Below are positions 1 to 64,000 of a stretch of DNA of 64,000 nt, piece by piece. Numbering within the stretch: the first letter of the stretch is position 1; each line of letters opens with the position of its first letter. The translations under genes and the position numbers were made by a program. This DNA comes from Halostella salina (lineage in GTDB: Archaea > Halobacteriota > Halobacteria > Halobacteriales > Natronoarchaeaceae). Where the stretch lies: contig NZ_RCIH01000008.1 in the NCBI RefSeq assembly GCF_003675855.1, forward strand, positions 62,001 to 126,000. The letters are read 5' to 3'. The notes under the pieces are model-generated. The model was not told the origin of the DNA. It was given only the letters and a program-made list of their open reading frames with translations, and did not search any database.

Positions 1-2
1 CC

Positions 3-926
3 GGCGTCGGTCTCCACCAGCTCATCGAACAAGGCGAGGCAGCGTATGACGACCGGGTGGTCGACCACTGGCCGGAGTTTGCCGACGCGGGGTCCCGGAA
101 GGCCGAGATCACGATACGACAGGTGCTCAGCCACACTGCCGGCATCCCGTACGGCGAGTTCGATGACGAGGCCGAGAAGTGGGGCGACTGGGACGCGGTC
201 GTCCGGGCGATGGAGGAGATCGAACCGGTCTTCGAACCCGGCGAGCAGCCGGCCTACCACACGTTCAACTACGGCTGGGTCGTCGGCGAGCTGATCCGTC
301 GCATCAGCGGCCAACACGTCGACGACTACGTCGAGGAGCACGTGTTCGACCCCCTCGGGATGGACAGGACCTCCATCGGGCTAGCGGACGACGAAGCGGA
401 CGACGTTGCCACCCTTTCGGGGTTCGAACTGTTCGACCGGTGTCGCGACCCGGGTGAGGGGCTCGGCATCTCCGCCTCGGAGTCGGCGGCCGCGTTCAAC
501 GAGGAGGCTGTCCATCGGGCGGTGATCCCGGCGGGCAACGGCATCGGGACCGCGAAGGACATGGCTCGGTTCTACGCGTGTCTGGCGAACGGCGGGGAAC
601 TCGACGGCACGCGCCTTCTGGAAGCGGAGACGGTCGACGAGGCGACCCGAACCCATGCCGAGACGGAGTCCGACGGGACGCTCTCCCGCCCGGCGCGATA
701 CGCGCTGGGGTTCTGGACCGGCGGGCTGGCGAACGATATGTTCGGTTCATACAGCCGCGAGCGGATGTTCGGCCACGCCGGCCTGGGGAGCATCTTCGGC
801 TGGGGCGACCCGGAACTGAACGTCGGGTTCGCGTACGTCACCAACGGGATCCGCGAGGAGTCCTGGGAACACGCCGCCCGTGTCAGTGGACTGTCCGACG
901 CCGTCCGGTTAGCGCTGCTGGACTAA
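3..926 (+). CDS. Serine hydrolase, beta-lactamase/esterase family (5' part outside window)
   Basis: The reading frame is open from the first bases of the window, so the N-terminus, including the SxxK catalytic Ser/Lys expected for this fold, lies outside. What remains is the class C beta-lactamase/EstB-like esterase fold: the stretch reading ITIRQVLSHTAGIP, then PAYHTFNYGWVVGELIRRISG (Tyr of the YxN-like box followed by the family helix), then PLGM, and near the C-terminus HAGLGS, which stands where beta-lactamases have the KTG triad. The family hydrolyses esters or amides; the true substrate is unknown and antibiotic resistance should not be assumed. The gene ends 169 nt before the TnpB element and shows no link to its neighbours. 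Confidence 0.85.
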   Translation, partial: GVGLHQLIEQGEAAYDDRVVDHWPEFADAGSRKAEITIRQVLSHTAGIPYGEFDDEAEKWGDWDAVVRAMEEIEPVFEPGEQPAYHTFNYGWVVGELIRRISGQHVDDYVEEHVFDPLGMDRTSIGLADDEADDVATLSGFELFDRCRDPGEGLGISASESAAAFNEEAVHRAVIPAGNGIGTAKDMARFYACLANGGELDGTRLLEAETVDEATRTHAETESDGTLSRPARYALGFWTGGLANDMFGSYSRERMFGHAGLGSIFGWGDPELNVGFAYVTNGIREESWEHAARVSGLSDAVRLALLD

Positions 927-1082
927 CGCACAGCTGGCTGGGAATCTCGACGCTGTGCGTTTGTCACAGACGACTCGGCAGTACTCGTCACCTCCGGAAC
1001 TACGGCTGTCTCTCCGGACCCAACCGATCGATTCTCCTGCGTCTCATGCTTGATTCAGCCAGCTTAGACGTGCGATAGAGTC

Positions 1083-1127
1083 AACTACCCCGCCCTACTC
1101 GCGCTGGCGCGCTCGTTGAGGACGGGG
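1083..1127 (-). ncRNA. Candidate omega-RNA (reRNA) 3' scaffold hairpin at the TnpB right end
   Basis: On the minus strand the last codons of tnpB and the bases just after its TAG form a hairpin: an outer CCCCG/CGGGG stem and an inner GCGC-N2-GCGC stem. In characterised TnpB systems the guide RNA is made from the 3' end of tnpB plus the right end, and the guide is the flanking host sequence just past it, here the complement of bases below about 1080. That a guide RNA is produced here is inferred from family knowledge and the visible stem. Confidence 0.45.
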
Positions 1128-2351
1128 CTTGTCCATGAACTCGGCCTCGAACCCTTCCGGGTGGGCGGTGAATCCGTCGCTCGGCGTCACTGTTCCAGAC
1201 TTCAGGGCAAGTTGACTGTCGCCCGTCCGCCGAGACGACTGTTGGCCTCGACGGACGTACCGCATCCCGATGTTCTTCGCCGCGTTGTAGTCCGCGTTCG
1301 CTTCCGCCTCGCACTTCACGCACCGGAAGTCGGTTCGAGTCGGGCGATTCTCATCCGCCGTGAACCCACACTCGGCGCACCGCTGAGACGTGTACGCCGA
1401 ACCGACTTGCTTCACCGAGATACCCTCTGCCTCGGCTTTGTACGCTACTTGCTCGTAGAGCGTTCGGAACGCCCACTTGTGCCCCCACGATGCACCCGTT
1501 CGGTCGCGGATGTCCGTCAAGTCCTCGAACGCAATTATGTCACAGTCGTATCGGAGTGCTTCGTCTACGATAGCGTTGGACGCTTGGTGGAGTACGTCCC
1601 GAACGTAGCGAAGTTCACGGCCACTCGACCGTTCGAGCGTCCGGTGGGCGCTTCGCGTCCCGGTCTGTTGAAGTCCGGCACGCACCTTCTCAAACTCGCG
1701 GAGGTCATGAGCTAGCTCTCGCCCGCTGAAGAAGTACGCCGTGCTGGTGACGGCGAGGTTTTCGATACCGAGGTCAACCCCGAGGACCGTTCCGTCCTCG
1801 GCGGTGTTCCGCTCGGTGTCGTTCTTGGGTCGGCGAAAGCCGATGTGCAGGAAGTACTCGCCGTCACGGGCGGTGAGCGTACTTTCCGTGACGCTCCACT
1901 CGTCGGAGTCAAGATACTGTCGTTGGTAGCCATCGTCGGCGTCGGGCAGCGCAAGGTCACATCGGACGCGACTTTCCGTGGTGGAGAGGGACACTGTGTC
2001 GTCGTCGAACAGCGTCATGGTCCGCGTATCGTATTTCACGGTCGGTGCGGTGAAGGTGGGCTTGCTCACCGTCTTGCCTTTTGACCGGCGTTCGAGACAG
2101 CCGGTGATGGCTTGGGCGGCTTGGTGGGTGGCGAGAATCGCGTGCTGACTCCCGAGGTCGGTGTGTTTGCGCACGTCGTCGTAGGCGAGGGGCTGGATGT
2201 CGCTTTTGGCGTTGCACGTGCCCCATGCCATGTCGGTTGCGAGTTGGCAACCACGCTTCCACTCGGAGATGGTCTCTTCGAGGAGGTCGCATTGCTCGTC
2301 CGTAACTTCGAGACGAGTGATCGCCGTCCGACGCAGGTAGTCGTCTGCCAC
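1095..2351 (-). CDS. tnpB: TnpB RNA-guided nuclease of an IS1341-type element
   Basis: A 418-residue intact OrfB/TnpB protein. It shows an N-terminal helical region, the RuvC-like active-site blocks (GVDLGIENLAV for the first Asp, IIAFEDLTDIR for the Glu, ADYNAAKNIGMR for the last Asp) and a four-Cys zinc finger between the last two (CAEC ... CVKC). All catalytic residues are present, so it is probably active. TnpB proteins are RNA-guided DNA endonucleases that help IS200/IS605 elements persist at their site. The start is a GTG at 2351; the AT-rich TACATAAG on the minus strand about 25-30 nt upstream fits a TATA box. The TAG stop lies inside the right-end hairpin, as in other TnpB genes whose guide RNA overlaps the coding end. 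Confidence 0.93.
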   Translation of the reverse strand: MADDYLRRTAITRLEVTDEQCDLLEETISEWKRGCQLATDMAWGTCNAKSDIQPLAYDDVRKHTDLGSQHAILATHQAAQAITGCLERRSKGKTVSKPTFTAPTVKYDTRTMTLFDDDTVSLSTTESRVRCDLALPDADDGYQRQYLDSDEWSVTESTLTARDGEYFLHIGFRRPKNDTERNTAEDGTVLGVDLGIENLAVTSTAYFFSGRELAHDLREFEKVRAGLQQTGTRSAHRTLERSSGRELRYVRDVLHQASNAIVDEALRYDCDIIAFEDLTDIRDRTGASWGHKWAFRTLYEQVAYKAEAEGISVKQVGSAYTSQRCAECGFTADENRPTRTDFRCVKCEAEANADYNAAKNIGMRYVRRGQQSSRRTGDSQLALKSGTVTPSDGFTAHPEGFEAEFMDKPRPQRARQRE

Positions 2352-2410
2352 CTATTCAATGGAGATGCGAGGCTACTTATGTACAGGTGTTTGTATCCAA
2401 TACGAACGCG

Positions 2411-2466
2411 CTCCTCCCCTCCCTACTCGTTCCCGCTGGTCGCTCCTTGAGGGAAGGGGACTCCGC
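2411..2466 (-). repeat. Orphan IS1341/TnpB right-end-like repeat
   Basis: On the minus strand this stretch runs CCCTCAAGGAGCGACC, then AGCGGGAACGAGTAGGG. It matches the right end of the neighbouring TnpB element (CCTCAACGAGCGCGCC then AGCGCGAGTAGGG) in the same orientation, with the same CCCC/GGGG outer stem. No tnpB lies upstream of it: the HAD gene begins at 2516 on the other strand. It looks like a relic right end of an older related element, or a small palindrome-associated element, directly in front of the intact tnpB. Confidence 0.6.
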
Positions 2467-2515
2467 GCTACCGCTTCAGTTGAACAGTGGCCCGGATCTC
2501 CATCAACCGTTCTCA

Positions 2516-3148
2516 ATGCACCTCGTCCTCGATTACGGCGGCGTCATCGTCGAGCACGGCGACGAACGCGAACAGGCTCACGTGCTGGGCGTTGACCCGG
2601 AAACCGATCCCTATCCCGGCTGGATCGCCTACTTCGCGTTTCGTAACGGCTTCGTTCAGACCACGGCCGGGTACGTCGATCTCCTGTCGACGCTCACCGG
2701 GGCATCTCCCGAGGCGTGTCGTGAGTACGTCGAAACGACGTGGATCGATCCCGCGTTTCCCGAGGAACACGTCGACGTACTCCGGGAACTCGCAAACGAC
2801 CACACGCTCGTTCTCTTCAGCAACATGGCGCGGCCGTGGATCGAGACAGTGCTCTCGGAACACGGTGTGCTCGACTGCTTCGACGACCTGGTCGTCTCCT
2901 CGGACCTGCAACGGCCCAAACCGCACCCGAAGGGGTATTTCGAGTGCCTGCCCGAGAACGACGAGTCGGTCGTCATGGTCAGCGACGAGTACAACGAGGA
3001 CCTCATGATGGCCGAAGCGGTCGGGATGTCCTCAGTGTGGGTCGAACACGACGACGAGACGCCGTACCGTGACCCCGACGCCCGGATTTCGACGTTCGGT
3101 GAGCTTCCAGGCGTACTTTCCACGAACGGACCGCTGCACGGGCGATAG
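2516..3148 (+). CDS. HAD-superfamily hydrolase
   Basis: A 210-residue protein with the four HAD motifs in order: MHLVLDYGGVI at the N-terminus (motif I, nucleophile Asp6), LFSNM (motif II Ser), RPKPHPKGY (motif III Lys) and MVSDEYNEDLMMA (motif IV acidic residues). The helical cap between motifs I and II suggests a small-molecule phosphatase or dehalogenase-like member; the substrate cannot be told. The ATG at 2516 is chosen because motif I begins there; the frame is open further upstream, but that stretch is the orphan IS repeat and does not look like protein. The second acidic residue of the usual DxD is replaced (DYGGV), which is common in this subgroup. Confidence 0.85.
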   Translation: MHLVLDYGGVIVEHGDEREQAHVLGVDPETDPYPGWIAYFAFRNGFVQTTAGYVDLLSTLTGASPEACREYVETTWIDPAFPEEHVDVLRELANDHTLVLFSNMARPWIETVLSEHGVLDCFDDLVVSSDLQRPKPHPKGYFECLPENDESVVMVSDEYNEDLMMAEAVGMSSVWVEHDDETPYRDPDARISTFGELPGVLSTNGPLHGR

Positions 3149-3204
3149 TTCGCCAGTTCGGTTCGTTCCGACGCCCGATTAGCTTCGATCGAAGCCAAGC
3201 GTAC

Positions 3205-3702
3205 TCAATCACTCACAGCACAGCGACATTCGTGACCCTGCCGAGAGCGACCGATGACGTAGGCGTGCAGTTCCGCAGCGAGTGTGTACATGGCTTCGGC
3301 CCGATTCGCCGAAGCGAGGCCGTCCCGATAGTACGTCTTCGCTCGGTGATCGCGCCAGAGATCGGCGAGATCCGCGGCTATCGACTCCGGAAAGACGCCT
3401 GCTGCTCCCGCTTCCTGGTACACTCCCGGATGGGTGCCGGGAAGGTCGTCCGGCTGTAGCGTCCCCCGTTCGAGAAGTCGAAATTCGATCGTTCGCTCGA
3501 TGGCGACGAACGAGGCTTCGATGACGAGCGTGTAGTACGCTGCATCACGCAGTGTTTCGGCACCGTCGAGGAGGCGACAGGCTTTCCGGAGCTGGAGGAT
3601 CGCTGCGTCGTTGACGTCGAGGTCCGGCTCGATTTCGGTTGGGTGGCGGTCGAACGTCGCCTGCGCCTCGGCGACGAGCTGTTCGATCCGGGTACTACTC
3701 AT
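3205..3702 (-). CDS. HEPN-domain protein, probable toxin of an MNT/HEPN pair
   Basis: A 165-residue all-helical HEPN-type protein that overlaps the 3' end of the upstream nucleotidyltransferase gene by 8 bp, so the two are translated together. In MNT/HEPN systems the HEPN protein is an RNase-like toxin whose activity depends on an Rx4-6H motif and which is silenced by AMPylation by its MNT partner. Here the matching region reads DHRAKTYYRDG: the Arg is present, but the expected His is replaced by Tyr-Tyr. This may be a lineage-specific version or a form without RNase activity. Other roles (for example a plain four-helix partner subunit) are possible. Confidence 0.75.
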   Translation of the reverse strand: MSSTRIEQLVAEAQATFDRHPTEIEPDLDVNDAAILQLRKACRLLDGAETLRDAAYYTLVIEASFVAIERTIEFRLLERGTLQPDDLPGTHPGVYQEAGAAGVFPESIAADLADLWRDHRAKTYYRDGLASANRAEAMYTLAAELHAYVIGRSRQGHECRCAVSD

Positions 3703-4375
3703 CTACGAACACCTCCTTTCGAAGCGACTGGAGCTGTTCGCTCCCAGTTATCGTGATCCCTTCGGAGAAGATTTCACGGAGCTTTCCCCCGGCACGGCGT
3801 GCGCTCCCCGCGGACTCGACGTACGGTTCGAATTCGAATCGGTCGCCATCGAACCGCCGTTCCCGAAGTTCGGCAACGACGTCGGTAACGACGCGTCGGG
3901 CACTCGTCCGGTCGCCCTCTACAACCACGAACAGATCGATGTCGCTCTGTCGGTCAGCCTCACCACGGGCGACGCTTCCGAACACGACGATTCCGAGGAG
4001 TGCATCGATGTCGTCGGTTTCGGTCACCGCCGTCTCGACGCAATTCACGAAAGCACGGATCGGTGCGTGGAACTCCGTCTGTTCGATGGCGAGGACTGGG
4101 TCGTCTTTTCGGAGTCGGTCCGGATCGATGGAGACGTGGTTTCGTTGTGGAGTTTCGCGAACCTGAACGGCCCCGATACTGTCGAGCAGGTCGACGGCCC
4201 GCCAGACCGTCGACCGGGTGACGCCGGTGGCGTCGACGAGTTCAGGTATCGTGAACTCCGTCCGGTGTGCGTCAGCCAGAAGCCGGAGGATCTCGTCTGC
4301 AGCCCCGATGCGAAAGATATCGGTGTCCGAACCCGGATACGCGTCGATGCAGACTTTTATATCCCGTTTCGCCAT
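3695..4375 (-). CDS. HTH-MNT nucleotidyltransferase, probable antitoxin
   Basis: A 226-residue two-domain protein. The N-terminal half is a winged helix-turn-helix (ILRLLADAHRTEFTIPELVDATGVTRSTVWRAVDLL). The C-terminal half is a minimal nucleotidyltransferase of the DNA polymerase beta fold with the full active site GSVARGE-x5-SDIDLFVV. In MNT/HEPN pairs this enzyme AMPylates the HEPN toxin; the fused HTH suggests it also represses its own promoter. The start at 4375 is preferred over an in-frame start 75 nt upstream because a TATA box at 4404-4413 sits about 34 nt upstream of it. It forms an operon with the HEPN gene. Confidence 0.87.
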   Translation of the reverse strand: MAKRDIKVCIDAYPGSDTDIFRIGAADEILRLLADAHRTEFTIPELVDATGVTRSTVWRAVDLLDSIGAVQVRETPQRNHVSIDPDRLRKDDPVLAIEQTEFHAPIRAFVNCVETAVTETDDIDALLGIVVFGSVARGEADRQSDIDLFVVVEGDRTSARRVVTDVVAELRERRFDGDRFEFEPYVESAGSARRAGGKLREIFSEGITITGSEQLQSLRKEVFVDE

Positions 4376-4403
4376 GGCAGACACTGTCTGATTTTGTGCA
4401 ACG

Positions 4404-4413
4404 AAATATAAAT
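4404..4413 (-). promoter_or_regulatory. TATA box of the MNT/HEPN operon
   Basis: On the minus strand the sequence is ATTTATATTT, a near-ideal archaeal TATA box, centred about 34 nt upstream of the ATG at 4375. This predicts a very short leader. It supports the shorter start for the MNT gene. Confidence 0.65.
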
Positions 4414-4479
4414 AGATGGTGCTGCCCTGCTGTGAGTACCTCTTCGCCACGATCTGCAGATTATCTACTCCCGACTCAG

Positions 4480-5820
4480 TTACCCGGCCGCCGCTGCGGC
4501 GTCGAGGAAGATACTCACGCCCATCTCTATCTCACGGTGTGTGGCGTCCAGCGGCGGGAGCAGACGGATAGTCTGCTTGCCACAGCCCAGCGTGAGCAGG
4601 CCCCGCTCCAGCGACTCCTTCACGACGGCGTCGCGCCGGCTCGGCGCGTCGAACTCGACGGCGAGCATCAGCCCCTTGCCGCGCACGTCGACGATACACT
4701 CGGGTGCGCCGTCCCGGAGCATCTCCTTGGCCTGCCGGCCGCGCTCGGTGGCGTTGTCGAGCAGGCCGTGTTCCTCGATGGCCTCCAGCGTGAACGCGCC
4801 CATCATCGAGCCGAGCACGTCGCCGCCGCCGAACGTCGAGCCGAGGCGGTTCTTCTCCGAGGGGAATAGCTCCGACTTCGATATCGTCGCGCCGACGCGG
4901 AGCGCCTTCGCGCTGGCGATCACGTCCGGCTCGATCGGGTAGTGGTCCGACGCCCAGATCTCGCCGGTGCGGCCGACGCCGGACTGGATCTCGTCGACGA
5001 CGATCGGGATGTCGTGGGCGTCGCAGACGTCCGCCACCTCGGCCATGAACGCCTCGCTGGGGAAGCGGTAGCCGCCGACGCCCTGGACCGGTTCGAGGAC
5101 CAGGAACGCGACCTCCTCGGGGTTGACGTGCCCGCGCGGCGCGAGCATGTCGCGGAGCTGGGAGCCGCCACCGGTGAAGAAGCCGCAGTCGCAGGTCTCG
5201 GCCGAGCAGCCGCGGTCGTCGCAGAACGGGACGGTCTGGATGCCCGAGATCTCGGGGTAGTGACGGGTGTACACCTCCTTGGACTTCGTCAGCGACAGCG
5301 TGCCGAGCGTGCGGCCGTGGAAGCTGTCCTTGAACGCGAGCCCGTACTTCGCTGCCGGCGTGTAGTCGTGCGTGATCTTCATCGCGTTCTCGACCGCCTC
5401 CGCGCCGGAGTTCGAGAGGAACACGGTGTCCATCCCGTACTGGCTCGACACGTCGACCAGCTTCTCCATCAGGTGGCTGGAGCCGGGAAACGGCGCGTCC
5501 TCGGGGTCCGGCCCCGCACCGAAGTACATGTCCTGCCCGGCGATCTTCATCGGCTCGACGAGGTCGAACTCGCGGAGCTTCTCGGTGACCTTCTCGTTGT
5601 TGTAGCCGAGCGGCGCGGCCCCGATGTGACAGGTAAAATCGAGGAGGACGTTGCCGTCGACGTCCGTGACGAAGGGGCCGTCCGCCTCCCGCGTCACGTC
5701 CCAGACGAACTCGTGGGAGTACTCGCTGGGCGCGGCGTGCTCGCCGTGGAACTCGACCCACTTCTCGGCGTTCGGCCCGGGGAGCGCGTCCGCGGCCGGC
5801 TCGGCCGTGTCCCTATCCAT
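4480..5820 (-). CDS. Class III PLP-dependent aminotransferase
   Basis: A 446-residue fold-type I aminotransferase of the acetylornithine/4-aminobutyrate group. Visible landmarks: NSGAEAVENAMK (phosphate-binding segment), FHGRTLG, EPVQGVGGYRFP, VVDEIQSGVGRTG (Asp that pairs with the PLP pyridine) and SAKALRVGA (the PLP-binding Lys). Substrate preference within this group cannot be read from sequence: ornithine, lysine, GABA or broad omega-amino acids are all possible, and archaeal relatives include broad-specificity amino-acid racemases. A Cys-rich insert (DDRGCSAETCDCGFF) in the middle is unusual and could be a metal-binding or disulfide loop. It sits downstream of the BCCT carrier gene, separated by a hairpin, so joint transcription is uncertain. 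Confidence 0.9.
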   Translation of the reverse strand: MDRDTAEPAADALPGPNAEKWVEFHGEHAAPSEYSHEFVWDVTREADGPFVTDVDGNVLLDFTCHIGAAPLGYNNEKVTEKLREFDLVEPMKIAGQDMYFGAGPDPEDAPFPGSSHLMEKLVDVSSQYGMDTVFLSNSGAEAVENAMKITHDYTPAAKYGLAFKDSFHGRTLGTLSLTKSKEVYTRHYPEISGIQTVPFCDDRGCSAETCDCGFFTGGGSQLRDMLAPRGHVNPEEVAFLVLEPVQGVGGYRFPSEAFMAEVADVCDAHDIPIVVDEIQSGVGRTGEIWASDHYPIEPDVIASAKALRVGATISKSELFPSEKNRLGSTFGGGDVLGSMMGAFTLEAIEEHGLLDNATERGRQAKEMLRDGAPECIVDVRGKGLMLAVEFDAPSRRDAVVKESLERGLLTLGCGKQTIRLLPPLDATHREIEMGVSIFLDAAAAAG

Positions 5821-5966
5821 ACACGGAATACGTGTACATAGTACATTAAAACTTGTTATAGATTGGCGGAGGAGCGTCGGCTGGGGGAGTGTAGCTACAG
5901 GAAAGAATCGAACGGCACGACGGCCGACGCGGGTCGCCGGCCGGCGAGGTGGAGGACGGACTGGTC

Positions 5967-6048
5967 ATAGTGGTTGCTCTCACTGTGGACCGGCGGTCGC
6001 CCGCACCGTTACCGGCGACCATCGGTACTTGGCGAGAGCAACCACTAT
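5967..6048 (-). terminator. Long stem-loop behind the BCCT gene (shared motif TAGTGGTTGCTCTCAC)
   Basis: An exact 15-bp inverted repeat: ATAGTGGTTGCTCTC at 5967-5981 and its complement GAGAGCAACCACTAT at 6034-6048, with 52 nt between. A second perfect 7-bp hairpin lies inside the loop (GGTCGCC 5995-6001, GGCGACC 6014-6020). The right arm ends at the BCCT stop codon, so the structure forms in the 3' end of that mRNA. There is no U tract in the classic place. The left arm contains a 16-nt sequence found again at 37983-37998 behind the CstA gene. Confidence 0.6.
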
Positions 6049-7691
6049 CAGTCGTCGTCGGATTCGACGGGACCGCCGGGGCCGGACGGCGAATCGCGCT
6101 CGGTCTTCCGACTCGACCCGATGAGGACGGTTTCGTCCTGCAGCAACACCCGGCCGTACTTCGAACTGAAGTCCCTGATCAGCGAGAGCATCGCGGCGAA
6201 GCAGACGAACGCGAACGGCGCGCCGGTGATGATGACCGCGTCCTGGAGCGCGCCCGTTCCGTCGCTGCCGCCGATGATCATGAGGATCGCGGCGGTCAGG
6301 CCGAGGACGATGCCCCAGAAGACCCGGTTGATCGTCGACGGCCGCGCCTTCCCGCCGGTGGTCATCATCGAGACGGCGAGCGTCGAGGAGTCCGCCGACG
6401 TGACGAAGAACGTCGTCACGAGGATCATGAACGCGATCATGAACACCGTTCCCAATGGGAACGCCTCGAAGAGGATGAAGCCCGAGACCTCCGGGGTGTT
6501 GTTGGCGATGACGCTGCTGAAGTCGGCCGTTCCGGTGTGGTGGTACTGCAGCGCGGTGCCGCCGACGATCGTGAACCACGGGATGGTCGCGGCCGAGGTC
6601 GCGCCGATCCCGGTGAAGGCGACCTCGCGGACGGTCCGGCCCTTCGAGATGCGGGCGATGAACAGGCCCGCGAAGGGGGACCACGAGAGCGCCCACGCCC
6701 AGTAGAAGACGGTCCACGAGTTCATCCACGTCGTCCCGCCGTCGGAGCCGGTCCCCGTGTAGAGGCTCATGGACGTGAAGTCGGCGATCATGCCGCCCAT
6801 GGCCTGCGAACCGAGCAGGAGCAGGAACAGCGTCGGTCCCAGAATGAACGTCGCCCCCATGAGGATGACGAACAGGACCATGTTGAAGTTCGACAGCCGG
6901 CGGATCCCCCTGTCCACGCCCAGCACCATCGAGATCGTAAACAAGAGCGTCATCGTCGTCACCACGAGGAGGATGCCGACGTTCCCGAGGTCGATCCCCC
7001 ACTGGTAGTTGAGCCCGGCGATGAACTGGCTGCCGATGAAGCCGAGCGAGGTCGCAACGCCGCCGATCGTCGCGAAGACGGCGAGGATGTCGACGACCTT
7101 CGCGACCGGGCCGTCGAGGTTCTCCTTCCCGATGATCGGCGTCAGCGCCGACGAGACCCGGAGCGGGACGTTATCGTAGTTGTACGCGAAGTAGGAGATC
7201 GCCAGCCCCATGATCGTGAACACGGCCAGCTGGGGGAGCGCCCAGTGGAACAGCGTCTGCTGTATCGCGATCGGGATCGCCTCGCTCGTGCCGCCCTCGA
7301 CGCCGAACAGCGGCGACGGGTTGTCGTAGTAGAACAGCGCCTCCGTCGGGCCCCAGAACACGACACCTGCCGCGAACCCGGCGGAGTACAGCATCGCGAA
7401 GTACGACAGGAAGCTGTACTCGGGGTCCGAGTCCCCCATCTTGATCTTCCCCCACGGTCCGACGATCAAGAACAGCAGGAAGAGGACGATCAGGAACACG
7501 ATCACCAGCAGCGCCCAGTTCAGGTACGTGACCACCCAGCTGTAGACCGTTCCGATCGTCTCCGTGACGAGCGTCTCGTTGACGAAGAACGCGCCGATCA
7601 CGCCGACGGTCAGCAACGCCCCGAACGCGAAGACGATCGGGTCGATCTCGTCGAGGAACTCCTCGACCATCCCCTGACTTCCGTCGCTCAT
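6048..7691 (-). CDS. BCCT-family transporter (betaine/choline/carnitine type)
   Basis: A 547-residue polytopic membrane protein with about 12 membrane segments. The family signature is clear: WTVFYWAWALSWSPFAGLFIARISKGRT, which forms the tryptophan box of the substrate site and its following cytoplasmic helix. BCCT carriers import quaternary ammonium compounds such as glycine betaine, usually with sodium. In a haloarchaeon that means osmolyte uptake or use as carbon and nitrogen. The C-terminal tail is short and acidic (VESDDD), with no long osmosensing domain of the BetP kind. The 387-nt upstream gap carries its promoter. Confidence 0.93.
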   Translation of the reverse strand: MSDGSQGMVEEFLDEIDPIVFAFGALLTVGVIGAFFVNETLVTETIGTVYSWVVTYLNWALLVIVFLIVLFLLFLIVGPWGKIKMGDSDPEYSFLSYFAMLYSAGFAAGVVFWGPTEALFYYDNPSPLFGVEGGTSEAIPIAIQQTLFHWALPQLAVFTIMGLAISYFAYNYDNVPLRVSSALTPIIGKENLDGPVAKVVDILAVFATIGGVATSLGFIGSQFIAGLNYQWGIDLGNVGILLVVTTMTLLFTISMVLGVDRGIRRLSNFNMVLFVILMGATFILGPTLFLLLLGSQAMGGMIADFTSMSLYTGTGSDGGTTWMNSWTVFYWAWALSWSPFAGLFIARISKGRTVREVAFTGIGATSAATIPWFTIVGGTALQYHHTGTADFSSVIANNTPEVSGFILFEAFPLGTVFMIAFMILVTTFFVTSADSSTLAVSMMTTGGKARPSTINRVFWGIVLGLTAAILMIIGGSDGTGALQDAVIITGAPFAFVCFAAMLSLIRDFSSKYGRVLLQDETVLIGSSRKTERDSPSGPGGPVESDDD

Positions 7692-8078
7692 CCCGTTTCA
7701 CCCCCGGAGATCGGGTGAACTGGTCGACCGTGACTCCACGTACCGTTCGCCATGCTGCGTGATGGCATACCGCCACCATTAACGGCGTATACAATAAGTG
7801 TTTCTCTAGTAGCGAATCGATCCACGCATTGTGTTTACCCGATGTGAAACCGGGAAGCACGCTGCTATCGGTAAAACGGGTGTATGTCGGGCCGTCGTCG
7901 CCCGTGCATCTCACGAACGGGCGGTAACGGGAGAAAAATCCCTGCGGTTGACCACTCAAGCGACCTCTCAATATTCGCTTACATCGGGACGAACCGGCCC
8001 CGATCGATGTCAGTTCGGCGGCTCCCGGCTCCGGGGGTCCGCGGATCGCGAGCGGGGACCTTGCCGGCGACTCGTCGG
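7692..8078. other. Intergenic stretch with the BCCT promoter
   Basis: 387 nt with no convincing coding frame. On the minus strand an AT-rich TTATTGTATAC at about 7789-7799 is the best promoter candidate for the BCCT gene, giving a leader near 70 nt. No RNA gene or repeat is recognised in the rest. Confidence 0.5.
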
Positions 8079-8729
8079 CTACTGCTTCGTCAGTTCTTCA
8101 ACCGTCCGGTCGCGTGCCTGTTCGCTCTCCGCGACCCGCGACGCGAACTCGTCGACGCTGTCTTTGATCTCCTCGCGGGTCGCCTCCGGCGAGAACTCGT
8201 CCGACATCGTGAGCAGTCGGACGAACGCCCGCAGTTCCTCGTCGGTTATCTGGGCGAACTCGTCGTTTTCCAGCTTGTCGACGACTTCGTCGACGTCTAT
8301 CTGGCCGACCGGGTCGACGTTGAACTCGACGTTGACCATCCGGTAGTTCGACCCCGCGAGCGTCTGCTCGGCCTTCCCGACGCCCTCCGACAGCATGTCC
8401 TTGAACGGCGTGTAGTACCCCATCGTCCCGAGGTGGAGGAAGGCGAGCATGTCCGTGATCCCCTGGGTCAGCGCCTCGCGCTCGTCGTCGTCCGGGTCGA
8501 ACACGGTGTTTCGGTCCCGCTCCTCCAGATACTCGAAGATGATGCTGAAATCGAGTATCGCGTTCTGGATCCGGCGGCGGATCCGATTCCGCTTCTGTTT
8601 CTTCGAGTGTTCGGTGTAGTCGGTCTTCCGGCCGAGCAGGAAGTCGCGGTCGGAGGGCGTGAGTATCCCGCGGGGTCGGTCGGAGTCGGCCGCCGTCCGT
8701 AGCTGCTCCGGCACGTCGTTCCCGTCCAT
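8079..8729 (-). CDS. Haloarchaeal conserved protein of unknown function
   Basis: A 216-residue soluble protein starting MDGNDVPEQLRTAAD. It has an acidic N-terminus, then RGILTPSDRDFLLG, followed by a basic, probably nucleic-acid-contacting segment (HSKKQKRNRIRRRIQNAILDF), then helices rich in acidic residues. There are no membrane segments and no enzyme motif. The RGxLTPxDRxFLLG plus basic helix layout recurs in haloarchaeal proteins I have seen but cannot name. The start at 8729 is chosen over one 48 nt upstream because the conserved part begins there. It stands alone on the minus strand, with 188 nt upstream. Confidence 0.75.
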   Translation of the reverse strand: MDGNDVPEQLRTAADSDRPRGILTPSDRDFLLGRKTDYTEHSKKQKRNRIRRRIQNAILDFSIIFEYLEERDRNTVFDPDDDEREALTQGITDMLAFLHLGTMGYYTPFKDMLSEGVGKAEQTLAGSNYRMVNVEFNVDPVGQIDVDEVVDKLENDEFAQITDEELRAFVRLLTMSDEFSPEATREEIKDSVDEFASRVAESEQARDRTVEELTKQ

Positions 8730-8917
8730 ACACGAAAAGCGCGTACCCGATCGGATTAATGGTTGTGATCGGTGCAACGGTGGGACAACCGGTGGCGTTC
8801 AGTCAACCGCTGTCCGGCGAGATAGCGCTCCAGATCGCCCCCCGCGGCGCGGTCTGCCCGGGTCACGGTCTCACTGTCTCGGGCGGCCGACCGTCGCCGT
8901 CGGCCGCCGGTCCACGA

Positions 8918-10216
8918 TTATCGTATCCGGTCGCCGTCCCGGTAGCGCCGCGACAGTTCGACGACGGCGTCGCTCACCAGTTCGACGCCGATGGGGAGGC
9001 TCGCCTCGTCCACGTCGAACGTCGGCGTGTGGTGGTTCGTCGGGTGGTCGGTCCCGACGATGAGATACGACGCCAGGCCGCCGCGCTCACGGACGCGCTC
9101 CATGAGGTACGCCACGTCCTCGCTCGCGCCGAACTCCGCGGACGGCACCACGGTGTCGACGCCTGTAACGTCCGCCGCCACCTCCGAGACTAGCTCCCGG
9201 AGCGCCGGGTCGCTGTCGGCGCGGGGCGACTCGCTGACGACCCGGACGGTCACGTCGCAGTCGTACATCTCTGCCGCACCGTACAGTACCCGCTCCAGTT
9301 CGGTCCGCGTGTACTCCATCAGCGCGGTCGTCTCGCCGCGTATCTCGCCGGTCAGCGTTACCTCCTCGGCGACGACGTTGCTCGCGGTGCCGCCCTCGAC
9401 GTGGCCGAAGTTGACCCGCGTCATTCCGTCCTCGTGGCGCGGGATGGCGTACGCGTTCTGGACCGCCGCCGCCATCGCCTGCATGGCGTTTGCCCCCTCG
9501 TTGGGCGACTTCCCGGCGTGGGCGCTAGCACCCTCGAACGTCGCCGTCAGGTGGGCCATCGCCAGCGGCTTGTCGACGCCGGCGACGACGGTGCCGGTCG
9601 GGTGTTCGAGGCCGACGTGGAGCGCGAACAGGTAGTCCACGTCGTCGACGTGGCCGCTCCGGGCCATCGACTTGCCGCCGCCGGATATCTCCTCGGCCGG
9701 CTGGAACACCACCTTGAACGTCCCCGTGAACCCGCTGTCTTTCACCGTCGCCAGCACGCCGAGACCGATCGCGACGTGGGCGTCGTGGCCGCAGGCGTGC
9801 ATGTGCCCCTCGTGCTCCGACCGGAACCCCTCGTCGGCCGGCCGATGGCCCGGTTCGTCAGCCTCCGTCAGTGAGATGGCGTCCAGATCCACCCGGAGCG
9901 CGACGGTCGGCCCCTCGCCCGCCTCAAGCGTCGCGATCGCGCCGGTGTGACCGCCGGCGGTCCTGTCCAGCAGGTCGGGGTCGACGCCGGCCTGCCGGGC
10001 GCGTTCCAGCCAGGGCTCGACCTCCGCCCGCGTCGGCTCGGCCATCCGCTCCTCGGTGGCGTGGGCCTCACGTCCCACGGCCAGGTCGTCGACGCCGATC
10101 CGCTCTACCTCCTCGACGATACGAGCAGTCGTCTGAAACTCCCGCCACCCCGGTTCGGGCCGCCGGTGGAACTCGCGCCGCAGATCCCGCAACCGGTTTC
10201 GCACGTCGAAGAACAT
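8918..10216 (-). CDS. M20 peptidase-family amidohydrolase, AbgA-like
   Basis: A 432-residue M20D metallo-amidohydrolase. The N-terminal RREFHRRPEPGWREFQTTARI and the insert holding GREAHATEERM before the metal site match the p-aminobenzoyl-glutamate hydrolase AbgA more than the simpler N-acyl amino-acid amidohydrolases. Metal-site motifs are present: HACGHDAHVAIGLG, QPAEE, the dimerisation-domain GASAHAGKSPNEG, and the last His in TNHHTPTFDVDE. It should cleave an N-acyl amino acid or a folate breakdown product in the cytosol. A minus-strand TATA-like element (GGTTATAGTT, about 10243-10252) lies about 30 nt upstream. It follows the nar operon on the same strand but has its own promoter. Confidence 0.85.
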   Translation of the reverse strand: MFFDVRNRLRDLRREFHRRPEPGWREFQTTARIVEEVERIGVDDLAVGREAHATEERMAEPTRAEVEPWLERARQAGVDPDLLDRTAGGHTGAIATLEAGEGPTVALRVDLDAISLTEADEPGHRPADEGFRSEHEGHMHACGHDAHVAIGLGVLATVKDSGFTGTFKVVFQPAEEISGGGKSMARSGHVDDVDYLFALHVGLEHPTGTVVAGVDKPLAMAHLTATFEGASAHAGKSPNEGANAMQAMAAAVQNAYAIPRHEDGMTRVNFGHVEGGTASNVVAEEVTLTGEIRGETTALMEYTRTELERVLYGAAEMYDCDVTVRVVSESPRADSDPALRELVSEVAADVTGVDTVVPSAEFGASEDVAYLMERVRERGGLASYLIVGTDHPTNHHTPTFDVDEASLPIGVELVSDAVVELSRRYRDGDRIR

Positions 10217-10353
10217 CTTCGACGGTGGTTTCGCCCGGAGCTACTTAACTATAACCAGCTACTGTGTAGTCTGTTGTCGGTTAAAGTTGAGACATCGCCG
10301 GGAAGTGGTGGCGTCCGAACCGGCCGCGACGGCGCTCCCGGCGGACGACGCCG

Positions 10354-11655
10354 TCACGGACGCGTGGTCCGCAGCAGCCACGTCCGCGGGTTTGGCTGTT
10401 TGACCTCGACCGGGCCGAGTTCGGCGTCGGTCAACTCGCCGAGGTAGTTCCGAACCGGCGTCGGGTCCCGGTCGCTGACCAGGTGGAACGTCTCCCCGGC
10501 CGGCGTGTCGGTCCAGCCCGCCTCCACCCGGTCGTAGCGCTCCTCGGACGGGAGGCCGCGGATGTCGACGGCGTCCTCGGGCACGTCGACCGACCAGATC
10601 GCCTCGTACCGGTCGTCGACCGCGCGGCCGAGCTGTCGGACGTGGTCGGGCAGGTCCCCGGGCGATGGTGACGCCTGCATCTCATCGGTGAACGGGATCT
10701 CGGCCAGCACGGGCGCGTCCAGCGCGTCGATCGGGTCCGCCCCGTCGAACAGGTCGTGGACGTGGCCACAGTCCTCACAGACGAACTCCCCCATGTTCGA
10801 GACGACCCCGAGAACGGGCACGTCGTTCTCCGCGAACAGCTGCATCGACCGGTGGGTGTCCGACACGGCGGCGTGGAACGGCGTGGTGACGAACACGACG
10901 CCGTCGACCGGCGCGTCCTGCAGCGTCGTCAGGGCGATGTCGCCCGTCCCCGGGGGCAGGTCGAGGACGACCGTGTCGGGGTCGTCCCACGCCGTCTCCT
11001 CGTACAGCTCCTGAAGCGCGTCGTGGGCCATCGCACCGCGCCACGCCAGCGGCGCGCTGGAGGAGAGCAGGCCGACGCTCATCAGTTCGATCCCGTGGGT
11101 CTCGACCGGGATCGGGTTGTCGTCCTCGTCGGAGTGGACCGGCCCGCTGACCGACAGCAGGTCGGGGACGTTCGGGCCGTGGATGTCCGCGTCGAAGATC
11201 CCGACTGACTCGCCGTCCGCGGCGAGCGCACAGGCGAGCCACGTGGCGACCGTGGATTTGCCGACGCCGCCCTTCGCGCTCGCGACGGCGATCACGCGGT
11301 CGGCAGCACCCAGCCCGAGCTCCCGCCCCTCGACCTCGGGCGTCGAGTGGACCTGCTCGACGTACGCTCGCTCGACGCCGTCGACGGCCGAGACGGCGCG
11401 CATCATCGTCGCCGTCACCGCCTCCGCGTCCCCCGGCGGGAAGTCGCTCAGGTCGGCCTCGACGGTGACGCGCCCGCCGTCGACGAGGATGTCCTCGATC
11501 AGCCCCGCCTCGAACACCGTGACGCCCGCCTCGGGGTCCTCGACCTGCCGGAGCGCCGCCTCCACGTCGTCGGCGTCGACCTCCGGTTTCTCGGTATCGT
11601 TGCCTTGTGCTCGCTCGTCGTCCGCGCGTCCGTCCGTCGGTTGGTTCTCAGTCAT
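10354..11655 (-). CDS. Mrp/ApbC-type ATPase with N-terminal DUF59 and C-terminal DUF2249-like domains
   Basis: A 433-residue, three-part protein and the last gene of the nar operon. Residues ~25-105 are a MIP18/DUF59 domain (VEAALRQVEDPEAGVTVFEAGLIEDI). Residues ~115-350 are an Mrp P-loop ATPase with the deviant Walker A AKGGVGKST, FDADIHGPNVP, LPPGTGD, and a CEDCGHVH metal pair. Residues ~355-433 resemble DUF2249 (DIRGLPSEERYDRV ... FHLVSDRDPTPVRNYL), a TusA-like domain often found near denitrification genes. Mrp/NBP35 proteins carry and insert Fe-S clusters. Its place at the end of the nar operon suggests cofactor insertion into NarGH or the Rieske protein. The ATG at 11655 overlaps the previous stop (ATGA). 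Confidence 0.88.
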   Translation of the reverse strand: MTENQPTDGRADDERAQGNDTEKPEVDADDVEAALRQVEDPEAGVTVFEAGLIEDILVDGGRVTVEADLSDFPPGDAEAVTATMMRAVSAVDGVERAYVEQVHSTPEVEGRELGLGAADRVIAVASAKGGVGKSTVATWLACALAADGESVGIFDADIHGPNVPDLLSVSGPVHSDEDDNPIPVETHGIELMSVGLLSSSAPLAWRGAMAHDALQELYEETAWDDPDTVVLDLPPGTGDIALTTLQDAPVDGVVFVTTPFHAAVSDTHRSMQLFAENDVPVLGVVSNMGEFVCEDCGHVHDLFDGADPIDALDAPVLAEIPFTDEMQASPSPGDLPDHVRQLGRAVDDRYEAIWSVDVPEDAVDIRGLPSEERYDRVEAGWTDTPAGETFHLVSDRDPTPVRNYLGELTDAELGPVEVKQPNPRTWLLRTTRP

Positions 11656-12488
11656 AGGTCCGGTCGTCGGTTGAGTCTGCTCTCGCCCGGCTTGTCGGCG
11701 CTGTCGTTCTCGGTGCCGCCGGTGAACTGCCGTCGGAACTTCCCGGGGTCGGCGTCCAGCGACCGCGCGGCGGTGCTGCGAACCACCTTCGGCTCGCTCT
11801 CGTCGTCCGCGAGTTCGCGGAGCCGTTCGTCGGCCCGCTCGTCGTCGACCCCCGCGAGCAGGTGGGCGGCCCACTCCCGGAGGCGCTCGCTGTCGGCCCG
11901 GGACTGTTCGAGGAGGACCGGCAGCAGGTCCTCGCCGCGGTGTTTGAACAGCGATACCGCGGCGTTCCGGCGAACGGCGTGGTGGTCGTCCTCCAGCGCC
12001 CGCTCGATACGCGACTCGTACCCGCGCCGGTCGATCCGGTCCAGCGCGACGACGGCCTCGGATCGAACCCACGGGTCGTCGTCGTCGAGCGCCGAGACGA
12101 CCGCCTCGCCGGCCCGTTCGCCGCCGAGTTCGCCGAGCGCCTCCGCGGCGAACTGCCGGACGTCAGCGTCGTCGTCGGCGAGCCCGAACTCGATCAGCGC
12201 CTCGACGGCCGCTTCGGACCGGGGCCCCTCGGCGAGCGCGAGCGCGGCCCGCCGCTGCTCGACTGCGTCGCCGTCCCGGAGGTCGACGACGGTCTCGGCG
12301 ACCGAGGCGTCCGCGACGGGTGTGGTGTCAGTCGCCTGTAACTCCCGCTGGGTCGCCTCGCCGATCGTCACGTCGCGGCTCACCTCGATGTCCTCGAGTC
12401 CGTCCGGGTCCTCGTCGAACCCCGGGCTCTCCTCGGGGTGGACCCGCGGGTCCGTCGGCCCGTCGGTCGCTTCCTCCTCGTCCCTCAT
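11652..12488 (-). CDS. HEAT-repeat protein of the nar operon
   Basis: A 278-residue acidic protein. After a disordered Asp/Glu-rich N-terminus (~60 residues) come five or more HEAT/PBS-type repeats of about 30 residues, each with the A-A-x-A-L-G or VR-x-x-A-A/V-x-x-L pattern (for example DVRQFAAEALGELG, WVRSEAVVALDRI, AVRRNAAVSLFKHR, LREWAAHLLAGV, VVRSTAARSLDAD). Such repeats form protein-binding solenoids; bacterial relatives bind chromophores or act as lyase chaperones. Here it overlaps both neighbours by 4 bp (ATGA), so it is probably an assembly factor or scaffold for the nitrate reductase complex. No catalytic residues can be named. Confidence 0.85.
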   Translation of the reverse strand: MRDEEEATDGPTDPRVHPEESPGFDEDPDGLEDIEVSRDVTIGEATQRELQATDTTPVADASVAETVVDLRDGDAVEQRRAALALAEGPRSEAAVEALIEFGLADDDADVRQFAAEALGELGGERAGEAVVSALDDDDPWVRSEAVVALDRIDRRGYESRIERALEDDHHAVRRNAAVSLFKHRGEDLLPVLLEQSRADSERLREWAAHLLAGVDDERADERLRELADDESEPKVVRSTAARSLDADPGKFRRQFTGGTENDSADKPGESRLNRRPDL

Positions 12489-13441
12489 GGGACCACCGTC
12501 CGTTCGGTTCCGTCGGTTCCCTTGCCCGTCCCGGCTAGCAGCACCAGCGCGGCTCCAAGCAGCAGCGCCATCGCGCCCGGCAGCGTCACCGGCGCGCCTG
12601 CAAACAGCAGGAGGCCGGCACCGACGGCCAGCCGCCATTCACCCCGGCGCAGGCCGGCGACGGCCGCCGCGACGCCGCCGCCGCCGGCGACGGCGACGAG
12701 GACGTGGGGGACGCCGGTGATGGCGAAGCCGACCAGCAACGCACTTCCGACGACGAACGGGCTCGCGATGCTCGCCACGACGAACGCCACGACGGCCGCC
12801 AGCCCCGCGCCGACCGCGACGGCGTCCCCCGCTGATCGAGCGCCGACCGCCGCGACCGATGCGACCGCGAGCAGTTCCCCCGCGCTCCGCAGACTCCCGT
12901 CGACGACGCCGGTGGCGCTGGACAGCGACACGGCGACGGCGAGTGCGACCCCTGCGGCGACGAGCCGCTGGCTGACGACGTGGGAGGACCACGACGTGGC
13001 TGTGCCCGCCGCGCCGGCGAGGGCGACCCCGCCGCCCGCCGTGACGGCGACCACTGCGGGAAGCGTCACTACCGGCGCGACAACGCCGAGACAGCCGAAC
13101 ACGGCGGCGAACAGGAGGCCGACCCTGACGCGTGCCGACGGGATAGTCACCGCGACGGCAGCGAGCGCGGCGGTCACGGACAGCAGCGCGGCGGCGGCCG
13201 TGGCGGTCCGAACCGCAGGTGCGACGACAACCGGGTCGAACGGGAGGTTGGCGAGGATCCGGACGGCGACGCCGACGATCACCGCGGCAAGGGCGACGGT
13301 GCTCGCGACGAACACGGCCGATACCTCGTCTCCGGCGAGCGTGTCGGCGAGGCGGCCCCTGACACCGGGCACCCCGGTCGCGTCGGTGCCCCGGTCCGAC
13401 GCGTCGGCCGCCGGCTCCCCGTTCGCCGCCTCGTTACTCAT
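12485..13441 (-). CDS. Polytopic membrane protein of the nar operon (unknown function)
   Basis: About 318 residues. After a ~35-residue acidic cytoplasmic start the protein is almost wholly hydrophobic, with roughly ten short Ala/Val/Gly-rich membrane segments and few charged residues between them. No transporter signature or haem-binding His pairs are visible. It overlaps narJ by 8 bp at one end and the HEAT-repeat gene by 4 bp at the other, so it is co-translated with nitrate reductase assembly genes. The matching position in other haloarchaeal nar operons holds uncharacterised open frames. A start two codons upstream (13447) is equally possible. Confidence 0.75.
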   Translation of the reverse strand: MSNEAANGEPAADASDRGTDATGVPGVRGRLADTLAGDEVSAVFVASTVALAAVIVGVAVRILANLPFDPVVVAPAVRTATAAAALLSVTAALAAVAVTIPSARVRVGLLFAAVFGCLGVVAPVVTLPAVVAVTAGGGVALAGAAGTATSWSSHVVSQRLVAAGVALAVAVSLSSATGVVDGSLRSAGELLAVASVAAVGARSAGDAVAVGAGLAAVVAFVVASIASPFVVGSALLVGFAITGVPHVLVAVAGGGGVAAAVAGLRRGEWRLAVGAGLLLFAGAPVTLPGAMALLLGAALVLLAGTGKGTDGTERTVVP

Positions 13442-14150
13442 CGGCATCACCGTCCGTTCGGGCCGCCAGGTCCGACACGTCGGCCTCGCTGAACCGGTCC
13501 AGAAACGCTGCGAGCCGACCGTACAGGCCGGTTCCGGGCTCGGCGGCGACCGCGTCAGCGAGGCCGTCGGCGAGGACCCGGAGGTGCCGGTCGTGGAAGT
13601 CCAGCCGGGCGGCCGCAACGTCCGGGTCCACGGCCGCCTCGCGCCGGCAGAGGTAGCCCATGAACTCGAGCTGGAGTCGGAGGTGGTCGTGGTTCCGTCG
13701 CGTCTCCTGGTCGACCTGCACGCCGAAGTACTCGTAGACACGCGCCAGGTCGAGGTTCACGTCGTTCCAGGACACTTCCGGCCGGTAGTCCGACTCGTAC
13801 AGCGACACCGGCGGACCGGTGTTGTCGACGGTGCCGTCAGTCCGGTCGACGACCTCGGAGTACCCCACGACGAACAGGTCGTTGTACCGCGCCGCCAGTG
13901 TCTCCCGGTCCTCGTCGACGGTCGCGTCCGGCGGCTCGACGTCGAGCCCCGTCCGTTCGACCAGCGCGGCGAACCGGTCGGTGACCCGCCCGTCGGCGAG
14001 CGCCCGGTAGCCGTCCTCGCTGGGCTGGTCGAAGGCCGTCGCGAGCAGTTCGTACACGCCGGCACGCGCCGCCGGGTCGGTCCGCACGTCTTCGGGGAAC
14101 CGGTCGACCGCGGCGTCCGTCGGCGGAGTGTCGTCGGCTGCCACGGTCAC
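13434..14150 (-). CDS. narJ: NarJ/TorD-family molybdoenzyme chaperone
   Basis: A 238-residue all-helical acidic protein of the TorD/NarJ family. Key segments: [19 protein letters not shown] at the N-terminus, [12 protein letters not shown], then [12 protein letters not shown] (the conserved P-x-S-x-Y-E-S motif of the family) and a helical C-terminal half. NarJ binds the apo catalytic subunit, helps molybdenum-cofactor insertion, and holds back Tat export until folding is complete. The start is a GTG that overlaps the TGA of the previous gene. It lies directly downstream of the structural genes. Confidence 0.88.
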
Positions 14151-14965
14151 TCACCCCGCGTCCGCCGGACGCCCTCGACCGTTACCAGCGCCGACACGAC
14201 GATGGCGAGTCCGGCGACGACCCACAGGATCGTCTCGTACGGCGGTCCCGCCGGTCCCGGGCCGAGCGCGAGGTAGTACCACTCGCTCACGGCCTTCTGT
14301 CCCGAGCGCTCGGCGTTCGACCCGTTCCAGACGGCGACGCCGATGTCCATGTCCTCGTCGGTCGGGACCGCCGTCCGGTTCCCGCTCGCGTCCAGCGGCC
14401 GGGAGAGCACCACGTACCACCGGCCGTCGTCGTACGCGGCGTCGGTGGCCACCCTGGTCCGGTTGAACCCGGTCGTGGTGCCCGGACCGCCGGCGAGCAG
14501 TTCCTCCGAACTCCCGTCGGCGGACCAGTACCAGACGTTGACCATGTTGTCCGTCCCGCCCATGGCGATGGGTGGCCGCTCGTCCGCGTCCGCCGGAAGC
14601 TGGACGGCGACGGCGTCGGCGAACTCACGCACGTCGCCGGTCCCCGAGTCGTTGGTGGCGTCTTCCCAGGATACCCGGAGGAACAGGCGCTCCTCGGTCC
14701 GGGCGGCCCCGACCCGCACCTGCTCGACGGTCACGTTGTCGGCGGCCGGCACGGCCGCCCCGGCGCTCGACAGCGACACCGACGCGGCGGACACCTCGTT
14801 CCACTCGGACCCGCTGGCGTTCGAGAGGTCGTCGCCGGCCGCCGCCTCGTGGACCGGAATCTCGTACGCCGGCCGGGCGTCGACGAGCGTCGGCCCGACG
14901 GCGGCGGTCGCTAGCAACACGGCGGCGAGGACCCCGGCGATCAGGAGGTCACGGCGGTCGGTCAC
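14147..14965 (-). CDS. Membrane-anchored haem-binding subunit, ethylbenzene dehydrogenase gamma-like
   Basis: A 272-residue protein with an N-terminal membrane segment or signal ([21 protein letters not shown]), an extracellular beta-rich domain, and a C-terminal anchor ([22 protein letters not shown]). The middle follows the EbdC/DUF-type pattern: [13 protein letters not shown], then [37 protein letters not shown]. In EbdC this domain binds haem b through Met and Lys ligands and takes electrons to or from the Fe-S subunit. Its position right after narH fits a third subunit of an outward-facing NarGH, in place of NarI. It starts at a GTG overlapping the narH stop. Confidence 0.85.
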
Positions 14966-16020
14966 TCGTCGAACACCTCCAGCCGGTACTGGTCGGCCGT
15001 GTCCGTCGTCGTGAGCAGGTCCATCAGCTCGCTCTCCTCGCCCCGGTTGACGCGGTCGCGCTCCCGGCTGATCGTGTTCAGCGCGTCGTTGACGGCCGGG
15101 CCGAACAGCTCCTCGAGGTAGGACCGGGGGATGCGCTCGGCGTCCAGCGACTCGCCGGACTCGGAGTGCTGGGGCGGCGCGAACGGCGGGATGTAGTAGA
15201 CGTTCGGCTCGGTCCGGTACTCGGGGTGGAGCCGGACCGCCACCTCGTACTCGTTGACCAGCTTGTGGATCGGTCCCTCCTCGTCGTCGAGGTAGCCGAC
15301 CATCCGGAGCTGTGGCGGGCAGTCCTCGGCACACGAGGGAGCCATCACCTCGCCCTCCGGTCCTTCGCCCTCGATCCGCGGGTAGCAGAAGATGCATTTC
15401 TCGGAGGTCTTCTTCATCGCGTTGTAGTACACCTTCTTGTACGGACAGCCCTCGACGCAGTACCGGTAGCCGCGACAGCGGTCCTGGTCGACCAGGACGA
15501 TGCCGTCCTCCTCGCGCTTGTACAGCGCCGACCGCGGACAGGCCTCGACGCAGGAGGGGTGCGTGCAGTGGTTGCAGATCCGCGGGAGGTAGAAGTAGTA
15601 GGAGTTGGGGTACTCGCCGGCCCCCTCGTCCTCGTCGTAGTTGGGCGTCCACTCGGCCGCGTCGTCCATCGGCCGCAGCGGCTCGTCGCTGCCCTCGTAC
15701 ATGATCTCCTCGTGGTTGAAGTCCCACGGCGCGCCGTAGTCCTCCTGCTCCGGCAGGTCGCCCGGCGTGCGCTCCTCGCCCGACTCGTTCCAGCCGCCGC
15801 CCATCTCCTCCCAGTCGCGGGGGTAGCCCGCGCCGGGCTTGGTCTCGACGTTGTTCCAGTACATGTACTCCCGGCCGCCGCCGTCGGTCCAGTTCGTCTT
15901 GCAGGCGATGGTGCAGGTCTGACAGCCGATGCACTTGTTCAGGTCCATCACCATCGCGACCTGATGGTCGATCCCCTCCGCGAGGTCGACCCCGTCACCC
16001 TCGTCGGACTGGGAGCTCAT
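14962..16020 (-). CDS. narH: Respiratory nitrate reductase beta subunit, four-cluster ferredoxin-like
   Basis: A 352-residue iron-sulfur protein with four Cys groups: C30-C33-C36-C40, C149-C152-C157-C161, C182-x5-C188-x3-C192, and C209-C212-C230-C234. In the third group the usual second Cys is replaced by Tyr185 ([12 protein letters not shown]), where E. coli NarH has Trp. This predicts one [3Fe-4S] plus three [4Fe-4S] clusters. It passes electrons from the membrane subunits to NarG. It has no signal peptide of its own, so it should be exported with the Tat signal of NarG. Its ATG overlaps the narG stop by 4 bp. Confidence 0.95.
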
Positions 16021-18914
16021 CCGCCCTCACCCCCCTCGCCGCCGGCGATCCGCTCCACTTCCACGCGAACGTCGCTGTTGACGCCGGTCGGCCCCCAGTA
16101 GTTGGGGCGAAAGTAGAGATGTTCGCCGGTGTCCTCCGGGTACTGGACGAGCTGTGTCGGCTTCATGTACAGCGGGACGAGCGAGTTGAAGTTCCCGCGG
16201 TCGGGGAACTGGAACCGCTCCCACGCGAAGTACATTCGGGCGGTCCCGGGCTCGCCGCTCGGGTACCGCTTCGCCTGCACCTCGACCTCGCCGAGGTCGT
16301 TGTAGATCCGGACCGTGTCGCCGTCCTCGATGCCGCGCTCGGCCATGTCCTCCGGGTTGAGGTGGACGACGGGCTCGCCCCGCTGGAGGCGGAGCATCTT
16401 CTCGCTGTCGCGCCACGTCGAGTGGATCGACCAGCGGCCGTGCGGCGTGTTGTAGTTCAGCGGGTACTCGGCCTTGTCCTGGAGCGTCGGCGGCTGCTTG
16501 TGGGTCGGCAGCTCCTCGCCCAGTTCGAGGAACCAGTCGTGGTCGATGTAGTACTGCTGGCGGCCGGTAAAGGTCGGCCACGGCTTTTTCTCTTGGACGT
16601 AGCGCTTCCAGGGGGTGTACGGCTCGCCCTCCTCCAGGTCGGAGGTCCAGTGGTCGCCGACGGCCCGGAGCCGCTCCGGGTTGTCCTCGTCGGTCCCGTC
16701 GATGTCGTCGAAGGTGATCTGCGCGTCGCTGCCGGACGGGTTCGTCTCCTCGGAGTTTTCCAGGATGAACTCGCAAGCCTCCCGGTCGTCGGCGAGGCGG
16801 CCGTCCTCGCCGGACTCCCAGTCGCGGACGAAGTCCTCGTGGACCGATTCGAGGTCGATCTCCCGGTCGAACTGCCGGTCCTGGACCGGCTCCACGTCGT
16901 CGCGGTCGCGCGCCAGCTCCTGGATCTTCGCCGCGAGCTCCCGGAAGATCTGCCAGTCGGTCTTGGACTCGCCGAGGGGTTCGACCGCGGGCGTGAACGG
17001 ATGCACGTAGCTGTGCATGTCCGTCATCGAGAGGTCGTGTTTCTCGTAGTGGCTGGCCGACGGGAGGACGATGTCGGAGTACAGCGCCGACGAGTCCATC
17101 CGGAAGTTGATGTCGACGACGAGGTCAAGCTTCGGCCAGAGCTGCTCCTCGACGGCGACGTTGCCCTTCGCCTGGTTGAAGTAGTTCCCCCGCCAGATGA
17201 ACATGACCCGCGGGTCGGGCCGCGAGCCGTCCTCGCGCTCCTCGGGGTACAGGGGCATCCAGTCCTCGTCGATGGCCTCCCGCACGCGGCGGGTGGTCTC
17301 GGCGTCGGCGTTGTCCAGCACGTCGCAGTGGTAGTACGTCCACAGCGTCGTCGGCACGCTGCGGAACGGGACGGGGGCGTTGAGCTTGCTCCACCCCTCG
17401 TAGGTCCAGATCTTCTCCTGCCCGACGTAGTGGTCCAGCCCGGTTCCCTGACGGCCGATGTGGCCGGTCAGCGTCACGAGCAGCTGGATCGCCCGGTTGC
17501 CGAGGTCGTTGTGGTACCAGTCGTTGACGCCCTTCCCGTGGATGATCTTCCCGCGCTCGGCCTCGGCGAACTCCCGGGCGATCTCCTGGTGGGTCTGTCG
17601 GCCGACGCCGGTCTCCTCGTTGACGAACTCCGGCGTGTACGTCGACAGCTCCTCGCGGAGCCGGTTCCACACCGACCGGACGGCGACGGAGCCGTCCGTC
17701 GTCGACACGGTCCGGTCGACGGCGAGCTGCGGGTCGAAGTCGAGTTCGATGCTGGCCGTCTCGTCGTGCTGGCCGTCGCGTGCGCCGAGCGATCCCGGCG
17801 CGGCGCGCAGGTCGCCCTCGGCGTCGACCATGAGGAACACGTGGTTGGGCCTGTCAGCGTCGACGGAGACGCCCGGGACCTCGTCGGCCCGCAGGAACTT
17901 CCCGGTGTCCTCGCGGACGAGCAGCGGCATGTCGGTCTGCTCCTTGAGGTGGGCCTCGTCATACAGCCCCTCGTCGACGATGGTCCGGGCCATCCCCAGC
18001 GCCAGCGCGGGGTCGCTGCCCGGGTCCGGGCCGATCCACTCGTCGCAGTGGATCGCCGTCTGGGAGTAGTCGGAGAACACGCCGACGCGCTTGGTGCCGT
18101 TGTACGCGGCTTCGAGGAAGTACTTCGCGTCCGGGATCCGAGTGACGTTGATGTTCGAGCCCCACGCGATGATGTAGTCGGCGTGGTACCAGTCGGCGCT
18201 CTCGGCGTTGTCGGTCTGGGTTCCCCAGGTGATCGGCTGGCCCGGCGGCAGGTCCGAGTACCAGTCGTAGAAGGAGTGGCCGACGCCGCCGAGCAGGCTG
18301 GTCAGCCGGCTGCCGCTGCAGTACGACACCGGCGACATGGCGGGGATCGGCGTGAACGCGCTGATCGCGTCGTACTCCTCGTCCTGCACCGCGTCGATGA
18401 CCTCCTCGGCGATCTCCGTCAGCGCCTCGTCCCAGGAGATGCGCTCCCATTTCCCCTCGCCGCGCTCGCCGGTCCGGCGGAGCGGGTGCAGGACGCGCTG
18501 GTCGGCGTTGACGTAGTCCGAGTAGCAGGCCCCCTTCTGACAGCCGCGGGGGTTCGGGTCCGGCGAGTCCTCGTCGAACTGCGGGTAGTCCCCGGCCTGT
18601 GACTCGCGCCACACCTGGCCGTTGCGGACGTACACCTCCCAGGAGCAGGAGCCGGTGCAGTTCACGCTGTGGGTCGAGCGGGCCGTCGAGTCCCAGTCCC
18701 ACTCCTCCCGGTAGAGGTCCTCCCAGTCGCGGTAGGGGTACGAGCCGATCGGGTCGTCGACGACCTCCAGCCCGTCCATGCCGCCGAACTCCTGTCCTAA
18801 CCCGACCCCGGTCGCGCCGACCGCGGCGGCGGTGCCGATACCCTTCAGGAAGTCCCGACGGTCGATCGAGCCGTCGGCGGCCGTCCTGTCGTGGTCGTTG
18901 TCGTGTTCACTCAT
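16017..18914 (-). CDS. narG: Respiratory nitrate reductase catalytic subunit, Tat-exported
   Basis: A 965-residue molybdenum bis-PGD oxidoreductase of the NarG branch. Residues 18-40 are a Tat signal (DRRDFLKGIGTAAAVGATGVG). The FS0 cluster site is H82-x3-C86-x3-C90 ... C125, with His as first ligand as in NarG. The molybdenum ligand is predicted to be Asp220 in FYDWYSDLPPGQP, aligned with Asp222 of E. coli NarG, followed by WGTQTDNAESADWYHADYIIAWGSN. The Tat signal puts the active site on the outside of the membrane, as known for halophilic archaeal Nar. It reduces nitrate to nitrite with electrons from NarH. No nitrate carrier is needed for this layout, and none is seen nearby. Confidence 0.96.
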   Translation of the reverse strand: MSEHDNDHDRTAADGSIDRRDFLKGIGTAAAVGATGVGLGQEFGGMDGLEVVDDPIGSYPYRDWEDLYREEWDWDSTARSTHSVNCTGSCSWEVYVRNGQVWRESQAGDYPQFDEDSPDPNPRGCQKGACYSDYVNADQRVLHPLRRTGERGEGKWERISWDEALTEIAEEVIDAVQDEEYDAISAFTPIPAMSPVSYCSGSRLTSLLGGVGHSFYDWYSDLPPGQPITWGTQTDNAESADWYHADYIIAWGSNINVTRIPDAKYFLEAAYNGTKRVGVFSDYSQTAIHCDEWIGPDPGSDPALALGMARTIVDEGLYDEAHLKEQTDMPLLVREDTGKFLRADEVPGVSVDADRPNHVFLMVDAEGDLRAAPGSLGARDGQHDETASIELDFDPQLAVDRTVSTTDGSVAVRSVWNRLREELSTYTPEFVNEETGVGRQTHQEIAREFAEAERGKIIHGKGVNDWYHNDLGNRAIQLLVTLTGHIGRQGTGLDHYVGQEKIWTYEGWSKLNAPVPFRSVPTTLWTYYHCDVLDNADAETTRRVREAIDEDWMPLYPEEREDGSRPDPRVMFIWRGNYFNQAKGNVAVEEQLWPKLDLVVDINFRMDSSALYSDIVLPSASHYEKHDLSMTDMHSYVHPFTPAVEPLGESKTDWQIFRELAAKIQELARDRDDVEPVQDRQFDREIDLESVHEDFVRDWESGEDGRLADDREACEFILENSEETNPSGSDAQITFDDIDGTDEDNPERLRAVGDHWTSDLEEGEPYTPWKRYVQEKKPWPTFTGRQQYYIDHDWFLELGEELPTHKQPPTLQDKAEYPLNYNTPHGRWSIHSTWRDSEKMLRLQRGEPVVHLNPEDMAERGIEDGDTVRIYNDLGEVEVQAKRYPSGEPGTARMYFAWERFQFPDRGNFNSLVPLYMKPTQLVQYPEDTGEHLYFRPNYWGPTGVNSDVRVEVERIAGGEGGEGG

Positions 18915-19104
18915 TGTCGATGATAACGGTCGTGAGGCCGCACGCGACGCCCAGCGCCGCGAGCGCGATGCCGGTCGGCGTCGAGCCGCCGGCCTCCAGC
19001 CCGGCGGCGATCAGACCGACGCCGAGTAGTTTCGTGATCCGGTCCACCCAGCGGTACTGCCGCGCGGAGAGCGCCACGTCGTCGCTCGGGCCGGGCGCGC
19101 TCAT
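18907..19104 (-). CDS. Small two-helix membrane protein of the nar operon
   Basis: 65 residues with a short N-terminus, an amphipathic stretch ([13 protein letters not shown]) and two predicted membrane helices ([14 protein letters not shown] and [18 protein letters not shown]). It overlaps narG by 8 bp and the cytochrome b gene by 4 bp, so it is certainly co-expressed with the complex. It has no motif for a cofactor and may be a small structural subunit that helps hold cytochrome b to the reductase. Confidence 0.8.
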
Positions 19105-20612
19105 CGGTCTCCCCCCTCGTCGTTGCTCGCGTCGTCAGTCGTACTGTCGGTCACCCCGTCGGTGGCGTCGACGGGCGACTCCGCCGCCGCGTCGCTCGCC
19201 GACCCATCCGCTGCGGGTTCGTCTGCTGACCCCTCGCCTGCCGGCGCGTCGTCGCCGAAGCCGCCGAGCCCGGCGTACACGGTCAGCCCGGCGGCGAGCG
19301 GCCCGGCGAAAAGCGCCGCGATGAAGTACGGTTTCAGCTCGGCCGTCGTCATCCCGAGGATGTCGGCGACGATGATGTCCATCCCCGCCAGCGAGGCCAG
19401 CAGGATGAACACGACGCCGGCGACGCCGACGGCCGTCTGGAACGGCCGTTCGATGGGGTCGGCCGCGAAGTGGACCGGCTCCTCCTCGTAGTCGATAAAG
19501 GGCCAGACGGCGACCACGCCGAACACCAGCCCCGTCAGGACGATGCCGCCGATGAACTCGGAACTGCCGTGGACCCCGAGCAGGTCGAAGCTCATCCAGG
19601 CGGGGACGAGCTTCAGGAACCCGTACCCCCACATCAGGAACCAGTCGGGCATGATGAGCGACGGCGTCGACGCGGGGTCGTTGGGCCCGTACTGTGCGAC
19701 GTTGTGGACCGGCAGGAACCCCGCCAGCAGCGACAGCGTCGCGAGCGTCAGGAAGAACACGACGGCGCTGACCGCCGCCTGGTTCGGGAACGCCGGCAGG
19801 CCGGCGACGATGCTGTCGTCGTCCCGGTCGACGCGCTCGACGCCCGCCCCGTCGGCCGCGACGCCGGTGGCGTCGTCGTCCGCCCGACGCTCCGGCCCCG
19901 GCAGGTCCTCGTCCCGCTGGGCCTCGGTGTGTTTCTGTCGGATGAGGATGGCCATATGCAGCCCGAGGAGGCCCGCGATGACCAGCGGCAAGACGAGGAC
20001 GTGCAGGAAGTAGAACCGCGGTATCGTGGCGCTGGACGGGAAGTTCCCGCCGAAGACGAGATACGCCGCCGTCTCGCCGACGATGGGGATCGAGAGCGCG
20101 ACGTTGTAGCCGATCCCGACCGCAGTGCTGGCGAACTCGTCGAAGGGGAGCGCGTAGCCGGTGTAGGCGGCGAACATCGAGGTGCCCGCCAGTGCGGTCC
20201 CGACGAGCCAGTTGACCTCGCGGGGGTTGCGGTACGCGCCGGTGAAAAACACCCGCAACATGTGCAACGCCATGGAGGCCACGAACAGGTGGGCCGCCCA
20301 GTGGTGCATCCGCCGGATCAGCATCCCGAAGGGCACGTCGTACGTGATGTTGAGGACGCTGGCGAACGCTTCGGGGATCTCCTCGCCCTGATACTCGGCG
20401 ACGCTGCCCTCGTACTCCACGTCGCTGGTCGACGGCTCGAAGAAGAAGCCGAGGAAGATCCCTGTCAGGACGAGCACGAGGAAGCAAAACAGCGCGACCT
20501 CCCCGAGCAGGTACGAGTCCTCGGCCGGGAACGCCTTGCCCAGGAACGACTTCGACCGTTCCAGCCCGAGCCGGTCGTCGAACCAGCCGTAGAGGCGCTC
20601 GATGCGGCTCAT
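19101..20612 (-). CDS. narC: Cytochrome b subunit of the Nar electron-input module
   Basis: A 503-residue cytochrome bc1/b6f-type b subunit with the b6 and subunit IV parts fused. The first ~240 residues hold four membrane helices with haem ligands in [24 protein letters not shown] and in [20 protein letters not shown]. After a charged linker (~245-285) come the subunit-IV-like helices with [20 protein letters not shown], the PDWY/PEWY-type quinol site region. The last ~60 residues are a low-complexity Ala/Asp/Ser/Glu tail. Together with the Rieske protein it should oxidise menaquinol and pass electrons outward to NarGH. In Haloferax the matching gene is called narC. Confidence 0.93.
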
Positions 20613-21316
20613 CCTCCACCCCCGGGGCCGACCGACCCCTCGAAGTCGCCCGTGGCGATCAGATGACCCTCGCTGGACAGCGTGATCGGGAGCTGGGGCA
20701 GCGCCCGCGGCGGCGGCCCGCCGGTGACGCTGGCTCCGGTCAGCGGATCGAACCGCCCCGAGTGACAGGGACAGACCAGCGTCTCGCCCTGCCGGTCGGC
20801 GACCATGCAGCCGGCGTGGGTGCAGACCTTGGAGTAGGCCGCGTAGCCGCCGACGGTGAACTCCATGTTGGTCCCCTCACCGTACTGGTCCTCGCCGAAC
20901 CGCACGAGCAGCGTCGGCGCGTCGCTGATCCCGGGGTGGCTCTCGGGGAACACCGTGAGCTGTTCGCCCTCGGCGAGGCGGCCCTCCGTGACGCGCTCGC
21001 CCTCCCCGTCGACGAGCGCGACGCCGTCGGAGTACACCGGGCCGGTGTAGCTGCGCTCGAACACCTGCGTGAGGCTGACGACCGGGGCCGCGAGGCTGGC
21101 GACGGCCGTCAGGCCGCCGATGGTCGCGAGCGCCTTCGCGTAGTCGCGCCGTGCGATCTCGGCACGGTCGTCCCGCCAGAACTCCTGGTAGATGCTCGGC
21201 GATTCGGCCGGACCGCCGGCACACTCGCAGCCGTTGCCCGCCGCGCCGGACTCCGGTAGCGAGCCGACCCGTGGGGCTTCCTCGTCCGTGCCGTCGGCGT
21301 GGTCGTCGCCGGTCAT
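20609..21316 (-). CDS. narB: Rieske iron-sulfur protein of the Nar module
   Basis: A 235-residue membrane-anchored Rieske protein. Cluster ligands are C165 and H167 (CTHAGC) and C182 and H185 (CPCHSG); C170 and C184 can form the usual disulfide. Residues ~56-82 ([26 protein letters not shown]) look like a Tat-type signal anchor, placing the cluster domain outside the cell. It takes electrons from quinol at the cytochrome b and hands them on. The ATG at 21316 overlaps the stop of the preceding gene. The frame is open upstream but without family-like sequence, and an odd Cys-x-Cys (GNGCECAGG) lies before the anchor. Confidence 0.93.
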
Positions 21317-21930
21317 CGGTGATCCCTCCGTTCGGCCACCTCGACGTGGGGCATGAACCAGGCGTAGTACGACACCGTCAGCCCGGCCAGCGACATGAAC
21401 ATGCCGAACGCGTAGATCCCGAAGTACTGCGTCCGGGCCAGCGTGAGGTACTCGCCGGTAAACAGGGCGGCGAAGGTGATCGTCAACACGGTCAGCGTCC
21501 CCATCGCGATCAGGCCCTCGATAGCGTCGCTCGCGGGGACGTACTCCACGATCCACCGGTCCTCCGTCTCCAGCCACGAGAACGTCGCTCTGCCCCCGTC
21601 AGCGGCGGTCTCGGGCACGTCGCCGTCGCCACTCCCCTCGGCCGGGGCCTGCGTCGCTCCCCGGGACGGTCTGGCGGCGCGGTTCATGAACCGGTGGAAG
21701 AACGCCAGCACACCCAGCAGGACCAGCAGCGCCACCCAGACGATGACGCCGACCTGGCTCGGGGAGAGCTTGTTCGGCGTGTCGACGAAGCCGTCGAGCG
21801 GCCGGATCTCGCTGACGCTACCGTCTATCTGGACCTCCTCGCTCGGCGGTTCCCCCTGGCTCGCGACGTACCAGGTCGGGAGCAGGAACGCCGAAACGAC
21901 GAGGACCACGACCAGCGTTCCCCGTCTCAT
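21313..21930 (-). CDS. narA: First gene of the nar operon: four-helix membrane protein (narA position)
   Basis: A 205-residue protein with an N-terminal hydrophobic segment (LVVVLVVSAFLLPTWYVA), a second helix (VGVIVWVALLVLLGVLAFF), a hydrophilic middle (~85-125), and two C-terminal helices (GLIAMGTLTVLTITFAALF and FGIYAFGMFMSLAGLTVSYYAWF). There are no Cys or paired His ligands. The same position in haloarchaeal nar operons is called narA, and its function is unknown. The first two helices faintly resemble the membrane part of a cytochrome oxidase subunit II-like protein, but copper ligands are absent. It is the promoter-proximal gene. Confidence 0.8.
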   Translation of the reverse strand: MRRGTLVVVLVVSAFLLPTWYVASQGEPPSEEVQIDGSVSEIRPLDGFVDTPNKLSPSQVGVIVWVALLVLLGVLAFFHRFMNRAARPSRGATQAPAEGSGDGDVPETAADGGRATFSWLETEDRWIVEYVPASDAIEGLIAMGTLTVLTITFAALFTGEYLTLARTQYFGIYAFGMFMSLAGLTVSYYAWFMPHVEVAERRDHR

Positions 21931-22035
21931 CGGACATCACGTCCACTCGGTCGCTCGCGTGTATTCGTACGTCGTATCATGGTACGGATCACGGGAGGAT
22001 CGTTCCCCGACGATCAGGACAGTTGGTGCCACTTT

Positions 22036-22078
22036 GGTAAATATTGTCACCCGAACACTGTTCGGGATTTTATTAACA
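22036..22078 (-). promoter_or_regulatory. nar operon promoter with a perfect palindrome
   Basis: On the minus strand a TATA-like AATATTTA (22038-22045) lies just downstream of a perfect inverted repeat, CCCGAACA-C-TGTTCGGG (22050-22066). A second AT-rich element (GTTAATAAAATC) flanks it on the far side (22068-22079). A regulator site directly upstream of TATA/BRE is typical for archaeal activation. The core CGAAC...GTTCG resembles the repeat reported in denitrification promoters controlled by NarO in Haloferax; as I recall that site has a 4-nt spacer, whereas here it is 3 nt. Confidence 0.65.
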
Positions 22079-22244
22079 GGTGGAGATCAGGGCCGTCACC
22101 CACGATACGGGCCCGAATAGCTCCGGGATCTCTCCGCTGCCGGCCGCCCGATCCGGAGGATACCTGTGTCGACTGACCCGTTGCGCACGGACCGTCTCGT
22201 TCTCGGCTACGCCCGTTGCTCGACGAGGCGGGTTTCTTCGCCAG

Positions 22245-22724
22245 CTACCGATACCGGACGTCGACCCATACGCCGTCTCCCGTGTCGGGGTCGACGGCGA
22301 GGCGGACCTGCTCGACGAGCGAATCGTGGACGCAGTCCCGCCAGACCGCCATCTCGCGCTCGTGGTACGTCGCCACGGTTTCCTCGTCGACGCCGTCCCC
22401 GTGGTCGGTGCGGGCGGCGCGCCGCGACCCCTCTCTGGTCGGGATCCGAACCGTGGTCCGTTCGGGGTCGTCGCCCCGGTAGTTCTCCACGAACAGCGTC
22501 GGTGACAGGTCACACGGCGTCGAGTCCGGCGTCGGCGTGGCGACGGGCCCGTCACGCTCGTGCAACTCCGCGCGAACGTCGCCGTCGAACGGCGGCGCGA
22601 CGCGGAGGACGTGCCGACGGCTCTCGGCGTCCTCGTCCCGGTTGCGCTCGAAGGCGGCGATGATGTCCGCGGGGTCGACGACGACCGCTTCGATCCCTGC
22701 GGTCGTGGCGTTGCGGTGGGCCAT
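22245..22724 (-). CDS. Haloarchaeal hypothetical protein upstream of nar
   Basis: A 159-residue soluble acidic protein. It begins MAHRNATTAGIEAVVVDPADIIAAFERNRDED and continues with RRHVLRVAPPFDGDVRAELHERDG, a beta-rich core, and a C-terminal helical region ending VWVDVRYR. Only two Cys are present and no enzyme motif is visible. The DPADIIAAF plus VLRVAPPFDG layout is one I associate with a haloarchaea-only uncharacterised family, but I cannot name it with certainty. It ends about 180 nt before the nar promoter and lies 95 nt downstream of the PAS kinase gene, so it may be transcribed with the kinase rather than with nar. Confidence 0.7.
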   Translation of the reverse strand: MAHRNATTAGIEAVVVDPADIIAAFERNRDEDAESRRHVLRVAPPFDGDVRAELHERDGPVATPTPDSTPCDLSPTLFVENYRGDDPERTTVRIPTREGSRRAARTDHGDGVDEETVATYHEREMAVWRDCVHDSLVEQVRLAVDPDTGDGVWVDVRYR

Positions 22725-22819
22725 GCGAGTGCAGTCGTGCCACTCCCCCTTGATAGCTCCCCTGTGTCGGTCGGCTCGGCACACACCGCCCGCTGCCTTC
22801 AGGCTGACCCCACGCGGGG

Positions 22820-23854
22820 TCAATCGCCCGCGGGCTTCACACCCAGTATCTCGAACTGCGCTCCGCCCGCCTCGCTCTCCGTTATCGAGAGATCCCAGCC
22901 GTGCGCCTCCGCGATCTGGTCCACGATCGAGAGCCCGTATCCCGTCCCGTCCTCGCGGCTCGAGTACCCGTGTTCGAACACCTCGGTCCGGGCGGACTCG
23001 GGGATCCCCGGGCCGTCGTCGGCGATGTAGAACCCGCCCGGAAGCGTCCCGACCCGGACCGTGACCCCGCTTCCGCCGTGTTCGACCGCGTTGCGGAACA
23101 CGTTCCCGAGGAGGTCGTGTAACCGGCTCCGGTCGGCCTCGACCGTGCCGAGGTCCGACTCGACGACCAGGGTCGCATCGCCCGTGTCGGTGTTCCGCCA
23201 CGAGTCGCGGACACAGTCCTCCACGTCGACCGTCTCCGTCGCGCCGATGGACTGCCCGTCCTTCGAGAGGGTCAACACGTCGTCGACGAGCGTATCGATC
23301 TGGTCTAGCGCCTCGGCGACCCTGTCGACCTCCGGCACGTCGTGTTCCGCCTGTACCAGTTCCGTGTACCCCCGGGCGACCGACAGCGGGTTTCTGATGT
23401 CGTGAGCGAGGAGGTCCGCGAACTGGTCCAGTCGCTCCTTCTGGTCGTGAAGCTGGTCCTCGCGCCGTCTGCGCTCCGAGATGTCGCGGATGATGCCGGT
23501 GAAGAACTGCTCGCCGTCGTGTTCGTGCTCCCGGAGGCTTATCAGCGTCGGCACCTCGTGGCCGTCCTTGTGGAGCGCCGGAAGCTCGATCCCGTCCCAG
23601 TCGATGTTTCGGTCCCCTGTCTGTACGTACGCTTCGAGCGCCTCGGCGTGGACCGGGCGGAGCCGCTCCGGGATGATCTTCATCTTCGAACTCCCGACGA
23701 GTTCCTCGGGTTCGTAGCCGAGGATCCCCTCGACGGCGGGGTTCGCGTAGACGATCCGGCTCTCCGCGTCGATCGTCAGCATCCCCTCCGCGGCGTGCTC
23801 GACCAGGGTCCGGTAGAACTCGTCGTTGTCCCCCGGTAACGTTCCCGGCTCCAT
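22820..23854 (-). CDS. PAS-domain sensor histidine kinase
   Basis: A 344-residue cytosolic kinase. One PAS domain (residues ~12-130, starting FYRTLVEHAAEGMLTIDAESRIVYANPA) is followed by the PAC end FFTGIIRDISERRR, a dimerisation helix with the phospho-acceptor His in LLAHDIRNPLSVARGY, and the ATPase with N box NVFRNAVEHG, G1 box DDGPGIP and G2 box GTGYGLSIVDQIAEAHG. It has no membrane segment and no receiver domain. No response regulator lies beside it, which is usual in haloarchaea. The PAS lacks the photo-active Cys motif seen in the next kinase, so its ligand is unknown. Confidence 0.9.
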   Translation of the reverse strand: MEPGTLPGDNDEFYRTLVEHAAEGMLTIDAESRIVYANPAVEGILGYEPEELVGSSKMKIIPERLRPVHAEALEAYVQTGDRNIDWDGIELPALHKDGHEVPTLISLREHEHDGEQFFTGIIRDISERRRREDQLHDQKERLDQFADLLAHDIRNPLSVARGYTELVQAEHDVPEVDRVAEALDQIDTLVDDVLTLSKDGQSIGATETVDVEDCVRDSWRNTDTGDATLVVESDLGTVEADRSRLHDLLGNVFRNAVEHGGSGVTVRVGTLPGGFYIADDGPGIPESARTEVFEHGYSSREDGTGYGLSIVDQIAEAHGWDLSITESEAGGAQFEILGVKPAGD

Positions 23855-23942
23855 TCGTTGTATCCAACTCCGTACGAACTCGTTCAGTATAGCTCTGCTG
23901 GTATCCTTCCCGGTTGTTCACGCCGGTGTGGGCCGACGCCGG

Positions 23943-25421
23943 TCACTCGCACGCGGGGACCGAAAGGTGAAGGGTCGTGCCACGGGACTCGCCGGTCGAG
24001 ACGTCGAACTCGCCGCCGACCTTGTTGATCACCCAGTAGATGAGCCAGAGTCCCAGCCGGTCGGCGTGGTTGAGTGGGGTCTCGCCGCCGCGGAGGACCT
24101 CCACCTCCCGGTCCGGGATCCCCGGGCCGTCGTCCGTGATGTCGATGTCGACCCAGCCGTCGGCCCGGCTGTCGACTGCGATCTCGACCGACGGCTCGGG
24201 GTCGTCGTTGTGTTCGACGGCGTTCTCGACCGCCTCCCTGACGGCCGTCATCAGCCCCGTCACGGCGACCTCGGTCGGTCCGTCCTCGGGGAGCGTCACG
24301 TCGAACGCCGCGTCCGGATAGCGGTCGTCGAAGGCGCTCACCAGCATCGCCAGCCGTTCGTCGAGGCGGATCGGGTTCGTGCTCTCCCCCGGCGCGGACA
24401 CCGCGTCGATCTTCTGAACCGCTTCGGCCAGGCCCATGAGTTCCCGCGTCGCCTTCTCTATCTCGACGACGTACTCCGACGGCTCCCCGTCGCCGTCGGA
24501 GCGAAGCATCGACGTGTACCCCTCGATGACGTTCATCTTGTTCCGCAGGTTGTGGCTGAGGACCCGGTTCAGCACTTCGAGCCGCCGCTCACGGATCTTC
24601 CGGTCGGTGATGTCGACCTGAAAGCCGACGAAGTTCCGGACGCCGCCGTCCCCGTCGTGGATCGGCGCGATGCTGAGCCTGTTCCAGAACTTCTGGCCGT
24701 TCTTCCGGTAGTTGAGGATGTCGACCGAAACCGACTGACGGCTGTCGATGGCCTCCCGGATCGTCGCCCGCGTCTCGGGGTCCGTCTCCTCGCCCTGCAG
24801 GAACCGGCAGTCCTCGCCGACCCTGCCCGTGCTGTAGCCGGTCAGCTCCCTGAACTGGTCGTTCGCGTACACCAGCGGGTTGTCGCCCGGTCCCGGTTCG
24901 GTGATGGTGATCCCGATCGGCGCTTCGTCCATCGCCCGCTCTTTCAGTTTGAGGTCCTCGACCGTCCGCTCCAGTTCCGCCTCGCGCTCGGCGAGTTCGG
25001 CGGCGGTCCGCCGGCGCTCGACCAGGTTCCCGATACGGGAGAGCAGCGCCGTCCGCTTCACCGGGAGTTCGATGACGTCGTCGACGTACTGCCACGCCTC
25101 CGTCTTCGATACGTTGCCCGACTCCTCCCCCACAAGCAGTACGAACGGGAGAAACACCGCTTCACCGGTGTCGCGCCGGGACTGGACGGTTCCGGCGACC
25201 CTGTCGAACTCGTGGGCGTCGAAGATACAGCAGTCGTACGCCGTCTCGAGCGTCGCCACGTCGGTCGTCGTTTCGACCTCGTACCGTTCCCCGAGCGTGT
25301 CGACCAGCAGGCTCCGGTCCCGGCCGGGCCGCATGAACAACAGAACGCCGGGTTCGTCGCCGGCCGGGCTGTCGTCACCGGATCGGATATCCGCCGTCGT
25401 GGCGTCCCTGTCCGGTGACAT
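23943..25421 (-). CDS. LOV-domain histidine kinase, candidate blue-light sensor
   Basis: A 492-residue cytosolic protein. Residues ~24-135 form a receiver-like domain with degenerate acidic positions. A coiled coil (~135-165, LAEREAELERTVEDLK) leads to a PAS/LOV domain (~165-275), then the His box LSHNLRNKMN (His290) and an ATPase (NAVEHND, DDGPGIP). The PAS matches the LOV signature: GEDCRFLQ with the flavin-adduct Cys205, Arg206 and Gln209, then LNYRKNGQKFWNRLSIAPI (Asn237, Asn247) and FVGFQVDIT (Gln268). Only the Asn of GxNCRFLQ is changed, to Asp204. FMN binding and light sensing are therefore likely but unproven. It is divergent from the KaiC-like gene, 73 nt apart. Confidence 0.92.
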   Translation of the reverse strand: MSPDRDATTADIRSGDDSPAGDEPGVLLFMRPGRDRSLLVDTLGERYEVETTTDVATLETAYDCCIFDAHEFDRVAGTVQSRRDTGEAVFLPFVLLVGEESGNVSKTEAWQYVDDVIELPVKRTALLSRIGNLVERRRTAAELAEREAELERTVEDLKLKERAMDEAPIGITITEPGPGDNPLVYANDQFRELTGYSTGRVGEDCRFLQGEETDPETRATIREAIDSRQSVSVDILNYRKNGQKFWNRLSIAPIHDGDGGVRNFVGFQVDITDRKIRERRLEVLNRVLSHNLRNKMNVIEGYTSMLRSDGDGEPSEYVVEIEKATRELMGLAEAVQKIDAVSAPGESTNPIRLDERLAMLVSAFDDRYPDAAFDVTLPEDGPTEVAVTGLMTAVREAVENAVEHNDDPEPSVEIAVDSRADGWVDIDITDDGPGIPDREVEVLRGGETPLNHADRLGLWLIYWVINKVGGEFDVSTGESRGTTLHLSVPACE

Positions 25422-25450
25422 TCGTTGTACCTATCCCCGTTTACTTCTTA

Positions 25451-25460
25451 AGCATTGTCC
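25451..25460 (+). promoter_or_regulatory. TATA box in the shared LOV kinase / KaiC-like promoter region
   Basis: CATTTATATG at 25451-25460 is an archaeal TATA box about 40 nt upstream of the KaiC-like start. Only 73 nt separate that start from the divergent LOV kinase start at 25421, so a protein bound here could affect both. Confidence 0.55.
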
Positions 25461-25494
25461 ATTTATATGTCCCCCCCGATAACGTACGCGCACG

Positions 25495-26958
<1,464 letters not shown>

Positions 26959-26981
26959 CAGCGGTCCACGCTCCCGCGTGA

Positions 26982-27374
26982 CTACTCGCCGAGGTACGCG
27001 ACCGCGTCGAGTTCGACGCGCACGTCGCCGGGGAGCCGGGCGGCTTCGACGCAGACCCTCGCCGGCGGATCCCCCGGGAAGCGCGCCCCGTACGCCGCGT
27101 TGACGCGGTCGTAGTCGTCCAGGTCGGTGAGATACACCGTCACCTTGACCACGTCGTCGAGCCCGTCGCCGCCGGCCGCCCTGACGACGCCCACGATGTT
27201 GTCGAGCACCTGCTCGGTCTGTGTCTCGATGTCCCCCTCGACCTCCTCGCCGGTGTCCGGGTCGACCGGGCCGTAGCCGGAGACGTACAGCGTGTCGCCG
27301 GCCCGGACGCCCTGGGAGTATGGGTTGTCGTTGCTCGGCGCGTCGTCCGTGCGGATGCGTTCGGTGTCGCTCAT
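26982..27374 (-). CDS. RidA/YjgF-family enamine-imine deaminase
   Basis: A 130-residue RidA protein. It shows NPYSQGVRAGDTLYVSGYGPVDPDTGE at the N-terminus and ARVCVEAARLPGDVRVELDAVAYLG at the C-terminus, with the conserved Arg that holds the substrate carboxylate. RidA trimers hydrolyse reactive 2-aminoacrylate-type enamines released by PLP enzymes. The gene starts 24 nt downstream of an aminotransferase on the same strand, so the pair is almost certainly one operon with a protective or product-finishing role. It converges with the KaiC-like gene; the stops are 23 nt apart. Confidence 0.92.
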   Translation of the reverse strand: MSDTERIRTDDAPSNDNPYSQGVRAGDTLYVSGYGPVDPDTGEEVEGDIETQTEQVLDNIVGVVRAAGGDGLDDVVKVTVYLTDLDDYDRVNAAYGARFPGDPPARVCVEAARLPGDVRVELDAVAYLGE

Positions 27375-27398
27375 GGGTGGAGTCGGGCCGGAGGGCGT

Positions 27399-28778
27399 TC
27401 AGGCCGACTGCGTGTCGGCGGTCGCGTGCTCGACGGCGTCGGCGATCACGTCCAGCGCGGTGTCGGCCAGGTCCCGCGTGAGCACCAGCGGCGGGAGCAG
27501 TCGGAGGACGTTGCCGTGCCGGCCGGCCGTCCAGACGAGGACGCCGTGCTCGAAGCAGTACTGCTGGATCGCGTCGACGGCGTCGCCGTCGGGCGCGCCC
27601 TCGCCGTCGACGAACTCCGCGCCGATGAACAGCCCCTTGCCGCGGACCTCGCCGAGGCGGGGGTTGCTCTCGCCGATCGCCCGCAGGCGAGCGCGGATGT
27701 GGTCGCCGAGGTCGCGGGCGTGTGCCAGCAGGTCGTGTTCCTGCACGTACTCGATGGTGCGGGTCCCGGCCCGCATGGCGACGACGTGGCCGCGGTAGGT
27801 GCCGGCGTGGTCGCCCGACCCCCACGTGTCGAGTTCCTCGCGGTACATCGTCGCGGACAGCGGGAACCCGGTGCCGCCCAGCGCCTTCGCCGAGGTCATG
27901 ATGTCCGGCGTGACCCCCTCCCAGTCGCAGGCCCACCACTCGCCGGTGCGGCCCATCCCGCTCTGGATCTCGTCGAACATCAGCGGGAGGTCGTTGTCGT
28001 CGGCGATGTCGCGCAGCCCCGACAGGAACCCCTCCGGAGGGGTGACGACGCCGCCCTCGCCCTGGATCGGCTCGACGAAGATGCCCGCCGGGTTGGCGAG
28101 GCCGCCGTACGGGTCCTCGACGATCTCCTTGACCTCCTCCAGCGCGTGCTCGACCGCGGCGTCCGGCTCCTTGTCCTGCCGGAACGGGAAGGGGTACGGC
28201 GCGTGGACCGTCTCCGGCAGCAGCGGCGTGTAGTCGTCCTTGAACCCCTTGTTCGACGTGATGCTCATCGCGCCGCTGGTCGCGCCGTGGTACGACCCGC
28301 GGAAGGCGATCAGGCCGTCGCCGCCGGTGTTGTACTTGGCGAGCTTGATCGACGCCTCGACGGCGTCGCTGCCGGTCGGACCGCCGAACACGACGCGGTT
28401 GTTGTCACGGAGGCCAGCGGGCGCGATCTCGTTCAGCTTCTCGATCAGGTCGAGGCGAGCCTCGCTCGGGAAGTCGACCGTGTGGACGAGCTTGTCCGCC
28501 TGCTCGTGGACGGCCTCCAGCACGTACGGGTTCGCGTGCCCCACGTTCAGCACGCCGATGCCCGCGAACATGTCGATGTAGGTGTTGCCGTCGGCGTCGC
28601 GCACCGTCGCGCCCTTGCCCTCCTCGAACGCGACCGGGATGTCCTCGGGGTAGGCGACCGCGCTGCTGTCTATCTCGCGCTGCCGTTCGAGCAGCCGCCG
28701 GGACTCCGGCCCGGGCACGCTGCCGACGTTCGGTGCGTCGTCGTAGTGAAGGTCCGCTATCGGTGGTCCTGCCGTCAT
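27399..28778 (-). CDS. Class III PLP aminotransferase (4-aminobutyrate/beta-alanine type)
   Basis: A 459-residue fold-type I aminotransferase, distinct from the one at 4480. Landmarks: [68 protein letters not shown] (PLP Lys) and [11 protein letters not shown]-like [10 protein letters not shown]. It belongs to the omega-amino-acid group that uses GABA, beta-alanine or diaminobutyrate with 2-oxoglutarate or pyruvate. The exact substrate is not readable. The ATG at 28778 is preferred because a TATA box (28801-28809) is centred 27 nt upstream, giving a leaderless mRNA; an ATG 12 nt upstream is the alternative. It is in an operon with ridA. Confidence 0.9.
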
Positions 28779-28800
28779 ACCCGACACCATGTGGAACGGT

Positions 28801-28809
28801 AATAAATAG
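28801..28809 (-). promoter_or_regulatory. TATA box of the aminotransferase-ridA operon
   Basis: On the minus strand the sequence is CTATTTATT, centred 27 nt from the ATG at 28778. This spacing predicts a leaderless transcript and decides between the two nearby ATG codons. Confidence 0.6.
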
Positions 28810-28921
28810 TTTGTCCACGGAAAGTACGTGTGTTGTACACAGATACTGATATTCACAGCGGTGACCGACACCGACCTGCTCCGGACGCCCGTCCGGGTCG
28901 GAACCGACAACGTTATTTTGA

Positions 28922-28937
28922 TTTAGGCTGGCCTAAA
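28922..28937 (+). promoter_or_regulatory. DtxR/Idr-type iron box
   Basis: TTTAGGC-TG-GCCTAAA is a perfect 7-bp inverted repeat with a 2-nt centre. It has the TTAGG...CCTAA half-sites typical of metal-dependent DtxR-family repressors (SirR/Idr in haloarchaea). It sits directly after an AT-rich CGTTATTTTG (28911-28920) that fits a TATA box, so bound repressor would cover the transcription start. The promoter points to the gene at 29102, after a leader of about 160 nt. Confidence 0.65.
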
Positions 28938-29101
28938 ATGTATGGAGCAGTGCAGGCACGATCGCTCGACGAACGTCCCCGCAGCCGACGGCGGGTGAGA
29001 CCCGTGGAACTGTCGAGGAGACGCCGTCCCGACCCGGCGTGGACGCGTTCGGCCACTGAACGTCCCCGTGTTCGCGGGCGTTTCGGAAACGGAGGGGAGC
29101 C

Positions 29102-30016
29102 ATGGTCGGCATGACGCTCGTCGATATCAGGGACCACATCGAGTCGCTCGCCAGCGAGGACGGCGAGTACTACGTTCTCTGTGGCCGGACCGGCGAACGG
29201 CCGGTCCCGGCCGCCGGGGAGCGGTTCGCCGACCGAGCGACCGCGCGCAGCGCCGCCCGGGCGACCGAACAGTACCGGACGGCGCTCCGCCGGTACGACC
29301 CGCAACTCCCCTTCTACGACCTGATCGTCTGTCAGGATACTGGACCTCTGACCGACGTGGCAGGGTCGCGACGCGACCGGAATTCGGACGGCGGGACGCC
29401 GCTGGACCGCGCCGATGGCCGGTCCGCGGGCACTGCCCGCCGACGCCTCGTCGAGTTCTCCCACCGTGTCGCCGGGGCCGTGTTCGAGACGCTGTCGGAC
29501 GCCGGCCACGACGCCGTCGAGCGGGCGGTCATGGACGCGTACTTCGACCTCGCGGAGACGACCCCCGACTCCGACGACCTCTGTCTGTGCCTGCTCGAAA
29601 GCATGGCGACCGAGCTCGACCGGCGGCTCCCCCCTTCCGAACAGGCGGAGCTCCTGTCGGCGGCCGCCGCCCGGTTGCCGTCACCCGAATCACGGGAGCG
29701 ACCGGTTTCGGCGGTGCTCGCGTCGCTGGCGGAATGTGGCCTGCTCGACGGTCACGGGCAGTCTACTGCGACGGCGGATTCCGGCGACGGCCTGGGTCCG
29801 GTCGTGCTTTGGCTGTCCGAGTACGCCCTCTCCCCGCAAGACGGCCGGCTCCCCGTACTGCCGATCGTGCTCGAACTCCGCCGCCACCGGCCCGACCGGG
29901 ACCCGGTGTCGGTCCGGGCCGCCGCCGTCGACGACGGGTGGCAACTGACGCTCCGCCGGGCAGGCGAGTCCGAGTCGGACGGGTTCGCCAGCGCCCCGAT
30001 CGGGTCGGTGGAGTAG
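29102..30016 (+). CDS. Haloarchaeal protein of unknown function behind an iron box
   Basis: A 304-residue soluble protein. The N-terminus (TLVDIRDHIESLASEDGEYYVLCGRTGERPVPAAG ... YDLIVCQDTG) is a compact domain of ~80 residues seen in other haloarchaeal proteins of unknown role. A linker follows, then a helical region (ETLSDAGHDAVERAVMDAYFDLAE) and a beta-rich C-terminus. A Shine-Dalgarno-like GGAGGGGAG lies just before the ATG at 29102, unusual here and consistent with a mRNA that has a ~160-nt leader. The iron-box promoter upstream suggests the gene is switched on when iron is low, but no transport or siderophore motif is visible in the protein. Confidence 0.8.
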   Translation: MVGMTLVDIRDHIESLASEDGEYYVLCGRTGERPVPAAGERFADRATARSAARATEQYRTALRRYDPQLPFYDLIVCQDTGPLTDVAGSRRDRNSDGGTPLDRADGRSAGTARRRLVEFSHRVAGAVFETLSDAGHDAVERAVMDAYFDLAETTPDSDDLCLCLLESMATELDRRLPPSEQAELLSAAAARLPSPESRERPVSAVLASLAECGLLDGHGQSTATADSGDGLGPVVLWLSEYALSPQDGRLPVLPIVLELRRHRPDRDPVSVRAAAVDDGWQLTLRRAGESESDGFASAPIGSVE

Positions 30017-30019
30017 CCG

Positions 30020-30574
30020 CTAGTCGGCCGTCGCGAGGTCCGGGAGCAGCCGGTCGCCGACCGCGAGCACGAGCACCGCGCCGACGAGATCGAAGAGGAG
30101 GTCGAGGGCGGTGTCGGTCCGCCCGTACGTCACGAGTATCGGTTCGACGCCGAGGCGGTCGGCCGTGGCGTGGATCCCGTACTCGGCGAGCTCCCACAGG
30201 ATGCCACAGCAGGCGACGGCGGCGATGACCCGGGGGCGGGGGTCACGGCCCGTGCGACGGCAGATAGCGAACACGGCGCCGCCGAGGATCGTCGCGGAGT
30301 GGGTGTGTGTGAGGTGGTCCCACCACCCCACGTCGTCGTACGGCCCGAGCATGCCGACGGCGTGCGTGACCATCGCAGTATCGACGTACAGGCGCTGCCA
30401 CGGCCGGAGTTCCAGCCCGTACGTCCGCTCCACGAAGTCGGTGAGGTAGGTACCGACGGCCGCGAGGACGGCGTTCGCGGCCGCACCGGGGTCCCGACGG
30501 CGGACGCCGACGAGAAAAACCGTCACGAGCGCGTATCGGATGCCCCGCTTTGCCGCGCGTTCAGTACCTGCCAT
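30020..30574 (-). CDS. Integral membrane protein, YjdF/DUF2238-like
   Basis: A 184-residue protein with about five membrane segments. The pattern YDDVGWWDHLTHTHSATILGG, ILWELAEYG and DTALDLLFDLVGAVLVLAVG resembles YjdF/DUF2238 proteins, in which a D-x-x-x-H and an E-x-x-E-Y motif lie at the membrane face and are followed by a D-x-x-x-N/D-x-x-G motif. The function of that family is not known. It converges on the preceding gene with only 3 nt between stops. Confidence 0.65.
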   Translation of the reverse strand: MAGTERAAKRGIRYALVTVFLVGVRRRDPGAAANAVLAAVGTYLTDFVERTYGLELRPWQRLYVDTAMVTHAVGMLGPYDDVGWWDHLTHTHSATILGGAVFAICRRTGRDPRPRVIAAVACCGILWELAEYGIHATADRLGVEPILVTYGRTDTALDLLFDLVGAVLVLAVGDRLLPDLATAD

Positions 30575-30705
30575 TGTAGGGGATGCTCAGCCGAGATACA
30601 TAGGGGTGTCGCGACAGAGACCGAAACCCCGGTTCCGGCGCTCGCCAGCTCCCGGCGACAGCCGAACCAGCCGTACCACGGCCGTTCCACGCGTTCCGAT
30701 ACCCG

Positions 30706-31152
30706 TCAGACGGGCGTTTTCACCACCGTCACCGGCTTTTCGGACAGCCGAGCGACGCGCTCGGCGACGCTGCCGAGCAACCGACGATACTCGCCGGACC
30801 GGTTCTTCGACCCGACGACCGTGAGATCGATGTCCGCCTCATCACCGTACGCGAGGATCTCCTCGTGCGGGGTGCCGTGTCGGATCTCCGTCTCCGTGTC
30901 GATTCCGGCGTCGTCGGCCCGGGCGACGATGGCCTCGACGGCGTCCCGCCCCGCCTCTTCGAGGGCGTGTTCGAGCCCCTCGAACTCGTGAACGTACTCG
31001 TCGCCGGGGTACGAGCTGTACGCGTCGGCGTCGACGACGTACAGCACGTGCAGTTCGGCATCGTACCGCCGGGCGGCGTCGATCGCGTGCTCGATCGCTC
31101 GGTCGACGCCGGCGCTCATGTCGGTGGGGAGAAGCAATCGGTCGTACATCAC
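30706..31152 (-). CDS. Universal stress protein (UspA family)
   Basis: A 148-residue single UspA domain: MMYDRLLLPTDMSAGVDRAIEHAI at the N-terminus and VGSKNRSGEYRRLLGSVAERVARLSEKPVTVVKTP at the C-terminus. The ATP-binding G-x2-G-x9-G-S/T motif is altered in its first part, since GTHGRSG reads GSKNRSG, so nucleotide binding may be weaker. The second Met (31149) is an equally good start. Universal stress proteins are very numerous in haloarchaea and a specific role cannot be given. Confidence 0.88.
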   Translation of the reverse strand: MMYDRLLLPTDMSAGVDRAIEHAIDAARRYDAELHVLYVVDADAYSSYPGDEYVHEFEGLEHALEEAGRDAVEAIVARADDAGIDTETEIRHGTPHEEILAYGDEADIDLTVVGSKNRSGEYRRLLGSVAERVARLSEKPVTVVKTPV

Positions 31153-31233
31153 CTAGATCGTCTCACGGGAGCGTGATAAATCGGGGTGCCGTTCCACCGA
31201 TCGGGGGTGTTCCACGATGGTGCGACCCGTCGG

Positions 31234-31836
31234 TCAGGCGTCCCGATAGCGCTCGGGGACGTACGGGAGCACGGGCCCCGGCAGGAGGCCAACGAGGGAC
31301 TCGGCGAGCGCCGCGAGGGGCTTTCGGAGCAGGACGTAGAGCGCGGACACCGAGAGGAGCGCGACGGCGGCGGTAGTGGGGCCGTCTCCCGCTACGACCA
31401 GCGGGACCGCTGCGACACCGGCGAGTCCAAGGTCTTCGGGGGCACCGTCGTAGCGAATCCATCGGCGCGGCTCGATCCAGCGGCCGTGGTAGTGGCTGTA
31501 GACAGCCCGCTCGGAACTGGCTAGCCACGGCCGCAACTCCAGGCCGCCACCCGCGGCGTCGGTCACCGCGTGCAGTGCTGCGGCGGCGAGTCCCACGCCG
31601 AGTGCGACGGACGGATCCGACGGTGACGCGATCGCGAACCCGACCGCAGGGACGGTCGCGAGCGTCGCGTAGACGGGGTAGTGCAACGTCTTCCGGTGGC
31701 CGGCGTAGAGGTCGAGGTCGGGGGCCAGCCCGCCGGCGAGACCCGCCACGAACGCCGACGGCGCGTACTCCGGAGCGACGACGAGGACGGGGACGGCGAG
31801 CACCATTCCCCACAGCGCATGGGTCGTTGCCATCAT
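31234..31836 (-). CDS. YdjM/DUF457-family membrane-bound metal-dependent hydrolase-like protein
   Basis: A 200-residue membrane protein with the family pattern THALWG at residues 5-10, GLAGGLAPDLDLYAGHRKTLHYPV in the first loop (Asp/His cluster expected to bind metal) and LHAVTDAAGGGLELRPW. Several hydrophobic helices follow. YdjM-like proteins are annotated as inner-membrane hydrolases, but no substrate is established. Alternative start one codon later (31833). Confidence 0.8.
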   Translation of the reverse strand: MMATTHALWGMVLAVPVLVVAPEYAPSAFVAGLAGGLAPDLDLYAGHRKTLHYPVYATLATVPAVGFAIASPSDPSVALGVGLAAAALHAVTDAAGGGLELRPWLASSERAVYSHYHGRWIEPRRWIRYDGAPEDLGLAGVAAVPLVVAGDGPTTAAVALLSVSALYVLLRKPLAALAESLVGLLPGPVLPYVPERYRDA

Positions 31837-32186
31837 CGTGACCTTTCGTAGAGGACGGGACGATATAATGGTTTCTCGTAAACCGCCCCGGAGCCGGAAC
31901 TACGAGCGGACCCGTATTCCCGCCGTCCCGGGCCGAGGAATCGCCCGCCGGTGCCGCGGAGCGTCGCCGGTGGCGTCTCCCCGCTCGGGGCAGCGAAATC
32001 GGATTCGAAACGGGAGTAGCGTCGCCACGACTCGATACCTGCAGGCGATGCCCCGGGGTATTCGGTCACTTCGACCACCGCGGCTGAACCGCCGACAGCG
32101 TCGGTCCCGAAGCTCAGCGGGCGGCCTCGACGTAGCCGGAAGCCTCGACCGCACGCTTTCTTTACACTGCCCCCCGAGGCCGGACT
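31837..32186. other. Intergenic stretch between divergent genes
   Basis: 350 nt without a believable coding frame; the open frames have Arg/Pro/Ser-rich products unlike haloarchaeal proteins. Near the right end, CTTTCTTTACA at 32155-32165 is a weak TATA candidate about 27 nt before the aldo/keto reductase start. Nothing else is recognised. Confidence 0.45.
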
Positions 32187-33020
32187 ATGGAGACCGTGGA
32201 CGCGGGCGGCGCGAGCATTCCGAAACTCGGCCTCGGAACCTGGCAGAACACCGGGGAGACGTGCACGGAGACGGTGCGGACCGCACTCGAACTGGGGTAC
32301 CGGCACGTGGACACGGCCGAGGCGTACGACAACCAGGCGGCGGTCGGCGAGGGGATCGCCGCGTCATCGGTCGACCGCGAGAGCGTGTTCCTCACGACGA
32401 AAGTGTGGCGCTCGAACCTTCGGGGGGAGGAAGTCCGCGAATCCCTCCGCGGGAGCCTCGACGAACTCGGCGTCGACTACGTCGACCTCCTCCTGATCCA
32501 CTGGCCCCATCCTCGCGTCCCCGTCGCCGAGACGCTCCAGGCGATGGCAGACCTGCGGGATGACGGGCTGGTTCGCCACATCGGCGTCAGCAACTTCACC
32601 CGGTCGCAGCTGCGCGAGGCGATGGCCGTCGCCGACGCCCCCATCGTCGCGAATCAGGTGCTGTACCATCCGTACAAGGACCAGTCGGCGCTCCGCGAGT
32701 ACTGTGTCGAAAACGACGTTGCGCTGACCGCGTACAGCCCGCTTGCCAGGGGCAGCGTGCTCGACGACGACCTGCTGGCGCGGATCGGCGAGCGATACGA
32801 CAGCACCGCCGCGCAGGTCGCGCTCCGCTGGCTGGTCCAGCAGGACGGCGTTGTCGCTATCCCGAAGTCCACGAGCCGCGACCACCTGCAGGAGAACCTC
32901 GCGGCGTTCGAGATCTCCCTTACCGACGCCGAGATGGCGCGGATCGACGACCGCAGCGGTAGCCTCGGCGTCCGACTCCGCAACCGCCTCCCGTCGCTCG
33001 TGCGCCGCCTCCCGCTCTGA
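32187..33020 (+). CDS. Aldo/keto reductase
   Basis: A 277-residue NADPH-type aldo/keto reductase with the whole catalytic tetrad: Asp in YRHVDTAEAYDNQ, Tyr in the same segment, Lys in LTTKVW and His in LLIHWPH. Later landmarks are IGVSNFTRSQL, PLARGSVL and the cofactor-binding IPKSTSRDHLQENL. It is close in style to 2,5-diketo-gluconate reductase/prostaglandin synthase-type bacterial AKRs, which reduce a wide range of aldehydes and ketones. It stands alone and no pathway is implied by its neighbours. Confidence 0.92.
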   Translation: METVDAGGASIPKLGLGTWQNTGETCTETVRTALELGYRHVDTAEAYDNQAAVGEGIAASSVDRESVFLTTKVWRSNLRGEEVRESLRGSLDELGVDYVDLLLIHWPHPRVPVAETLQAMADLRDDGLVRHIGVSNFTRSQLREAMAVADAPIVANQVLYHPYKDQSALREYCVENDVALTAYSPLARGSVLDDDLLARIGERYDSTAAQVALRWLVQQDGVVAIPKSTSRDHLQENLAAFEISLTDAEMARIDDRSGSLGVRLRNRLPSLVRRLPL

Positions 33021-33453
33021 GCCCTCCCTTGAGACTTCGTTCGGCAGCGTTCTGTGGTTCCGTCCGGTGTTCGGACCCGGTATCGGCGGCTCCCCGCGGC
33101 CGGTCGCTTCCCGGACGGGTCCCGGCAGAGTGTGTCAACGAATATCGCACAAACACTAAGTGAGCGGTACGACACTGTGGGAACATGCATCCGGGTCCCG
33201 ACCGATCGGCTTGTGATTCAAGCCACCAGTCCCGGCGCCCGACCGACACGAGTTCCTTTTCTGCGCAGTTTAAATTTTTCACATTTTTCACATCTAAACT
33301 GGCGTAGACTGCCACAGCGCGGGTGACCGCCCGCGCCCGGGCAGAAAACGTCAGTCGTGGCCCAGCCCCGGAGTCCTCCGACTGCGCCGTTCCGGCAGGG
33401 CCGAAGGTTATCGCACTGATCTACCACCAGCTACGACATCCCACCCACCACCA
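33021..33453. other. Gene-free stretch with an AT-rich repeat
   Basis: 433 nt between the aldo/keto reductase and the zinc-ribbon gene. The only clear structure is the AT-rich repeat at 33266-33301. A minus-strand open frame (32920-33315) begins inside it, but most of its product is Arg/Gly-rich antisense of the reductase and is not accepted. Confidence 0.5.
33266..33301. repeat. AT-rich inverted repeat enclosing a 9-bp tandem repeat
   Basis: CAGTTTA (33266-33272) and TAAACTG (33295-33301) are perfect inverted repeats. Between them ATTTTTCAC occurs twice in tandem (33274-33282 and 33283-33291). The base composition is far below that of the surroundings. It looks like a protein-binding site or a relic junction; it is 152 nt upstream of the next gene. 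Confidence 0.5.
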
Positions 33454-33723
33454 ATGAACGCAGAAAACACGCAGGAGAACCGAGACGTACGATCACCGTC
33501 GACGCCGGACACGAACACCCCCCGCGACCGGGCCGCCGAACGCGTGGTGAACCGGTCGATCCGGGTGTTGCTCGACTCCAACGCCTCCCACCGGTGTGAC
33601 CACTGCGGCGAGGAGATCAACGAAGGAACCCGGTACCGAAACGTCACCGTCCGTGAACGTCCCGGCGAGATATCGGACTACGCGTTCTGCAACGAGGAGT
33701 GTCTCTCCGCCGGGTTCGTCTGA
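33454..33723 (+). CDS. Small zinc-ribbon protein
   Basis: 89 residues. After a polar, disordered N-terminus (~45 residues), CDHCGEEINEGTRYRNVTVR and FCNEECLSAGF give a four-Cys zinc site (CxxC ... CxxxC), a MYM/TRASH-like fold common among haloarchaeal small zinc proteins. Such proteins are often regulators or adaptor proteins. The target is unknown. Confidence 0.8.
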   Translation: MNAENTQENRDVRSPSTPDTNTPRDRAAERVVNRSIRVLLDSNASHRCDHCGEEINEGTRYRNVTVRERPGEISDYAFCNEECLSAGFV

Positions 33724-33747
33724 TCGGGTTCCGCGACGCCGACCCGG

Positions 33748-34200
33748 CTACTCCCCGCCGATCAGTCGCGACACCGCTCCGCCGACCGCGAAGACGATGC
33801 CGACCGGTCCGAGCGCGTTGGCGAACCGCTTGAACGCGGCGGTCAACCCCGGCTGGTCGTCGGCGGGTCCGAGGAACACGAGGTACGGTTCCTCCGCCGC
33901 TCCGTAGACGGCCATCTCGCGCCCCTTCTCGGAGTAACACGTGTCCAGCACGTCGATGAGACCGACCTCCTGCAGGTTCTCGATGTGGTACGAGACGCTC
34001 TGGACCGACGTGTCGAGTTCGGCCGCCACGTCGGTCGCCGTCCGCGGTTCATCATTCAGCGCCCGGAACACCGCTCGACTCGTGTCCGAGGACAGCGTCG
34101 CGAGGACTTCGTCCGTCCGGTCGTCGTCGATGCACAGCAGTTTTGGATCCTCGTTTCGATCGATCGCAACGTCCGATTCCGTGGGCAACAGCCCTGACAT
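33748..34200 (-). CDS. ArsR-type winged-helix regulator with a C-terminal membrane segment
   Basis: A 150-residue protein. Residues ~30-95 form a winged helix (VLATLSSDTSRAVFRALNDEPRTATDVAAELDTSVQSVSYHIENLQEVGLID). Then come a short beta hairpin, EMAVYGAAEEPYLVFLG, and a hydrophobic C-terminal helix (ALGPVGIVFAVGGAVSRLI) that may tether it to the membrane. It is divergent from the membrane-protein gene at 34312, with a TCAAAA-type operator between them. The same operator recurs before the ABC exporter. It is the best candidate to bind both. Confidence 0.85.
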   Translation of the reverse strand: MSGLLPTESDVAIDRNEDPKLLCIDDDRTDEVLATLSSDTSRAVFRALNDEPRTATDVAAELDTSVQSVSYHIENLQEVGLIDVLDTCYSEKGREMAVYGAAEEPYLVFLGPADDQPGLTAAFKRFANALGPVGIVFAVGGAVSRLIGGE

Positions 34201-34251
34201 GATCCGATTAGTTCGATCAACAGCCGAGGGCCGTTTATGGGTTCGGGAGGC

Positions 34252-34267
34252 TCAAAACTCGTTTTCA
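34252..34267 (+). promoter_or_regulatory. Operator-like site TCAAAA-N4-TTTTCA, copy 1
   Basis: TCAAAA-CTCG-TTTTCA is an inverted repeat with one mismatch, 60 nt upstream of the start at 34312 and between the divergent regulator and membrane-protein genes. A nearly identical site lies 59 nt before the ABC exporter start. Confidence 0.55.
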
Positions 34268-34311
34268 CCGACCGCAGTCCCCTGGTTCCGTCCGCCCGTC
34301 CCGTCGGCACG

Positions 34312-35163
34312 ATGACGGTGGACACGATACGGCGGCGCGACGCGGCCGACGGCTGTGGCTGTGTCAGGTGTCGCGACCTCGACGCGGCGGTCGTCCGGCA
34401 CTCCGTCGCCGACGACGTCTGGTGGACGGTCCGGCTCCTGCAGCGACACCCTTCCGTCCCCGTCATCGTCGTGGGACTGGTGGCCGGAATGGCCGCGATC
34501 AAGCCCGTCACGGCGTCAGTCGAGCCGTCGACGGGGCCGGCGAGCTGGATCGGCGCGCCGGCCCACACCGCGCTCGCCGTCCTGCTGCTCGGCGTGTTCC
34601 TCCGGGGGTACGTCGGTGCAGTCGTCGCCGGCGAGTTGACCGGCCACCGGCCGAGCGTTCGCGACGCACTGGCACACACCGGTCGACGGGGGGTCCCGCT
34701 GTTCGCGACGGTCCTCGCGATACTGCTCGTCCTGCTGCTCGCGTTCGTGCTTGCGATCGCCGTCGTCTCGCTCCTCGTGTTTCAGGTCGGCCTGCTGGGG
34801 CCGGGCGTGTTCGACGGGCTGACGCCGACGCTGCTGTTCGGTTCGATCCTGGCGGTCGTGTTCTACAAGTGCTGGATGGCCCCGGACGTCTGCGTCGTCG
34901 GCGGCACGGGACCGGTGACCGCGCTCCGGGTCAGCTGGCGGGTCACGACCGCACACTGGCGACGGGTGTGTGTCCTCCTTCTGAGCTTCGTCGTTTCGGT
35001 CGGGGGACCGCCGGCCGTCGCCGCCGCGCTCGCGGCTCTCGGCGGTGGGTCCGTTTCCGCCGTCCCGGGGACGAATGTCCTCGTCGACCTCTGGCAGTGG
35101 CTGTCGACCGTCGTCTGGTACGGCGTCGGGGTTCAGGTGTACGCCCGGTCCACCGTCGACTGA
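34312..35163 (+). CDS. Polytopic membrane protein of unknown function
   Basis: A 283-residue protein with a 45-residue cytoplasmic start holding GCGCVRCRD (a Cys cluster that could bind metal), then about six membrane helices in pairs (VPVIVVGLVAGMAAI, TALAVLLLGVFLRGYVGAVVAG, ATVLAILLVLLLAFVLAIAVVSLLVF and others). The layout resembles haloarchaeal DUF4013/DUF7847-like membrane proteins. The ATG at 34312 is chosen over a longer frame because it follows the operator at a fixed 60 nt. Its shared operator with the exporter suggests a common stress response, perhaps at the cell envelope. Confidence 0.7.
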   Translation: MTVDTIRRRDAADGCGCVRCRDLDAAVVRHSVADDVWWTVRLLQRHPSVPVIVVGLVAGMAAIKPVTASVEPSTGPASWIGAPAHTALAVLLLGVFLRGYVGAVVAGELTGHRPSVRDALAHTGRRGVPLFATVLAILLVLLLAFVLAIAVVSLLVFQVGLLGPGVFDGLTPTLLFGSILAVVFYKCWMAPDVCVVGGTGPVTALRVSWRVTTAHWRRVCVLLLSFVVSVGGPPAVAAALAALGGGSVSAVPGTNVLVDLWQWLSTVVWYGVGVQVYARSTVD

Positions 35164-35183
35164 CCCGGCCGCACGCCCGTCGT

Positions 35184-35199
35184 TCAAAATCGGTTTTGA
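35184..35199 (+). promoter_or_regulatory. Operator-like site TCAAAA-N4-TTTTGA, copy 2
   Basis: TCAAAA-TCGG-TTTTGA is a perfect 6-bp inverted repeat with a 4-nt centre, 59 nt upstream of the ABC ATPase ATG. It matches the site at 34252 in sequence, spacing and distance to the start codon. Confidence 0.6.
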
Positions 35200-35242
35200 G
35201 CTTACGGTACCGCTACTTCCACCGACACCCACGATCCGGGTG

Positions 35243-36229
35243 ATGACGGACCGAACACCGGCAATCGAGACCCACGAGCTGACGAAACGGTATCCCGACG
35301 GGACGCTCGCGGTCGACGACCTCGACCTGTCCGTCGCCGCCGGCGAGGTGTACGGCTTCCTCGGCCCGAACGGGGCCGGCAAGTCGACGACGATCGACGT
35401 GCTCGTCGGCGTGCTGGAGCCGACCGCCGGCTCCGCGACGGTCCTCGACCGCGACGTGGCGACCGACTCCCGCGCAGTTAGGTCATCGACGGGGCTCCTG
35501 CCGGGGGAGTTCGGGCTGTTCGAGCAGTTGACCGCACGGGAGCACGTCCGGTTCGCGCTGGACTGCAAGCGCGCGTCCGGCGAAGCAGCCGCGCTGCTGG
35601 ACCGCGTCGGTCTCGCCGACGCGGCCGACAGGCGGACGAAGGGGTTCTCGACCGGGATGCAGCGCCGGCTCGCGCTCGCGATGGCGCTCGCCGGCGACCC
35701 GGACCTGCTGATCCTCGACGAGCCGACGCGTGGCCTGGACCCCAACGGCGCTCGGGAGGTGCGGTCGATCGTCCGCGAGGCGGCCGCGCGCGACACGACC
35801 GTCTTCTTCTCCAGCCACAGCATGTCCCAGGTGGAGGCGGTCTGTGACAGGGTCGGCGTCCTCCGTGACGGTCGGCTGGTCGCCGAGGGCACCGTCGACA
35901 CCCTGATCGGGGAACTGGACGACCGGCGGCTGGTCGTTACCGTGGACCGTGTCTCGGACGACCTCGCCGACCGGCTCGAACGCGTCGATGCCGTTTCGGG
36001 GGTGTCCATCGAGGACCGGGACGTCATCGTGTCGCTGACCACGACTCGGGGGAAAGCCGCGGTCGTCGACGCCGTCGAGTCAGCGGGCGCGGCGGTCGTG
36101 GACATCGGCGTGCGCGAGCCGTCGCTGGCGGACGTCTTCGCGGCCGCGACGACCGACGGCGGGGCAGGGACGGAGGCCGCCGCCGACGAGCCTGACCGGG
36201 CATCAGCGAACGCGGAGGGTGACGCATGA
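35243..36229 (+). CDS. ABC-2-type exporter, ATPase subunit
   Basis: A 328-residue ABC ATPase. Walker A is GPNGAGKST (residues ~44-52), the Q loop is near GLLPGEFGLFEQLT, the signature is the variant FSTGMQRRLALAMAL, and Walker B is LLILDEPTRGLD, followed by the H-loop SSHSM. The ~90-residue C-terminal extension with VVTVDRVSDDLADRLERVDAVSGV is the CcmA/DrrA-type tail. These proteins drive export of drugs, lipids or other hydrophobic cargo. It is coupled to the permease by a 4-bp ATGA overlap. Confidence 0.93.
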   Translation: MTDRTPAIETHELTKRYPDGTLAVDDLDLSVAAGEVYGFLGPNGAGKSTTIDVLVGVLEPTAGSATVLDRDVATDSRAVRSSTGLLPGEFGLFEQLTAREHVRFALDCKRASGEAAALLDRVGLADAADRRTKGFSTGMQRRLALAMALAGDPDLLILDEPTRGLDPNGAREVRSIVREAAARDTTVFFSSHSMSQVEAVCDRVGVLRDGRLVAEGTVDTLIGELDDRRLVVTVDRVSDDLADRLERVDAVSGVSIEDRDVIVSLTTTRGKAAVVDAVESAGAAVVDIGVREPSLADVFAAATTDGGAGTEAAADEPDRASANAEGDA

Positions 36230-37071
36230 ACTGGCGCTACGTCGCCCGCACCGACCTGCTCGGACTCTGTCGCTCCCGACTCCTGTGGCTGGCGACTGCC
36301 GTCGTGGGGATCCTGTGTGCGGCCGGTGCGGCCGTTCCGTCCCTGGTCAGGGAGGACCCGGCGTACACGCTCGGGGTCGAGACCCTGTTCATCGCCCTCG
36401 GAACCGTCGTTCCGTTCGTCGCGCTCGGGCTAGGGTACCGTGCGGTCGTCGGCGCGCGGGAGTCCGGAACGATGCGGTTCCTGCTCGGCCTCCCCAACCG
36501 GCGACTGGACGTGGTCGTCGGCCGCGTGCTCTCGCGTGTCGCGGCCACGCTCGCCGTCGTCGCCGTCGGCGGCGCTGCCGGACTCGTGGCGCTCGTGGCG
36601 CTCTACGACGGGACCGCGCTCGCCGGCCCCCTCGTCGTCGTGCTCGGTCTCGCCACGATGGGCGTCGTCTACGCCGTCGTCGGCGTGGCGATCTCCGCGA
36701 GCGTCGGGTCGAGCACGAAAGCCGTCGGCGGGGCCTTCGGCGCGTACGCCCTCCTGTTTTTCCTCTGGGAGCGGATTCCGCAAGCCGTGTACTGGCTCGT
36801 CGAAGGGACCGTTCCCACGGGCGGGACGCGTCCGGCCTGGTTCGCGCTGCTGCAGCGGCTGAACCCGGGCGCGGCGATCGGGGACCTCACCGTCGCGCAG
36901 TTCGAGTGGATGCGGAACGGGGCGTACGTCTCCAATCGGCCGACCGCCGCGCAGGTCGCCGGCGACGTCCCGTTCTATCTGTCCGACGCGGCTGCCGTGC
37001 CCGTCCTGCTGGCGTGGGTCGTCGGCGCCCCTCTCGTCGGCTACGTGGCGTTCCGGCGGTCCCAGGGATGA
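36226..37071 (+). CDS. ABC-2-type exporter, permease subunit
   Basis: A 281-residue membrane protein with six predicted helices. The first helix (LLWLATAVVGILCAAGAAVPSLV), the loop RAVVGARESGTMRFLLGLPNRRLDVVVGRVLSR (coupling region contacting the ATPase, typical of ABC-2 permeases) and later hydrophobic segments are clear. It overlaps the ATPase gene, and one of each probably forms a homodimeric or (NBD-TMD)2 exporter. The cargo is unknown. Confidence 0.9.
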   Translation: MNWRYVARTDLLGLCRSRLLWLATAVVGILCAAGAAVPSLVREDPAYTLGVETLFIALGTVVPFVALGLGYRAVVGARESGTMRFLLGLPNRRLDVVVGRVLSRVAATLAVVAVGGAAGLVALVALYDGTALAGPLVVVLGLATMGVVYAVVGVAISASVGSSTKAVGGAFGAYALLFFLWERIPQAVYWLVEGTVPTGGTRPAWFALLQRLNPGAAIGDLTVAQFEWMRNGAYVSNRPTAAQVAGDVPFYLSDAAAVPVLLAWVVGAPLVGYVAFRRSQG

Positions 37072-37265
37072 CGGCGGGCGGTGACGCGACGAATTTATAC
37101 GGCACGTACTGTATCTGGTGGTATGGGATACCGTGTCGTCCACTCCGGAACCCAACGGAGCGCACGCGATACCGCGTCGAACCGGCCGGCAGCGCCTCGA
37201 CCGCCGCAGGGGGCACCGCCGCAGGGGGCACCGTCGCCGACGGCGAGTGCGGGCAACGGGCGACG

Positions 37266-37880
37266 ATGACCGACGCCGAACCCCGGGAGCCGGAGGAGCT
37301 TCCCGCGGAGATCCGCGAGAACGTCCCCGACTGGGACGACGAGTACATCGACCGCGTCAGCGACCGGCTGATGTACAGCTACGACCTCGAACGCGACCAC
37401 CGGGTCCGGGGCGAGCGGTTCGACCTCTACGGGGAGTTCCGGATGCGCAACCAGAAGCAGTTCCTCCACCCGGCGCTCTCCTACGCGGACCACGACACCG
37501 AGGAGTACCTGTTCGCGCGCCGGAACAGCGACGTGACGGTGGCGGATTTGGAGCGCCTCGCCGACTTCGGCAACGACCTGGCGGACGACTGGGTCGACGC
37601 CGACGAACAGCATTTCGAGACGAACTTCACGTTCGTGGTCGTCGCGGACGCCATCCCCGAAGCCGTGCGGTCGTTCGTCGACGGCTTCCGGGACCGGACC
37701 CTGCTCAAGTTCGGCTACTACGGCCACTACGAGGTGAACCTCGTCGTCGTCGCGCCGGAGCCCGAGCGCGCCGTCGAGAGCGAAGCGGCGGACATCGCTG
37801 ACGCGTTCGCGCTCTGGGGCGAGGTGGAACGCAACCCCGAGGGCTTCTTCTCGCGGTTCGCTAAGCGGTTCTGGACGTAG
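37266..37880 (+). CDS. Haloarchaeal conserved protein of unknown function
   Basis: A 204-residue acidic soluble protein. It starts MTDAEPREPEELPAEIRENVPDWDDEYIDRVSDRLMYSYDLERDHRVRGERFDLYGEFRMRNQKQFLHP and ends NPEGFFSRFAKRFWT. It has a mixed alpha/beta core and no known motif, Cys or membrane helix. A TATA box (AATTTATAC, 37091-37099) lies ~170 nt upstream of this ATG, so either the leader is long or the true start is different; the sequence between does not look like protein. A perfect 15-bp tandem repeat (37201-37230) lies in that leader. Confidence 0.7.
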   Translation: MTDAEPREPEELPAEIRENVPDWDDEYIDRVSDRLMYSYDLERDHRVRGERFDLYGEFRMRNQKQFLHPALSYADHDTEEYLFARRNSDVTVADLERLADFGNDLADDWVDADEQHFETNFTFVVVADAIPEAVRSFVDGFRDRTLLKFGYYGHYEVNLVVVAPEPERAVESEAADIADAFALWGEVERNPEGFFSRFAKRFWT

Positions 37881-37982
37881 CCGGGACCGCCGTCACGAGG
37901 ACGGCGACGCCGCTACGCAACTGTGTGGCGACGTGATGCGGAGGAAGCGTGTTCCGGGGGACCGTTGACGGGCAGTCGTTCG

Positions 37983-38015
37983 TAGTGGTTGCTCTCACCG
38001 GTTACCGGTGAGAGC
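37983..38015 (-). terminator. Perfect stem-loop behind the CstA gene (shared motif TAGTGGTTGCTCTCAC)
   Basis: GCTCTCACCGG (37991-38001), TTA, CCGGTGAGAGC (38005-38015) is a perfect 11-bp hairpin with a 3-nt loop, extended at its base by partly matching TAGTGGTT and AACACCA. It ends 8 nt from the CstA stop codon and lies in the 3' end of that mRNA. The 16-nt TAGTGGTTGCTCTCAC at 37983-37998 is identical to 5968-5983 behind the BCCT gene. Confidence 0.65.
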
Positions 38016-38023
38016 GAACACCA

Positions 38024-39898
38024 TCAGTCGTCGCTCGGTTCGGCCGCCGGCCCGGTGCCGCCGCGGGCGTCCGTGATGTTCCCGTAGCTGATCCGGACCA
38101 GCGACAGCGCGAGGCCGATAAGCACCACCCCGAGCACGAGCTGGACGACGGCCGAGGCCTGTCCGCCGATGCCGGTCGCGCCGCCCTGGATGAGGCTGCT
38201 GTAGAGGTTCTCGTAGAACGCGACCCAGCCAAGCCCCAGCACGGTGATGGTGACCATGATCGCCATCGGCACGCCCGTGCTGATCAGCTGCTTGGACTCG
38301 TCCCAGTTGGCGAGCCAGACCGTGGCGGTCAGCAGCGCCAGTGCGGCGAGCAGCTGGTTCGCGCCGCCGAACAGCGCCCAGAGCGTCGCCCACTCGCCCG
38401 AGATGATGAGCACGTACGCCGGGAGGATCTGGATGACGGGGTTCGTGTACCGGCCACGGGCGAGCGACCCGATGCCGCCGCCGAAGCCGGTCTCCGTGCC
38501 GCTCCCCTCGGTGCCGACGATCTCCTCCATCATGTAGCGGCCGAGGCGCGCAGCCGTGTCAGTCGACGTGAGCAGGAAGCTCACGAGCACCAGCGCCATG
38601 AACGGCCCGCCGAACTCCGTCGAGAGACCGAGGCTCGTCAGGATGATCCCGCCGCCGGCCGCGAAGTTCGGGAGCGCGCCGCCGATGCCGCCGCCCGCAG
38701 CGGCGGAGGCGACGCCGGCGACCGCGAGCGTCGAGAGCGCGACCGAGGCGAGCAGGCCCTCACCGAGCATGCCGCCGTAGCCGATGAGCCGCGCGTCGCT
38801 CTCCTTGTTCAACTGCTTGGCCGTGGTGCCCGAGGACACCAGCGAGTGGAACCCGCTGATCGTCCCGCAGGCGATGGTGACGAACAGCAGCGGGAACAGC
38901 GGGTACGGCGACACGGCGTCGACGCCGAGGAACCCGGTGAACGGTTCGATGCTGTCCGCGACGACGAGCGGCTGGCTGGCCGTGCCGAACAGCGTACCGA
39001 CGATGATCGCCAGCAGCGCGCCGCCGACGCCCGCGTACAGCAGGAACGACGACAGGTAGTCACGGGGCTGGAGCAGCACCCACACCGGAAGGGCGCTGGC
39101 GGCCGCGGCGTAGAGCAGGATCACCGGCACCCACGCGCCGACGTTCGGCGTGATGGTCGCACTGGCGTCCATCACCGCGCCGGGGAGCCACGCGCCGTCG
39201 CCGAGGAACTCCAGCAGAACGATCGTCCCCTCGGGGTAGGTCCCCGCCTCGACGGCCGGGAACAGTGCGACCGGGTACTGGACGCCGACCCAGACGCTCG
39301 CGAACACGCCCGCGACGAACGCGACCGTCCCGGGGATGAACGGCCCGTCGAGCTGGTAGAGGTACACGCCGAACAGCACGGCGAGCCCGATGTACAGCAG
39401 GCTCGCCGTGGCGGCCTGCGGATACGCGTTCAGGACGATGCCCACGACGAGTGCGAACACCGCCACCACGAGGATGATGGTGAGGAACGCGAACCACAGC
39501 AGCATGTCCTTGCCGCGCTCGCCGACGTACTCGCCGATGATGTAGCCGATCGACTTCCCCTCGTGGCGCATCGACCCGGACAGTGAGATGAAGTCGTGGA
39601 CCGCGCCCATCAGCGGGTTGCCGATGGCGACCCACGCCAGCGCCGGGACCCACCCCCAGATCGCACCCGCGGTGATGGGACCGACGATCGGCGCACCTCC
39701 CGCGATGCTGGAGAAGTGGTGACCGAGCAACACCGGCTTCTTCGCCGGGACGTACTCCTGTCCGTCTTCGTACTTGTGTGCCGGCGTCTCACGCGAGTCG
39801 TCGAGGTCGACGAACCGCGAGAGGTAGCTCGAATACCCGATGTAGCCGGCGGTAAACGTTACGAGGACTGCCGCGACGATCCAGATGACCTGTGTCAT
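38024..39898 (-). CDS. cstA: CstA-family carrier (peptide or pyruvate uptake)
   Basis: A 624-residue polytopic membrane protein with about 16 hydrophobic segments. The N-terminal KKPVLLGHHFSSIAGGAPIVGPITAGAIWGWVPALAWVAIGN and the following GSMRHEGKSIGYIIGEYVG are diagnostic for CstA (carbon starvation protein). Bacterial members take up pyruvate or small peptides during carbon limitation. The ATG lies ~25 nt after AT-rich sequence (CATTATATTCAAC), so the mRNA is nearly leaderless. Two AACTAGTT palindromes in the upstream region may carry regulation. Confidence 0.92.
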   Translation of the reverse strand: MTQVIWIVAAVLVTFTAGYIGYSSYLSRFVDLDDSRETPAHKYEDGQEYVPAKKPVLLGHHFSSIAGGAPIVGPITAGAIWGWVPALAWVAIGNPLMGAVHDFISLSGSMRHEGKSIGYIIGEYVGERGKDMLLWFAFLTIILVVAVFALVVGIVLNAYPQAATASLLYIGLAVLFGVYLYQLDGPFIPGTVAFVAGVFASVWVGVQYPVALFPAVEAGTYPEGTIVLLEFLGDGAWLPGAVMDASATITPNVGAWVPVILLYAAAASALPVWVLLQPRDYLSSFLLYAGVGGALLAIIVGTLFGTASQPLVVADSIEPFTGFLGVDAVSPYPLFPLLFVTIACGTISGFHSLVSSGTTAKQLNKESDARLIGYGGMLGEGLLASVALSTLAVAGVASAAAGGGIGGALPNFAAGGGIILTSLGLSTEFGGPFMALVLVSFLLTSTDTAARLGRYMMEEIVGTEGSGTETGFGGGIGSLARGRYTNPVIQILPAYVLIISGEWATLWALFGGANQLLAALALLTATVWLANWDESKQLISTGVPMAIMVTITVLGLGWVAFYENLYSSLIQGGATGIGGQASAVVQLVLGVVLIGLALSLVRISYGNITDARGGTGPAAEPSDD

Positions 39899-39930
39899 TG
39901 GTAAACACGCTCATCAATAGCCATTATATT

Positions 39931-40007
39931 CAACTAGTTAATTATTTCCCTCGCGGCGAATCGAACTGCGGGTTTTCGGCGGGAAAACGCAAGCTGTCCA
40001 ACTAGTT
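39931..40007 (-). promoter_or_regulatory. cstA upstream region with two AACTAGTT palindromes
   Basis: AACTAGTT occurs at 39932-39939, next to the TATA-like TTATATT, and again at 40000-40007. The first copy overlaps the promoter and the second lies 68 bp upstream. Between them GTTTTC-N5-GAAAAC (39972-39988) can pair and may end the convergent side of the ArsA transcript. The function is inferred from position only. Confidence 0.45.
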
Positions 40008-40038
40008 TTGGCATGCTTGCGGGTCAATCTGATCAGAA

Positions 40039-41013
40039 CTAAACAAACGAGGGGGCGTCCGCGCGCACTTCCACGTCGAGTTCCGCGGCCACCTCCGCCA
40101 GCAGGTCCCCTTTCACTTCCCGCGTTCTGGTCTCTATCTCCGCGACCAGCGGCGGGTCGAACCGGTCGCGGACCGCGTCGAGCCGCTCCCGCTCGGTCTC
40201 GACGCGGTCGCGGAGGTAGCGCGCCCCGCGGCCGTCCTCGTCGGCGTCCGGACTCGGCGTGAGCTTGTTCGCGACGAGGCCGCGAACGCCCAGGTCCTCT
40301 CCCTGCATGTCCTCGATGGCGCGGCCGGTTTCGTTCACCGAGAGCTGGTCGGGGTTCAGCACGATGAAAAACGCCGCGTCGTTCCGGAGCGCACCGCCGG
40401 CGAACTCGAAGAACTCCTTGCGGTCCTGCAGATGCGCCAGCACCGGGTCGCCGTCCATCACGCGACGGGGCTCCCGGTTGCCGATCGCAGCCTTCTCGAA
40501 GCGGTCGATGCTCTGTTTGCGCTTGTGCATCAGCCGCTCGATCCACGACTCCAGGAACTCCGGGAGTGCGAACAGCCGCAGCGTCGACCCCGTCGGTGCG
40601 GTGTCGAAGACGACCCTGTCGTAGGGGTCTCTCTCCCGCATCACGTCCACGAACCGGTCGAACAGGGCGGCCTCGTACGCGCCGGGCGTCTGGTGGGCCA
40701 TCTCCAGCTGTCGGTCGATCTCGTTGACCATCGGGGTCGACACCTGGTCGGAGAGCCGACCGCGGATCTCCCCGAGGTGTTCGCTCACTTCGGCCTCCGG
40801 GTCGATCTCCAGGGCCGAGAGCCGGTCGATACCGTCGACCGGTTCCGGTTCGTCACCGAACGACTGGTCGAACACGTCCGAGACGGAATGGGCCGGGTCC
40901 GTCGACACGACCAGCGTCTCCACGCCCTCGTCGGCGCATTTTCGGGCGTACGCACAGGAGACGGTCGTCTTGCCGACGCCGCCCTTCCCTCCGAAGAACA
41001 CGAACGGCTCCAT
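40039..41013 (-). CDS. ArsA/Get3-family P-loop ATPase
   Basis: A 324-residue single-domain ArsA-type ATPase: deviant Walker A GGKGGVGKTT (8-17), the switch I segment STDPAHSVSDVFDQ and FDTAPTGSTLRLFALP (switch II). The metal-binding Cys triad of arsenical-pump ArsA is not present, nor is the CxxC zinc site of Get3, so neither arsenite export nor tail-anchored protein insertion is secure. Haloarchaea carry several such paralogues. The gene follows a 98-codon partner and is divergent from a CobW-type GTPase, which points to metal or cofactor delivery. Confidence 0.88.
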   Translation of the reverse strand: MEPFVFFGGKGGVGKTTVSCAYARKCADEGVETLVVSTDPAHSVSDVFDQSFGDEPEPVDGIDRLSALEIDPEAEVSEHLGEIRGRLSDQVSTPMVNEIDRQLEMAHQTPGAYEAALFDRFVDVMRERDPYDRVVFDTAPTGSTLRLFALPEFLESWIERLMHKRKQSIDRFEKAAIGNREPRRVMDGDPVLAHLQDRKEFFEFAGGALRNDAAFFIVLNPDQLSVNETGRAIEDMQGEDLGVRGLVANKLTPSPDADEDGRGARYLRDRVETERERLDAVRDRFDPPLVAEIETRTREVKGDLLAEVAAELDVEVRADAPSFV

Positions 41014-41099
41014 CTACACGGCACCTCCGTCCCGCGGGGTCGGGCGGCCCCGAACGCCCGAACGACCCCGGAATCGCGGCCGATGACTGGTCGCAGTCA

Positions 41100-41396
41100 T
41101 CAGAAGTGATACCCCTCCGCTTTCCCGGCGAGCGGCGTCTCGCGGTCCCAGAGGCGGCGTTCCCAGGCTTCGAACTCGTCTTCGAGAAACGGCAGTAGCT
41201 CGGCCGTGTAGTACGACACCGGCGACGGGATGCCGAACGCATCCGGGAAGCAGGCCAGCATGAACGCGTCCTCCAGGTCCTCGGCCTCGTCCTCGATCTT
41301 CTCGTAGGCGGGGTGGCTGATCATGCCGTGGTACAGGCCGCGGAGCCACTCGTCGATGACCTCCCGGTAGGCGCTGATTCGGCTGGCGAGCGTCAT
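41100..41396 (-). CDS. Small helical protein upstream of the ArsA-like ATPase
   Basis: 98 residues: MTLASRISAYREVIDEWLRGLYHGMISHPAYEKIEDEAEDLEDAFMLACFPDAFGIPSPVSYYTAELLPFLEDEFEAWERRL. It is predicted all-helical, with one Cys (LACFPDAFG) and a central PSPVSYYTAELLP motif. It is soluble and has no known domain. It precedes the ArsA-like gene by 86 nt on the same strand; the conserved-looking pairing suggests it is a client, adaptor or regulator of that ATPase. The start at 41396 is chosen since a minus-strand CTTTTTG element lies about 30 nt upstream. Confidence 0.75.
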   Translation of the reverse strand: MTLASRISAYREVIDEWLRGLYHGMISHPAYEKIEDEAEDLEDAFMLACFPDAFGIPSPVSYYTAELLPFLEDEFEAWERRLWDRETPLAGKAEGYHF

Positions 41397-41495
41397 CGTG
41401 TCCCACGAATGCGTTCGCCGACAAAAAGCTGCGGGTGGGTGGTCGGGGTTGGCCGGGACCCGGACGTTCAAGTTACCCGGTACCAACCCACGGGC

Positions 41496-42689
41496 ATGGG
41501 CGATCGGATCCCGGTCACGGTGCTCTCGGGGAACCTCGGTGCTGGGAAGACGACGCTGGTGAACCACCTCCTCGAACGCTCCGGGGACCGCGAACTCGCC
41601 GTGCTGGTCAACGACATGGGCGACGTGAACGTCGACGCCGACCTCGTCGCGGCGGGCTCGGACCTCGACGTCGACGACGGCGTGGCGGAGCTGTCGAACG
41701 GCTGTATCTGCTGTGAGCTACAGGACGACCTCGAATCGGCCGTCACCCGGCTCGCCCGCGAGCGCGATTTCGACCACCTCGTCGTCGAGTCCTCCGGGAT
41801 CTCCGAGCCGGCTCCGGTCGCACGCCTGTTCACGACGGAGTCCCGCGCGGCGGCCCGGTACCGCGTCAACGGTCTCGTGACGGTCGTTGACGCCCGGCTG
41901 TTCGTGGACGCGTTCGGCGGCGACGAGGTGCCCGAGCGCCGCGCGGCCGGCGAGGACGAGCGCCCCCTCTCGGACCTGCTCGTCGAACAGGTCGAGGTGT
42001 CGAACGTCGTCCTGCTGAACAAGGCCGACCTCTGTACCGAGGCCGAACTGGAGACCGCCGAGGGCCTCGTGGCGGCGCTCCAGCCCGACGCCGAGACGGC
42101 ACGGACGGAGTTCTCCGCCGTCGACCCGGCGTGGCTGCTCGACGTGGAGCGGTTCGACCCCGACGCCGTGAGCGACCTGCCCGGCTGGAAGCGCGCGCTC
42201 GACGACGACGGTCACGGCGGGGACGGCGACCACCGCCACCCCGACGAGGTGTACGGCGTCTCGTCGTTCACCTACCGCCGCCGTCGGCCGTTCCACCCCG
42301 AGCGAGTCGCCGACCTCCTGCGCTCGCTTCCGGAGAGCGTCGTGCGCTCGAAGGGCACGCTCTGGGTCGCTGACAACGACCAGCGACAGACGCTCGGCCA
42401 GGCCGGGTCGTCGGTGCGAGTCACTGCCGAGGGACCGTGGGTCGCGTCGCTCCCGGCGGTCGAACAGGACCTCTACCGGTCGAACCGGCCAGACCTGGAC
42501 TGGGACGACGAGCACGGCGACCGGCGGACCGAACTCGTCGTCATCGGCGTCGACATGGACGAGGCGAACGTCCGGGACAGGCTCGACGACGCGCTCGTCA
42601 CGGACGCGGAGTGGTCCGAGTCGGCGTCGCTTCCGGCCGGCCCGTTCCCGGGGAGCACCGGCGAGGACGCCGTGCTCCGTGAGCCGTAG
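41496..42689 (+). CDS. CobW/COG0523-family GTPase (metallochaperone)
   Basis: A 397-residue G3E GTPase. Walker A is GNLGAGKTT (residues ~10-18), the metal-site motif is GCICC (CxCC, residues ~68-72), then ESSGISEPAPVARLF, the GTP-base motif NKAD and a C-terminal CobW domain. A His/Asp-rich loop (DDDGHGGDGDHRHPDE) in the second half could bind zinc, cobalt or another metal. COG0523 proteins deliver metal to target enzymes, often under zinc or cobalt limitation. It is divergent from the ArsA operon, with 99 nt between. Confidence 0.92.
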   Translation: MGDRIPVTVLSGNLGAGKTTLVNHLLERSGDRELAVLVNDMGDVNVDADLVAAGSDLDVDDGVAELSNGCICCELQDDLESAVTRLARERDFDHLVVESSGISEPAPVARLFTTESRAAARYRVNGLVTVVDARLFVDAFGGDEVPERRAAGEDERPLSDLLVEQVEVSNVVLLNKADLCTEAELETAEGLVAALQPDAETARTEFSAVDPAWLLDVERFDPDAVSDLPGWKRALDDDGHGGDGDHRHPDEVYGVSSFTYRRRRPFHPERVADLLRSLPESVVRSKGTLWVADNDQRQTLGQAGSSVRVTAEGPWVASLPAVEQDLYRSNRPDLDWDDEHGDRRTELVVIGVDMDEANVRDRLDDALVTDAEWSESASLPAGPFPGSTGEDAVLREP

Positions 42690-42713
42690 GCGTCGTTCCC
42701 GCCGGCCGCGCGG

Positions 42714-42953
42714 TCAGCAGGCGCAGCCGTCCGCGTGGTTCCGCTCGAAGCGCATCGCGTCGCCGCAGTCCGGACACAGCGGGGTGTCGTCCCCGTCCCG
42801 GTCCAGCCCCTCGTCGTCGACGGCGACGTCGCGGACGCGCACAGCACAGTCGTCACACCAGTACGCGCCCTTCGAGTCGGTCCCGTTGCCCGCCTCCCCG
42901 TCGTCCGTCTCCCCCGCGGACAGCGCCGACGAAACGGTACTGAGCAGTCCCAT
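42714..42953 (-). CDS. Small zinc-ribbon protein
   Basis: 79 residues starting MGLLSTVSSALSAGETDD. Two Cys pairs, CDDC and CPDC, frame a charged loop; the C-terminus adds DGCAC. This is the haloarchaeal small CPxCG-related zinc-finger type, often involved in regulation. A minus-strand TATA-like GTTAATATCG lies about 30 nt upstream. It converges on the CobW gene and may share its metal theme, but that is only by position. Confidence 0.78.
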   Translation of the reverse strand: MGLLSTVSSALSAGETDDGEAGNGTDSKGAYWCDDCAVRVRDVAVDDEGLDRDGDDTPLCPDCGDAMRFERNHADGCAC

Positions 42954-43036
42954 GTCACGTGCTACCAACCGAACGATATTAACTCTGTGGCTGCGTTCCG
43001 GCAAGAGATAAGTACCAGTCGCCCGGCATGTGACCC

Positions 43037-43252
43037 ATGAGCGACGACCCGGAGGAGGGGTTCGGCGAGGGCGTCGACCGGTCGGCGGGCGACCCCCGAG
43101 TCCTGTTTGCGATGAACGCCGTCCTGTCGACGGGCTTTGCGCTGTTTATCACGTGGGGGCTGGCGTTCGTCGACGTGTGGGAGTTCACCGCCGTGAACGT
43201 GGCGACGCTCGCGATCCTCCTGTTTGCCGTGACGTACCTCGTCACGTCGTAG
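43037..43252 (+). CDS. Small membrane protein with two helices
   Basis: 71 residues: an acidic cytoplasmic start, then two membrane helices (VLFAMNAVLSTGFALFITWGLAFV and FTAVNVATLAILLFAVTYLV). The TATA-like element in the 83-nt gap to the zinc-ribbon gene is shared with that divergent gene. No function can be assigned. The codon use and acidic start are normal for this genome, so the gene is believed real. Confidence 0.7.
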   Translation: MSDDPEEGFGEGVDRSAGDPRVLFAMNAVLSTGFALFITWGLAFVDVWEFTAVNVATLAILLFAVTYLVTS

Positions 43253-43347
43253 CGACGCCACGCCGGGTCGTCCCCTTGCAGCAGGGCGGTCCGAATCCCG
43301 ACAGAGATCCGTCAGCTACTTTCGGCCCGTGGACCCCGTCTCACTGT

Positions 43348-43764
43348 ATGTCGAGCGACGGTTCGAACCTCAACGACAACGTCCGGAAGATCATCGGTGG
43401 GTCGTCGGCGGTGATGAACCTCGCCGCTTTCACCGTGATCGGTTACATCGCCCTGGAAAACGTCGCCTACGGAGCCCTCGCCGGCGTGTTCGCGGGAATC
43501 GGCACGGGCCTGTTCCTCCCATGGTTCCTCCAGTACTCGGCCGCACAGAACCAGTCAGCGGACGACCTGCCCACCGAAACCGGCGGTGGGGACGGCGACA
43601 CCTCCCGACTGGGTCTGGTCGGACTCGGCCTCGAACTCGGCGGGATCACCATGCTCGCTATCGGGTTCGCCCTCGCCGAACCGGACTTCGTATCGGGCAC
43701 CGTCGCGGCCGTCGCAGTCGCGCTTACGGTCCCGGTCGTGGCGTCCGAACTGATGGGTGGGTGA
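43348..43764 (+). CDS. Small membrane protein with four helices
   Basis: 138 residues: MSSDGSNLNDNVRKIIGG, then two helices (SAVMNLAAFTVIGYIALENVAYGALAGVFAGIGTGLFLPWFL), an acidic linker (DLPTETGGGDGDTSRLG) and two more helices (LVGLGLELGGITMLAIGFALA and FVSGTVAAVAVALTVPVVASELMG). The duplicate helix-pair layout is typical of haloarchaeal membrane proteins without known function. Confidence 0.7.
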   Translation: MSSDGSNLNDNVRKIIGGSSAVMNLAAFTVIGYIALENVAYGALAGVFAGIGTGLFLPWFLQYSAAQNQSADDLPTETGGGDGDTSRLGLVGLGLELGGITMLAIGFALAEPDFVSGTVAAVAVALTVPVVASELMGG

Positions 43765-44416
43765 ACAGCAGGCTTCGCAAGGTGAGCCGGCAGTTCGTGG
43801 TACCGGGTCCGACAGGATACGCCGGTTCACAGGCCCTCCTGACTGTCGAAACCAGCGCGTCTGTCGTTCTGCTTTCGTGATGTATATTGGGGGTTTCGAA
43901 CATTACTAAAGAACGTCCCGCGAGAGCCCGGTTCGAGCGACCCAACCGCGAATGCGTTCGTAGAGCAGGTCTACTACGAACAGGCCGGCGTCTACCACGC
44001 GTATCGGCGACCCATCCGGCGAACATCGCCGACGACATGCAATGATTGCTCAACGACTGGTACGCCGGGCTAGACCAGCGAACACAGGAGTTCGAGACGG
44101 ACCCGACGAGCAGGGGAACACGACGCCGACTGTGGAGCGTTCGCCACGAACCGCTGCGCTCCGGGTCGGCCGCCGTGCTTCGACCGCTGGGCACGAACAC
44201 GCCGTCCCGGACGGATCAATATTGTAGTAAAACAGAAATACATTCTCCACGTCCTTCGGCTGCCGTGTTGCCGGCTCTCCTCGTCTGGTCGCTGCTGACG
44301 CCTCCCTTCGTCGACTTCGGATCGGGCGGCTGCCCGTCGACCGACGGGTGTGGTCTGTCAGAAGATCCCATACTATTAATCCCCGCTCGGCGAACAGCCG
44401 GGTACGGAACTCACAC
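43765..44416. other. Long gene-poor stretch with degraded coding-like segments
   Basis: 652 nt. No intact gene is seen. Around 43925-44010 one frame reads ANAFVEQVYYEQAGVYHAYRR, and around 44045-44110 another reads LNDWYAGLDQRTQEFETDP. Both look like real protein fragments, but they are in different frames and interrupted by stops, so this may be a decayed gene or transposase. An AT-rich segment (44217-44245) and the TATA box of the first nucleoside hydrolase (ACTATTAAT, 44372-44380) close the region. Confidence 0.4.
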
Positions 44417-45343
44417 ATGACGACAGATGTCATTCTCGACTGCGATCCGGGACACGACGACGCGATAGCGGCGCTGCTCGCGCTGACTGCCCCCGACCTC
44501 TCCGTCCGCGCGGTCACGACGGTGGCGGGCAATCAGACGCTGGCGAAGACCACGGAGAACGCGCGGCAGGTGCTCACGCTCGCCGACCGGACCGACGTGC
44601 CCGTTGCCAGCGGGATGGACGAGCCGATGGTCCGCGACCTGATGGTCGCGGAGGACGTGCACGGCGAGTCGGGCCTCGACGGTCCCGACCTCCCCGACCC
44701 GGCCGTCGACACGCTCGACGAGCACGCGGTCGACTGCATCGCCCGCACGGCGCGGGAGGCCGGCGGCGTGACGCTCGTGCCGACGGGACCGCTCACCAAC
44801 GTCGGCATGCTGCTCAAGCGGTATCCCGACATCGACCGATACGTCGACGAGATCGTGTTGATGGGGGGTGCGGTCGGGATGGGGAACTACACGCCGGCCG
44901 CGGAGTTCAACATCCTCGTCGACCCGGAGGCGGCCGACATCGTCTTCCGGTCGGACGTGCCGGTCACGATGGTCGGTCTTGACGTGACCCGCGCGGCCCG
45001 GGTCCGCACTGACGAGTTCGAGCGGTTCCGGGACCTCGGGACGGACGTCGGCGTGACCGTCGCGGAGTGGCTCGACTACTTCCTCCGCTTCCACGAGGAC
45101 CGCTTCGGCTGGGACGGGGTCCCGCTTCACGACGCCTGCGCGGTGGCCGAACTGATCGACGACGACATCGTCGAGACCGAGGCGATGCACGTCGCCGTCG
45201 AAACCGCCGGCGACCACACCGCCGGTCGGACCGTCTGCGACCAGTGGGACGTGCTCGACACGGAGCCGAACGCGAGCGTCGGCGTCGACATCGACCGCGA
45301 AGCGTTCGTCGACCTTGTCGTCGACGCGGTCGCGAAGTACTGA
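44417..45343 (+). CDS. Nucleoside hydrolase (IunH family), copy 1
   Basis: A 308-residue inosine-uridine nucleoside hydrolase fold. The Ca2+/ribose site is DCDPGHDDA (residues 8-16), followed by VTTVAGNQTLAKTTENA, VPTGPLTN, MGGAV, AEFNILVDPEAA and PLHDACAVAEL (late Asp and catalytic-side His). It hydrolyses the N-glycosidic bond to free base and ribose in the cytosol; base preference is not readable. It is closest to copy 2 at 46334. The ATG at 44417 follows the TATA box by ~40 nt. This is the first gene of the nucleoside island. Confidence 0.93.
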   Translation: MTTDVILDCDPGHDDAIAALLALTAPDLSVRAVTTVAGNQTLAKTTENARQVLTLADRTDVPVASGMDEPMVRDLMVAEDVHGESGLDGPDLPDPAVDTLDEHAVDCIARTAREAGGVTLVPTGPLTNVGMLLKRYPDIDRYVDEIVLMGGAVGMGNYTPAAEFNILVDPEAADIVFRSDVPVTMVGLDVTRAARVRTDEFERFRDLGTDVGVTVAEWLDYFLRFHEDRFGWDGVPLHDACAVAELIDDDIVETEAMHVAVETAGDHTAGRTVCDQWDVLDTEPNASVGVDIDREAFVDLVVDAVAKY

Positions 45344-45431
45344 CCGGCCGTCGGGTCCGCCGTTCCGTCCCGGCTGGAGGCTCCGGAAAGGATGGCCTTA
45401 TTGGGTGCCGAACCGTGGTGACAGTAACCGA

Positions 45432-46337
45432 ATGCTTCAGCTCTCCGACGCCCTGCTAGGGACGATACTCGCGACCACGGCCTCCCTGATGTTCGCCTTC
45501 CAGTACCTGTTCGTCCGCCTCGGGACCCGGGAGGGGTCGGTGTCCGAGGTGATCTGGGTGTCGCTGTTGAGCAACGTCGTCATCCTCGTCCCGCCCGCGC
45601 TGGTCCTCTACGACGTTTCGATGTCCACGGAGGCCCTGCTCGCCTTCGCCGGCGCGGGGCTGTCGGGGTCGCTGTTCGCGCGGATCTGTATGTTCACCAG
45701 CATCGAGCGACTCGGGGCGAGCCGGACTTCGCCGATCGTGGCGTCGAACGCGCTGTTCGCGACGCTGCTGGCGGTGGTCGTGCTGGACGAGTCGCTGACC
45801 GCCGTGCATTTCCTCGGCGTGGTGCTGATAGTCGCCGGCGTCGCGGTGATCTCCTACGAGACCGCCGAGAGCCAGCGCGTCGAGGTGTCGCGGCGCGAAC
45901 TGGCGCTGCTGTTTTTCGTGCCGATCCTCGGCGCGGTGTTTCTCGGCATCGAACCGATCTTCATCTCCCTCGCGCTGGGGGCGGGCGGGTCGATCATCCC
46001 CGGCACGGCGGTCGTCGTCACGACCGCGTTCATCGGATTCACGGTGTACACCCGCGCGACGACGGGGTTGCCCTCGCCCTCGATCGTCCGACAGCCCTAC
46101 ATGAAGTGGTACATCGCGGCGGGGGTCGCGACCACCTTCGGTCTCCTTGCGGCCTTCACGGCGCTCCAGACGGCCCCCGTCGTCATCGCCGTCCCGCTCA
46201 TCCAGACCTCGCCGCTGCTGGTCATCGGGCTCTCGGCGCTGTTCCTCTCGTCGCGGCTGGAGCGCGTCACGCCCGCGGTGCTCGTCTCCACCGTGATCAT
46301 CATCCTCGGCGCGACCATCGTCTCCCTCTCCGGCTAA
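45432..46337 (+). CDS. DMT-superfamily (EamA) membrane carrier
   Basis: A 301-residue protein with ten predicted helices in two EamA repeats. The first repeat begins LGTILATTASLMFAFQYLFVRLG, and the second begins near LALLFFVPILGAVFLGIEPIFISLALG. The family exports or imports metabolites such as amino acids, sugars and nucleosides. Located between two nucleoside hydrolase genes, it may move a base, ribose or nucleoside. A TATA-like CTTATTG is ~32 nt upstream. Its 3' end overlaps the convergent hydrolase gene by 4 bp. Confidence 0.88.
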   Translation: MLQLSDALLGTILATTASLMFAFQYLFVRLGTREGSVSEVIWVSLLSNVVILVPPALVLYDVSMSTEALLAFAGAGLSGSLFARICMFTSIERLGASRTSPIVASNALFATLLAVVVLDESLTAVHFLGVVLIVAGVAVISYETAESQRVEVSRRELALLFFVPILGAVFLGIEPIFISLALGAGGSIIPGTAVVVTTAFIGFTVYTRATTGLPSPSIVRQPYMKWYIAAGVATTFGLLAAFTALQTAPVVIAVPLIQTSPLLVIGLSALFLSSRLERVTPAVLVSTVIIILGATIVSLSG

Positions 46338-47269
46338 GCGGAGTACGCCTCCAGCGTCCCGCACAGCAGGTCGACGAACCCGCCCCTGTCGACGCCCAGG
46401 GCGACGTGGGCGTTCGGCTCCGCGTCGCGGACGCCGTACCGGTCACAGACGGTCCGCCCGAGGGTGTGGTCCCCGGAGGTCTCGACGGCGACGTGCAGGT
46501 GCTCCGTCTCGACGAGGCCCGGGTCGATGACCGCCCCGACCGCCAGCGCGTCGTGGACCGGGACGCTCTCCCGGCCGTACTGCTCCTCGTGCCACCCGAT
46601 GAAGTAGTCGAGCCACGCGGCAACGGTGGGACCGACCGGGTCGCCGAACCCGCGGATGCGCTCGATGTCGGCGCGGCCGAGCCGCGACTCCCGGGTCACG
46701 TCCAGGCCGACCATCGTGACCGGCACGTCCGCGTCGAACACGACCGCGGCGGCCTCCGGGTCGACGAGGATGTTGTACTCCGCGGCCGGCGTGTAGTTCC
46801 CCGTCCCGGCCGCGCCCCCCATCAACACGATCCCGTCGATGCCGTCCTCGACCGCGGGGTACTGGCGGAGCGCCGTGGCGACGTTAGTGAGGGGGCCCGT
46901 CGGTACGAGCGTCACCGACCCCTCCCTCGCGGCGTCGCGGATGACGTCGACGGCGTGGTCATCGACCGCGTCGCGGTCGGGCTCCGGCAGGTCCGGGCCG
47001 TCGAGCGCCGACTCGCCGTGCACCTCCGGGGTGGCGATCACGTCGTCCGAGCGGACCAGCGGCTCGGCCATCCCGGCGGCCACCGGCACGTCCGCCCGGT
47101 CGGCCAGCGCCAGCACGCGCCGGGCGTTCCGCGTCGTCTTCGGGAGCGTCCCGTTGCCCGCCACAGTCGTGACTGCGTCCACCTCGACCGCCTCGTGGCC
47201 CAGCGCCAGCAGCAGCGCGATCGCGTCGTCGTGGCCCGGGTCCACGTCCAGGACGACGTTCGTTGCCAT
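46334..47269 (-). CDS. Nucleoside hydrolase (IunH family), copy 2
   Basis: A 311-residue protein with all family residues: DVDPGHDDA at the N-terminus, VTTVAGNGTLPKTTRNA, VPTGPLTN, MGGAAGTGNYTPAAEYNILVDPEAA and PVHDALAVGAVID. It is plainly a paralogue of copy 1: GNYTPAAE-NILVDPEAA and PVTMVGLDVTR are shared. A tandem role with different base preference is likely. It is divergent from the SDR gene at 47355, with 85 nt between. Confidence 0.93.
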   Translation of the reverse strand: MATNVVLDVDPGHDDAIALLLALGHEAVEVDAVTTVAGNGTLPKTTRNARRVLALADRADVPVAAGMAEPLVRSDDVIATPEVHGESALDGPDLPEPDRDAVDDHAVDVIRDAAREGSVTLVPTGPLTNVATALRQYPAVEDGIDGIVLMGGAAGTGNYTPAAEYNILVDPEAAAVVFDADVPVTMVGLDVTRESRLGRADIERIRGFGDPVGPTVAAWLDYFIGWHEEQYGRESVPVHDALAVGAVIDPGLVETEHLHVAVETSGDHTLGRTVCDRYGVRDAEPNAHVALGVDRGGFVDLLCGTLEAYSA

Positions 47270-47354
47270 ACGCCACCGAGACGCGCGAGCCACATTGCTC
47301 TGTGGGTCGGCGACGGCCGAACCCCTTTGTACCCCCTCCGAGAACCCGATCGGC

Positions 47355-48260
47355 ATGCGCAACGTCGTCGTCACCGGCGGGCTCGGCACTGCGGGAACGT
47401 GGGTCGTCGACCACCTGAACCGGGCCGGCTGGAACGTCACCTGTATCGACCTCGGGACCCCGGCGGGCGCGGGGCCGGGCGGCACCGTCGTCGACGGCGT
47501 CGAGTTCCGGAAGGGGGACCTGACCGACCACGGGCAGGCGTGGGAGCTGGTCGCCGAGAGCGACCCCGACGCGGTCGTCCACATGGCCGCCGTCCCGATG
47601 GCGGGGATCGTGTCGGAGAGCCGGACCTTCGAGACGAACGTGACGAGCACGTACAACGTGCTGACTGCGGCGGGCCGGGTGGGTGCGGACGTGGTCTGGA
47701 CCTCCAGCGACGCCGTCTACGGGTCGGTGTTCGCGGACCCGCCGTGGCTCCCCGACTACCTCCCGGTCGACGAGGGCCACCCGTGCCGGCCGACGGACCC
47801 GTACGGCACGTCGAAGCAGGTCGGCGAGAACGTCGCCGCGATGACGGCGCGAAAGCACGGCGTCGACGTGGCGTCGCTCCGCCCGCCGCTCATCGAGGTC
47901 CCCGGCGAGTACCGGAGCGCCGAGCGACGGGCCGCGTTCGACCCCGAGACGGCCGAGCGGGACGGCGAGTACTGGTCCTACGTCGACGTCCGTGACGTCG
48001 CCCGCGCCGTCGAGGCCGCGCTCACGACCGACCTCGGGGGGCACGAGGCGTTCCTCGTCGCGGCCGCGGACAACTGCCTCGACCGCCCGACTGCGTCGGC
48101 TATCGAATCGGTTTACGGCGACCTCCCGGACGACTGCGAAATCGAGGGCGACGAGTCCGCGTTCTCGTCGGCGAAGGCGCGGTCGGTCCTCGGCTGGGAG
48201 CCAAGACATGGGTGGCGCTCCGCCGAGGACGAGTCGGTTGCGCCGCCCTCGTTCGACTGA
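47355..48260 (+). CDS. NAD-dependent epimerase/dehydratase (extended SDR)
   Basis: A 301-residue Rossmann-fold protein with GGLGTAGTWVVDHL (NAD-binding GxxGxxG), IDLG after beta 2 (an Asp that favours NAD over NADP), HMAAVP, and the catalytic YGTSK (YxxxK). It is of the GalE/uronate dehydrogenase kind. Unlike nucleotide-sugar epimerases it is short, and its small C-terminal domain suggests a monosaccharide or sugar acid substrate. In this setting oxidation of free ribose or a pentose is an attractive but unproven role. The TATA-like TTTGTACCC is ~27 nt before the ATG. Confidence 0.87.
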   Translation: MRNVVVTGGLGTAGTWVVDHLNRAGWNVTCIDLGTPAGAGPGGTVVDGVEFRKGDLTDHGQAWELVAESDPDAVVHMAAVPMAGIVSESRTFETNVTSTYNVLTAAGRVGADVVWTSSDAVYGSVFADPPWLPDYLPVDEGHPCRPTDPYGTSKQVGENVAAMTARKHGVDVASLRPPLIEVPGEYRSAERRAAFDPETAERDGEYWSYVDVRDVARAVEAALTTDLGGHEAFLVAAADNCLDRPTASAIESVYGDLPDDCEIEGDESAFSSAKARSVLGWEPRHGWRSAEDESVAPPSFD

Positions 48261-48296
48261 ACCAACCGCACAGCGAAAAGGGGGTGGAATCCGGCG

Positions 48297-49349
48297 CTAC
48301 TCGTCGCCGCTCTCGTAGTTCTCGCCGGCGCGTTCGGGGATCCGCGTGTAGCCGAACAGCACCAGCACGACGATGACGGCCGCGTAGGGGATCGCCCCGA
48401 ACAGTTCCGGGGCGATGTCGAGCCCGATCTGCTGCATGCGGACCTGGTACGCGTCGAGCCCGGCGAACAGCGCCGCCGCGCCGAACGTTGCGAGCGGGTT
48501 GTAGTTGCCCATCAGGTACGCGACGATGCCGATGAACCCGTCGCCGCTGACGATGGTCTGCCCCTGGCCGATGAACTGGCCGACCGTCGAGAGGGTCAGC
48601 GCCGACCCGCCGATCCCGGAGAGCGCGCCGGAGATCATGATGCTGATGTACCGGACGCGGTTCACGTTGACGCCGGCGGTGTCCAGCGCCTCCGGGTGTT
48701 CGCCGCTCGCGCGGACCCACATCCCGAAGGAGGTGAACTTCAGTACGTACCACGCGACGGGCACGATGACCAGCATCAGGTACGTGGTCGGGTAGTTGGT
48801 GAACAGGATCCGGCCGAGCACCGGGATCTCCGAGAGGACCGGGATCGGCACCTCGCTGAACGTCGCCACGGTCGGGCTGTTGATCTGCCCCCAGTACACG
48901 CGGCTGAAGAACGGTGCCAGGCCGAGGAACACGAACCAGACGGCCAGCCCCGCGATGATCTGGTCGGCCTTGTAGCGGATGCAGATGACGCCGAACAGGA
49001 GCGCCCCGAGCGTGCTGACGACGACTGCTGCCAGCATTCCGAGCCACACCGCACTACCGGCACCGACGGCGTCCACGCTGATGCCAGTGACCAGCACGCT
49101 CGTGAACGCGCCGGCGATCAGCAGCCCCTCGATGCCGATGTTGATTACGCCGCTTTTTTCCGCATAGAGGCCACCGACGCCGGCGAGGGTGATCGGCACG
49201 GACAGCGTCAGCGCCGTGTTGAAGAAGCCGACGCCGAGGATCCCGATCAGTTCGCTCCGGTACGGCGTGGCCAGCAGCCCGCCGACGAGGAGCACCGCGA
49301 TGGCTAGCAGACCGATACGCCGCCGGGTCAGTCGTTCGCTCTCAATCAT
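48297..49349 (-). CDS. BMP-type nucleoside ABC importer, permease 2
   Basis: A 350-residue BPD_transp_2 permease with about nine helices. Typical segments: ITLAGVGGLYAEKSGVINIGIEGLLIAGAF, which is diagnostic for the second permease of BmpA/Nup-type importers (NupQ-like), and SFGMWVRASGEHPEALDTAGVNVNRVRY, the coupling loop. It overlaps permease 1 by 8 bp. With its partner it forms the membrane channel for nucleosides. Confidence 0.93.
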   Translation of the reverse strand: MIESERLTRRRIGLLAIAVLLVGGLLATPYRSELIGILGVGFFNTALTLSVPITLAGVGGLYAEKSGVINIGIEGLLIAGAFTSVLVTGISVDAVGAGSAVWLGMLAAVVVSTLGALLFGVICIRYKADQIIAGLAVWFVFLGLAPFFSRVYWGQINSPTVATFSEVPIPVLSEIPVLGRILFTNYPTTYLMLVIVPVAWYVLKFTSFGMWVRASGEHPEALDTAGVNVNRVRYISIMISGALSGIGGSALTLSTVGQFIGQGQTIVSGDGFIGIVAYLMGNYNPLATFGAAALFAGLDAYQVRMQQIGLDIAPELFGAIPYAAVIVVLVLFGYTRIPERAGENYESGDE

Positions 49350-50550
49350 CGTTAGCCTCCGTTCCCGCAGGGGCCGTAGACGAGGAGTCGCCCAGCCCCA
49401 GGTTGCGTCCGATCATGCGCATGAACTCGGGCATCGCCACGAACAGGATGATGATGCCGCGCAGCACGCCGGCCAGCTGGCGCGGCACACCGAGCGTCAG
49501 GTCCAGTGCGATCGCGCCGCTCTTGATGACGCCGAACAGCGCGGCCGCCGGGATGACGCCAAGCGGGTTGTTCGCCGCCAGCACGGAGACGGTGATACCG
49601 TCGAACCCGACCTGCGGAACGCTGGGCTGCCAGTAGCCCAGCACCATGAACACGAACACGCCGCCGGCGAGGCCGCCGAGCAGCCCCGACAGGGTGAACG
49701 TGCGGACGATGACGCGCTTCGCGTCGACGCCGCTGTACTCCGCGGCGGCGGGCTGTTCCCCGCTCAGACGGATGTTGTACCCGAGCGTCGAGTTCTTCAA
49801 CATGTAGTGTGCGCCGACGGCTATCAACAGCGTCGGGATGAAGATGAGCACGGAGAACGACGACGCCTCGGGGAAGAGGATGGCCGGCGGAACGGCGTGG
49901 TCGGGGATCAGCGCCGTCTGGACGGCGGCTCCCTCACGCAGGAACGACCGGACCGCCGTGAACGCCACCGCGCCCGCGATGAAGTTCAGCATGATCGTCG
50001 TGATGACCTCGTTGGCGTCGTAGTACGCCAGGAGAACGCCGGGGAGCGCGCCGTACAGCGCGCCGGCCAGCCCCGCGACCAGCATGCCGAAGGCGAACAG
50101 CACGAGACCGCCGATGGCGTTCGCCGGCACCAGACTCGCGGTGTACTGCACCGCGGCCGCACCCGCGAGGCCGCCGAAGATGAACTGCCCCTGCGTCCCG
50201 ATGTTGAAGATGCCAGCCTGGAACGTCACTGCGACCGCGACGCCCGCAAGGATCAGCAGCGTCGTCTCGCGGAGCGTCAGGCCGAGACTGTACGGCGAGC
50301 CGATCGCGCCGTTCAGCATCACGCGGTACACCTCGATGGGGTTGTAGCAGAACTGCGTGCCGCCGAGCGTGAGGAACGGCGACTCGCAGGTCGCCACCGC
50401 GCCGGAGAGGAGCAACAGCACCGCGCCGACGGCCAGCGCCAGCGCGAGCGAGGCGAAGCTGATGAGGATCCGTTCTCTGGTCGACGCGTCGACCATCCGG
50501 CCCAGGATCCGCTCCAGCCTGTCGGGCAGGTTCGGTCCCGACCCGCTCAT
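49342..50550 (-). CDS. BMP-type nucleoside ABC importer, permease 1
   Basis: A 402-residue permease of the NupP type with ten or so helices and a longer N-terminus. Signature stretches: LTLRETTLLILAGVAVAVTFQAGIFNIGTQGQFIFGGLAGA and NSTLGYNIRLSGEQPAAAEYSGVDAKRVIV (coupling loop). It has a large extracellular loop around residues 65-90. It overlaps the ATPase gene by 4 bp and permease 2 by 8 bp, so the three are translated as a unit. Confidence 0.93.
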   Translation of the reverse strand: MSGSGPNLPDRLERILGRMVDASTRERILISFASLALALAVGAVLLLLSGAVATCESPFLTLGGTQFCYNPIEVYRVMLNGAIGSPYSLGLTLRETTLLILAGVAVAVTFQAGIFNIGTQGQFIFGGLAGAAAVQYTASLVPANAIGGLVLFAFGMLVAGLAGALYGALPGVLLAYYDANEVITTIMLNFIAGAVAFTAVRSFLREGAAVQTALIPDHAVPPAILFPEASSFSVLIFIPTLLIAVGAHYMLKNSTLGYNIRLSGEQPAAAEYSGVDAKRVIVRTFTLSGLLGGLAGGVFVFMVLGYWQPSVPQVGFDGITVSVLAANNPLGVIPAAALFGVIKSGAIALDLTLGVPRQLAGVLRGIIILFVAMPEFMRMIGRNLGLGDSSSTAPAGTEANDD

Positions 50551-52112
50551 TCGTTCTCACCGTCGATTCCAGCCGTCTGCGAGGCGTTCGGATCGGCTTC
50601 GGGGGCCTCGTCGTCCGCCAGTTCCTGTCCGGCCATGAGCAGTCCGAGCTCGCGCTCGGTCACGGTTTCGGGGTCGACCGTGTCGATGATCTCGCCCTCG
50701 TACATCACCGCGATCCGGTCGGAGAGCTGCTGGAGCTCGTCGAGCTTCGAGGAGATGAGCAGCACGCCCCGGTCCTGCCGCCTGACGGAGAGCAGCTGCT
50801 CGTGGATGAACTCGATGCTCCCGACGTCGAGCCCCCGCGTGGGGTTGCTGGCGATGACGAGCTTCGGGTCGCGCTCGAGTTCGCGCCCGACGAGCAGTTT
50901 CTGCTGGTTCCCGCCGGAGAGGGACTTCACGGCGGTCCCGATGCCGGAGGTCCGGACGTCGTACTCCTCGACGATGTCCTCGGCGAGGTCGTCGTCCCGC
51001 ATCCGGCGGCCGAGCGGGAACGTGTGCTGCTCGCCCAGAATGACGTTCTCGCCGTGGTCGAACTCCATCACGAGTCCCTGTTCCTGCCGGTCCGGCGGGA
51101 TGTAGGAGAGCCCCTCGTCGTTCAGCTGGGTGCGGTCCCAGTCGGTTGCGTCCTCGCCGTCGAACGTGACCGACCCGCCGTCTATCTCGGTCAGCCCGGC
51201 GAGCGCGTCGGACAGCTCCGTCTGGCCGTTGCCGTCGACGCCGGCGATGCCGAGCGTCTCCCCCTCGCGGACCGTCAGCGAAACGTCCTCGACGGGCGTC
51301 GTGTCGTCGTGCTCGATCCGGAGGTCTGTCACGTCGAGGAGCTTCTCCCCTTTCGGATGGGGCTCGAGGTCCAGTTCGAGCAGCACCTCGTCGCCGACCA
51401 TCAGCTCCGCGAGCTTGTTGTTGGTCGCCTCCTCGACCGGGAGGGTCGTGACCTTCTTCCCGTCCCGGAGCACGGAGATGTCGTCCGCGACGGTCATCGC
51501 CTCGCCGAGCTTGTGCGTGATGAAGATGATCGTCTTCCCCTGTTCGATCAGTTCGTCGAACACGTCGAACAGGGACTCGATCTCGTCGGGCGTGAGCACG
51601 GCGGTCGGCTCGTCGAGGATGAGGATGTCCGCACCGCGGTACAGCGCCTTGAGGATCTCCACGCGCTGTCTCACCCCGACGCTCACGTCCTCGACGACGG
51701 CCTCCGGGTCGATGTCGAACCCGTACCGTTCGCTGAGCTCCGCCACTTCCTGTCTGGCGGTCTCCATGTCGACGCCGACGCCGAGGGAGTCCTTCGGTTC
51801 CGACCCGAGGACGATGTTCTCGGTGACCGTCATCGGGCCGACCAGCTTGAAGTGCTGGTGGATCATCCCGATGCCTTCGTCGATGGCGTCCTGCGGGGAG
51901 TCAAAGCTCTTCTCCTCGCCGTTGATCCGGATCGTCCCGCCGTCGGGCTGGTAGAGCCCGTACAGGACGTTCATCAGCGTGGATTTCCCCGCGCCGTTCT
52001 CCCCCAGGATGACGTGGATATCGCCCCCGTCGACGCTGAGACTGACGTCGTCGTTCGCGACGACTCCCGGGAAGGTCTTTCGTATGTTCGTAAGTTCAAC
52101 TGATTGGCTCAT
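50547..52112 (-). CDS. BMP-type nucleoside ABC importer, double ATPase
   Basis: A 521-residue protein with two ABC domains in tandem, as in NupO/RbsA/XylG. The first has GENGAGKST (Walker A), the signature VSVGVRQRVEILKAL and LILDEPTAVLT. The second has a degenerate Walker A (IAGVDGNGQTELSDAL), the signature LSGGNQQKLLVGRE and VIASNPTRGLD. The degenerate second site is normal for this family, so only one site should be catalytic. It energises import of nucleosides delivered by the BMP lipoprotein. Confidence 0.95.
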   Translation of the reverse strand: MSQSVELTNIRKTFPGVVANDDVSLSVDGGDIHVILGENGAGKSTLMNVLYGLYQPDGGTIRINGEEKSFDSPQDAIDEGIGMIHQHFKLVGPMTVTENIVLGSEPKDSLGVGVDMETARQEVAELSERYGFDIDPEAVVEDVSVGVRQRVEILKALYRGADILILDEPTAVLTPDEIESLFDVFDELIEQGKTIIFITHKLGEAMTVADDISVLRDGKKVTTLPVEEATNNKLAELMVGDEVLLELDLEPHPKGEKLLDVTDLRIEHDDTTPVEDVSLTVREGETLGIAGVDGNGQTELSDALAGLTEIDGGSVTFDGEDATDWDRTQLNDEGLSYIPPDRQEQGLVMEFDHGENVILGEQHTFPLGRRMRDDDLAEDIVEEYDVRTSGIGTAVKSLSGGNQQKLLVGRELERDPKLVIASNPTRGLDVGSIEFIHEQLLSVRRQDRGVLLISSKLDELQQLSDRIAVMYEGEIIDTVDPETVTERELGLLMAGQELADDEAPEADPNASQTAGIDGENE

Positions 52113-52157
52113 GTGTCCACGATTTGCTGCCGTATTTGATAAACGATGGTTAAATAC

Positions 52158-52171
52158 CCTCCGTTTCCGGA
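52158..52171 (-). promoter_or_regulatory. Small hairpin with GAAA tetraloop between the binding protein and ATPase genes
   Basis: In the minus-strand RNA, CTCCG-GAAA-CGGAG forms a 5-bp stem with a GNRA tetraloop in the 90-nt gap. It is followed by GGTATTTAACC and TTTATCAAATAC, either of which could be a second promoter. Such a hairpin in this place can protect the upstream message, so that more binding protein than ATPase is made. Confidence 0.5.
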
Positions 52172-52202
52172 GACCTCACCCACGGGGGGTCGAAGGTGTT
52201 CC

Positions 52203-53276
52203 CTACCCGTCAACCGTCTCCGGCGGCGATATCTCGCCGTCGATGATCTGCTGCCGAGCGCTGCTGACCATCTCGCGGGCCTCGTCGCTGACGGCGCTGC
52301 CGATGGAGTCGCCGTACACGAGCTCGTGGGCGTCGTCCTCCAGTCCCAGCGTGACGTTCGACGTCCCGTCGAACTCGCCTTCAGTCACGTTCTCGATGGT
52401 GGTGAACACTGCGGAGTCCATCCGCTTGAGCATGCTCGCGACGATGACGTCCGCGTAGTCGCTCGCGGTGATGGACTGGTCGGTGTCGACGCCGATGGCC
52501 GGGCGACCGGCCTCCTGTGCGGCCTCGAACATCCCGATGCCGGTGCCACCCGCGGCGTGGTACACGACGTCGGCATCCTCGTTGTACATCGACTGTGCGA
52601 TCGACTGGCCCTGGTCGGGCGCGTTGAACGCACCCGCGTACGCGGACCGGAACTCGATGCTCTCGTCGACGCCCTTGACGCCGGCGCGGTAGCCGGCCTC
52701 GAACCGCTCGATGACGGGGTTCCGTGCGCCGCCCACGAAGCCGACGACGCCCTCGCCGGGCGCGGATGCCGTCTCCGATTCGAAGCCGTTCGTGGCGATG
52801 TGGCCCGCCAGCGTACCGGCGAGGTACGAGCCCTCGTGCTCCGAGAAGGAGATGTTCGACACGTTGTCGCGGTCCTGAACGGCGGCGTCGATCAGCGTCC
52901 AGTTCTGGTCGGGGAAGTCGGCAGAGACGTTCTCGATCGGGGTGACCTGGTCGAACGTCAGTCCGATGATGAGGTCGTAGTTCGGGTTCTGCGACGCGGC
53001 GAACTGGTTGTGGAAGTCCTGGTACTCCGAGTTGCTGCTCGGCTCACCTTCGGAGTACTCGATGCCGAGTTCCTCCTCCGCGCGGAGCAGGCCCTCCTGT
53101 GCGTTGTCGCTGAAGCCCTGGTCACCGAGGCCGGCGACCGGATACACGATCGCGACCTGAGTCGTGTCGCTCGAGCCGCTTTCCTCGTTTCCGCCGAGAC
53201 AGCCGGTGAGACCGACGACCGAACCCGCTCCGAGAGCCTTTACGTATGCCCTTCTTCCTAGGCTAGTCTGTGGCAT
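52203..53276 (-). CDS. BMP-family nucleoside-binding lipoprotein of the ABC importer
   Basis: A 357-residue basic membrane protein (BmpA/PnrA/Med) family binding protein. Residues 8-28 are a Tat signal with lipobox (GRRAYVKALGAGSVVGLTGCLG), so it is anchored to the outer face of the membrane by Cys. The body begins TQVAIVYPVAGLGDQGFSDNAQEGL, the nucleoside-site segment with Asp, and continues with IGLTFDQ, GFVGGARNPVIERFEAGYRAG and VVYHAAGGTGIGMFEAAQEAG. Family members bind purine and pyrimidine nucleosides. Its TATA box (AAATATAAATAA, about 53298-53311) is close to the ATG, giving a nearly leaderless mRNA. Confidence 0.94.
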   Translation of the reverse strand: MPQTSLGRRAYVKALGAGSVVGLTGCLGGNEESGSSDTTQVAIVYPVAGLGDQGFSDNAQEGLLRAEEELGIEYSEGEPSSNSEYQDFHNQFAASQNPNYDLIIGLTFDQVTPIENVSADFPDQNWTLIDAAVQDRDNVSNISFSEHEGSYLAGTLAGHIATNGFESETASAPGEGVVGFVGGARNPVIERFEAGYRAGVKGVDESIEFRSAYAGAFNAPDQGQSIAQSMYNEDADVVYHAAGGTGIGMFEAAQEAGRPAIGVDTDQSITASDYADVIVASMLKRMDSAVFTTIENVTEGEFDGTSNVTLGLEDDAHELVYGDSIGSAVSDEAREMVSSARQQIIDGEISPPETVDG

Positions 53277-53434
53277 AGGCGAACAAAACGCCTGTGTTAT
53301 TTATATTTAGGGGTTATATCGATATCCGATCCACTGAAAAAGATCGCGCCGCGATCCCACGCGTCGCGATCGGCCCCGCACTTCGCCCGGAGGACCCACC
53401 GTGTCAGGTCCAGCAGCCGGCGACCCGTGGCTCG

Positions 53435-54607
53435 TCACTCCGCGTCGGTGAGCGGGATCGACATATCGTCGAACCGCATGAATGCGGTCTGGTACCCGCG
53501 GTGTCTGGCGGTCTGTGGCGGTGCACCGACCTCCAGCAGCAGGTCCGTTCCCATCGAGAGGTCCGGGACCGGCGTGCCGTAGTGGTACCCCAGTTCGTGA
53601 TGGATCGCGCTCGGAACGGTGTCCTGGAAGAGCTGCCGGGACCCGTCGGAAACCGTCGCCCGGAGCCCCATGAACGGGAGCGGGTAGCGATTGTAGGGAG
53701 TTCGGGGGGAGATAGCGAGATACGGAGCCGAACTGTCGACCCCGTTCGGAGCCGTCTCCAGCACCTGAACCGCGAAGGTCGCGTCCGCGCTCTCCGCGAC
53801 GCCGACGTGGCGGCCGGGGAGATCCGCCGGGGCCGGTAACGCCCCGGTGGGGCGTGCCCCCATCTCCATGGGTTCGAGTGCCCCGGGGTCGCCGGAGTTC
53901 TCCATGAACCGTTCCCGAATGTTCTGCATGATGTCGTACCGGAACGGCAGGTCGAACGACACGTCGACCGATTCGGTGAACCGGTCGTGATACGCGCCGA
54001 TCTGGCGCGCCGACACGGGGTCCATCGTGAGCCGGGCCGTGTACTCGCCTTCCGCCGGAAACGTGACGTTGTCGCCGAAGTGCGGGCCCATCTGCTGTGA
54101 CAGCATCGGCCACAGCGACTTCTCCGTGACCAGGTCGCCGCTCCCGGCCGCCCTGACCTCGACGGTCGGGCTCCCGAGCGGGACGACGTGCCCGTACTCC
54201 GGGTCCCAGACGCTCGCCATGAGATGCATCCCTCGTCCCGATTCGATCGACACGTAACTCGACTCCTGCCCGGTCAGGACCCAGAAGTCGTGGAGCAGCG
54301 TGTACGACATCGACACCGCGTACGGCCCGACCGTCGTCATCCCGGCCATCCGCATCCCGTCGCGGTGGGACGGGATGTACACTATCGCGTCGTCGCCGTC
54401 CACCGCCGTCTCAGGCATGTCGTCCGACGGCGGCTCCGCCGTTTCGGTTTGCGGCCGGGTCGTCGCCGTGTCCGTGCCGGTGTCGGTTGTCCGTTCCGTC
54501 GGGGCGTCGGCCTCGCCGTCCGTCGAACAGCCGGCGAGCCCAGTCCCGACCGCGACGCCGCTCGCGGCGATGAACCTTCGGCGTGTGGTTTCCTTGTCGG
54601 GCGTCAT
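53435..54607 (-). CDS. Tat lipoprotein, Tp34/P19-like iron-transport protein
   Basis: A 390-residue exported protein with Tat signal and lipobox (RRRFIAASGVAVGTGLAGCSTDG) and a Thr/Asp-rich linker to ~60. The body has beta-sandwich character: AVSMSYTLLHDFWVLTG, ESGRGMHLMASVWDPEYGHVVPLG, and MLSQQMGPHFGDNVTFPAEGEYTARLTM. The Met/His pairs (HLM, MGPHFGDN) resemble the metal site of the P19/Tp34 periplasmic iron proteins. I associate this type with a haloarchaea-only family next to DyP-like proteins, as here. It probably binds iron or copper outside the cell. It follows the DyP-like gene by 144 nt on the same strand. Confidence 0.75.
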   Translation of the reverse strand: MTPDKETTRRRFIAASGVAVGTGLAGCSTDGEADAPTERTTDTGTDTATTRPQTETAEPPSDDMPETAVDGDDAIVYIPSHRDGMRMAGMTTVGPYAVSMSYTLLHDFWVLTGQESSYVSIESGRGMHLMASVWDPEYGHVVPLGSPTVEVRAAGSGDLVTEKSLWPMLSQQMGPHFGDNVTFPAEGEYTARLTMDPVSARQIGAYHDRFTESVDVSFDLPFRYDIMQNIRERFMENSGDPGALEPMEMGARPTGALPAPADLPGRHVGVAESADATFAVQVLETAPNGVDSSAPYLAISPRTPYNRYPLPFMGLRATVSDGSRQLFQDTVPSAIHHELGYHYGTPVPDLSMGTDLLLEVGAPPQTARHRGYQTAFMRFDDMSIPLTDAE

Positions 54608-54751
54608 TCGTGAGTTCGGCTACCCTCATCTAGCTCTGCTGAACATAAACCATTGGCGGTGCGAACGGTCCGCTAAGCGCAGTCTACGTCCGGATTACCG
54701 GGGTGGATCCATGATAGCATCCCGATCCCGCCGCGATCCCCCGATGCGGAC

Positions 54752-56047
54752 TCACTGTGGGCGGGGGAACGACCGATCCGAGCGGGGTGGAACCAGGAAG
54801 TTCCCGCGGCGGACGGTCGTGATGTACTGCAGGATCCCGTTGTTGTTCTTCGTGCCCACGCCGCCGACGTTCGCCACGTCCGTGCCGTTCATGGCCTCCC
54901 GCGTTCGCACGAAGTCCGCGATGCGCTCCTGCAGGCTGAGAAAGTGGACTCCGGTCCGCCCGTCGTCGACCGTTGCGAAGTCGCGGCGCAGGATGCGGGG
55001 GTTGCCGTCTTCGTCCCGTGCGCGTGCGGTTTTCTGCGTGTGTCCGACGACTCCCTCCTCGAACGCGTCGTCCTCGACGGTGTCGGCGACGCCGGTCTCG
55101 GTGACGAGCGACGAGTCGCCGAGGTTCTCCCCGACACCCTCGACGAGGTCCTCCCTGGCGTGCTCGGCGGAGAACATCTTTGCGACGCGCTGCCAGCGGG
55201 AGTCCTGATTGTACCACTGGTCGAGCTCCGTGCGGATCAGCGAGAGCTGTTGGGTCGTACCCCCGGCGAACGGCCCCTCGGTGATCGTGACGCTGTCCTC
55301 CGTCGCCTGATTGCCCGCGAACCCGGACTTGAACCCCATGAACAGCGGGGCGTCCTCGGGGACCGCCCCCTCGGGTACGCCGTCCGCGTCGTCGTGTTCC
55401 GCCGGGAGCCCGGCCCCGATGAACCCGGTTCGCCGGTCGACGCGCTCCACCACTCCCGCGAGCGATTCGCTCACCGCTTTGCCGTTGGCCGTGTCGGTTT
55501 CGCCAAACAGCGCCCGTTCGGCCTCCACCACCGCCGAGGCTCGGTCACTCGCCAGATGGACGAGCAGGTCCGGGGTGTCGAGGGCCGGGTCCTCGAAGGG
55601 GGCGAGTGCCGTCGGCGGCGGCAGGTCGACGGCGTCGGGCAGCGACGCGTCGTACCGGTCGAAGTACGCGGGCGAGTAGCCGACGGTGAACAGCAGGCCG
55701 TCCGCGGACCACTCGTACGCGGCCTCCAGTTCGCGGAAGGCGTCCGCCGCCCCCGAGCGGTCGTCGTCGCCGACCGGTCCCTCCCCGGTGTAGTCCGCCA
55801 GCAGGAGGACGTGGTGGCGCGGCGTTCGGGGATTGCCGTACTCGTCGGTCCGGAGGACGGCGTTCCAGGCATGCTGTCGGTCCGGTAACTCACCGTCAGT
55901 CGACGGACTCGTGGTCCGCTCACCGGTCGTTCCGCCCTCGGATCCGCTCTCGAGTTCGAGACACGCCGAGAGTCCCGCCGACCCGCCGACGGCCACGGCG
56001 ACCCGAAGCGCCTCCCGTCGCGTGAGTTCACCGCGTTCGGTTGTCAT
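54752..56047 (-). CDS. Tat lipoprotein, DyP-type peroxidase-like (altered active site)
   Basis: A 431-residue protein with an N-terminal Tat signal and lipobox (TRREALRVAVAVGGSAGLSACL). Late landmarks match DyP/EfeB: H336 in VVGHTQKTARARDEDGNPRILRRDF (proximal haem His and Arg355) and GVHFLSLQERIADF. But the GxxDG motif that holds the distal catalytic Asp reads GFKSG (238-242), with Ser241 in place of Asp. Either the protein binds haem without normal peroxidase activity or another residue substitutes. EfeB-type proteins help take up ferrous iron or haem iron. With the P19-like gene downstream it forms a likely iron-acquisition unit. It is divergent from the 5'-nucleotidase. Confidence 0.8.
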   Translation of the reverse strand: MTTERGELTRREALRVAVAVGGSAGLSACLELESGSEGGTTGERTTSPSTDGELPDRQHAWNAVLRTDEYGNPRTPRHHVLLLADYTGEGPVGDDDRSGAADAFRELEAAYEWSADGLLFTVGYSPAYFDRYDASLPDAVDLPPPTALAPFEDPALDTPDLLVHLASDRASAVVEAERALFGETDTANGKAVSESLAGVVERVDRRTGFIGAGLPAEHDDADGVPEGAVPEDAPLFMGFKSGFAGNQATEDSVTITEGPFAGGTTQQLSLIRTELDQWYNQDSRWQRVAKMFSAEHAREDLVEGVGENLGDSSLVTETGVADTVEDDAFEEGVVGHTQKTARARDEDGNPRILRRDFATVDDGRTGVHFLSLQERIADFVRTREAMNGTDVANVGGVGTKNNNGILQYITTVRRGNFLVPPRSDRSFPRPQ

Positions 56048-56238
56048 CGGTCGTCTACTAGTTGGTCTTCAGATAGATAAGTTCACGGCCGCCCCCGCTA
56101 TGATTTTAATCCTAACTCGAAATCCCCGGTATTATTATATGTTGGCGAAATATCCGGCGATATTGCCTGTATTTTTTAACTTCGTATGGTATGATTTGTT
56201 GGTAAGAATTTATTAGTTCGCTTTTCATTTGTGGGGCT
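56048..56238. promoter_or_regulatory. AT-rich divergent promoter between the DyP-like and 5'-nucleotidase genes
   Basis: 191 nt, much richer in A and T than its surroundings. On the plus strand AATTTATTA (56207-56215) is centred 28 nt before the 5'-nucleotidase ATG, giving a leaderless mRNA. On the minus strand ATTAAAATCATAG (about 56099-56111) serves the DyP-like gene. In the middle AATATC-CGGC-GATATT (56149-56164) is a perfect inverted repeat that may bind a regulator of one or both. Confidence 0.6.
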
Positions 56239-57927
56239 ATGCCAGACCGAGGCACAAGCAACGACAGTTCGGGGAGCGACAAGAGCGGGGACCGCGCGGA
56301 GGGGGGGATCGACCGTCGTCGGTTTATTGCGACGACTGCGGCCGTCGGCGTCGCCGGGGTTGCCGGCTGCAGCGAATCGTCCGACGGCGGCGACACGACG
56401 GAGCCGTCAGACGACGAAACCGAAGAGCCGACCGAGGAGGAGACCACGGAGGCGGAAACCACCGAGGAGCCGGAACCGGCCGCTTCGGGCGAGGTAACGT
56501 TCGTTCACGACACGCACGTCCACGGCAGTTACGGGGACCTGGAGGGGAACGTCAACGTCGCCACGTACTTCCAGCTGATGAACCAGGTGGCCGACGAGCA
56601 CGAGCACTCGATCAAGCTCGGTAGCGGCGATGACCTGGCGTCGTCCGTGCTCTCCGCGCAGTTCGACGGCAAGCACATCACCGACGCGTTCAACGCGGGC
56701 GGCCTGGAGTTCGATACGTTCGGCAACCACGACTTCGACATGGGACCGGCGGTGACGCGCGACCGCATCTCCGACAGCGAGTTCCAGTGGGTGAGCGCGA
56801 ACGTTCGCGACACCGAATCCGGCGACGTGTTCGGCGCGGAGCAGGGCGCGAGCAGGTACGAACTCGTGGAGGTCGGCGACCTCACCGTGGGACTCACGGG
56901 GATCATCAACGTCGCCGCCCCGACGATCACCTCGATGGGAGAGAACACGGAGGTCCCGGGGCTCGCGGATCCGGTCAGCGAGACGGTTAGCGACATGCAG
57001 GACGACGGGGCCGACCTCGTCGTCGTCATGTCCCACGTCGCAGCGCAGGCGGCCACGGAGCTAGCCGAGCAGGTCGACGGCATCGACGCCATCGTCGGCG
57101 ACCACGCGGCGACGTTCTCCGAGGAGCCACAGGTCGTCAACGACACGGTACTCTCCTTCGTCGGCGACGAGTACGAGTACATCGGCGAACTCACGCTCAC
57201 CGTCGAAGAGGGGGAGCGGTCGGACCACAGCCTGACGGTCCACGAAACCGCGGCCGCCGTGGAGGAGGACGGACTCGAACCGCACCCCGAGGTCCTCGAA
57301 GTCGCACAGGGGTACGAGGAGGACCTCAGTGCCCAGCTGGACACCGTGATCGGGGAGACGACGGTCCCGCTCGACGCGCGGGAGAGCGTCGTCCGCGAGG
57401 AGGAGTCCAACCTGGGGAACTACATCACCGACGCGCTCCGTGCCCAGGGCGGGACTGACGTGGCCATCCAGAACGGCGGTGGCATCCGCACCGACACGCT
57501 GTATCCGGAGGGCGACGTGACGAAGCGACTCGTCTACAGCCTGCTTCCGTTCGGGAACAACCTCGTGACCGTCGAGGTGTCCGGCGAGACGTTGACCGAG
57601 ACGATGGAACACAGCGCCAGTCAGAACGATGACGGTGGGTTCCTTCAGGTGAGCGGGATGTCCTACACTGTTGACCCGGACGCATCGCAGGGCGACAGAC
57701 TGACCGAGCTGACGGTCGGTGGCGAGGAAGTCGACCCCGAGGCGACGTACACCATGGCGACGAACAACTTCACCGCGACGGGCGGGGACGGCTACACGAT
57801 GCTGCAGGACGCGCCCAGGATCATCGACGCGAACGAGGGCCAGCTACTGTCCGTCATCGTCGCGAACGCCGTCGAGGCCGACGGCACCATCTCCCCCGAG
57901 GTCGAAGGACGCATCTCGATCGAGTAA
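56239..57927 (+). CDS. Exported 5'-nucleotidase/UshA-type metallophosphatase, Tat lipoprotein
   Basis: A 562-residue protein. Residues ~24-45 are a Tat signal with lipobox (DRRRFIATTAAVGVAGVAGCSE), then an acidic Thr/Glu linker. The metallophosphatase domain (~85-310) has HDTHVHG, GSGDDLASS, FGNHDFDMG and GDHAA; the usual N-terminal Asp-x-His (NDxHG) reads HDTHVHG. The C-terminal substrate domain (~340-560) has SNLGNYITDALRAQGGTDVAIQNGGGIRTD and LPFGNNLVTVEVSG. The family dephosphorylates nucleotides outside the cell. Here it would supply nucleosides to the adjacent BMP importer. Confidence 0.93.
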   Translation: MPDRGTSNDSSGSDKSGDRAEGGIDRRRFIATTAAVGVAGVAGCSESSDGGDTTEPSDDETEEPTEEETTEAETTEEPEPAASGEVTFVHDTHVHGSYGDLEGNVNVATYFQLMNQVADEHEHSIKLGSGDDLASSVLSAQFDGKHITDAFNAGGLEFDTFGNHDFDMGPAVTRDRISDSEFQWVSANVRDTESGDVFGAEQGASRYELVEVGDLTVGLTGIINVAAPTITSMGENTEVPGLADPVSETVSDMQDDGADLVVVMSHVAAQAATELAEQVDGIDAIVGDHAATFSEEPQVVNDTVLSFVGDEYEYIGELTLTVEEGERSDHSLTVHETAAAVEEDGLEPHPEVLEVAQGYEEDLSAQLDTVIGETTVPLDARESVVREEESNLGNYITDALRAQGGTDVAIQNGGGIRTDTLYPEGDVTKRLVYSLLPFGNNLVTVEVSGETLTETMEHSASQNDDGGFLQVSGMSYTVDPDASQGDRLTELTVGGEEVDPEATYTMATNNFTATGGDGYTMLQDAPRIIDANEGQLLSVIVANAVEADGTISPEVEGRISIE

Positions 57928-58040
57928 CCACGCCGGGCGATCAGGGCCACGGCAACCACCGTTTTCCCGATTTTTCGACGGTAACGCACGGCGCAACGGG
58001 GTTCCCCTGACCATATCTTTATCGTGTCACAGTGGGACCA

Positions 58041-59456
58041 ATGACCCGTATGACCGCAGAGTACGATCCGGGGATGATAGAGGTCGAGATCGAGGACGCG
58101 CTCCCGACGCCCCTGTTTCTCGCCCCGAACGAACGCGAAGTGCAGTACGAACGCCGCCAGTGCCGTGACGAGGGCAAGGACATCTCGGGGATGGAGGAGC
58201 GGTTCGACGAACTACTCGACGCCGAGTCGGTGAGTCAGGCGGAGCTTCACGACCTGCTCGACGACACCCGCGACCTGCCGATCCGGACCGACTACGAGTA
58301 CGAGGAGCCGTCGGACCTCGCGGGGATCCGGGACGCCCGCCCCGAGGGGCCGCGACGGCTCGGCGACGGGTTCGACGACCTCGACGACCCGTACGACGTG
58401 ATCTACGGCGGCTGGCTCGGTGCGGTCGCCGGCTGTTTCCTCGGCAAGCCCGTGCAGGGCTGGTCGCGCGACAAGATCCACAAGTATCTGAAAGCGAGCG
58501 ACCAGTACCCGCTCAGCGGCTACATGCGCTCGGACGAGTCGCTGGCCGAGGAGTACGACATCTACAACACGGTCGAGTCCTCGGAGGCGTCGGAGAGCCT
58601 GTTCGTCAACGACGTGCCGCACATGCCCGTCGACGACGACATCGACTACGTCGCGGTCGGACTCGGCATCCTGAACGAGCACGGCTTCGACTTCGAGCCG
58701 GTCGACGTGGCGAACTACTGGCTCCAGAACCTGCCGGCGTTCAACACGTACACGGCCGAGCGGATCGCCTACCGGAACTTCATGAACCTCGTGACGCCGC
58801 CGGAGTCGGCGTCGCTCCGGAACCCCTACCGCGAGCACGTCGGCGCGCTGATCCGCGCCGACATGTGGGCCTACGTCGCGCTGGGCGACCCCGAACAGGC
58901 GGCCGAATACGCGTGGCGGGACGCCTCGGTCAGCCACGTCAAGAACGGCATCTACGGCGAGATGTTCGCGGCCGCGATGATGGCCGCCGCGCCGTTCGAG
59001 TCCGACCCCCGCCGGCTGCTGGAGGTCGGCCTCTCGGAGGTGCCCGAGCACTGCCGCCTCGCCGACGCCGTTACGGAGGTCATCGAGTGGTACGAGGACG
59101 GACTCGACTACGAGGCGGCCGTCGAGCGGATCCACGACCGCTGGGACGAGAGCAACCAGTTCGACTGGGTCCACACGATCAGCAACGCCGAGGTGCTCGC
59201 CGTCGGCCTCCTGTGGGGCGAGGGCGACTTCGGCGACTCGCTCTCCCTGGCGGTTATGGCTGGGTTCGACACCGACTCGCACGGGGCGACCCTCGGGTCG
59301 GTCCTCGGCCTGTTCCACGGCGCGGAGGCGCTGCCCGAGGACTGGGTCGAGCCGCTGAACGACACCGTCGAGACGTCGCTCGTCTCCTACCAGCGTCAGC
59401 GGATCTCGGACCTGGCCGAGGAGACCCTCGAACTCGCGCGCGAGGCGAGCGAGTAG
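58041..59456 (+). CDS. ADP-ribosylglycohydrolase-family protein, catabolic subgroup
   Basis: A 471-residue protein with a ~120-residue N-terminal extension, then the family domain. The first block reads YGGWLGAVAGCFLGKPVQGW, where classic ADP-ribosyl hydrolases have GxxxGDALG; the metal Asp is replaced by Cys. Later come MPVDDDIDYVAVGLGILNEHGFD and GFDTDSHGATLGSVLG, which keep acidic metal ligands. The GCxLGKPVxGW subgroup is typically found beside nucleoside hydrolases and PfkB kinases, so it probably acts on a free nucleoside or ribosyl compound rather than on modified protein. The ATG at 58041 is 24 nt after the TATA box centre (58014-58021), hence leaderless. Confidence 0.88.
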   Translation: MTRMTAEYDPGMIEVEIEDALPTPLFLAPNEREVQYERRQCRDEGKDISGMEERFDELLDAESVSQAELHDLLDDTRDLPIRTDYEYEEPSDLAGIRDARPEGPRRLGDGFDDLDDPYDVIYGGWLGAVAGCFLGKPVQGWSRDKIHKYLKASDQYPLSGYMRSDESLAEEYDIYNTVESSEASESLFVNDVPHMPVDDDIDYVAVGLGILNEHGFDFEPVDVANYWLQNLPAFNTYTAERIAYRNFMNLVTPPESASLRNPYREHVGALIRADMWAYVALGDPEQAAEYAWRDASVSHVKNGIYGEMFAAAMMAAAPFESDPRRLLEVGLSEVPEHCRLADAVTEVIEWYEDGLDYEAAVERIHDRWDESNQFDWVHTISNAEVLAVGLLWGEGDFGDSLSLAVMAGFDTDSHGATLGSVLGLFHGAEALPEDWVEPLNDTVETSLVSYQRQRISDLAEETLELAREASE

Positions 59457-59475
59457 CGACCGACCGCGGTTCGGT

Positions 59476-60405
59476 TCACCCCTCGATCAGGCCGTCGATG
59501 GCGTCCTCGAACGTCGCGCGGAACCGCTCCGTGTCGGCCGCGACGGCGACTTCGCCGTTCGGCTCGTTCTCCGTCACCCGCCGCTCGTCACAGACGACCG
59601 CACCTTCACAGAGGCCGTCCGTCGTCTCCACGTCGAGGTAGTACGACTCGAAAGTGAGCACCTCGGGGTCGATGAGGTGCGCGACGACGGCGGCGTCGTG
59701 GATCGCCGGGTCCATCCCGCCGCCGAACTGCTTGATCTCGTCGGGGTAGTCGAGCCACGGACCGACGATGTCGTACGGTTCGTCGAGCCCGGAGTAGTCC
59801 TCGATGGTGTCCAGCGAGACGGTCGCGTCGTGGGTGGCGTCCAGCCCGACCATGTACGGTTCCCCGGACTGGATCACCCGGCTCGCGGCGACGGGGTCGT
59901 TGTGGAAGTTCGCCTCCGCCATCGGCGTCTTGTTCCCGGCGACCGTCGCCGCGCCGCCCATCAGGTAAATGCCGTCGACCAGCTCGGGCAGGGCCGGCTC
60001 CAGCTGGAGCGCCATCGCGAGGTTCGTCATCGGGCCGACGGCGCAGATGGTGATGTCCTCGCCGTACTCGCGGGCCTGCTGGACGATGAACTCCGCGCCG
60101 TGGGCGTCTATCGCCTCCGTCGTCGGCTCCGAGAGGTCGCCGCGGATGCCGTTCTCGCCGTGGATCCACTCCGCCGTGTCGAACGTGCCCTCCATCGGCT
60201 CGGCCGCGCCGCGGGCGACCGGCACGTCGGTCCGGTCGAACCGCTCCAGGATCGCCAGCGCGTTCCGCGTGGTGTTGTCGACGGTGGAGTTCCCCCCGAC
60301 GGTGCTCATGCCGGCGACCTCGATGTCGGGGTGGCCCAGCGCCATCGCGATCATCACGGCGTCGTCGCTACCCGGGTCTACGTCAAGGTGTACTCGTGTC
60401 GCCAT
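59476..60405 (-). CDS. Nucleoside hydrolase (IunH family), copy 3 (divergent)
   Basis: A 309-residue protein with DVDPGSDDA (Ca2+ site), STVGGNSTVDNTTRNA, AVGPMTN, MGGAATVAGNKTPMAEANFHNDPVAA and AIHDAAVVAHLID. It differs from copies 1 and 2 in the ribose/base loop (AEANFHNDP instead of AEFNILVDP) and in the segment before the last His, so it probably prefers another base. The TATA element TAAATTATTA (60430-60440) in the 51-nt gap is ~29 nt from the ATG, giving a leaderless mRNA. Its stop is 20 nt from that of the convergent ADP-ribosylglycohydrolase-family gene. Confidence 0.93.
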   Translation of the reverse strand: MATRVHLDVDPGSDDAVMIAMALGHPDIEVAGMSTVGGNSTVDNTTRNALAILERFDRTDVPVARGAAEPMEGTFDTAEWIHGENGIRGDLSEPTTEAIDAHGAEFIVQQAREYGEDITICAVGPMTNLAMALQLEPALPELVDGIYLMGGAATVAGNKTPMAEANFHNDPVAASRVIQSGEPYMVGLDATHDATVSLDTIEDYSGLDEPYDIVGPWLDYPDEIKQFGGGMDPAIHDAAVVAHLIDPEVLTFESYYLDVETTDGLCEGAVVCDERRVTENEPNGEVAVAADTERFRATFEDAIDGLIEG

Positions 60406-60456
60406 GTACCCACCGTGGCGGGGCAGGGGTAATAATTTACTGCCCGTTCGGCCCTG

Positions 60457-61383
60457 TCAGTCCAGAAACGACCGCACGTCCTCGAGGGTCGGCGACTCGG
60501 CGTGTGCCCCCGTCACGGTGCAGTTGAGCGCGGCGAGGGCGCTCGCGAAGCGCCCGACTTCGTCCAGCGGCAGGTCGTCGAGGACCCACGCGTGGATCAG
60601 GCCGGCCGTGAAGGCGTCGCCCGCTCCGGTCGTGTCCGTGACTGCCACGTCGAACGCGGGGACGTGGCGGACCGACTCCTCGTCGAACAGGTAGACGCCA
60701 TCGGCCCCGCAGGTGACCGCGCCGGCGGTGAAGCCCCGCGCGACGAGGGCGGCACAGCAGTCCTCCGGCCCGTCGTCGGTTTGCAGGTACGACCGGACCG
60801 AGGTCAGGTTGCCGACGAACCGTGCGATATCGGGAGCGAGGTCGTCGAGCGCCGCCCGCGTCAGACCGCGGTCGGTCAGGTCGGTGAACTCGCCGGCGAG
60901 GTCGTACACCAGCGGCGTGTCCAGCGCGGCGAGCGTCTCGACCGCGTCGAGCGGCGCGTACGCCGAGGTGAACGCCGCGTCGGCGGCCGCGACGGTCGCC
61001 ACGTCCGCGTCGGTGAGCGAGAGTTCGAGCGCCGACTCCCCGCCGCCGATGATCGCCCGGTTCCCCTCCGGGTCCGTGAGCACGAGGCAGTACGAGGTCC
61101 GCACGCCGGGGACCCGGTGGACCGTCACGTGGTCGATGGGCGACCCGTCGAGCCTGTCGAGCACGTCGTCGCCGTCGTCGTCGTCGGCGACGCAGGAGAC
61201 CAGCCCCGTCTCGTGACCGAGCCGGGCGAGTATCGTCGCCACGTTCGTCTCGACGCCGCCGAGCCGACGCTCGTACTCCCGGACGAACGCGCCCTCGTCG
61301 GGGCCGGGGAGGTTCGTCAGGTGGTAGGTGTGGTCGATGAGCGTGTTGCCGACCGCGACGACTCGGGGGTCGCTCACGGTCAC
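60457..61383 (-). CDS. PfkB-family sugar kinase
   Basis: A 308-residue ribokinase-like protein: VVAVGNTLIDHTYHLTNLP and RLGGVETNVATILARLG (substrate side), GNRAIIGGGESALELS, VTCGADGVYLFDEE and DTTGAGDAFTAGLIHAW (anion hole and catalytic Asp). It should phosphorylate ribose, deoxyribose or a nucleoside. It overlaps the TrpF-like gene by 4 bp (GTGA), so the two act together. The nearby nucleoside hydrolases would supply free ribose. The GTG at 61383 is chosen for the overlap; a second GTG two codons later is possible. Confidence 0.9.
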   Translation of the reverse strand: MTVSDPRVVAVGNTLIDHTYHLTNLPGPDEGAFVREYERRLGGVETNVATILARLGHETGLVSCVADDDDGDDVLDRLDGSPIDHVTVHRVPGVRTSYCLVLTDPEGNRAIIGGGESALELSLTDADVATVAAADAAFTSAYAPLDAVETLAALDTPLVYDLAGEFTDLTDRGLTRAALDDLAPDIARFVGNLTSVRSYLQTDDGPEDCCAALVARGFTAGAVTCGADGVYLFDEESVRHVPAFDVAVTDTTGAGDAFTAGLIHAWVLDDLPLDEVGRFASALAALNCTVTGAHAESPTLEDVRSFLD

Positions 61384-62042
61384 TCCGCCGCGTTCCGCGC
61401 GGCCTCGGCGAACGCCCGCACCTTCTCGGGGTCCTTCCGCGCCTCGCTCGCGGAGGTGTGGGTGTACGAGTCGACGCCGGCCGGCCGGACCGCCCGCACG
61501 GCGTCGGCGACGTTGTCGGGGGACAGTCCCCCGGCGAGGATCGTCGGCGTCCCCGTGGCCTCGACGACCCGCCGGCTCACCGACCAGTCGTGGGTCTCGC
61601 CGGACGCGCCGATCCCCTCGACGGCGTCGGTCGCCGTGTCGAGGAGGAACCAGTCGCAGACGGGGTCGAGCCGCTCGGCGACGCCGACCGTCTCCTCGCC
61701 GACCACGTCGAGCGCCCGCATCACGTCCGTCGACGCCGGGAGCGCCTCGCGTATCTCGCGGACCTGGTCGACGGTCAGGGCGTCCACGTCGGGACAGAGA
61801 TGGAGGATGTCCGGGTCGACGTCCTCGGCGTACGTGAGGATGGGGTCGACCTCGGTCTCGACCGTGAGCGCGACCGTGGCCATTCCGTCGGGCGTCGCCT
61901 CGAACAGCGTCCGGGCCTGCTCGTTGGATATCGAGGCCGGGAGGTCCTGACCCCCCGCGGCGACGCCGACGTGGTCCACGCCCGCGTCCGCACACGCCTG
62001 CACGTCGTCGACCGTCGTCAGCGAGTAGATCTGAACTATCAC
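61380..62042 (-). CDS. TrpF-like (phosphoribosylanthranilate isomerase-like) TIM-barrel protein
   Basis: A 220-residue TIM barrel. The C-terminal phosphate-binding part TPTILAGGLSPDNVADAVRAVRP-AGVDS and the Asp in DWFLLDT match TrpF. The N-terminal strand reads IVQIYSLTTVDD where TrpF has KICGLT, so the general-base Cys is replaced by Tyr6, and the end of the barrel reads VDSYTHTS instead of VDVSSGVE. It therefore probably does not make tryptophan precursors but another aldose-ketose type isomerisation, perhaps on a ribosyl phosphate made by the coupled PfkB kinase. The GTG at 62042 fits a leaderless mRNA from a TATA (TTATTGTAG, 62064-62073). Confidence 0.8.
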   Translation of the reverse strand: MIVQIYSLTTVDDVQACADAGVDHVGVAAGGQDLPASISNEQARTLFEATPDGMATVALTVETEVDPILTYAEDVDPDILHLCPDVDALTVDQVREIREALPASTDVMRALDVVGEETVGVAERLDPVCDWFLLDTATDAVEGIGASGETHDWSVSRRVVEATGTPTILAGGLSPDNVADAVRAVRPAGVDSYTHTSASEARKDPEKVRAFAEAARNAAE

Positions 62043-62137
62043 GACAGCCGATTTCGAGGCGACTACAATAAGGGTCACGGGCGGGTCAGGATCGACGGCT
62101 GATCCGATTCCGTCGCGATTTCGCATCATACTCAAGG

Positions 62138-62144
62138 TTTTTAT
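62138..62144 (+). promoter_or_regulatory. TATA box of the carbamoyl amidohydrolase gene
   Basis: TTTTTATG, centred 29 nt before the ATG at 62170, predicts a leaderless mRNA and supports this start over an out-of-frame ATG 4 nt earlier. The divergent TrpF-like gene has its own TATA 70 nt away. Confidence 0.55.
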
Positions 62145-62169
62145 GCTGCTATGCAAACGTACACCATGA

Positions 62170-63408
62170 ATGACGTTCACACTGACCGAGGACCGGCTAG
62201 TCGAGACGATGCGGACCCAGGCGACGATCGGCGGGACCGAAAACGGCGGCCTCCACCGGCTCGCCCTCTCTGACGAGGACCGCGAGGTCCGCGACTGGTT
62301 CATGGCGCAGATGGAGGCGGCCGGGCTGGAGACGCGCGTCGACGAGTTCGGCAACATGTTCGGACGGCGGGCGGGCGCGGACCCGGACGCCGACCCCGTA
62401 CTCGTCGGATCGCACCTCGACTCGCAGCCGTACGGCGGCATCTACGACGGCGCGCTCGGCGTCGTCGCCGCGCTCGAACTGGTGCGCGAACTGAACGACC
62501 GGGATATCACGACCGAGCGCCCGGTCGAAATCGTCAACTGGACCAACGAGGAGGGGTCCCGCTTCCAGCCGGCGATGCAGGGCAGCGGCGTCTGGGCCGG
62601 TGCCCACGACATCGAGGCGGAGTACGCGAAGACCGACGTCGACGGCACGGCGCTCGGGGACGAACTGGAGCGGATCGGCTACAGGGGCGACGTTCCCGCC
62701 GAACCGCGGGAGGCGTACGACGCCTACCTCGAACTCCACGTCGAGCAGGGGCCGTATCTGGAGGAGTGGGGCAGCGACGTCGGAGTCGTCACCGGCATCG
62801 TCGGGTTCGTCTGGGGCGCGACCACGTTCCACGGCGAGGCCGACCACTCCGGGCCGACGCCGATGCACTACCGCGAGGACGCGCTCGTCGCGGCGGCCGA
62901 CGTTATCGGGGGGGTCCGGCGCATCCCCGGGACGCTCGGCGAGCGCACCGTCGGGACTGTCGGCTACATGGACGTGTCGCCGAACTCCATCAACGTCATC
63001 CCGGACGAGGTGACGTTCACCTGGGGCTTTCGCGACCCGGACCCGTCGGTGCTGGACGAGGCGAAGGCGCGGGTGCTCCACGAGTGCGAGGCCGCGGCCG
63101 AGCGCGAGGGCGTCGACTGGGAGTGGGAGGACCGGATGCGCGTGGACCCGGTCCACTTCGCCGACCGCTGTGTCGACGCCGTCGAGGACACGGCGACCGG
63201 CCTGGGGTACGACGCGAGCCGCATCTTCAGCGGGGCCGGCCACGACGCCACGCACGCCAACGCCGTCTGCGACACGGCGATGGTGTTCGCCGTGAGCGAG
63301 GACGGCAAGAGCCACAACGAGGACGAGTACACGAGCTGGGCGGACTGTTACAGGGCGGCCAACACGGTCGCGGGGGCGGCGCTGGAACTGGCGGGACGGG
63401 CCGACTGA
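62170..63408 (+). CDS. M20 hydantoinase/carbamoylase-family amidohydrolase
   Basis: A 412-residue enzyme of the N-carbamoyl-L-amino acid hydrolase/beta-ureidopropionase/allantoate amidohydrolase group. Metal motifs: VGSHLDSQPYGGIYDGALGVVAALE (His and bridging Asp), NEEGSRFQPAMQGSGVWAG, LELHVEQGPYLEE, and GAGHDATHANAV (last His region). FHGEADHSGPTPMHYREDA is the dimerisation domain. Next to a dihydropyrimidinase-like gene it most likely removes the carbamoyl group from N-carbamoyl-beta-alanine, the last ring-breakdown step of pyrimidines. Hydantoin or allantoin routes are the alternatives. Confidence 0.92.
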   Translation: MTFTLTEDRLVETMRTQATIGGTENGGLHRLALSDEDREVRDWFMAQMEAAGLETRVDEFGNMFGRRAGADPDADPVLVGSHLDSQPYGGIYDGALGVVAALELVRELNDRDITTERPVEIVNWTNEEGSRFQPAMQGSGVWAGAHDIEAEYAKTDVDGTALGDELERIGYRGDVPAEPREAYDAYLELHVEQGPYLEEWGSDVGVVTGIVGFVWGATTFHGEADHSGPTPMHYREDALVAAADVIGGVRRIPGTLGERTVGTVGYMDVSPNSINVIPDEVTFTWGFRDPDPSVLDEAKARVLHECEAAAEREGVDWEWEDRMRVDPVHFADRCVDAVEDTATGLGYDASRIFSGAGHDATHANAVCDTAMVFAVSEDGKSHNEDEYTSWADCYRAANTVAGAALELAGRAD

Positions 63409-63429
63409 ATCGCTCTCCTCCGACCGAAT

Positions 63430-64000
63430 TCAGGGCGACCAGTCCGGGATCTCCCGTTCGAGGAACTCGCCGTGCCCGCGGTCGGCGACTATCTCGCCGT
63501 CGTCGGCGACCAGGGTCCCGCGGACGAACGTCTTCGTGACCCGTCCGGTCACCTCGCGGCCCTCGTAGATCGAGAAGTCGGCCTTCGACTCGTTGTCCTC
63601 GGCGGCGACGGTGTACGTCTCGTCCGGATCGAACAGGACCACGTCCGCGTCGGTACCGGGGTCTAACGTCCCCTTCCGCGGCATCCCGAAGACCTTCGCG
63701 GGGTTGGTACACATCGCGCGGACGAGGAACGGGTACGAGAGGCCGCGCTCGTTGACGGCCTCGTCGTGGAACACCGGCAGGCTCGTCTGGAGCGCGTTCG
63801 CCCCGAACGTGCTGTCCCACCAGTCGTCGACCGCCTTGCTCTCCAGCTTGTAGCCGCAGTGGTCGGTCGACACCACGTCGAGCGTCCCGTCGCGGAGGTG
63901 CTCGAACATCGCCTCCACGTCGTCCGGCTTCCGGATCGGCGGGGCGATCATCGGCTGGTTCCCCAGCACCTCGTAGACGGAGTCGTCGAGGGTCGTGTAA
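63430..64000 (-). CDS. Dihydropyrimidinase/D-hydantoinase (5' part outside window)
   Basis: The C-terminal ~190 residues of a cyclic amidohydrolase; the frame stays open to the end of the window. Visible: MIAPPIRKPDDVEAMFEHLRDGTLDVVSTDHCGY (the metal-ligand Asp in STDH), SLPVFHDEAVNERG, NPAKVFGMPRKGTLDPGTDADVVLFDP and the C-terminal beta domain. Dihydropyrimidinase opens dihydrouracil or dihydrothymine to the N-carbamoyl beta-amino acid, the substrate for the neighbouring M20 enzyme. The stop lies 21 nt from that of the convergent gene. The carbamylated Lys and first His ligands lie outside. Confidence 0.9.
   Translation of the reverse strand, partial: YTTLDDSVYEVLGNQPMIAPPIRKPDDVEAMFEHLRDGTLDVVSTDHCGYKLESKAVDDWWDSTFGANALQTSLPVFHDEAVNERGLSYPFLVRAMCTNPAKVFGMPRKGTLDPGTDADVVLFDPDETYTVAAEDNESKADFSIYEGREVTGRVTKTFVRGTLVADDGEIVADRGHGEFLEREIPDWSP

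Follow-up and report, generated by a model that had tools for sequence, protein, structure and literature searches.

Does a histidine kinase of the haloarchaeon Halostella salina perceive blue light through a flavin-binding LOV domain, and where would such a signal go? The question is raised by a reading frame in the window, the 64,000-nucleotide stretch of H. salina DNA analyzed here, which the original prediction had read as a histidine kinase of haloarchaeal type that bears an almost complete LOV photosensor signature. We examined the domains of this kinase, the state of its LOV motif among relatives, and the genes that stand beside it.

Domain order and structural relatives of the kinase

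The reading frame on the minus strand is open and stop-free over 492 codons, and its translation could be divided as follows:

23943-25421, minus strand: LOV sensor histidine kinase of 492 aa (ORF translation, Pfam, phmmer, Foldseek)
25062-25349, minus strand: receiver-like N-terminal domain, residues ~25-120, probably a pseudo-receiver (clade alignment, predicted secondary structure)
24927-25061, minus strand: long helix, residues 121-165, between the receiver-like and LOV domains (structure model)
24603-24926, minus strand: LOV/PAS domain, residues 166-273 (Pfam, phmmer, alignment, Foldseek)
24795-24818, minus strand: LOV core motif GEDCRFLQ, with the codon of the adduct Cys205 at 24807-24809 and a one-residue deletion immediately before the motif
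24402-24584, minus strand: DHp helices, residues 280-340, with the H-box LSHNLRNKMN and the phospho-acceptor His290 (Pfam HisKA, alignment)
23952-24260, minus strand: HATPase_c catalytic domain, residues 388-490 (Pfam, E = 2.5e-14)

The LOV core reads G202-E-D-C205-R206-F-L-Q209, and downstream of the cysteine in its motif follow LNYRKNGQKFWN, which carries Asn237 and Asn247, and FVGFQVD, which carries Gln268; Pfam assigned a PAS_9 match in this protein (E = 1.1e-19). The numbering of Cys205, Arg206, Gln209, Asn237, Asn247 and Gln268 in the original prediction was correct on the translation, as was its remark that Asp, here Asp204, stands where GxNCRFLQ has Asn. A feature that it had not mentioned is the spacing between TGY and the motif, which is one residue shorter in H. 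salina (TGYSTGRVGEDC) than in relatives (TGYDTEEVLGRNC). The transmitter part is that of a histidine kinase, with His290 in SHNLRN and the HATPase_c match given above; the HisKA match (E = 3.3e-4) scored 21.1 bits and fell below the cut-off of 26.9. Against NF052306, the NCBIfam equivalog for blue-light-activated histidine kinases, the protein reached 127.9 bits with a cut-off of 450, and it was therefore not assigned to that equivalog.

The top phmmer matches in the PDB were LOV kinases (EL346, 4r3a, E = 5.5e-32; YF1, 4gcz, 5.6e-31; also Brucella LOV-HK). With the AlphaFold model of the kinase as the query, Foldseek placed 4gcz at the top (E = 3.2e-23), and 3t50, a single LOV domain, superposed at 1.8 Å with a TM of 0.85 of the target. 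The LOV match is far above chance level, and the reading frame, its domains and the PDB matches all agree with a haloarchaeal histidine kinase that bears a LOV signature. In the AlphaFold model, pLDDT is ~58 at residues 201-210, where the Cys-bearing helix is unformed, and a model of the LOV domain alone was poor (mean pLDDT of 58.6), the sequences being too few. The bacterial LOV kinases of Erythrobacter (EL346) and Brucella (LOV-HK) and the YtvA-FixL chimera YF1 share with the H. salina kinase the order of LOV, DHp and ATPase as well as the Cys, Asn, Asn and Gln residues of the pocket. In contrast to the bacterial proteins, the H. salina kinase has GEDC for GxNC and the one-residue deletion before the cysteine, an extra receiver-like domain in front, and a haloarchaeal HNLRN-type H-box. 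We consider it very likely that the kinase carries a LOV-type flavin domain, which is predicted from its residues to bind FMN and to form a photoadduct.

The N-terminal domain was modeled with a pLDDT of <55 (secondary structure E25-30, H36-44, E50-52, E63-68, H69-78, E94-97). No match to Pfam Response_reg was obtained in this part of the kinase, and the clade alignment revealed no acidic pair on strand 1; Asp68 occupies the phospho-acceptor place, which is Gly in some orthologues, and the combination of acidic pair, phospho-Asp and Lys that marks a receiver domain is incomplete. Since the usual phosphorylation pocket is missing, there is no obvious phosphorelay within the kinase, and the domain may have a docking role instead of that of a phospho-acceptor.

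Gene order around the kinase and its KaiC-family neighbor

Two features lie on the other side of the kinase start, the first of which had been missed by the original prediction:

25495-26958, plus strand: two-domain KaiC-family ATPase of 487 aa, divergent from the kinase
25444-25468, no strand assigned: sequence CTTCTTAAGCATTGTCCATTTATAT within the 73-bp kinase/KaiC gap, a putative bidirectional promoter element shared by the two genes (by eye)

The ATPase matched Pfam KaiC in two stretches (E = 1e-77), and both P-loops (GKT) and both catalytic Glu pairs (EE) are invariant in the 40 sequences of its clade. The place of S431-T432 in KaiC is taken by Ser413-Tyr414; with the Ser-Thr pair absent and a score of 182.6 bits against the cut-off of 546.25 for the clock KaiC equivalog, the protein was filed as KaiC-family and not as a clock protein. 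Judged by eye and with no statistics, CTTCTTAAGCATTGTCCATTTATAT resembles CACTAAGNNNTACCCATTTATAT in relatives and has a TATA-like end.

A divergent KaiC neighbor (70-78% identity) was found in every full-length kinase orthologue that we fetched, while the kinase orthologues themselves are less conserved (53-63% identity) than their KaiC neighbors. Halorubrum and two further genera keep the pair, as do three uncultured MAGs and H. salina, and none of the other window genes tested showed synteny with the orthologue loci. No response regulator gene was seen at a conserved position beside the pair. In the other four genomes of the genus, only partial or distant matches to the kinase were seen and no orthologue, and the pair has therefore probably been gained by transfer or lost elsewhere. 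A plasmid origin of the kinase was considered and rejected, as only partial relatives with <45% identity were found on plasmids.

For a comparison of neighbors, 80 regions around further KaiC homologues were fetched. The KaiC tree placed the H. salina protein in a 40-row clade with a support of 99. A kinase was adjacent at 40/40 loci of this clade, a LOV-like one at 39/40 and a Cys-bearing LOV at 36/40, H. salina included, while outside the clade the neighbor was a kinase at 45 of the 74 loci and a LOV-like kinase at 7; all LOV adjacencies were scored by a sequence pattern within 250 bp, which leaves more distant LOV genes uncounted, and the start positions of some neighbor ORFs are uncertain. 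The difference in LOV-like adjacency (39/40 versus 7/74) corresponds to a Fisher p of 4e-22, a value to be taken only as a guide because the KaiC rows are related to each other and non-independent. At L154, one of the clade members, the neighboring kinase is of the ordinary PAS type.

A LOV kinase is likewise found next to some KaiC genes that are more distant (L221, L230, L229, L215, L218, L178 and L247, from Haloferax, Salinigranum and others), mostly with both genes on one strand, and the pairing may thus have arisen repeatedly. Two genes were matched in two pieces, the KaiC gene of L107 and the kinase gene of L093, and each has an apparent frameshift that reflects decay or sequencing error. 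Within the window, the LOV kinase is followed, likewise on the minus strand, by a second, ordinary PAS histidine kinase (22820-23854), which is not kept beside the pair in relatives. From their translations only, the minus-strand ORFs 19101-20612 and 20609-21577 appear cytochrome b-like and Rieske-type-like, respectively, and ORF 21313-21930, also on the minus strand, appears to encode a small membrane protein.

Asp204, the shortened loop and the cysteine among relatives

The original prediction had implied that a LOV kinase would be a novelty in haloarchaea, a view that is ruled out by a catalog of LOV proteins from 2014 (PMC4844311) and a photocycle shown in 2025 (PMC12202551). The former, Losi 2014, gives 167 archaeal LOV proteins from Halobacteria and Methanomicrobia, with LOV kinases and LOV-HTH proteins among the Halobacteria entries, and the search pattern used there, as we read it, permits the spacing of the H. 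salina kinase (PMC4844311). In the latter, ALovD-1, a Halonotius LOV domain from Lake Diamante, was purified with FMN (446 nm) and formed a 390-nm adduct that then recovered (PMC12202551). These proteins belong to the same archaeal class as the H. salina kinase, and the kinases among them have REC/PAS/GAF, LOV and kinase architectures, as here; neither a GxDC short-loop clade nor a KaiC neighbor is described in the available text of either paper.

Our own survey sampled the class with 294 genomes, and its counts rest on the matches listed. Among these, the GxNCRFLQ DNA pattern was present in 237 genomes and 69 of 78 genera, and the GxDCRFLQ pattern in 38 genomes of 7 genera, mostly of one genus, Halorubrum (H. 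ezzemoulense, H. persicum, H. aquaticum and Halorubrum sp. Hd13). The GxDCRFLQ genomes include non-orthologues, namely, other LOV proteins (L097/L104 and L099/L100), and the matches of L101/L102 lie in frames other than those of LOV genes. Thirteen kinase orthologues were obtained from GxDCRFLQ genomes, and in these Asp and the deletion occur together; GxDC with one residue fewer after TGY is common to Halorubrum, one further genus (L096/L132) and H. salina, and these forms cluster in the kinase tree with moderate support (92/88). In the genus represented by L145, L149 and L153, the loop is of canonical length and the motif reads GRNC. We rejected the notion that Asp204 is a private mutation, as the state is clade-wide.

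In AsLOV2, the place of Asp204 is held by N449, which touches the FMN ribityl chain. The N449E variant keeps its FMN with a slightly faster recovery, no single mutant in the literature recovers faster than N449S, and the A, I, K and T variants bind no flavin (PMC10751770). Since N449E binds FMN, an acid at position 204 is compatible with flavin, and by analogy it may speed recovery; Asp204 and the shortened loop would probably reduce the lifetime of the adduct and would not abolish flavin binding.

In the alignment, C205, N237, N247 and Q268 are kept in nearly all orthologues. The cysteine is lost in two lineages, being Phe in L152 (GRSFRFLQ) and His in L009 and L010 (GENHRFLQ), whose sister L011 retains it (GENCRFLQ). 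As the cysteine is missing from these kinases, the light adduct would be dispensable within the family, and L011 set against L009/L010 offers a natural Cys-plus/Cys-minus contrast that would reveal the value of the photoadduct. The latter three are near-identical kinases of uncultured Halobacteriales, in which the loop is yet one residue shorter. In the genus of L145, L149, L152 and L153, the second pocket Asn (FWN) is replaced by Gln or Glu (FWQ, MWE).

A candidate blue-light input to a KaiC-family ATPase

We propose that the gene product is a soluble, dimeric blue-light receptor kinase, the LOV pocket of which would bind FMN. Blue light would produce the Cys205-FMN adduct, the signal would reach the DHp/ATPase core along the post-LOV helix (residues 272-308), and autophosphorylation at His290 would be altered. 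Phosphate or a conformational signal could then be relayed to the KaiC-family ATPase, or the same output could be regulated by both proteins, and in either case the pair would serve a KaiC hub as its light-input module. Support at the sequence level comes from the LOV core and its pocket residues, from the kinase boxes and from the conserved divergent KaiC pairing. That the kinase is light-switched we regard as highly probable. Its functional coupling to the neighboring KaiC, for which the basis is gene order only, is modestly favored, and the overall explanation, a blue-light receptor kinase that feeds a KaiC-family switch, is in our judgment reasonably likely.

Haloarchaea are known for light-dependent rhythmic expression of kaiC homologues, and the cir genes of Haloferax respond to light/dark, with cirC adjoining a PAS kinase annotated as fixL (PMC3941300); it is therefore plausible that a KaiC-family protein receives light input from a kinase. 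CirC of Haloferax volcanii, compared here by description, resembles the H. salina ATPase in being a haloarchaeal KaiC homologue of two domains whose gene adjoins that of a PAS kinase (PMC3941300), and other Haloferax genomes contain a related KaiC (62% identity) with a same-strand downstream kinase without the LOV motif. KaiC-like ATPases have been proposed as archaeal signaling hubs (Makarova 2017, as cited in PMC5847659), and KaiC-kinase adjacency in general fits this proposal. Our literature search, which did not extend to Makarova 2017, found no paper that combines LOV, KaiC and haloarchaea, no account of LOV-KaiC pairing as a clade property, and no named light sensor for the rhythmic expression of haloarchaeal kaiC. 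Haloarchaeal LOV kinases as such were already known, but with its conserved place beside KaiC this LOV kinase constitutes a specific candidate light input for an archaeal KaiC system.

The resemblance to cyanobacterial KaiC with SasA/CikA lies in the combination of a two-domain KaiC-family ATPase with a histidine kinase, and CikA also bears a pseudo-receiver. The pairs differ in that S431-T432 of cyanobacterial KaiC corresponds to Ser-Tyr in the H. salina ATPase and that the presumed input of the latter pair is a LOV domain, unlike in SasA/CikA. It is a tentative idea, which we put forward as possible and not as the expected outcome, that LOV kinase and KaiC-family ATPase make up a dedicated two-gene blue-light input module of haloarchaea, a flavin-based counterpart of the cyanobacterial clock input kinases. 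If true, this module would supply the type of sensor that is missing behind light-dependent rhythmic kaiC expression.

An ordinary PAS kinase that looks LOV-like by chance and holds no flavin would fit with Asp204 and the deletion beside Cys205, which deviate from the consensus, and with the low local confidence of the model. Given the >40% identity to LOV crystal structures, the preservation of pocket residues in an otherwise strongly divergent family and the FMN retained by AsLOV2 N449E (PMC10751770), we find this reading very improbable. A flavin-binding domain could also act as a redox or oxygen sensor, with light irrelevant in vivo: the family has lost the cysteine at least twice, mostly with the Asn and Gln of the pocket retained, its distant matches include NifL-type flavin PAS domains, and Cys-less flavin LOV domains can signal via photoreduction (PMC4682037). 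However, Cys205 is kept at nine-tenths of the KaiC clade loci, that of H. salina among them, and the nearest solved relatives of the kinase are light receptors, which makes a redox sensor unlikely.

It is likewise conceivable that the kinase senses light and KaiC is merely co-transcribed or linked by chance, the two proteins acting in separate pathways. Adjacency by itself proves no interaction, and haloarchaeal KaiC genes adjoin many kinds of histidine kinase, as at the 45 loci outside the clade; yet the pair is held together across genera and uncultured MAGs where the other tested genes are not conserved, and the 73 bp between the two genes form a shared promoter region in which one element looks conserved. 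We therefore regard separate pathways as rather doubtful and retain the blue-light kinase feeding KaiC as the preferred reading.

The kinase is not the only LOV protein of its host, as the H. salina genome encodes four other LOV domains with the cysteine and the pocket residues (L002, L003, L004 and L005). One of them, L004 (G000:C1, ORF ~267335-269359), is a Bat-type regulator with PAS/LOV, GAF, BAT and HTH_10 domains and lies ~60 bp upstream of a rhodopsin gene (L248, G000:C1:269422-270081). Its motif, GRNCRLLQ, retains the cysteine, whereas Bat of Halobacterium salinarum has been reported without it.
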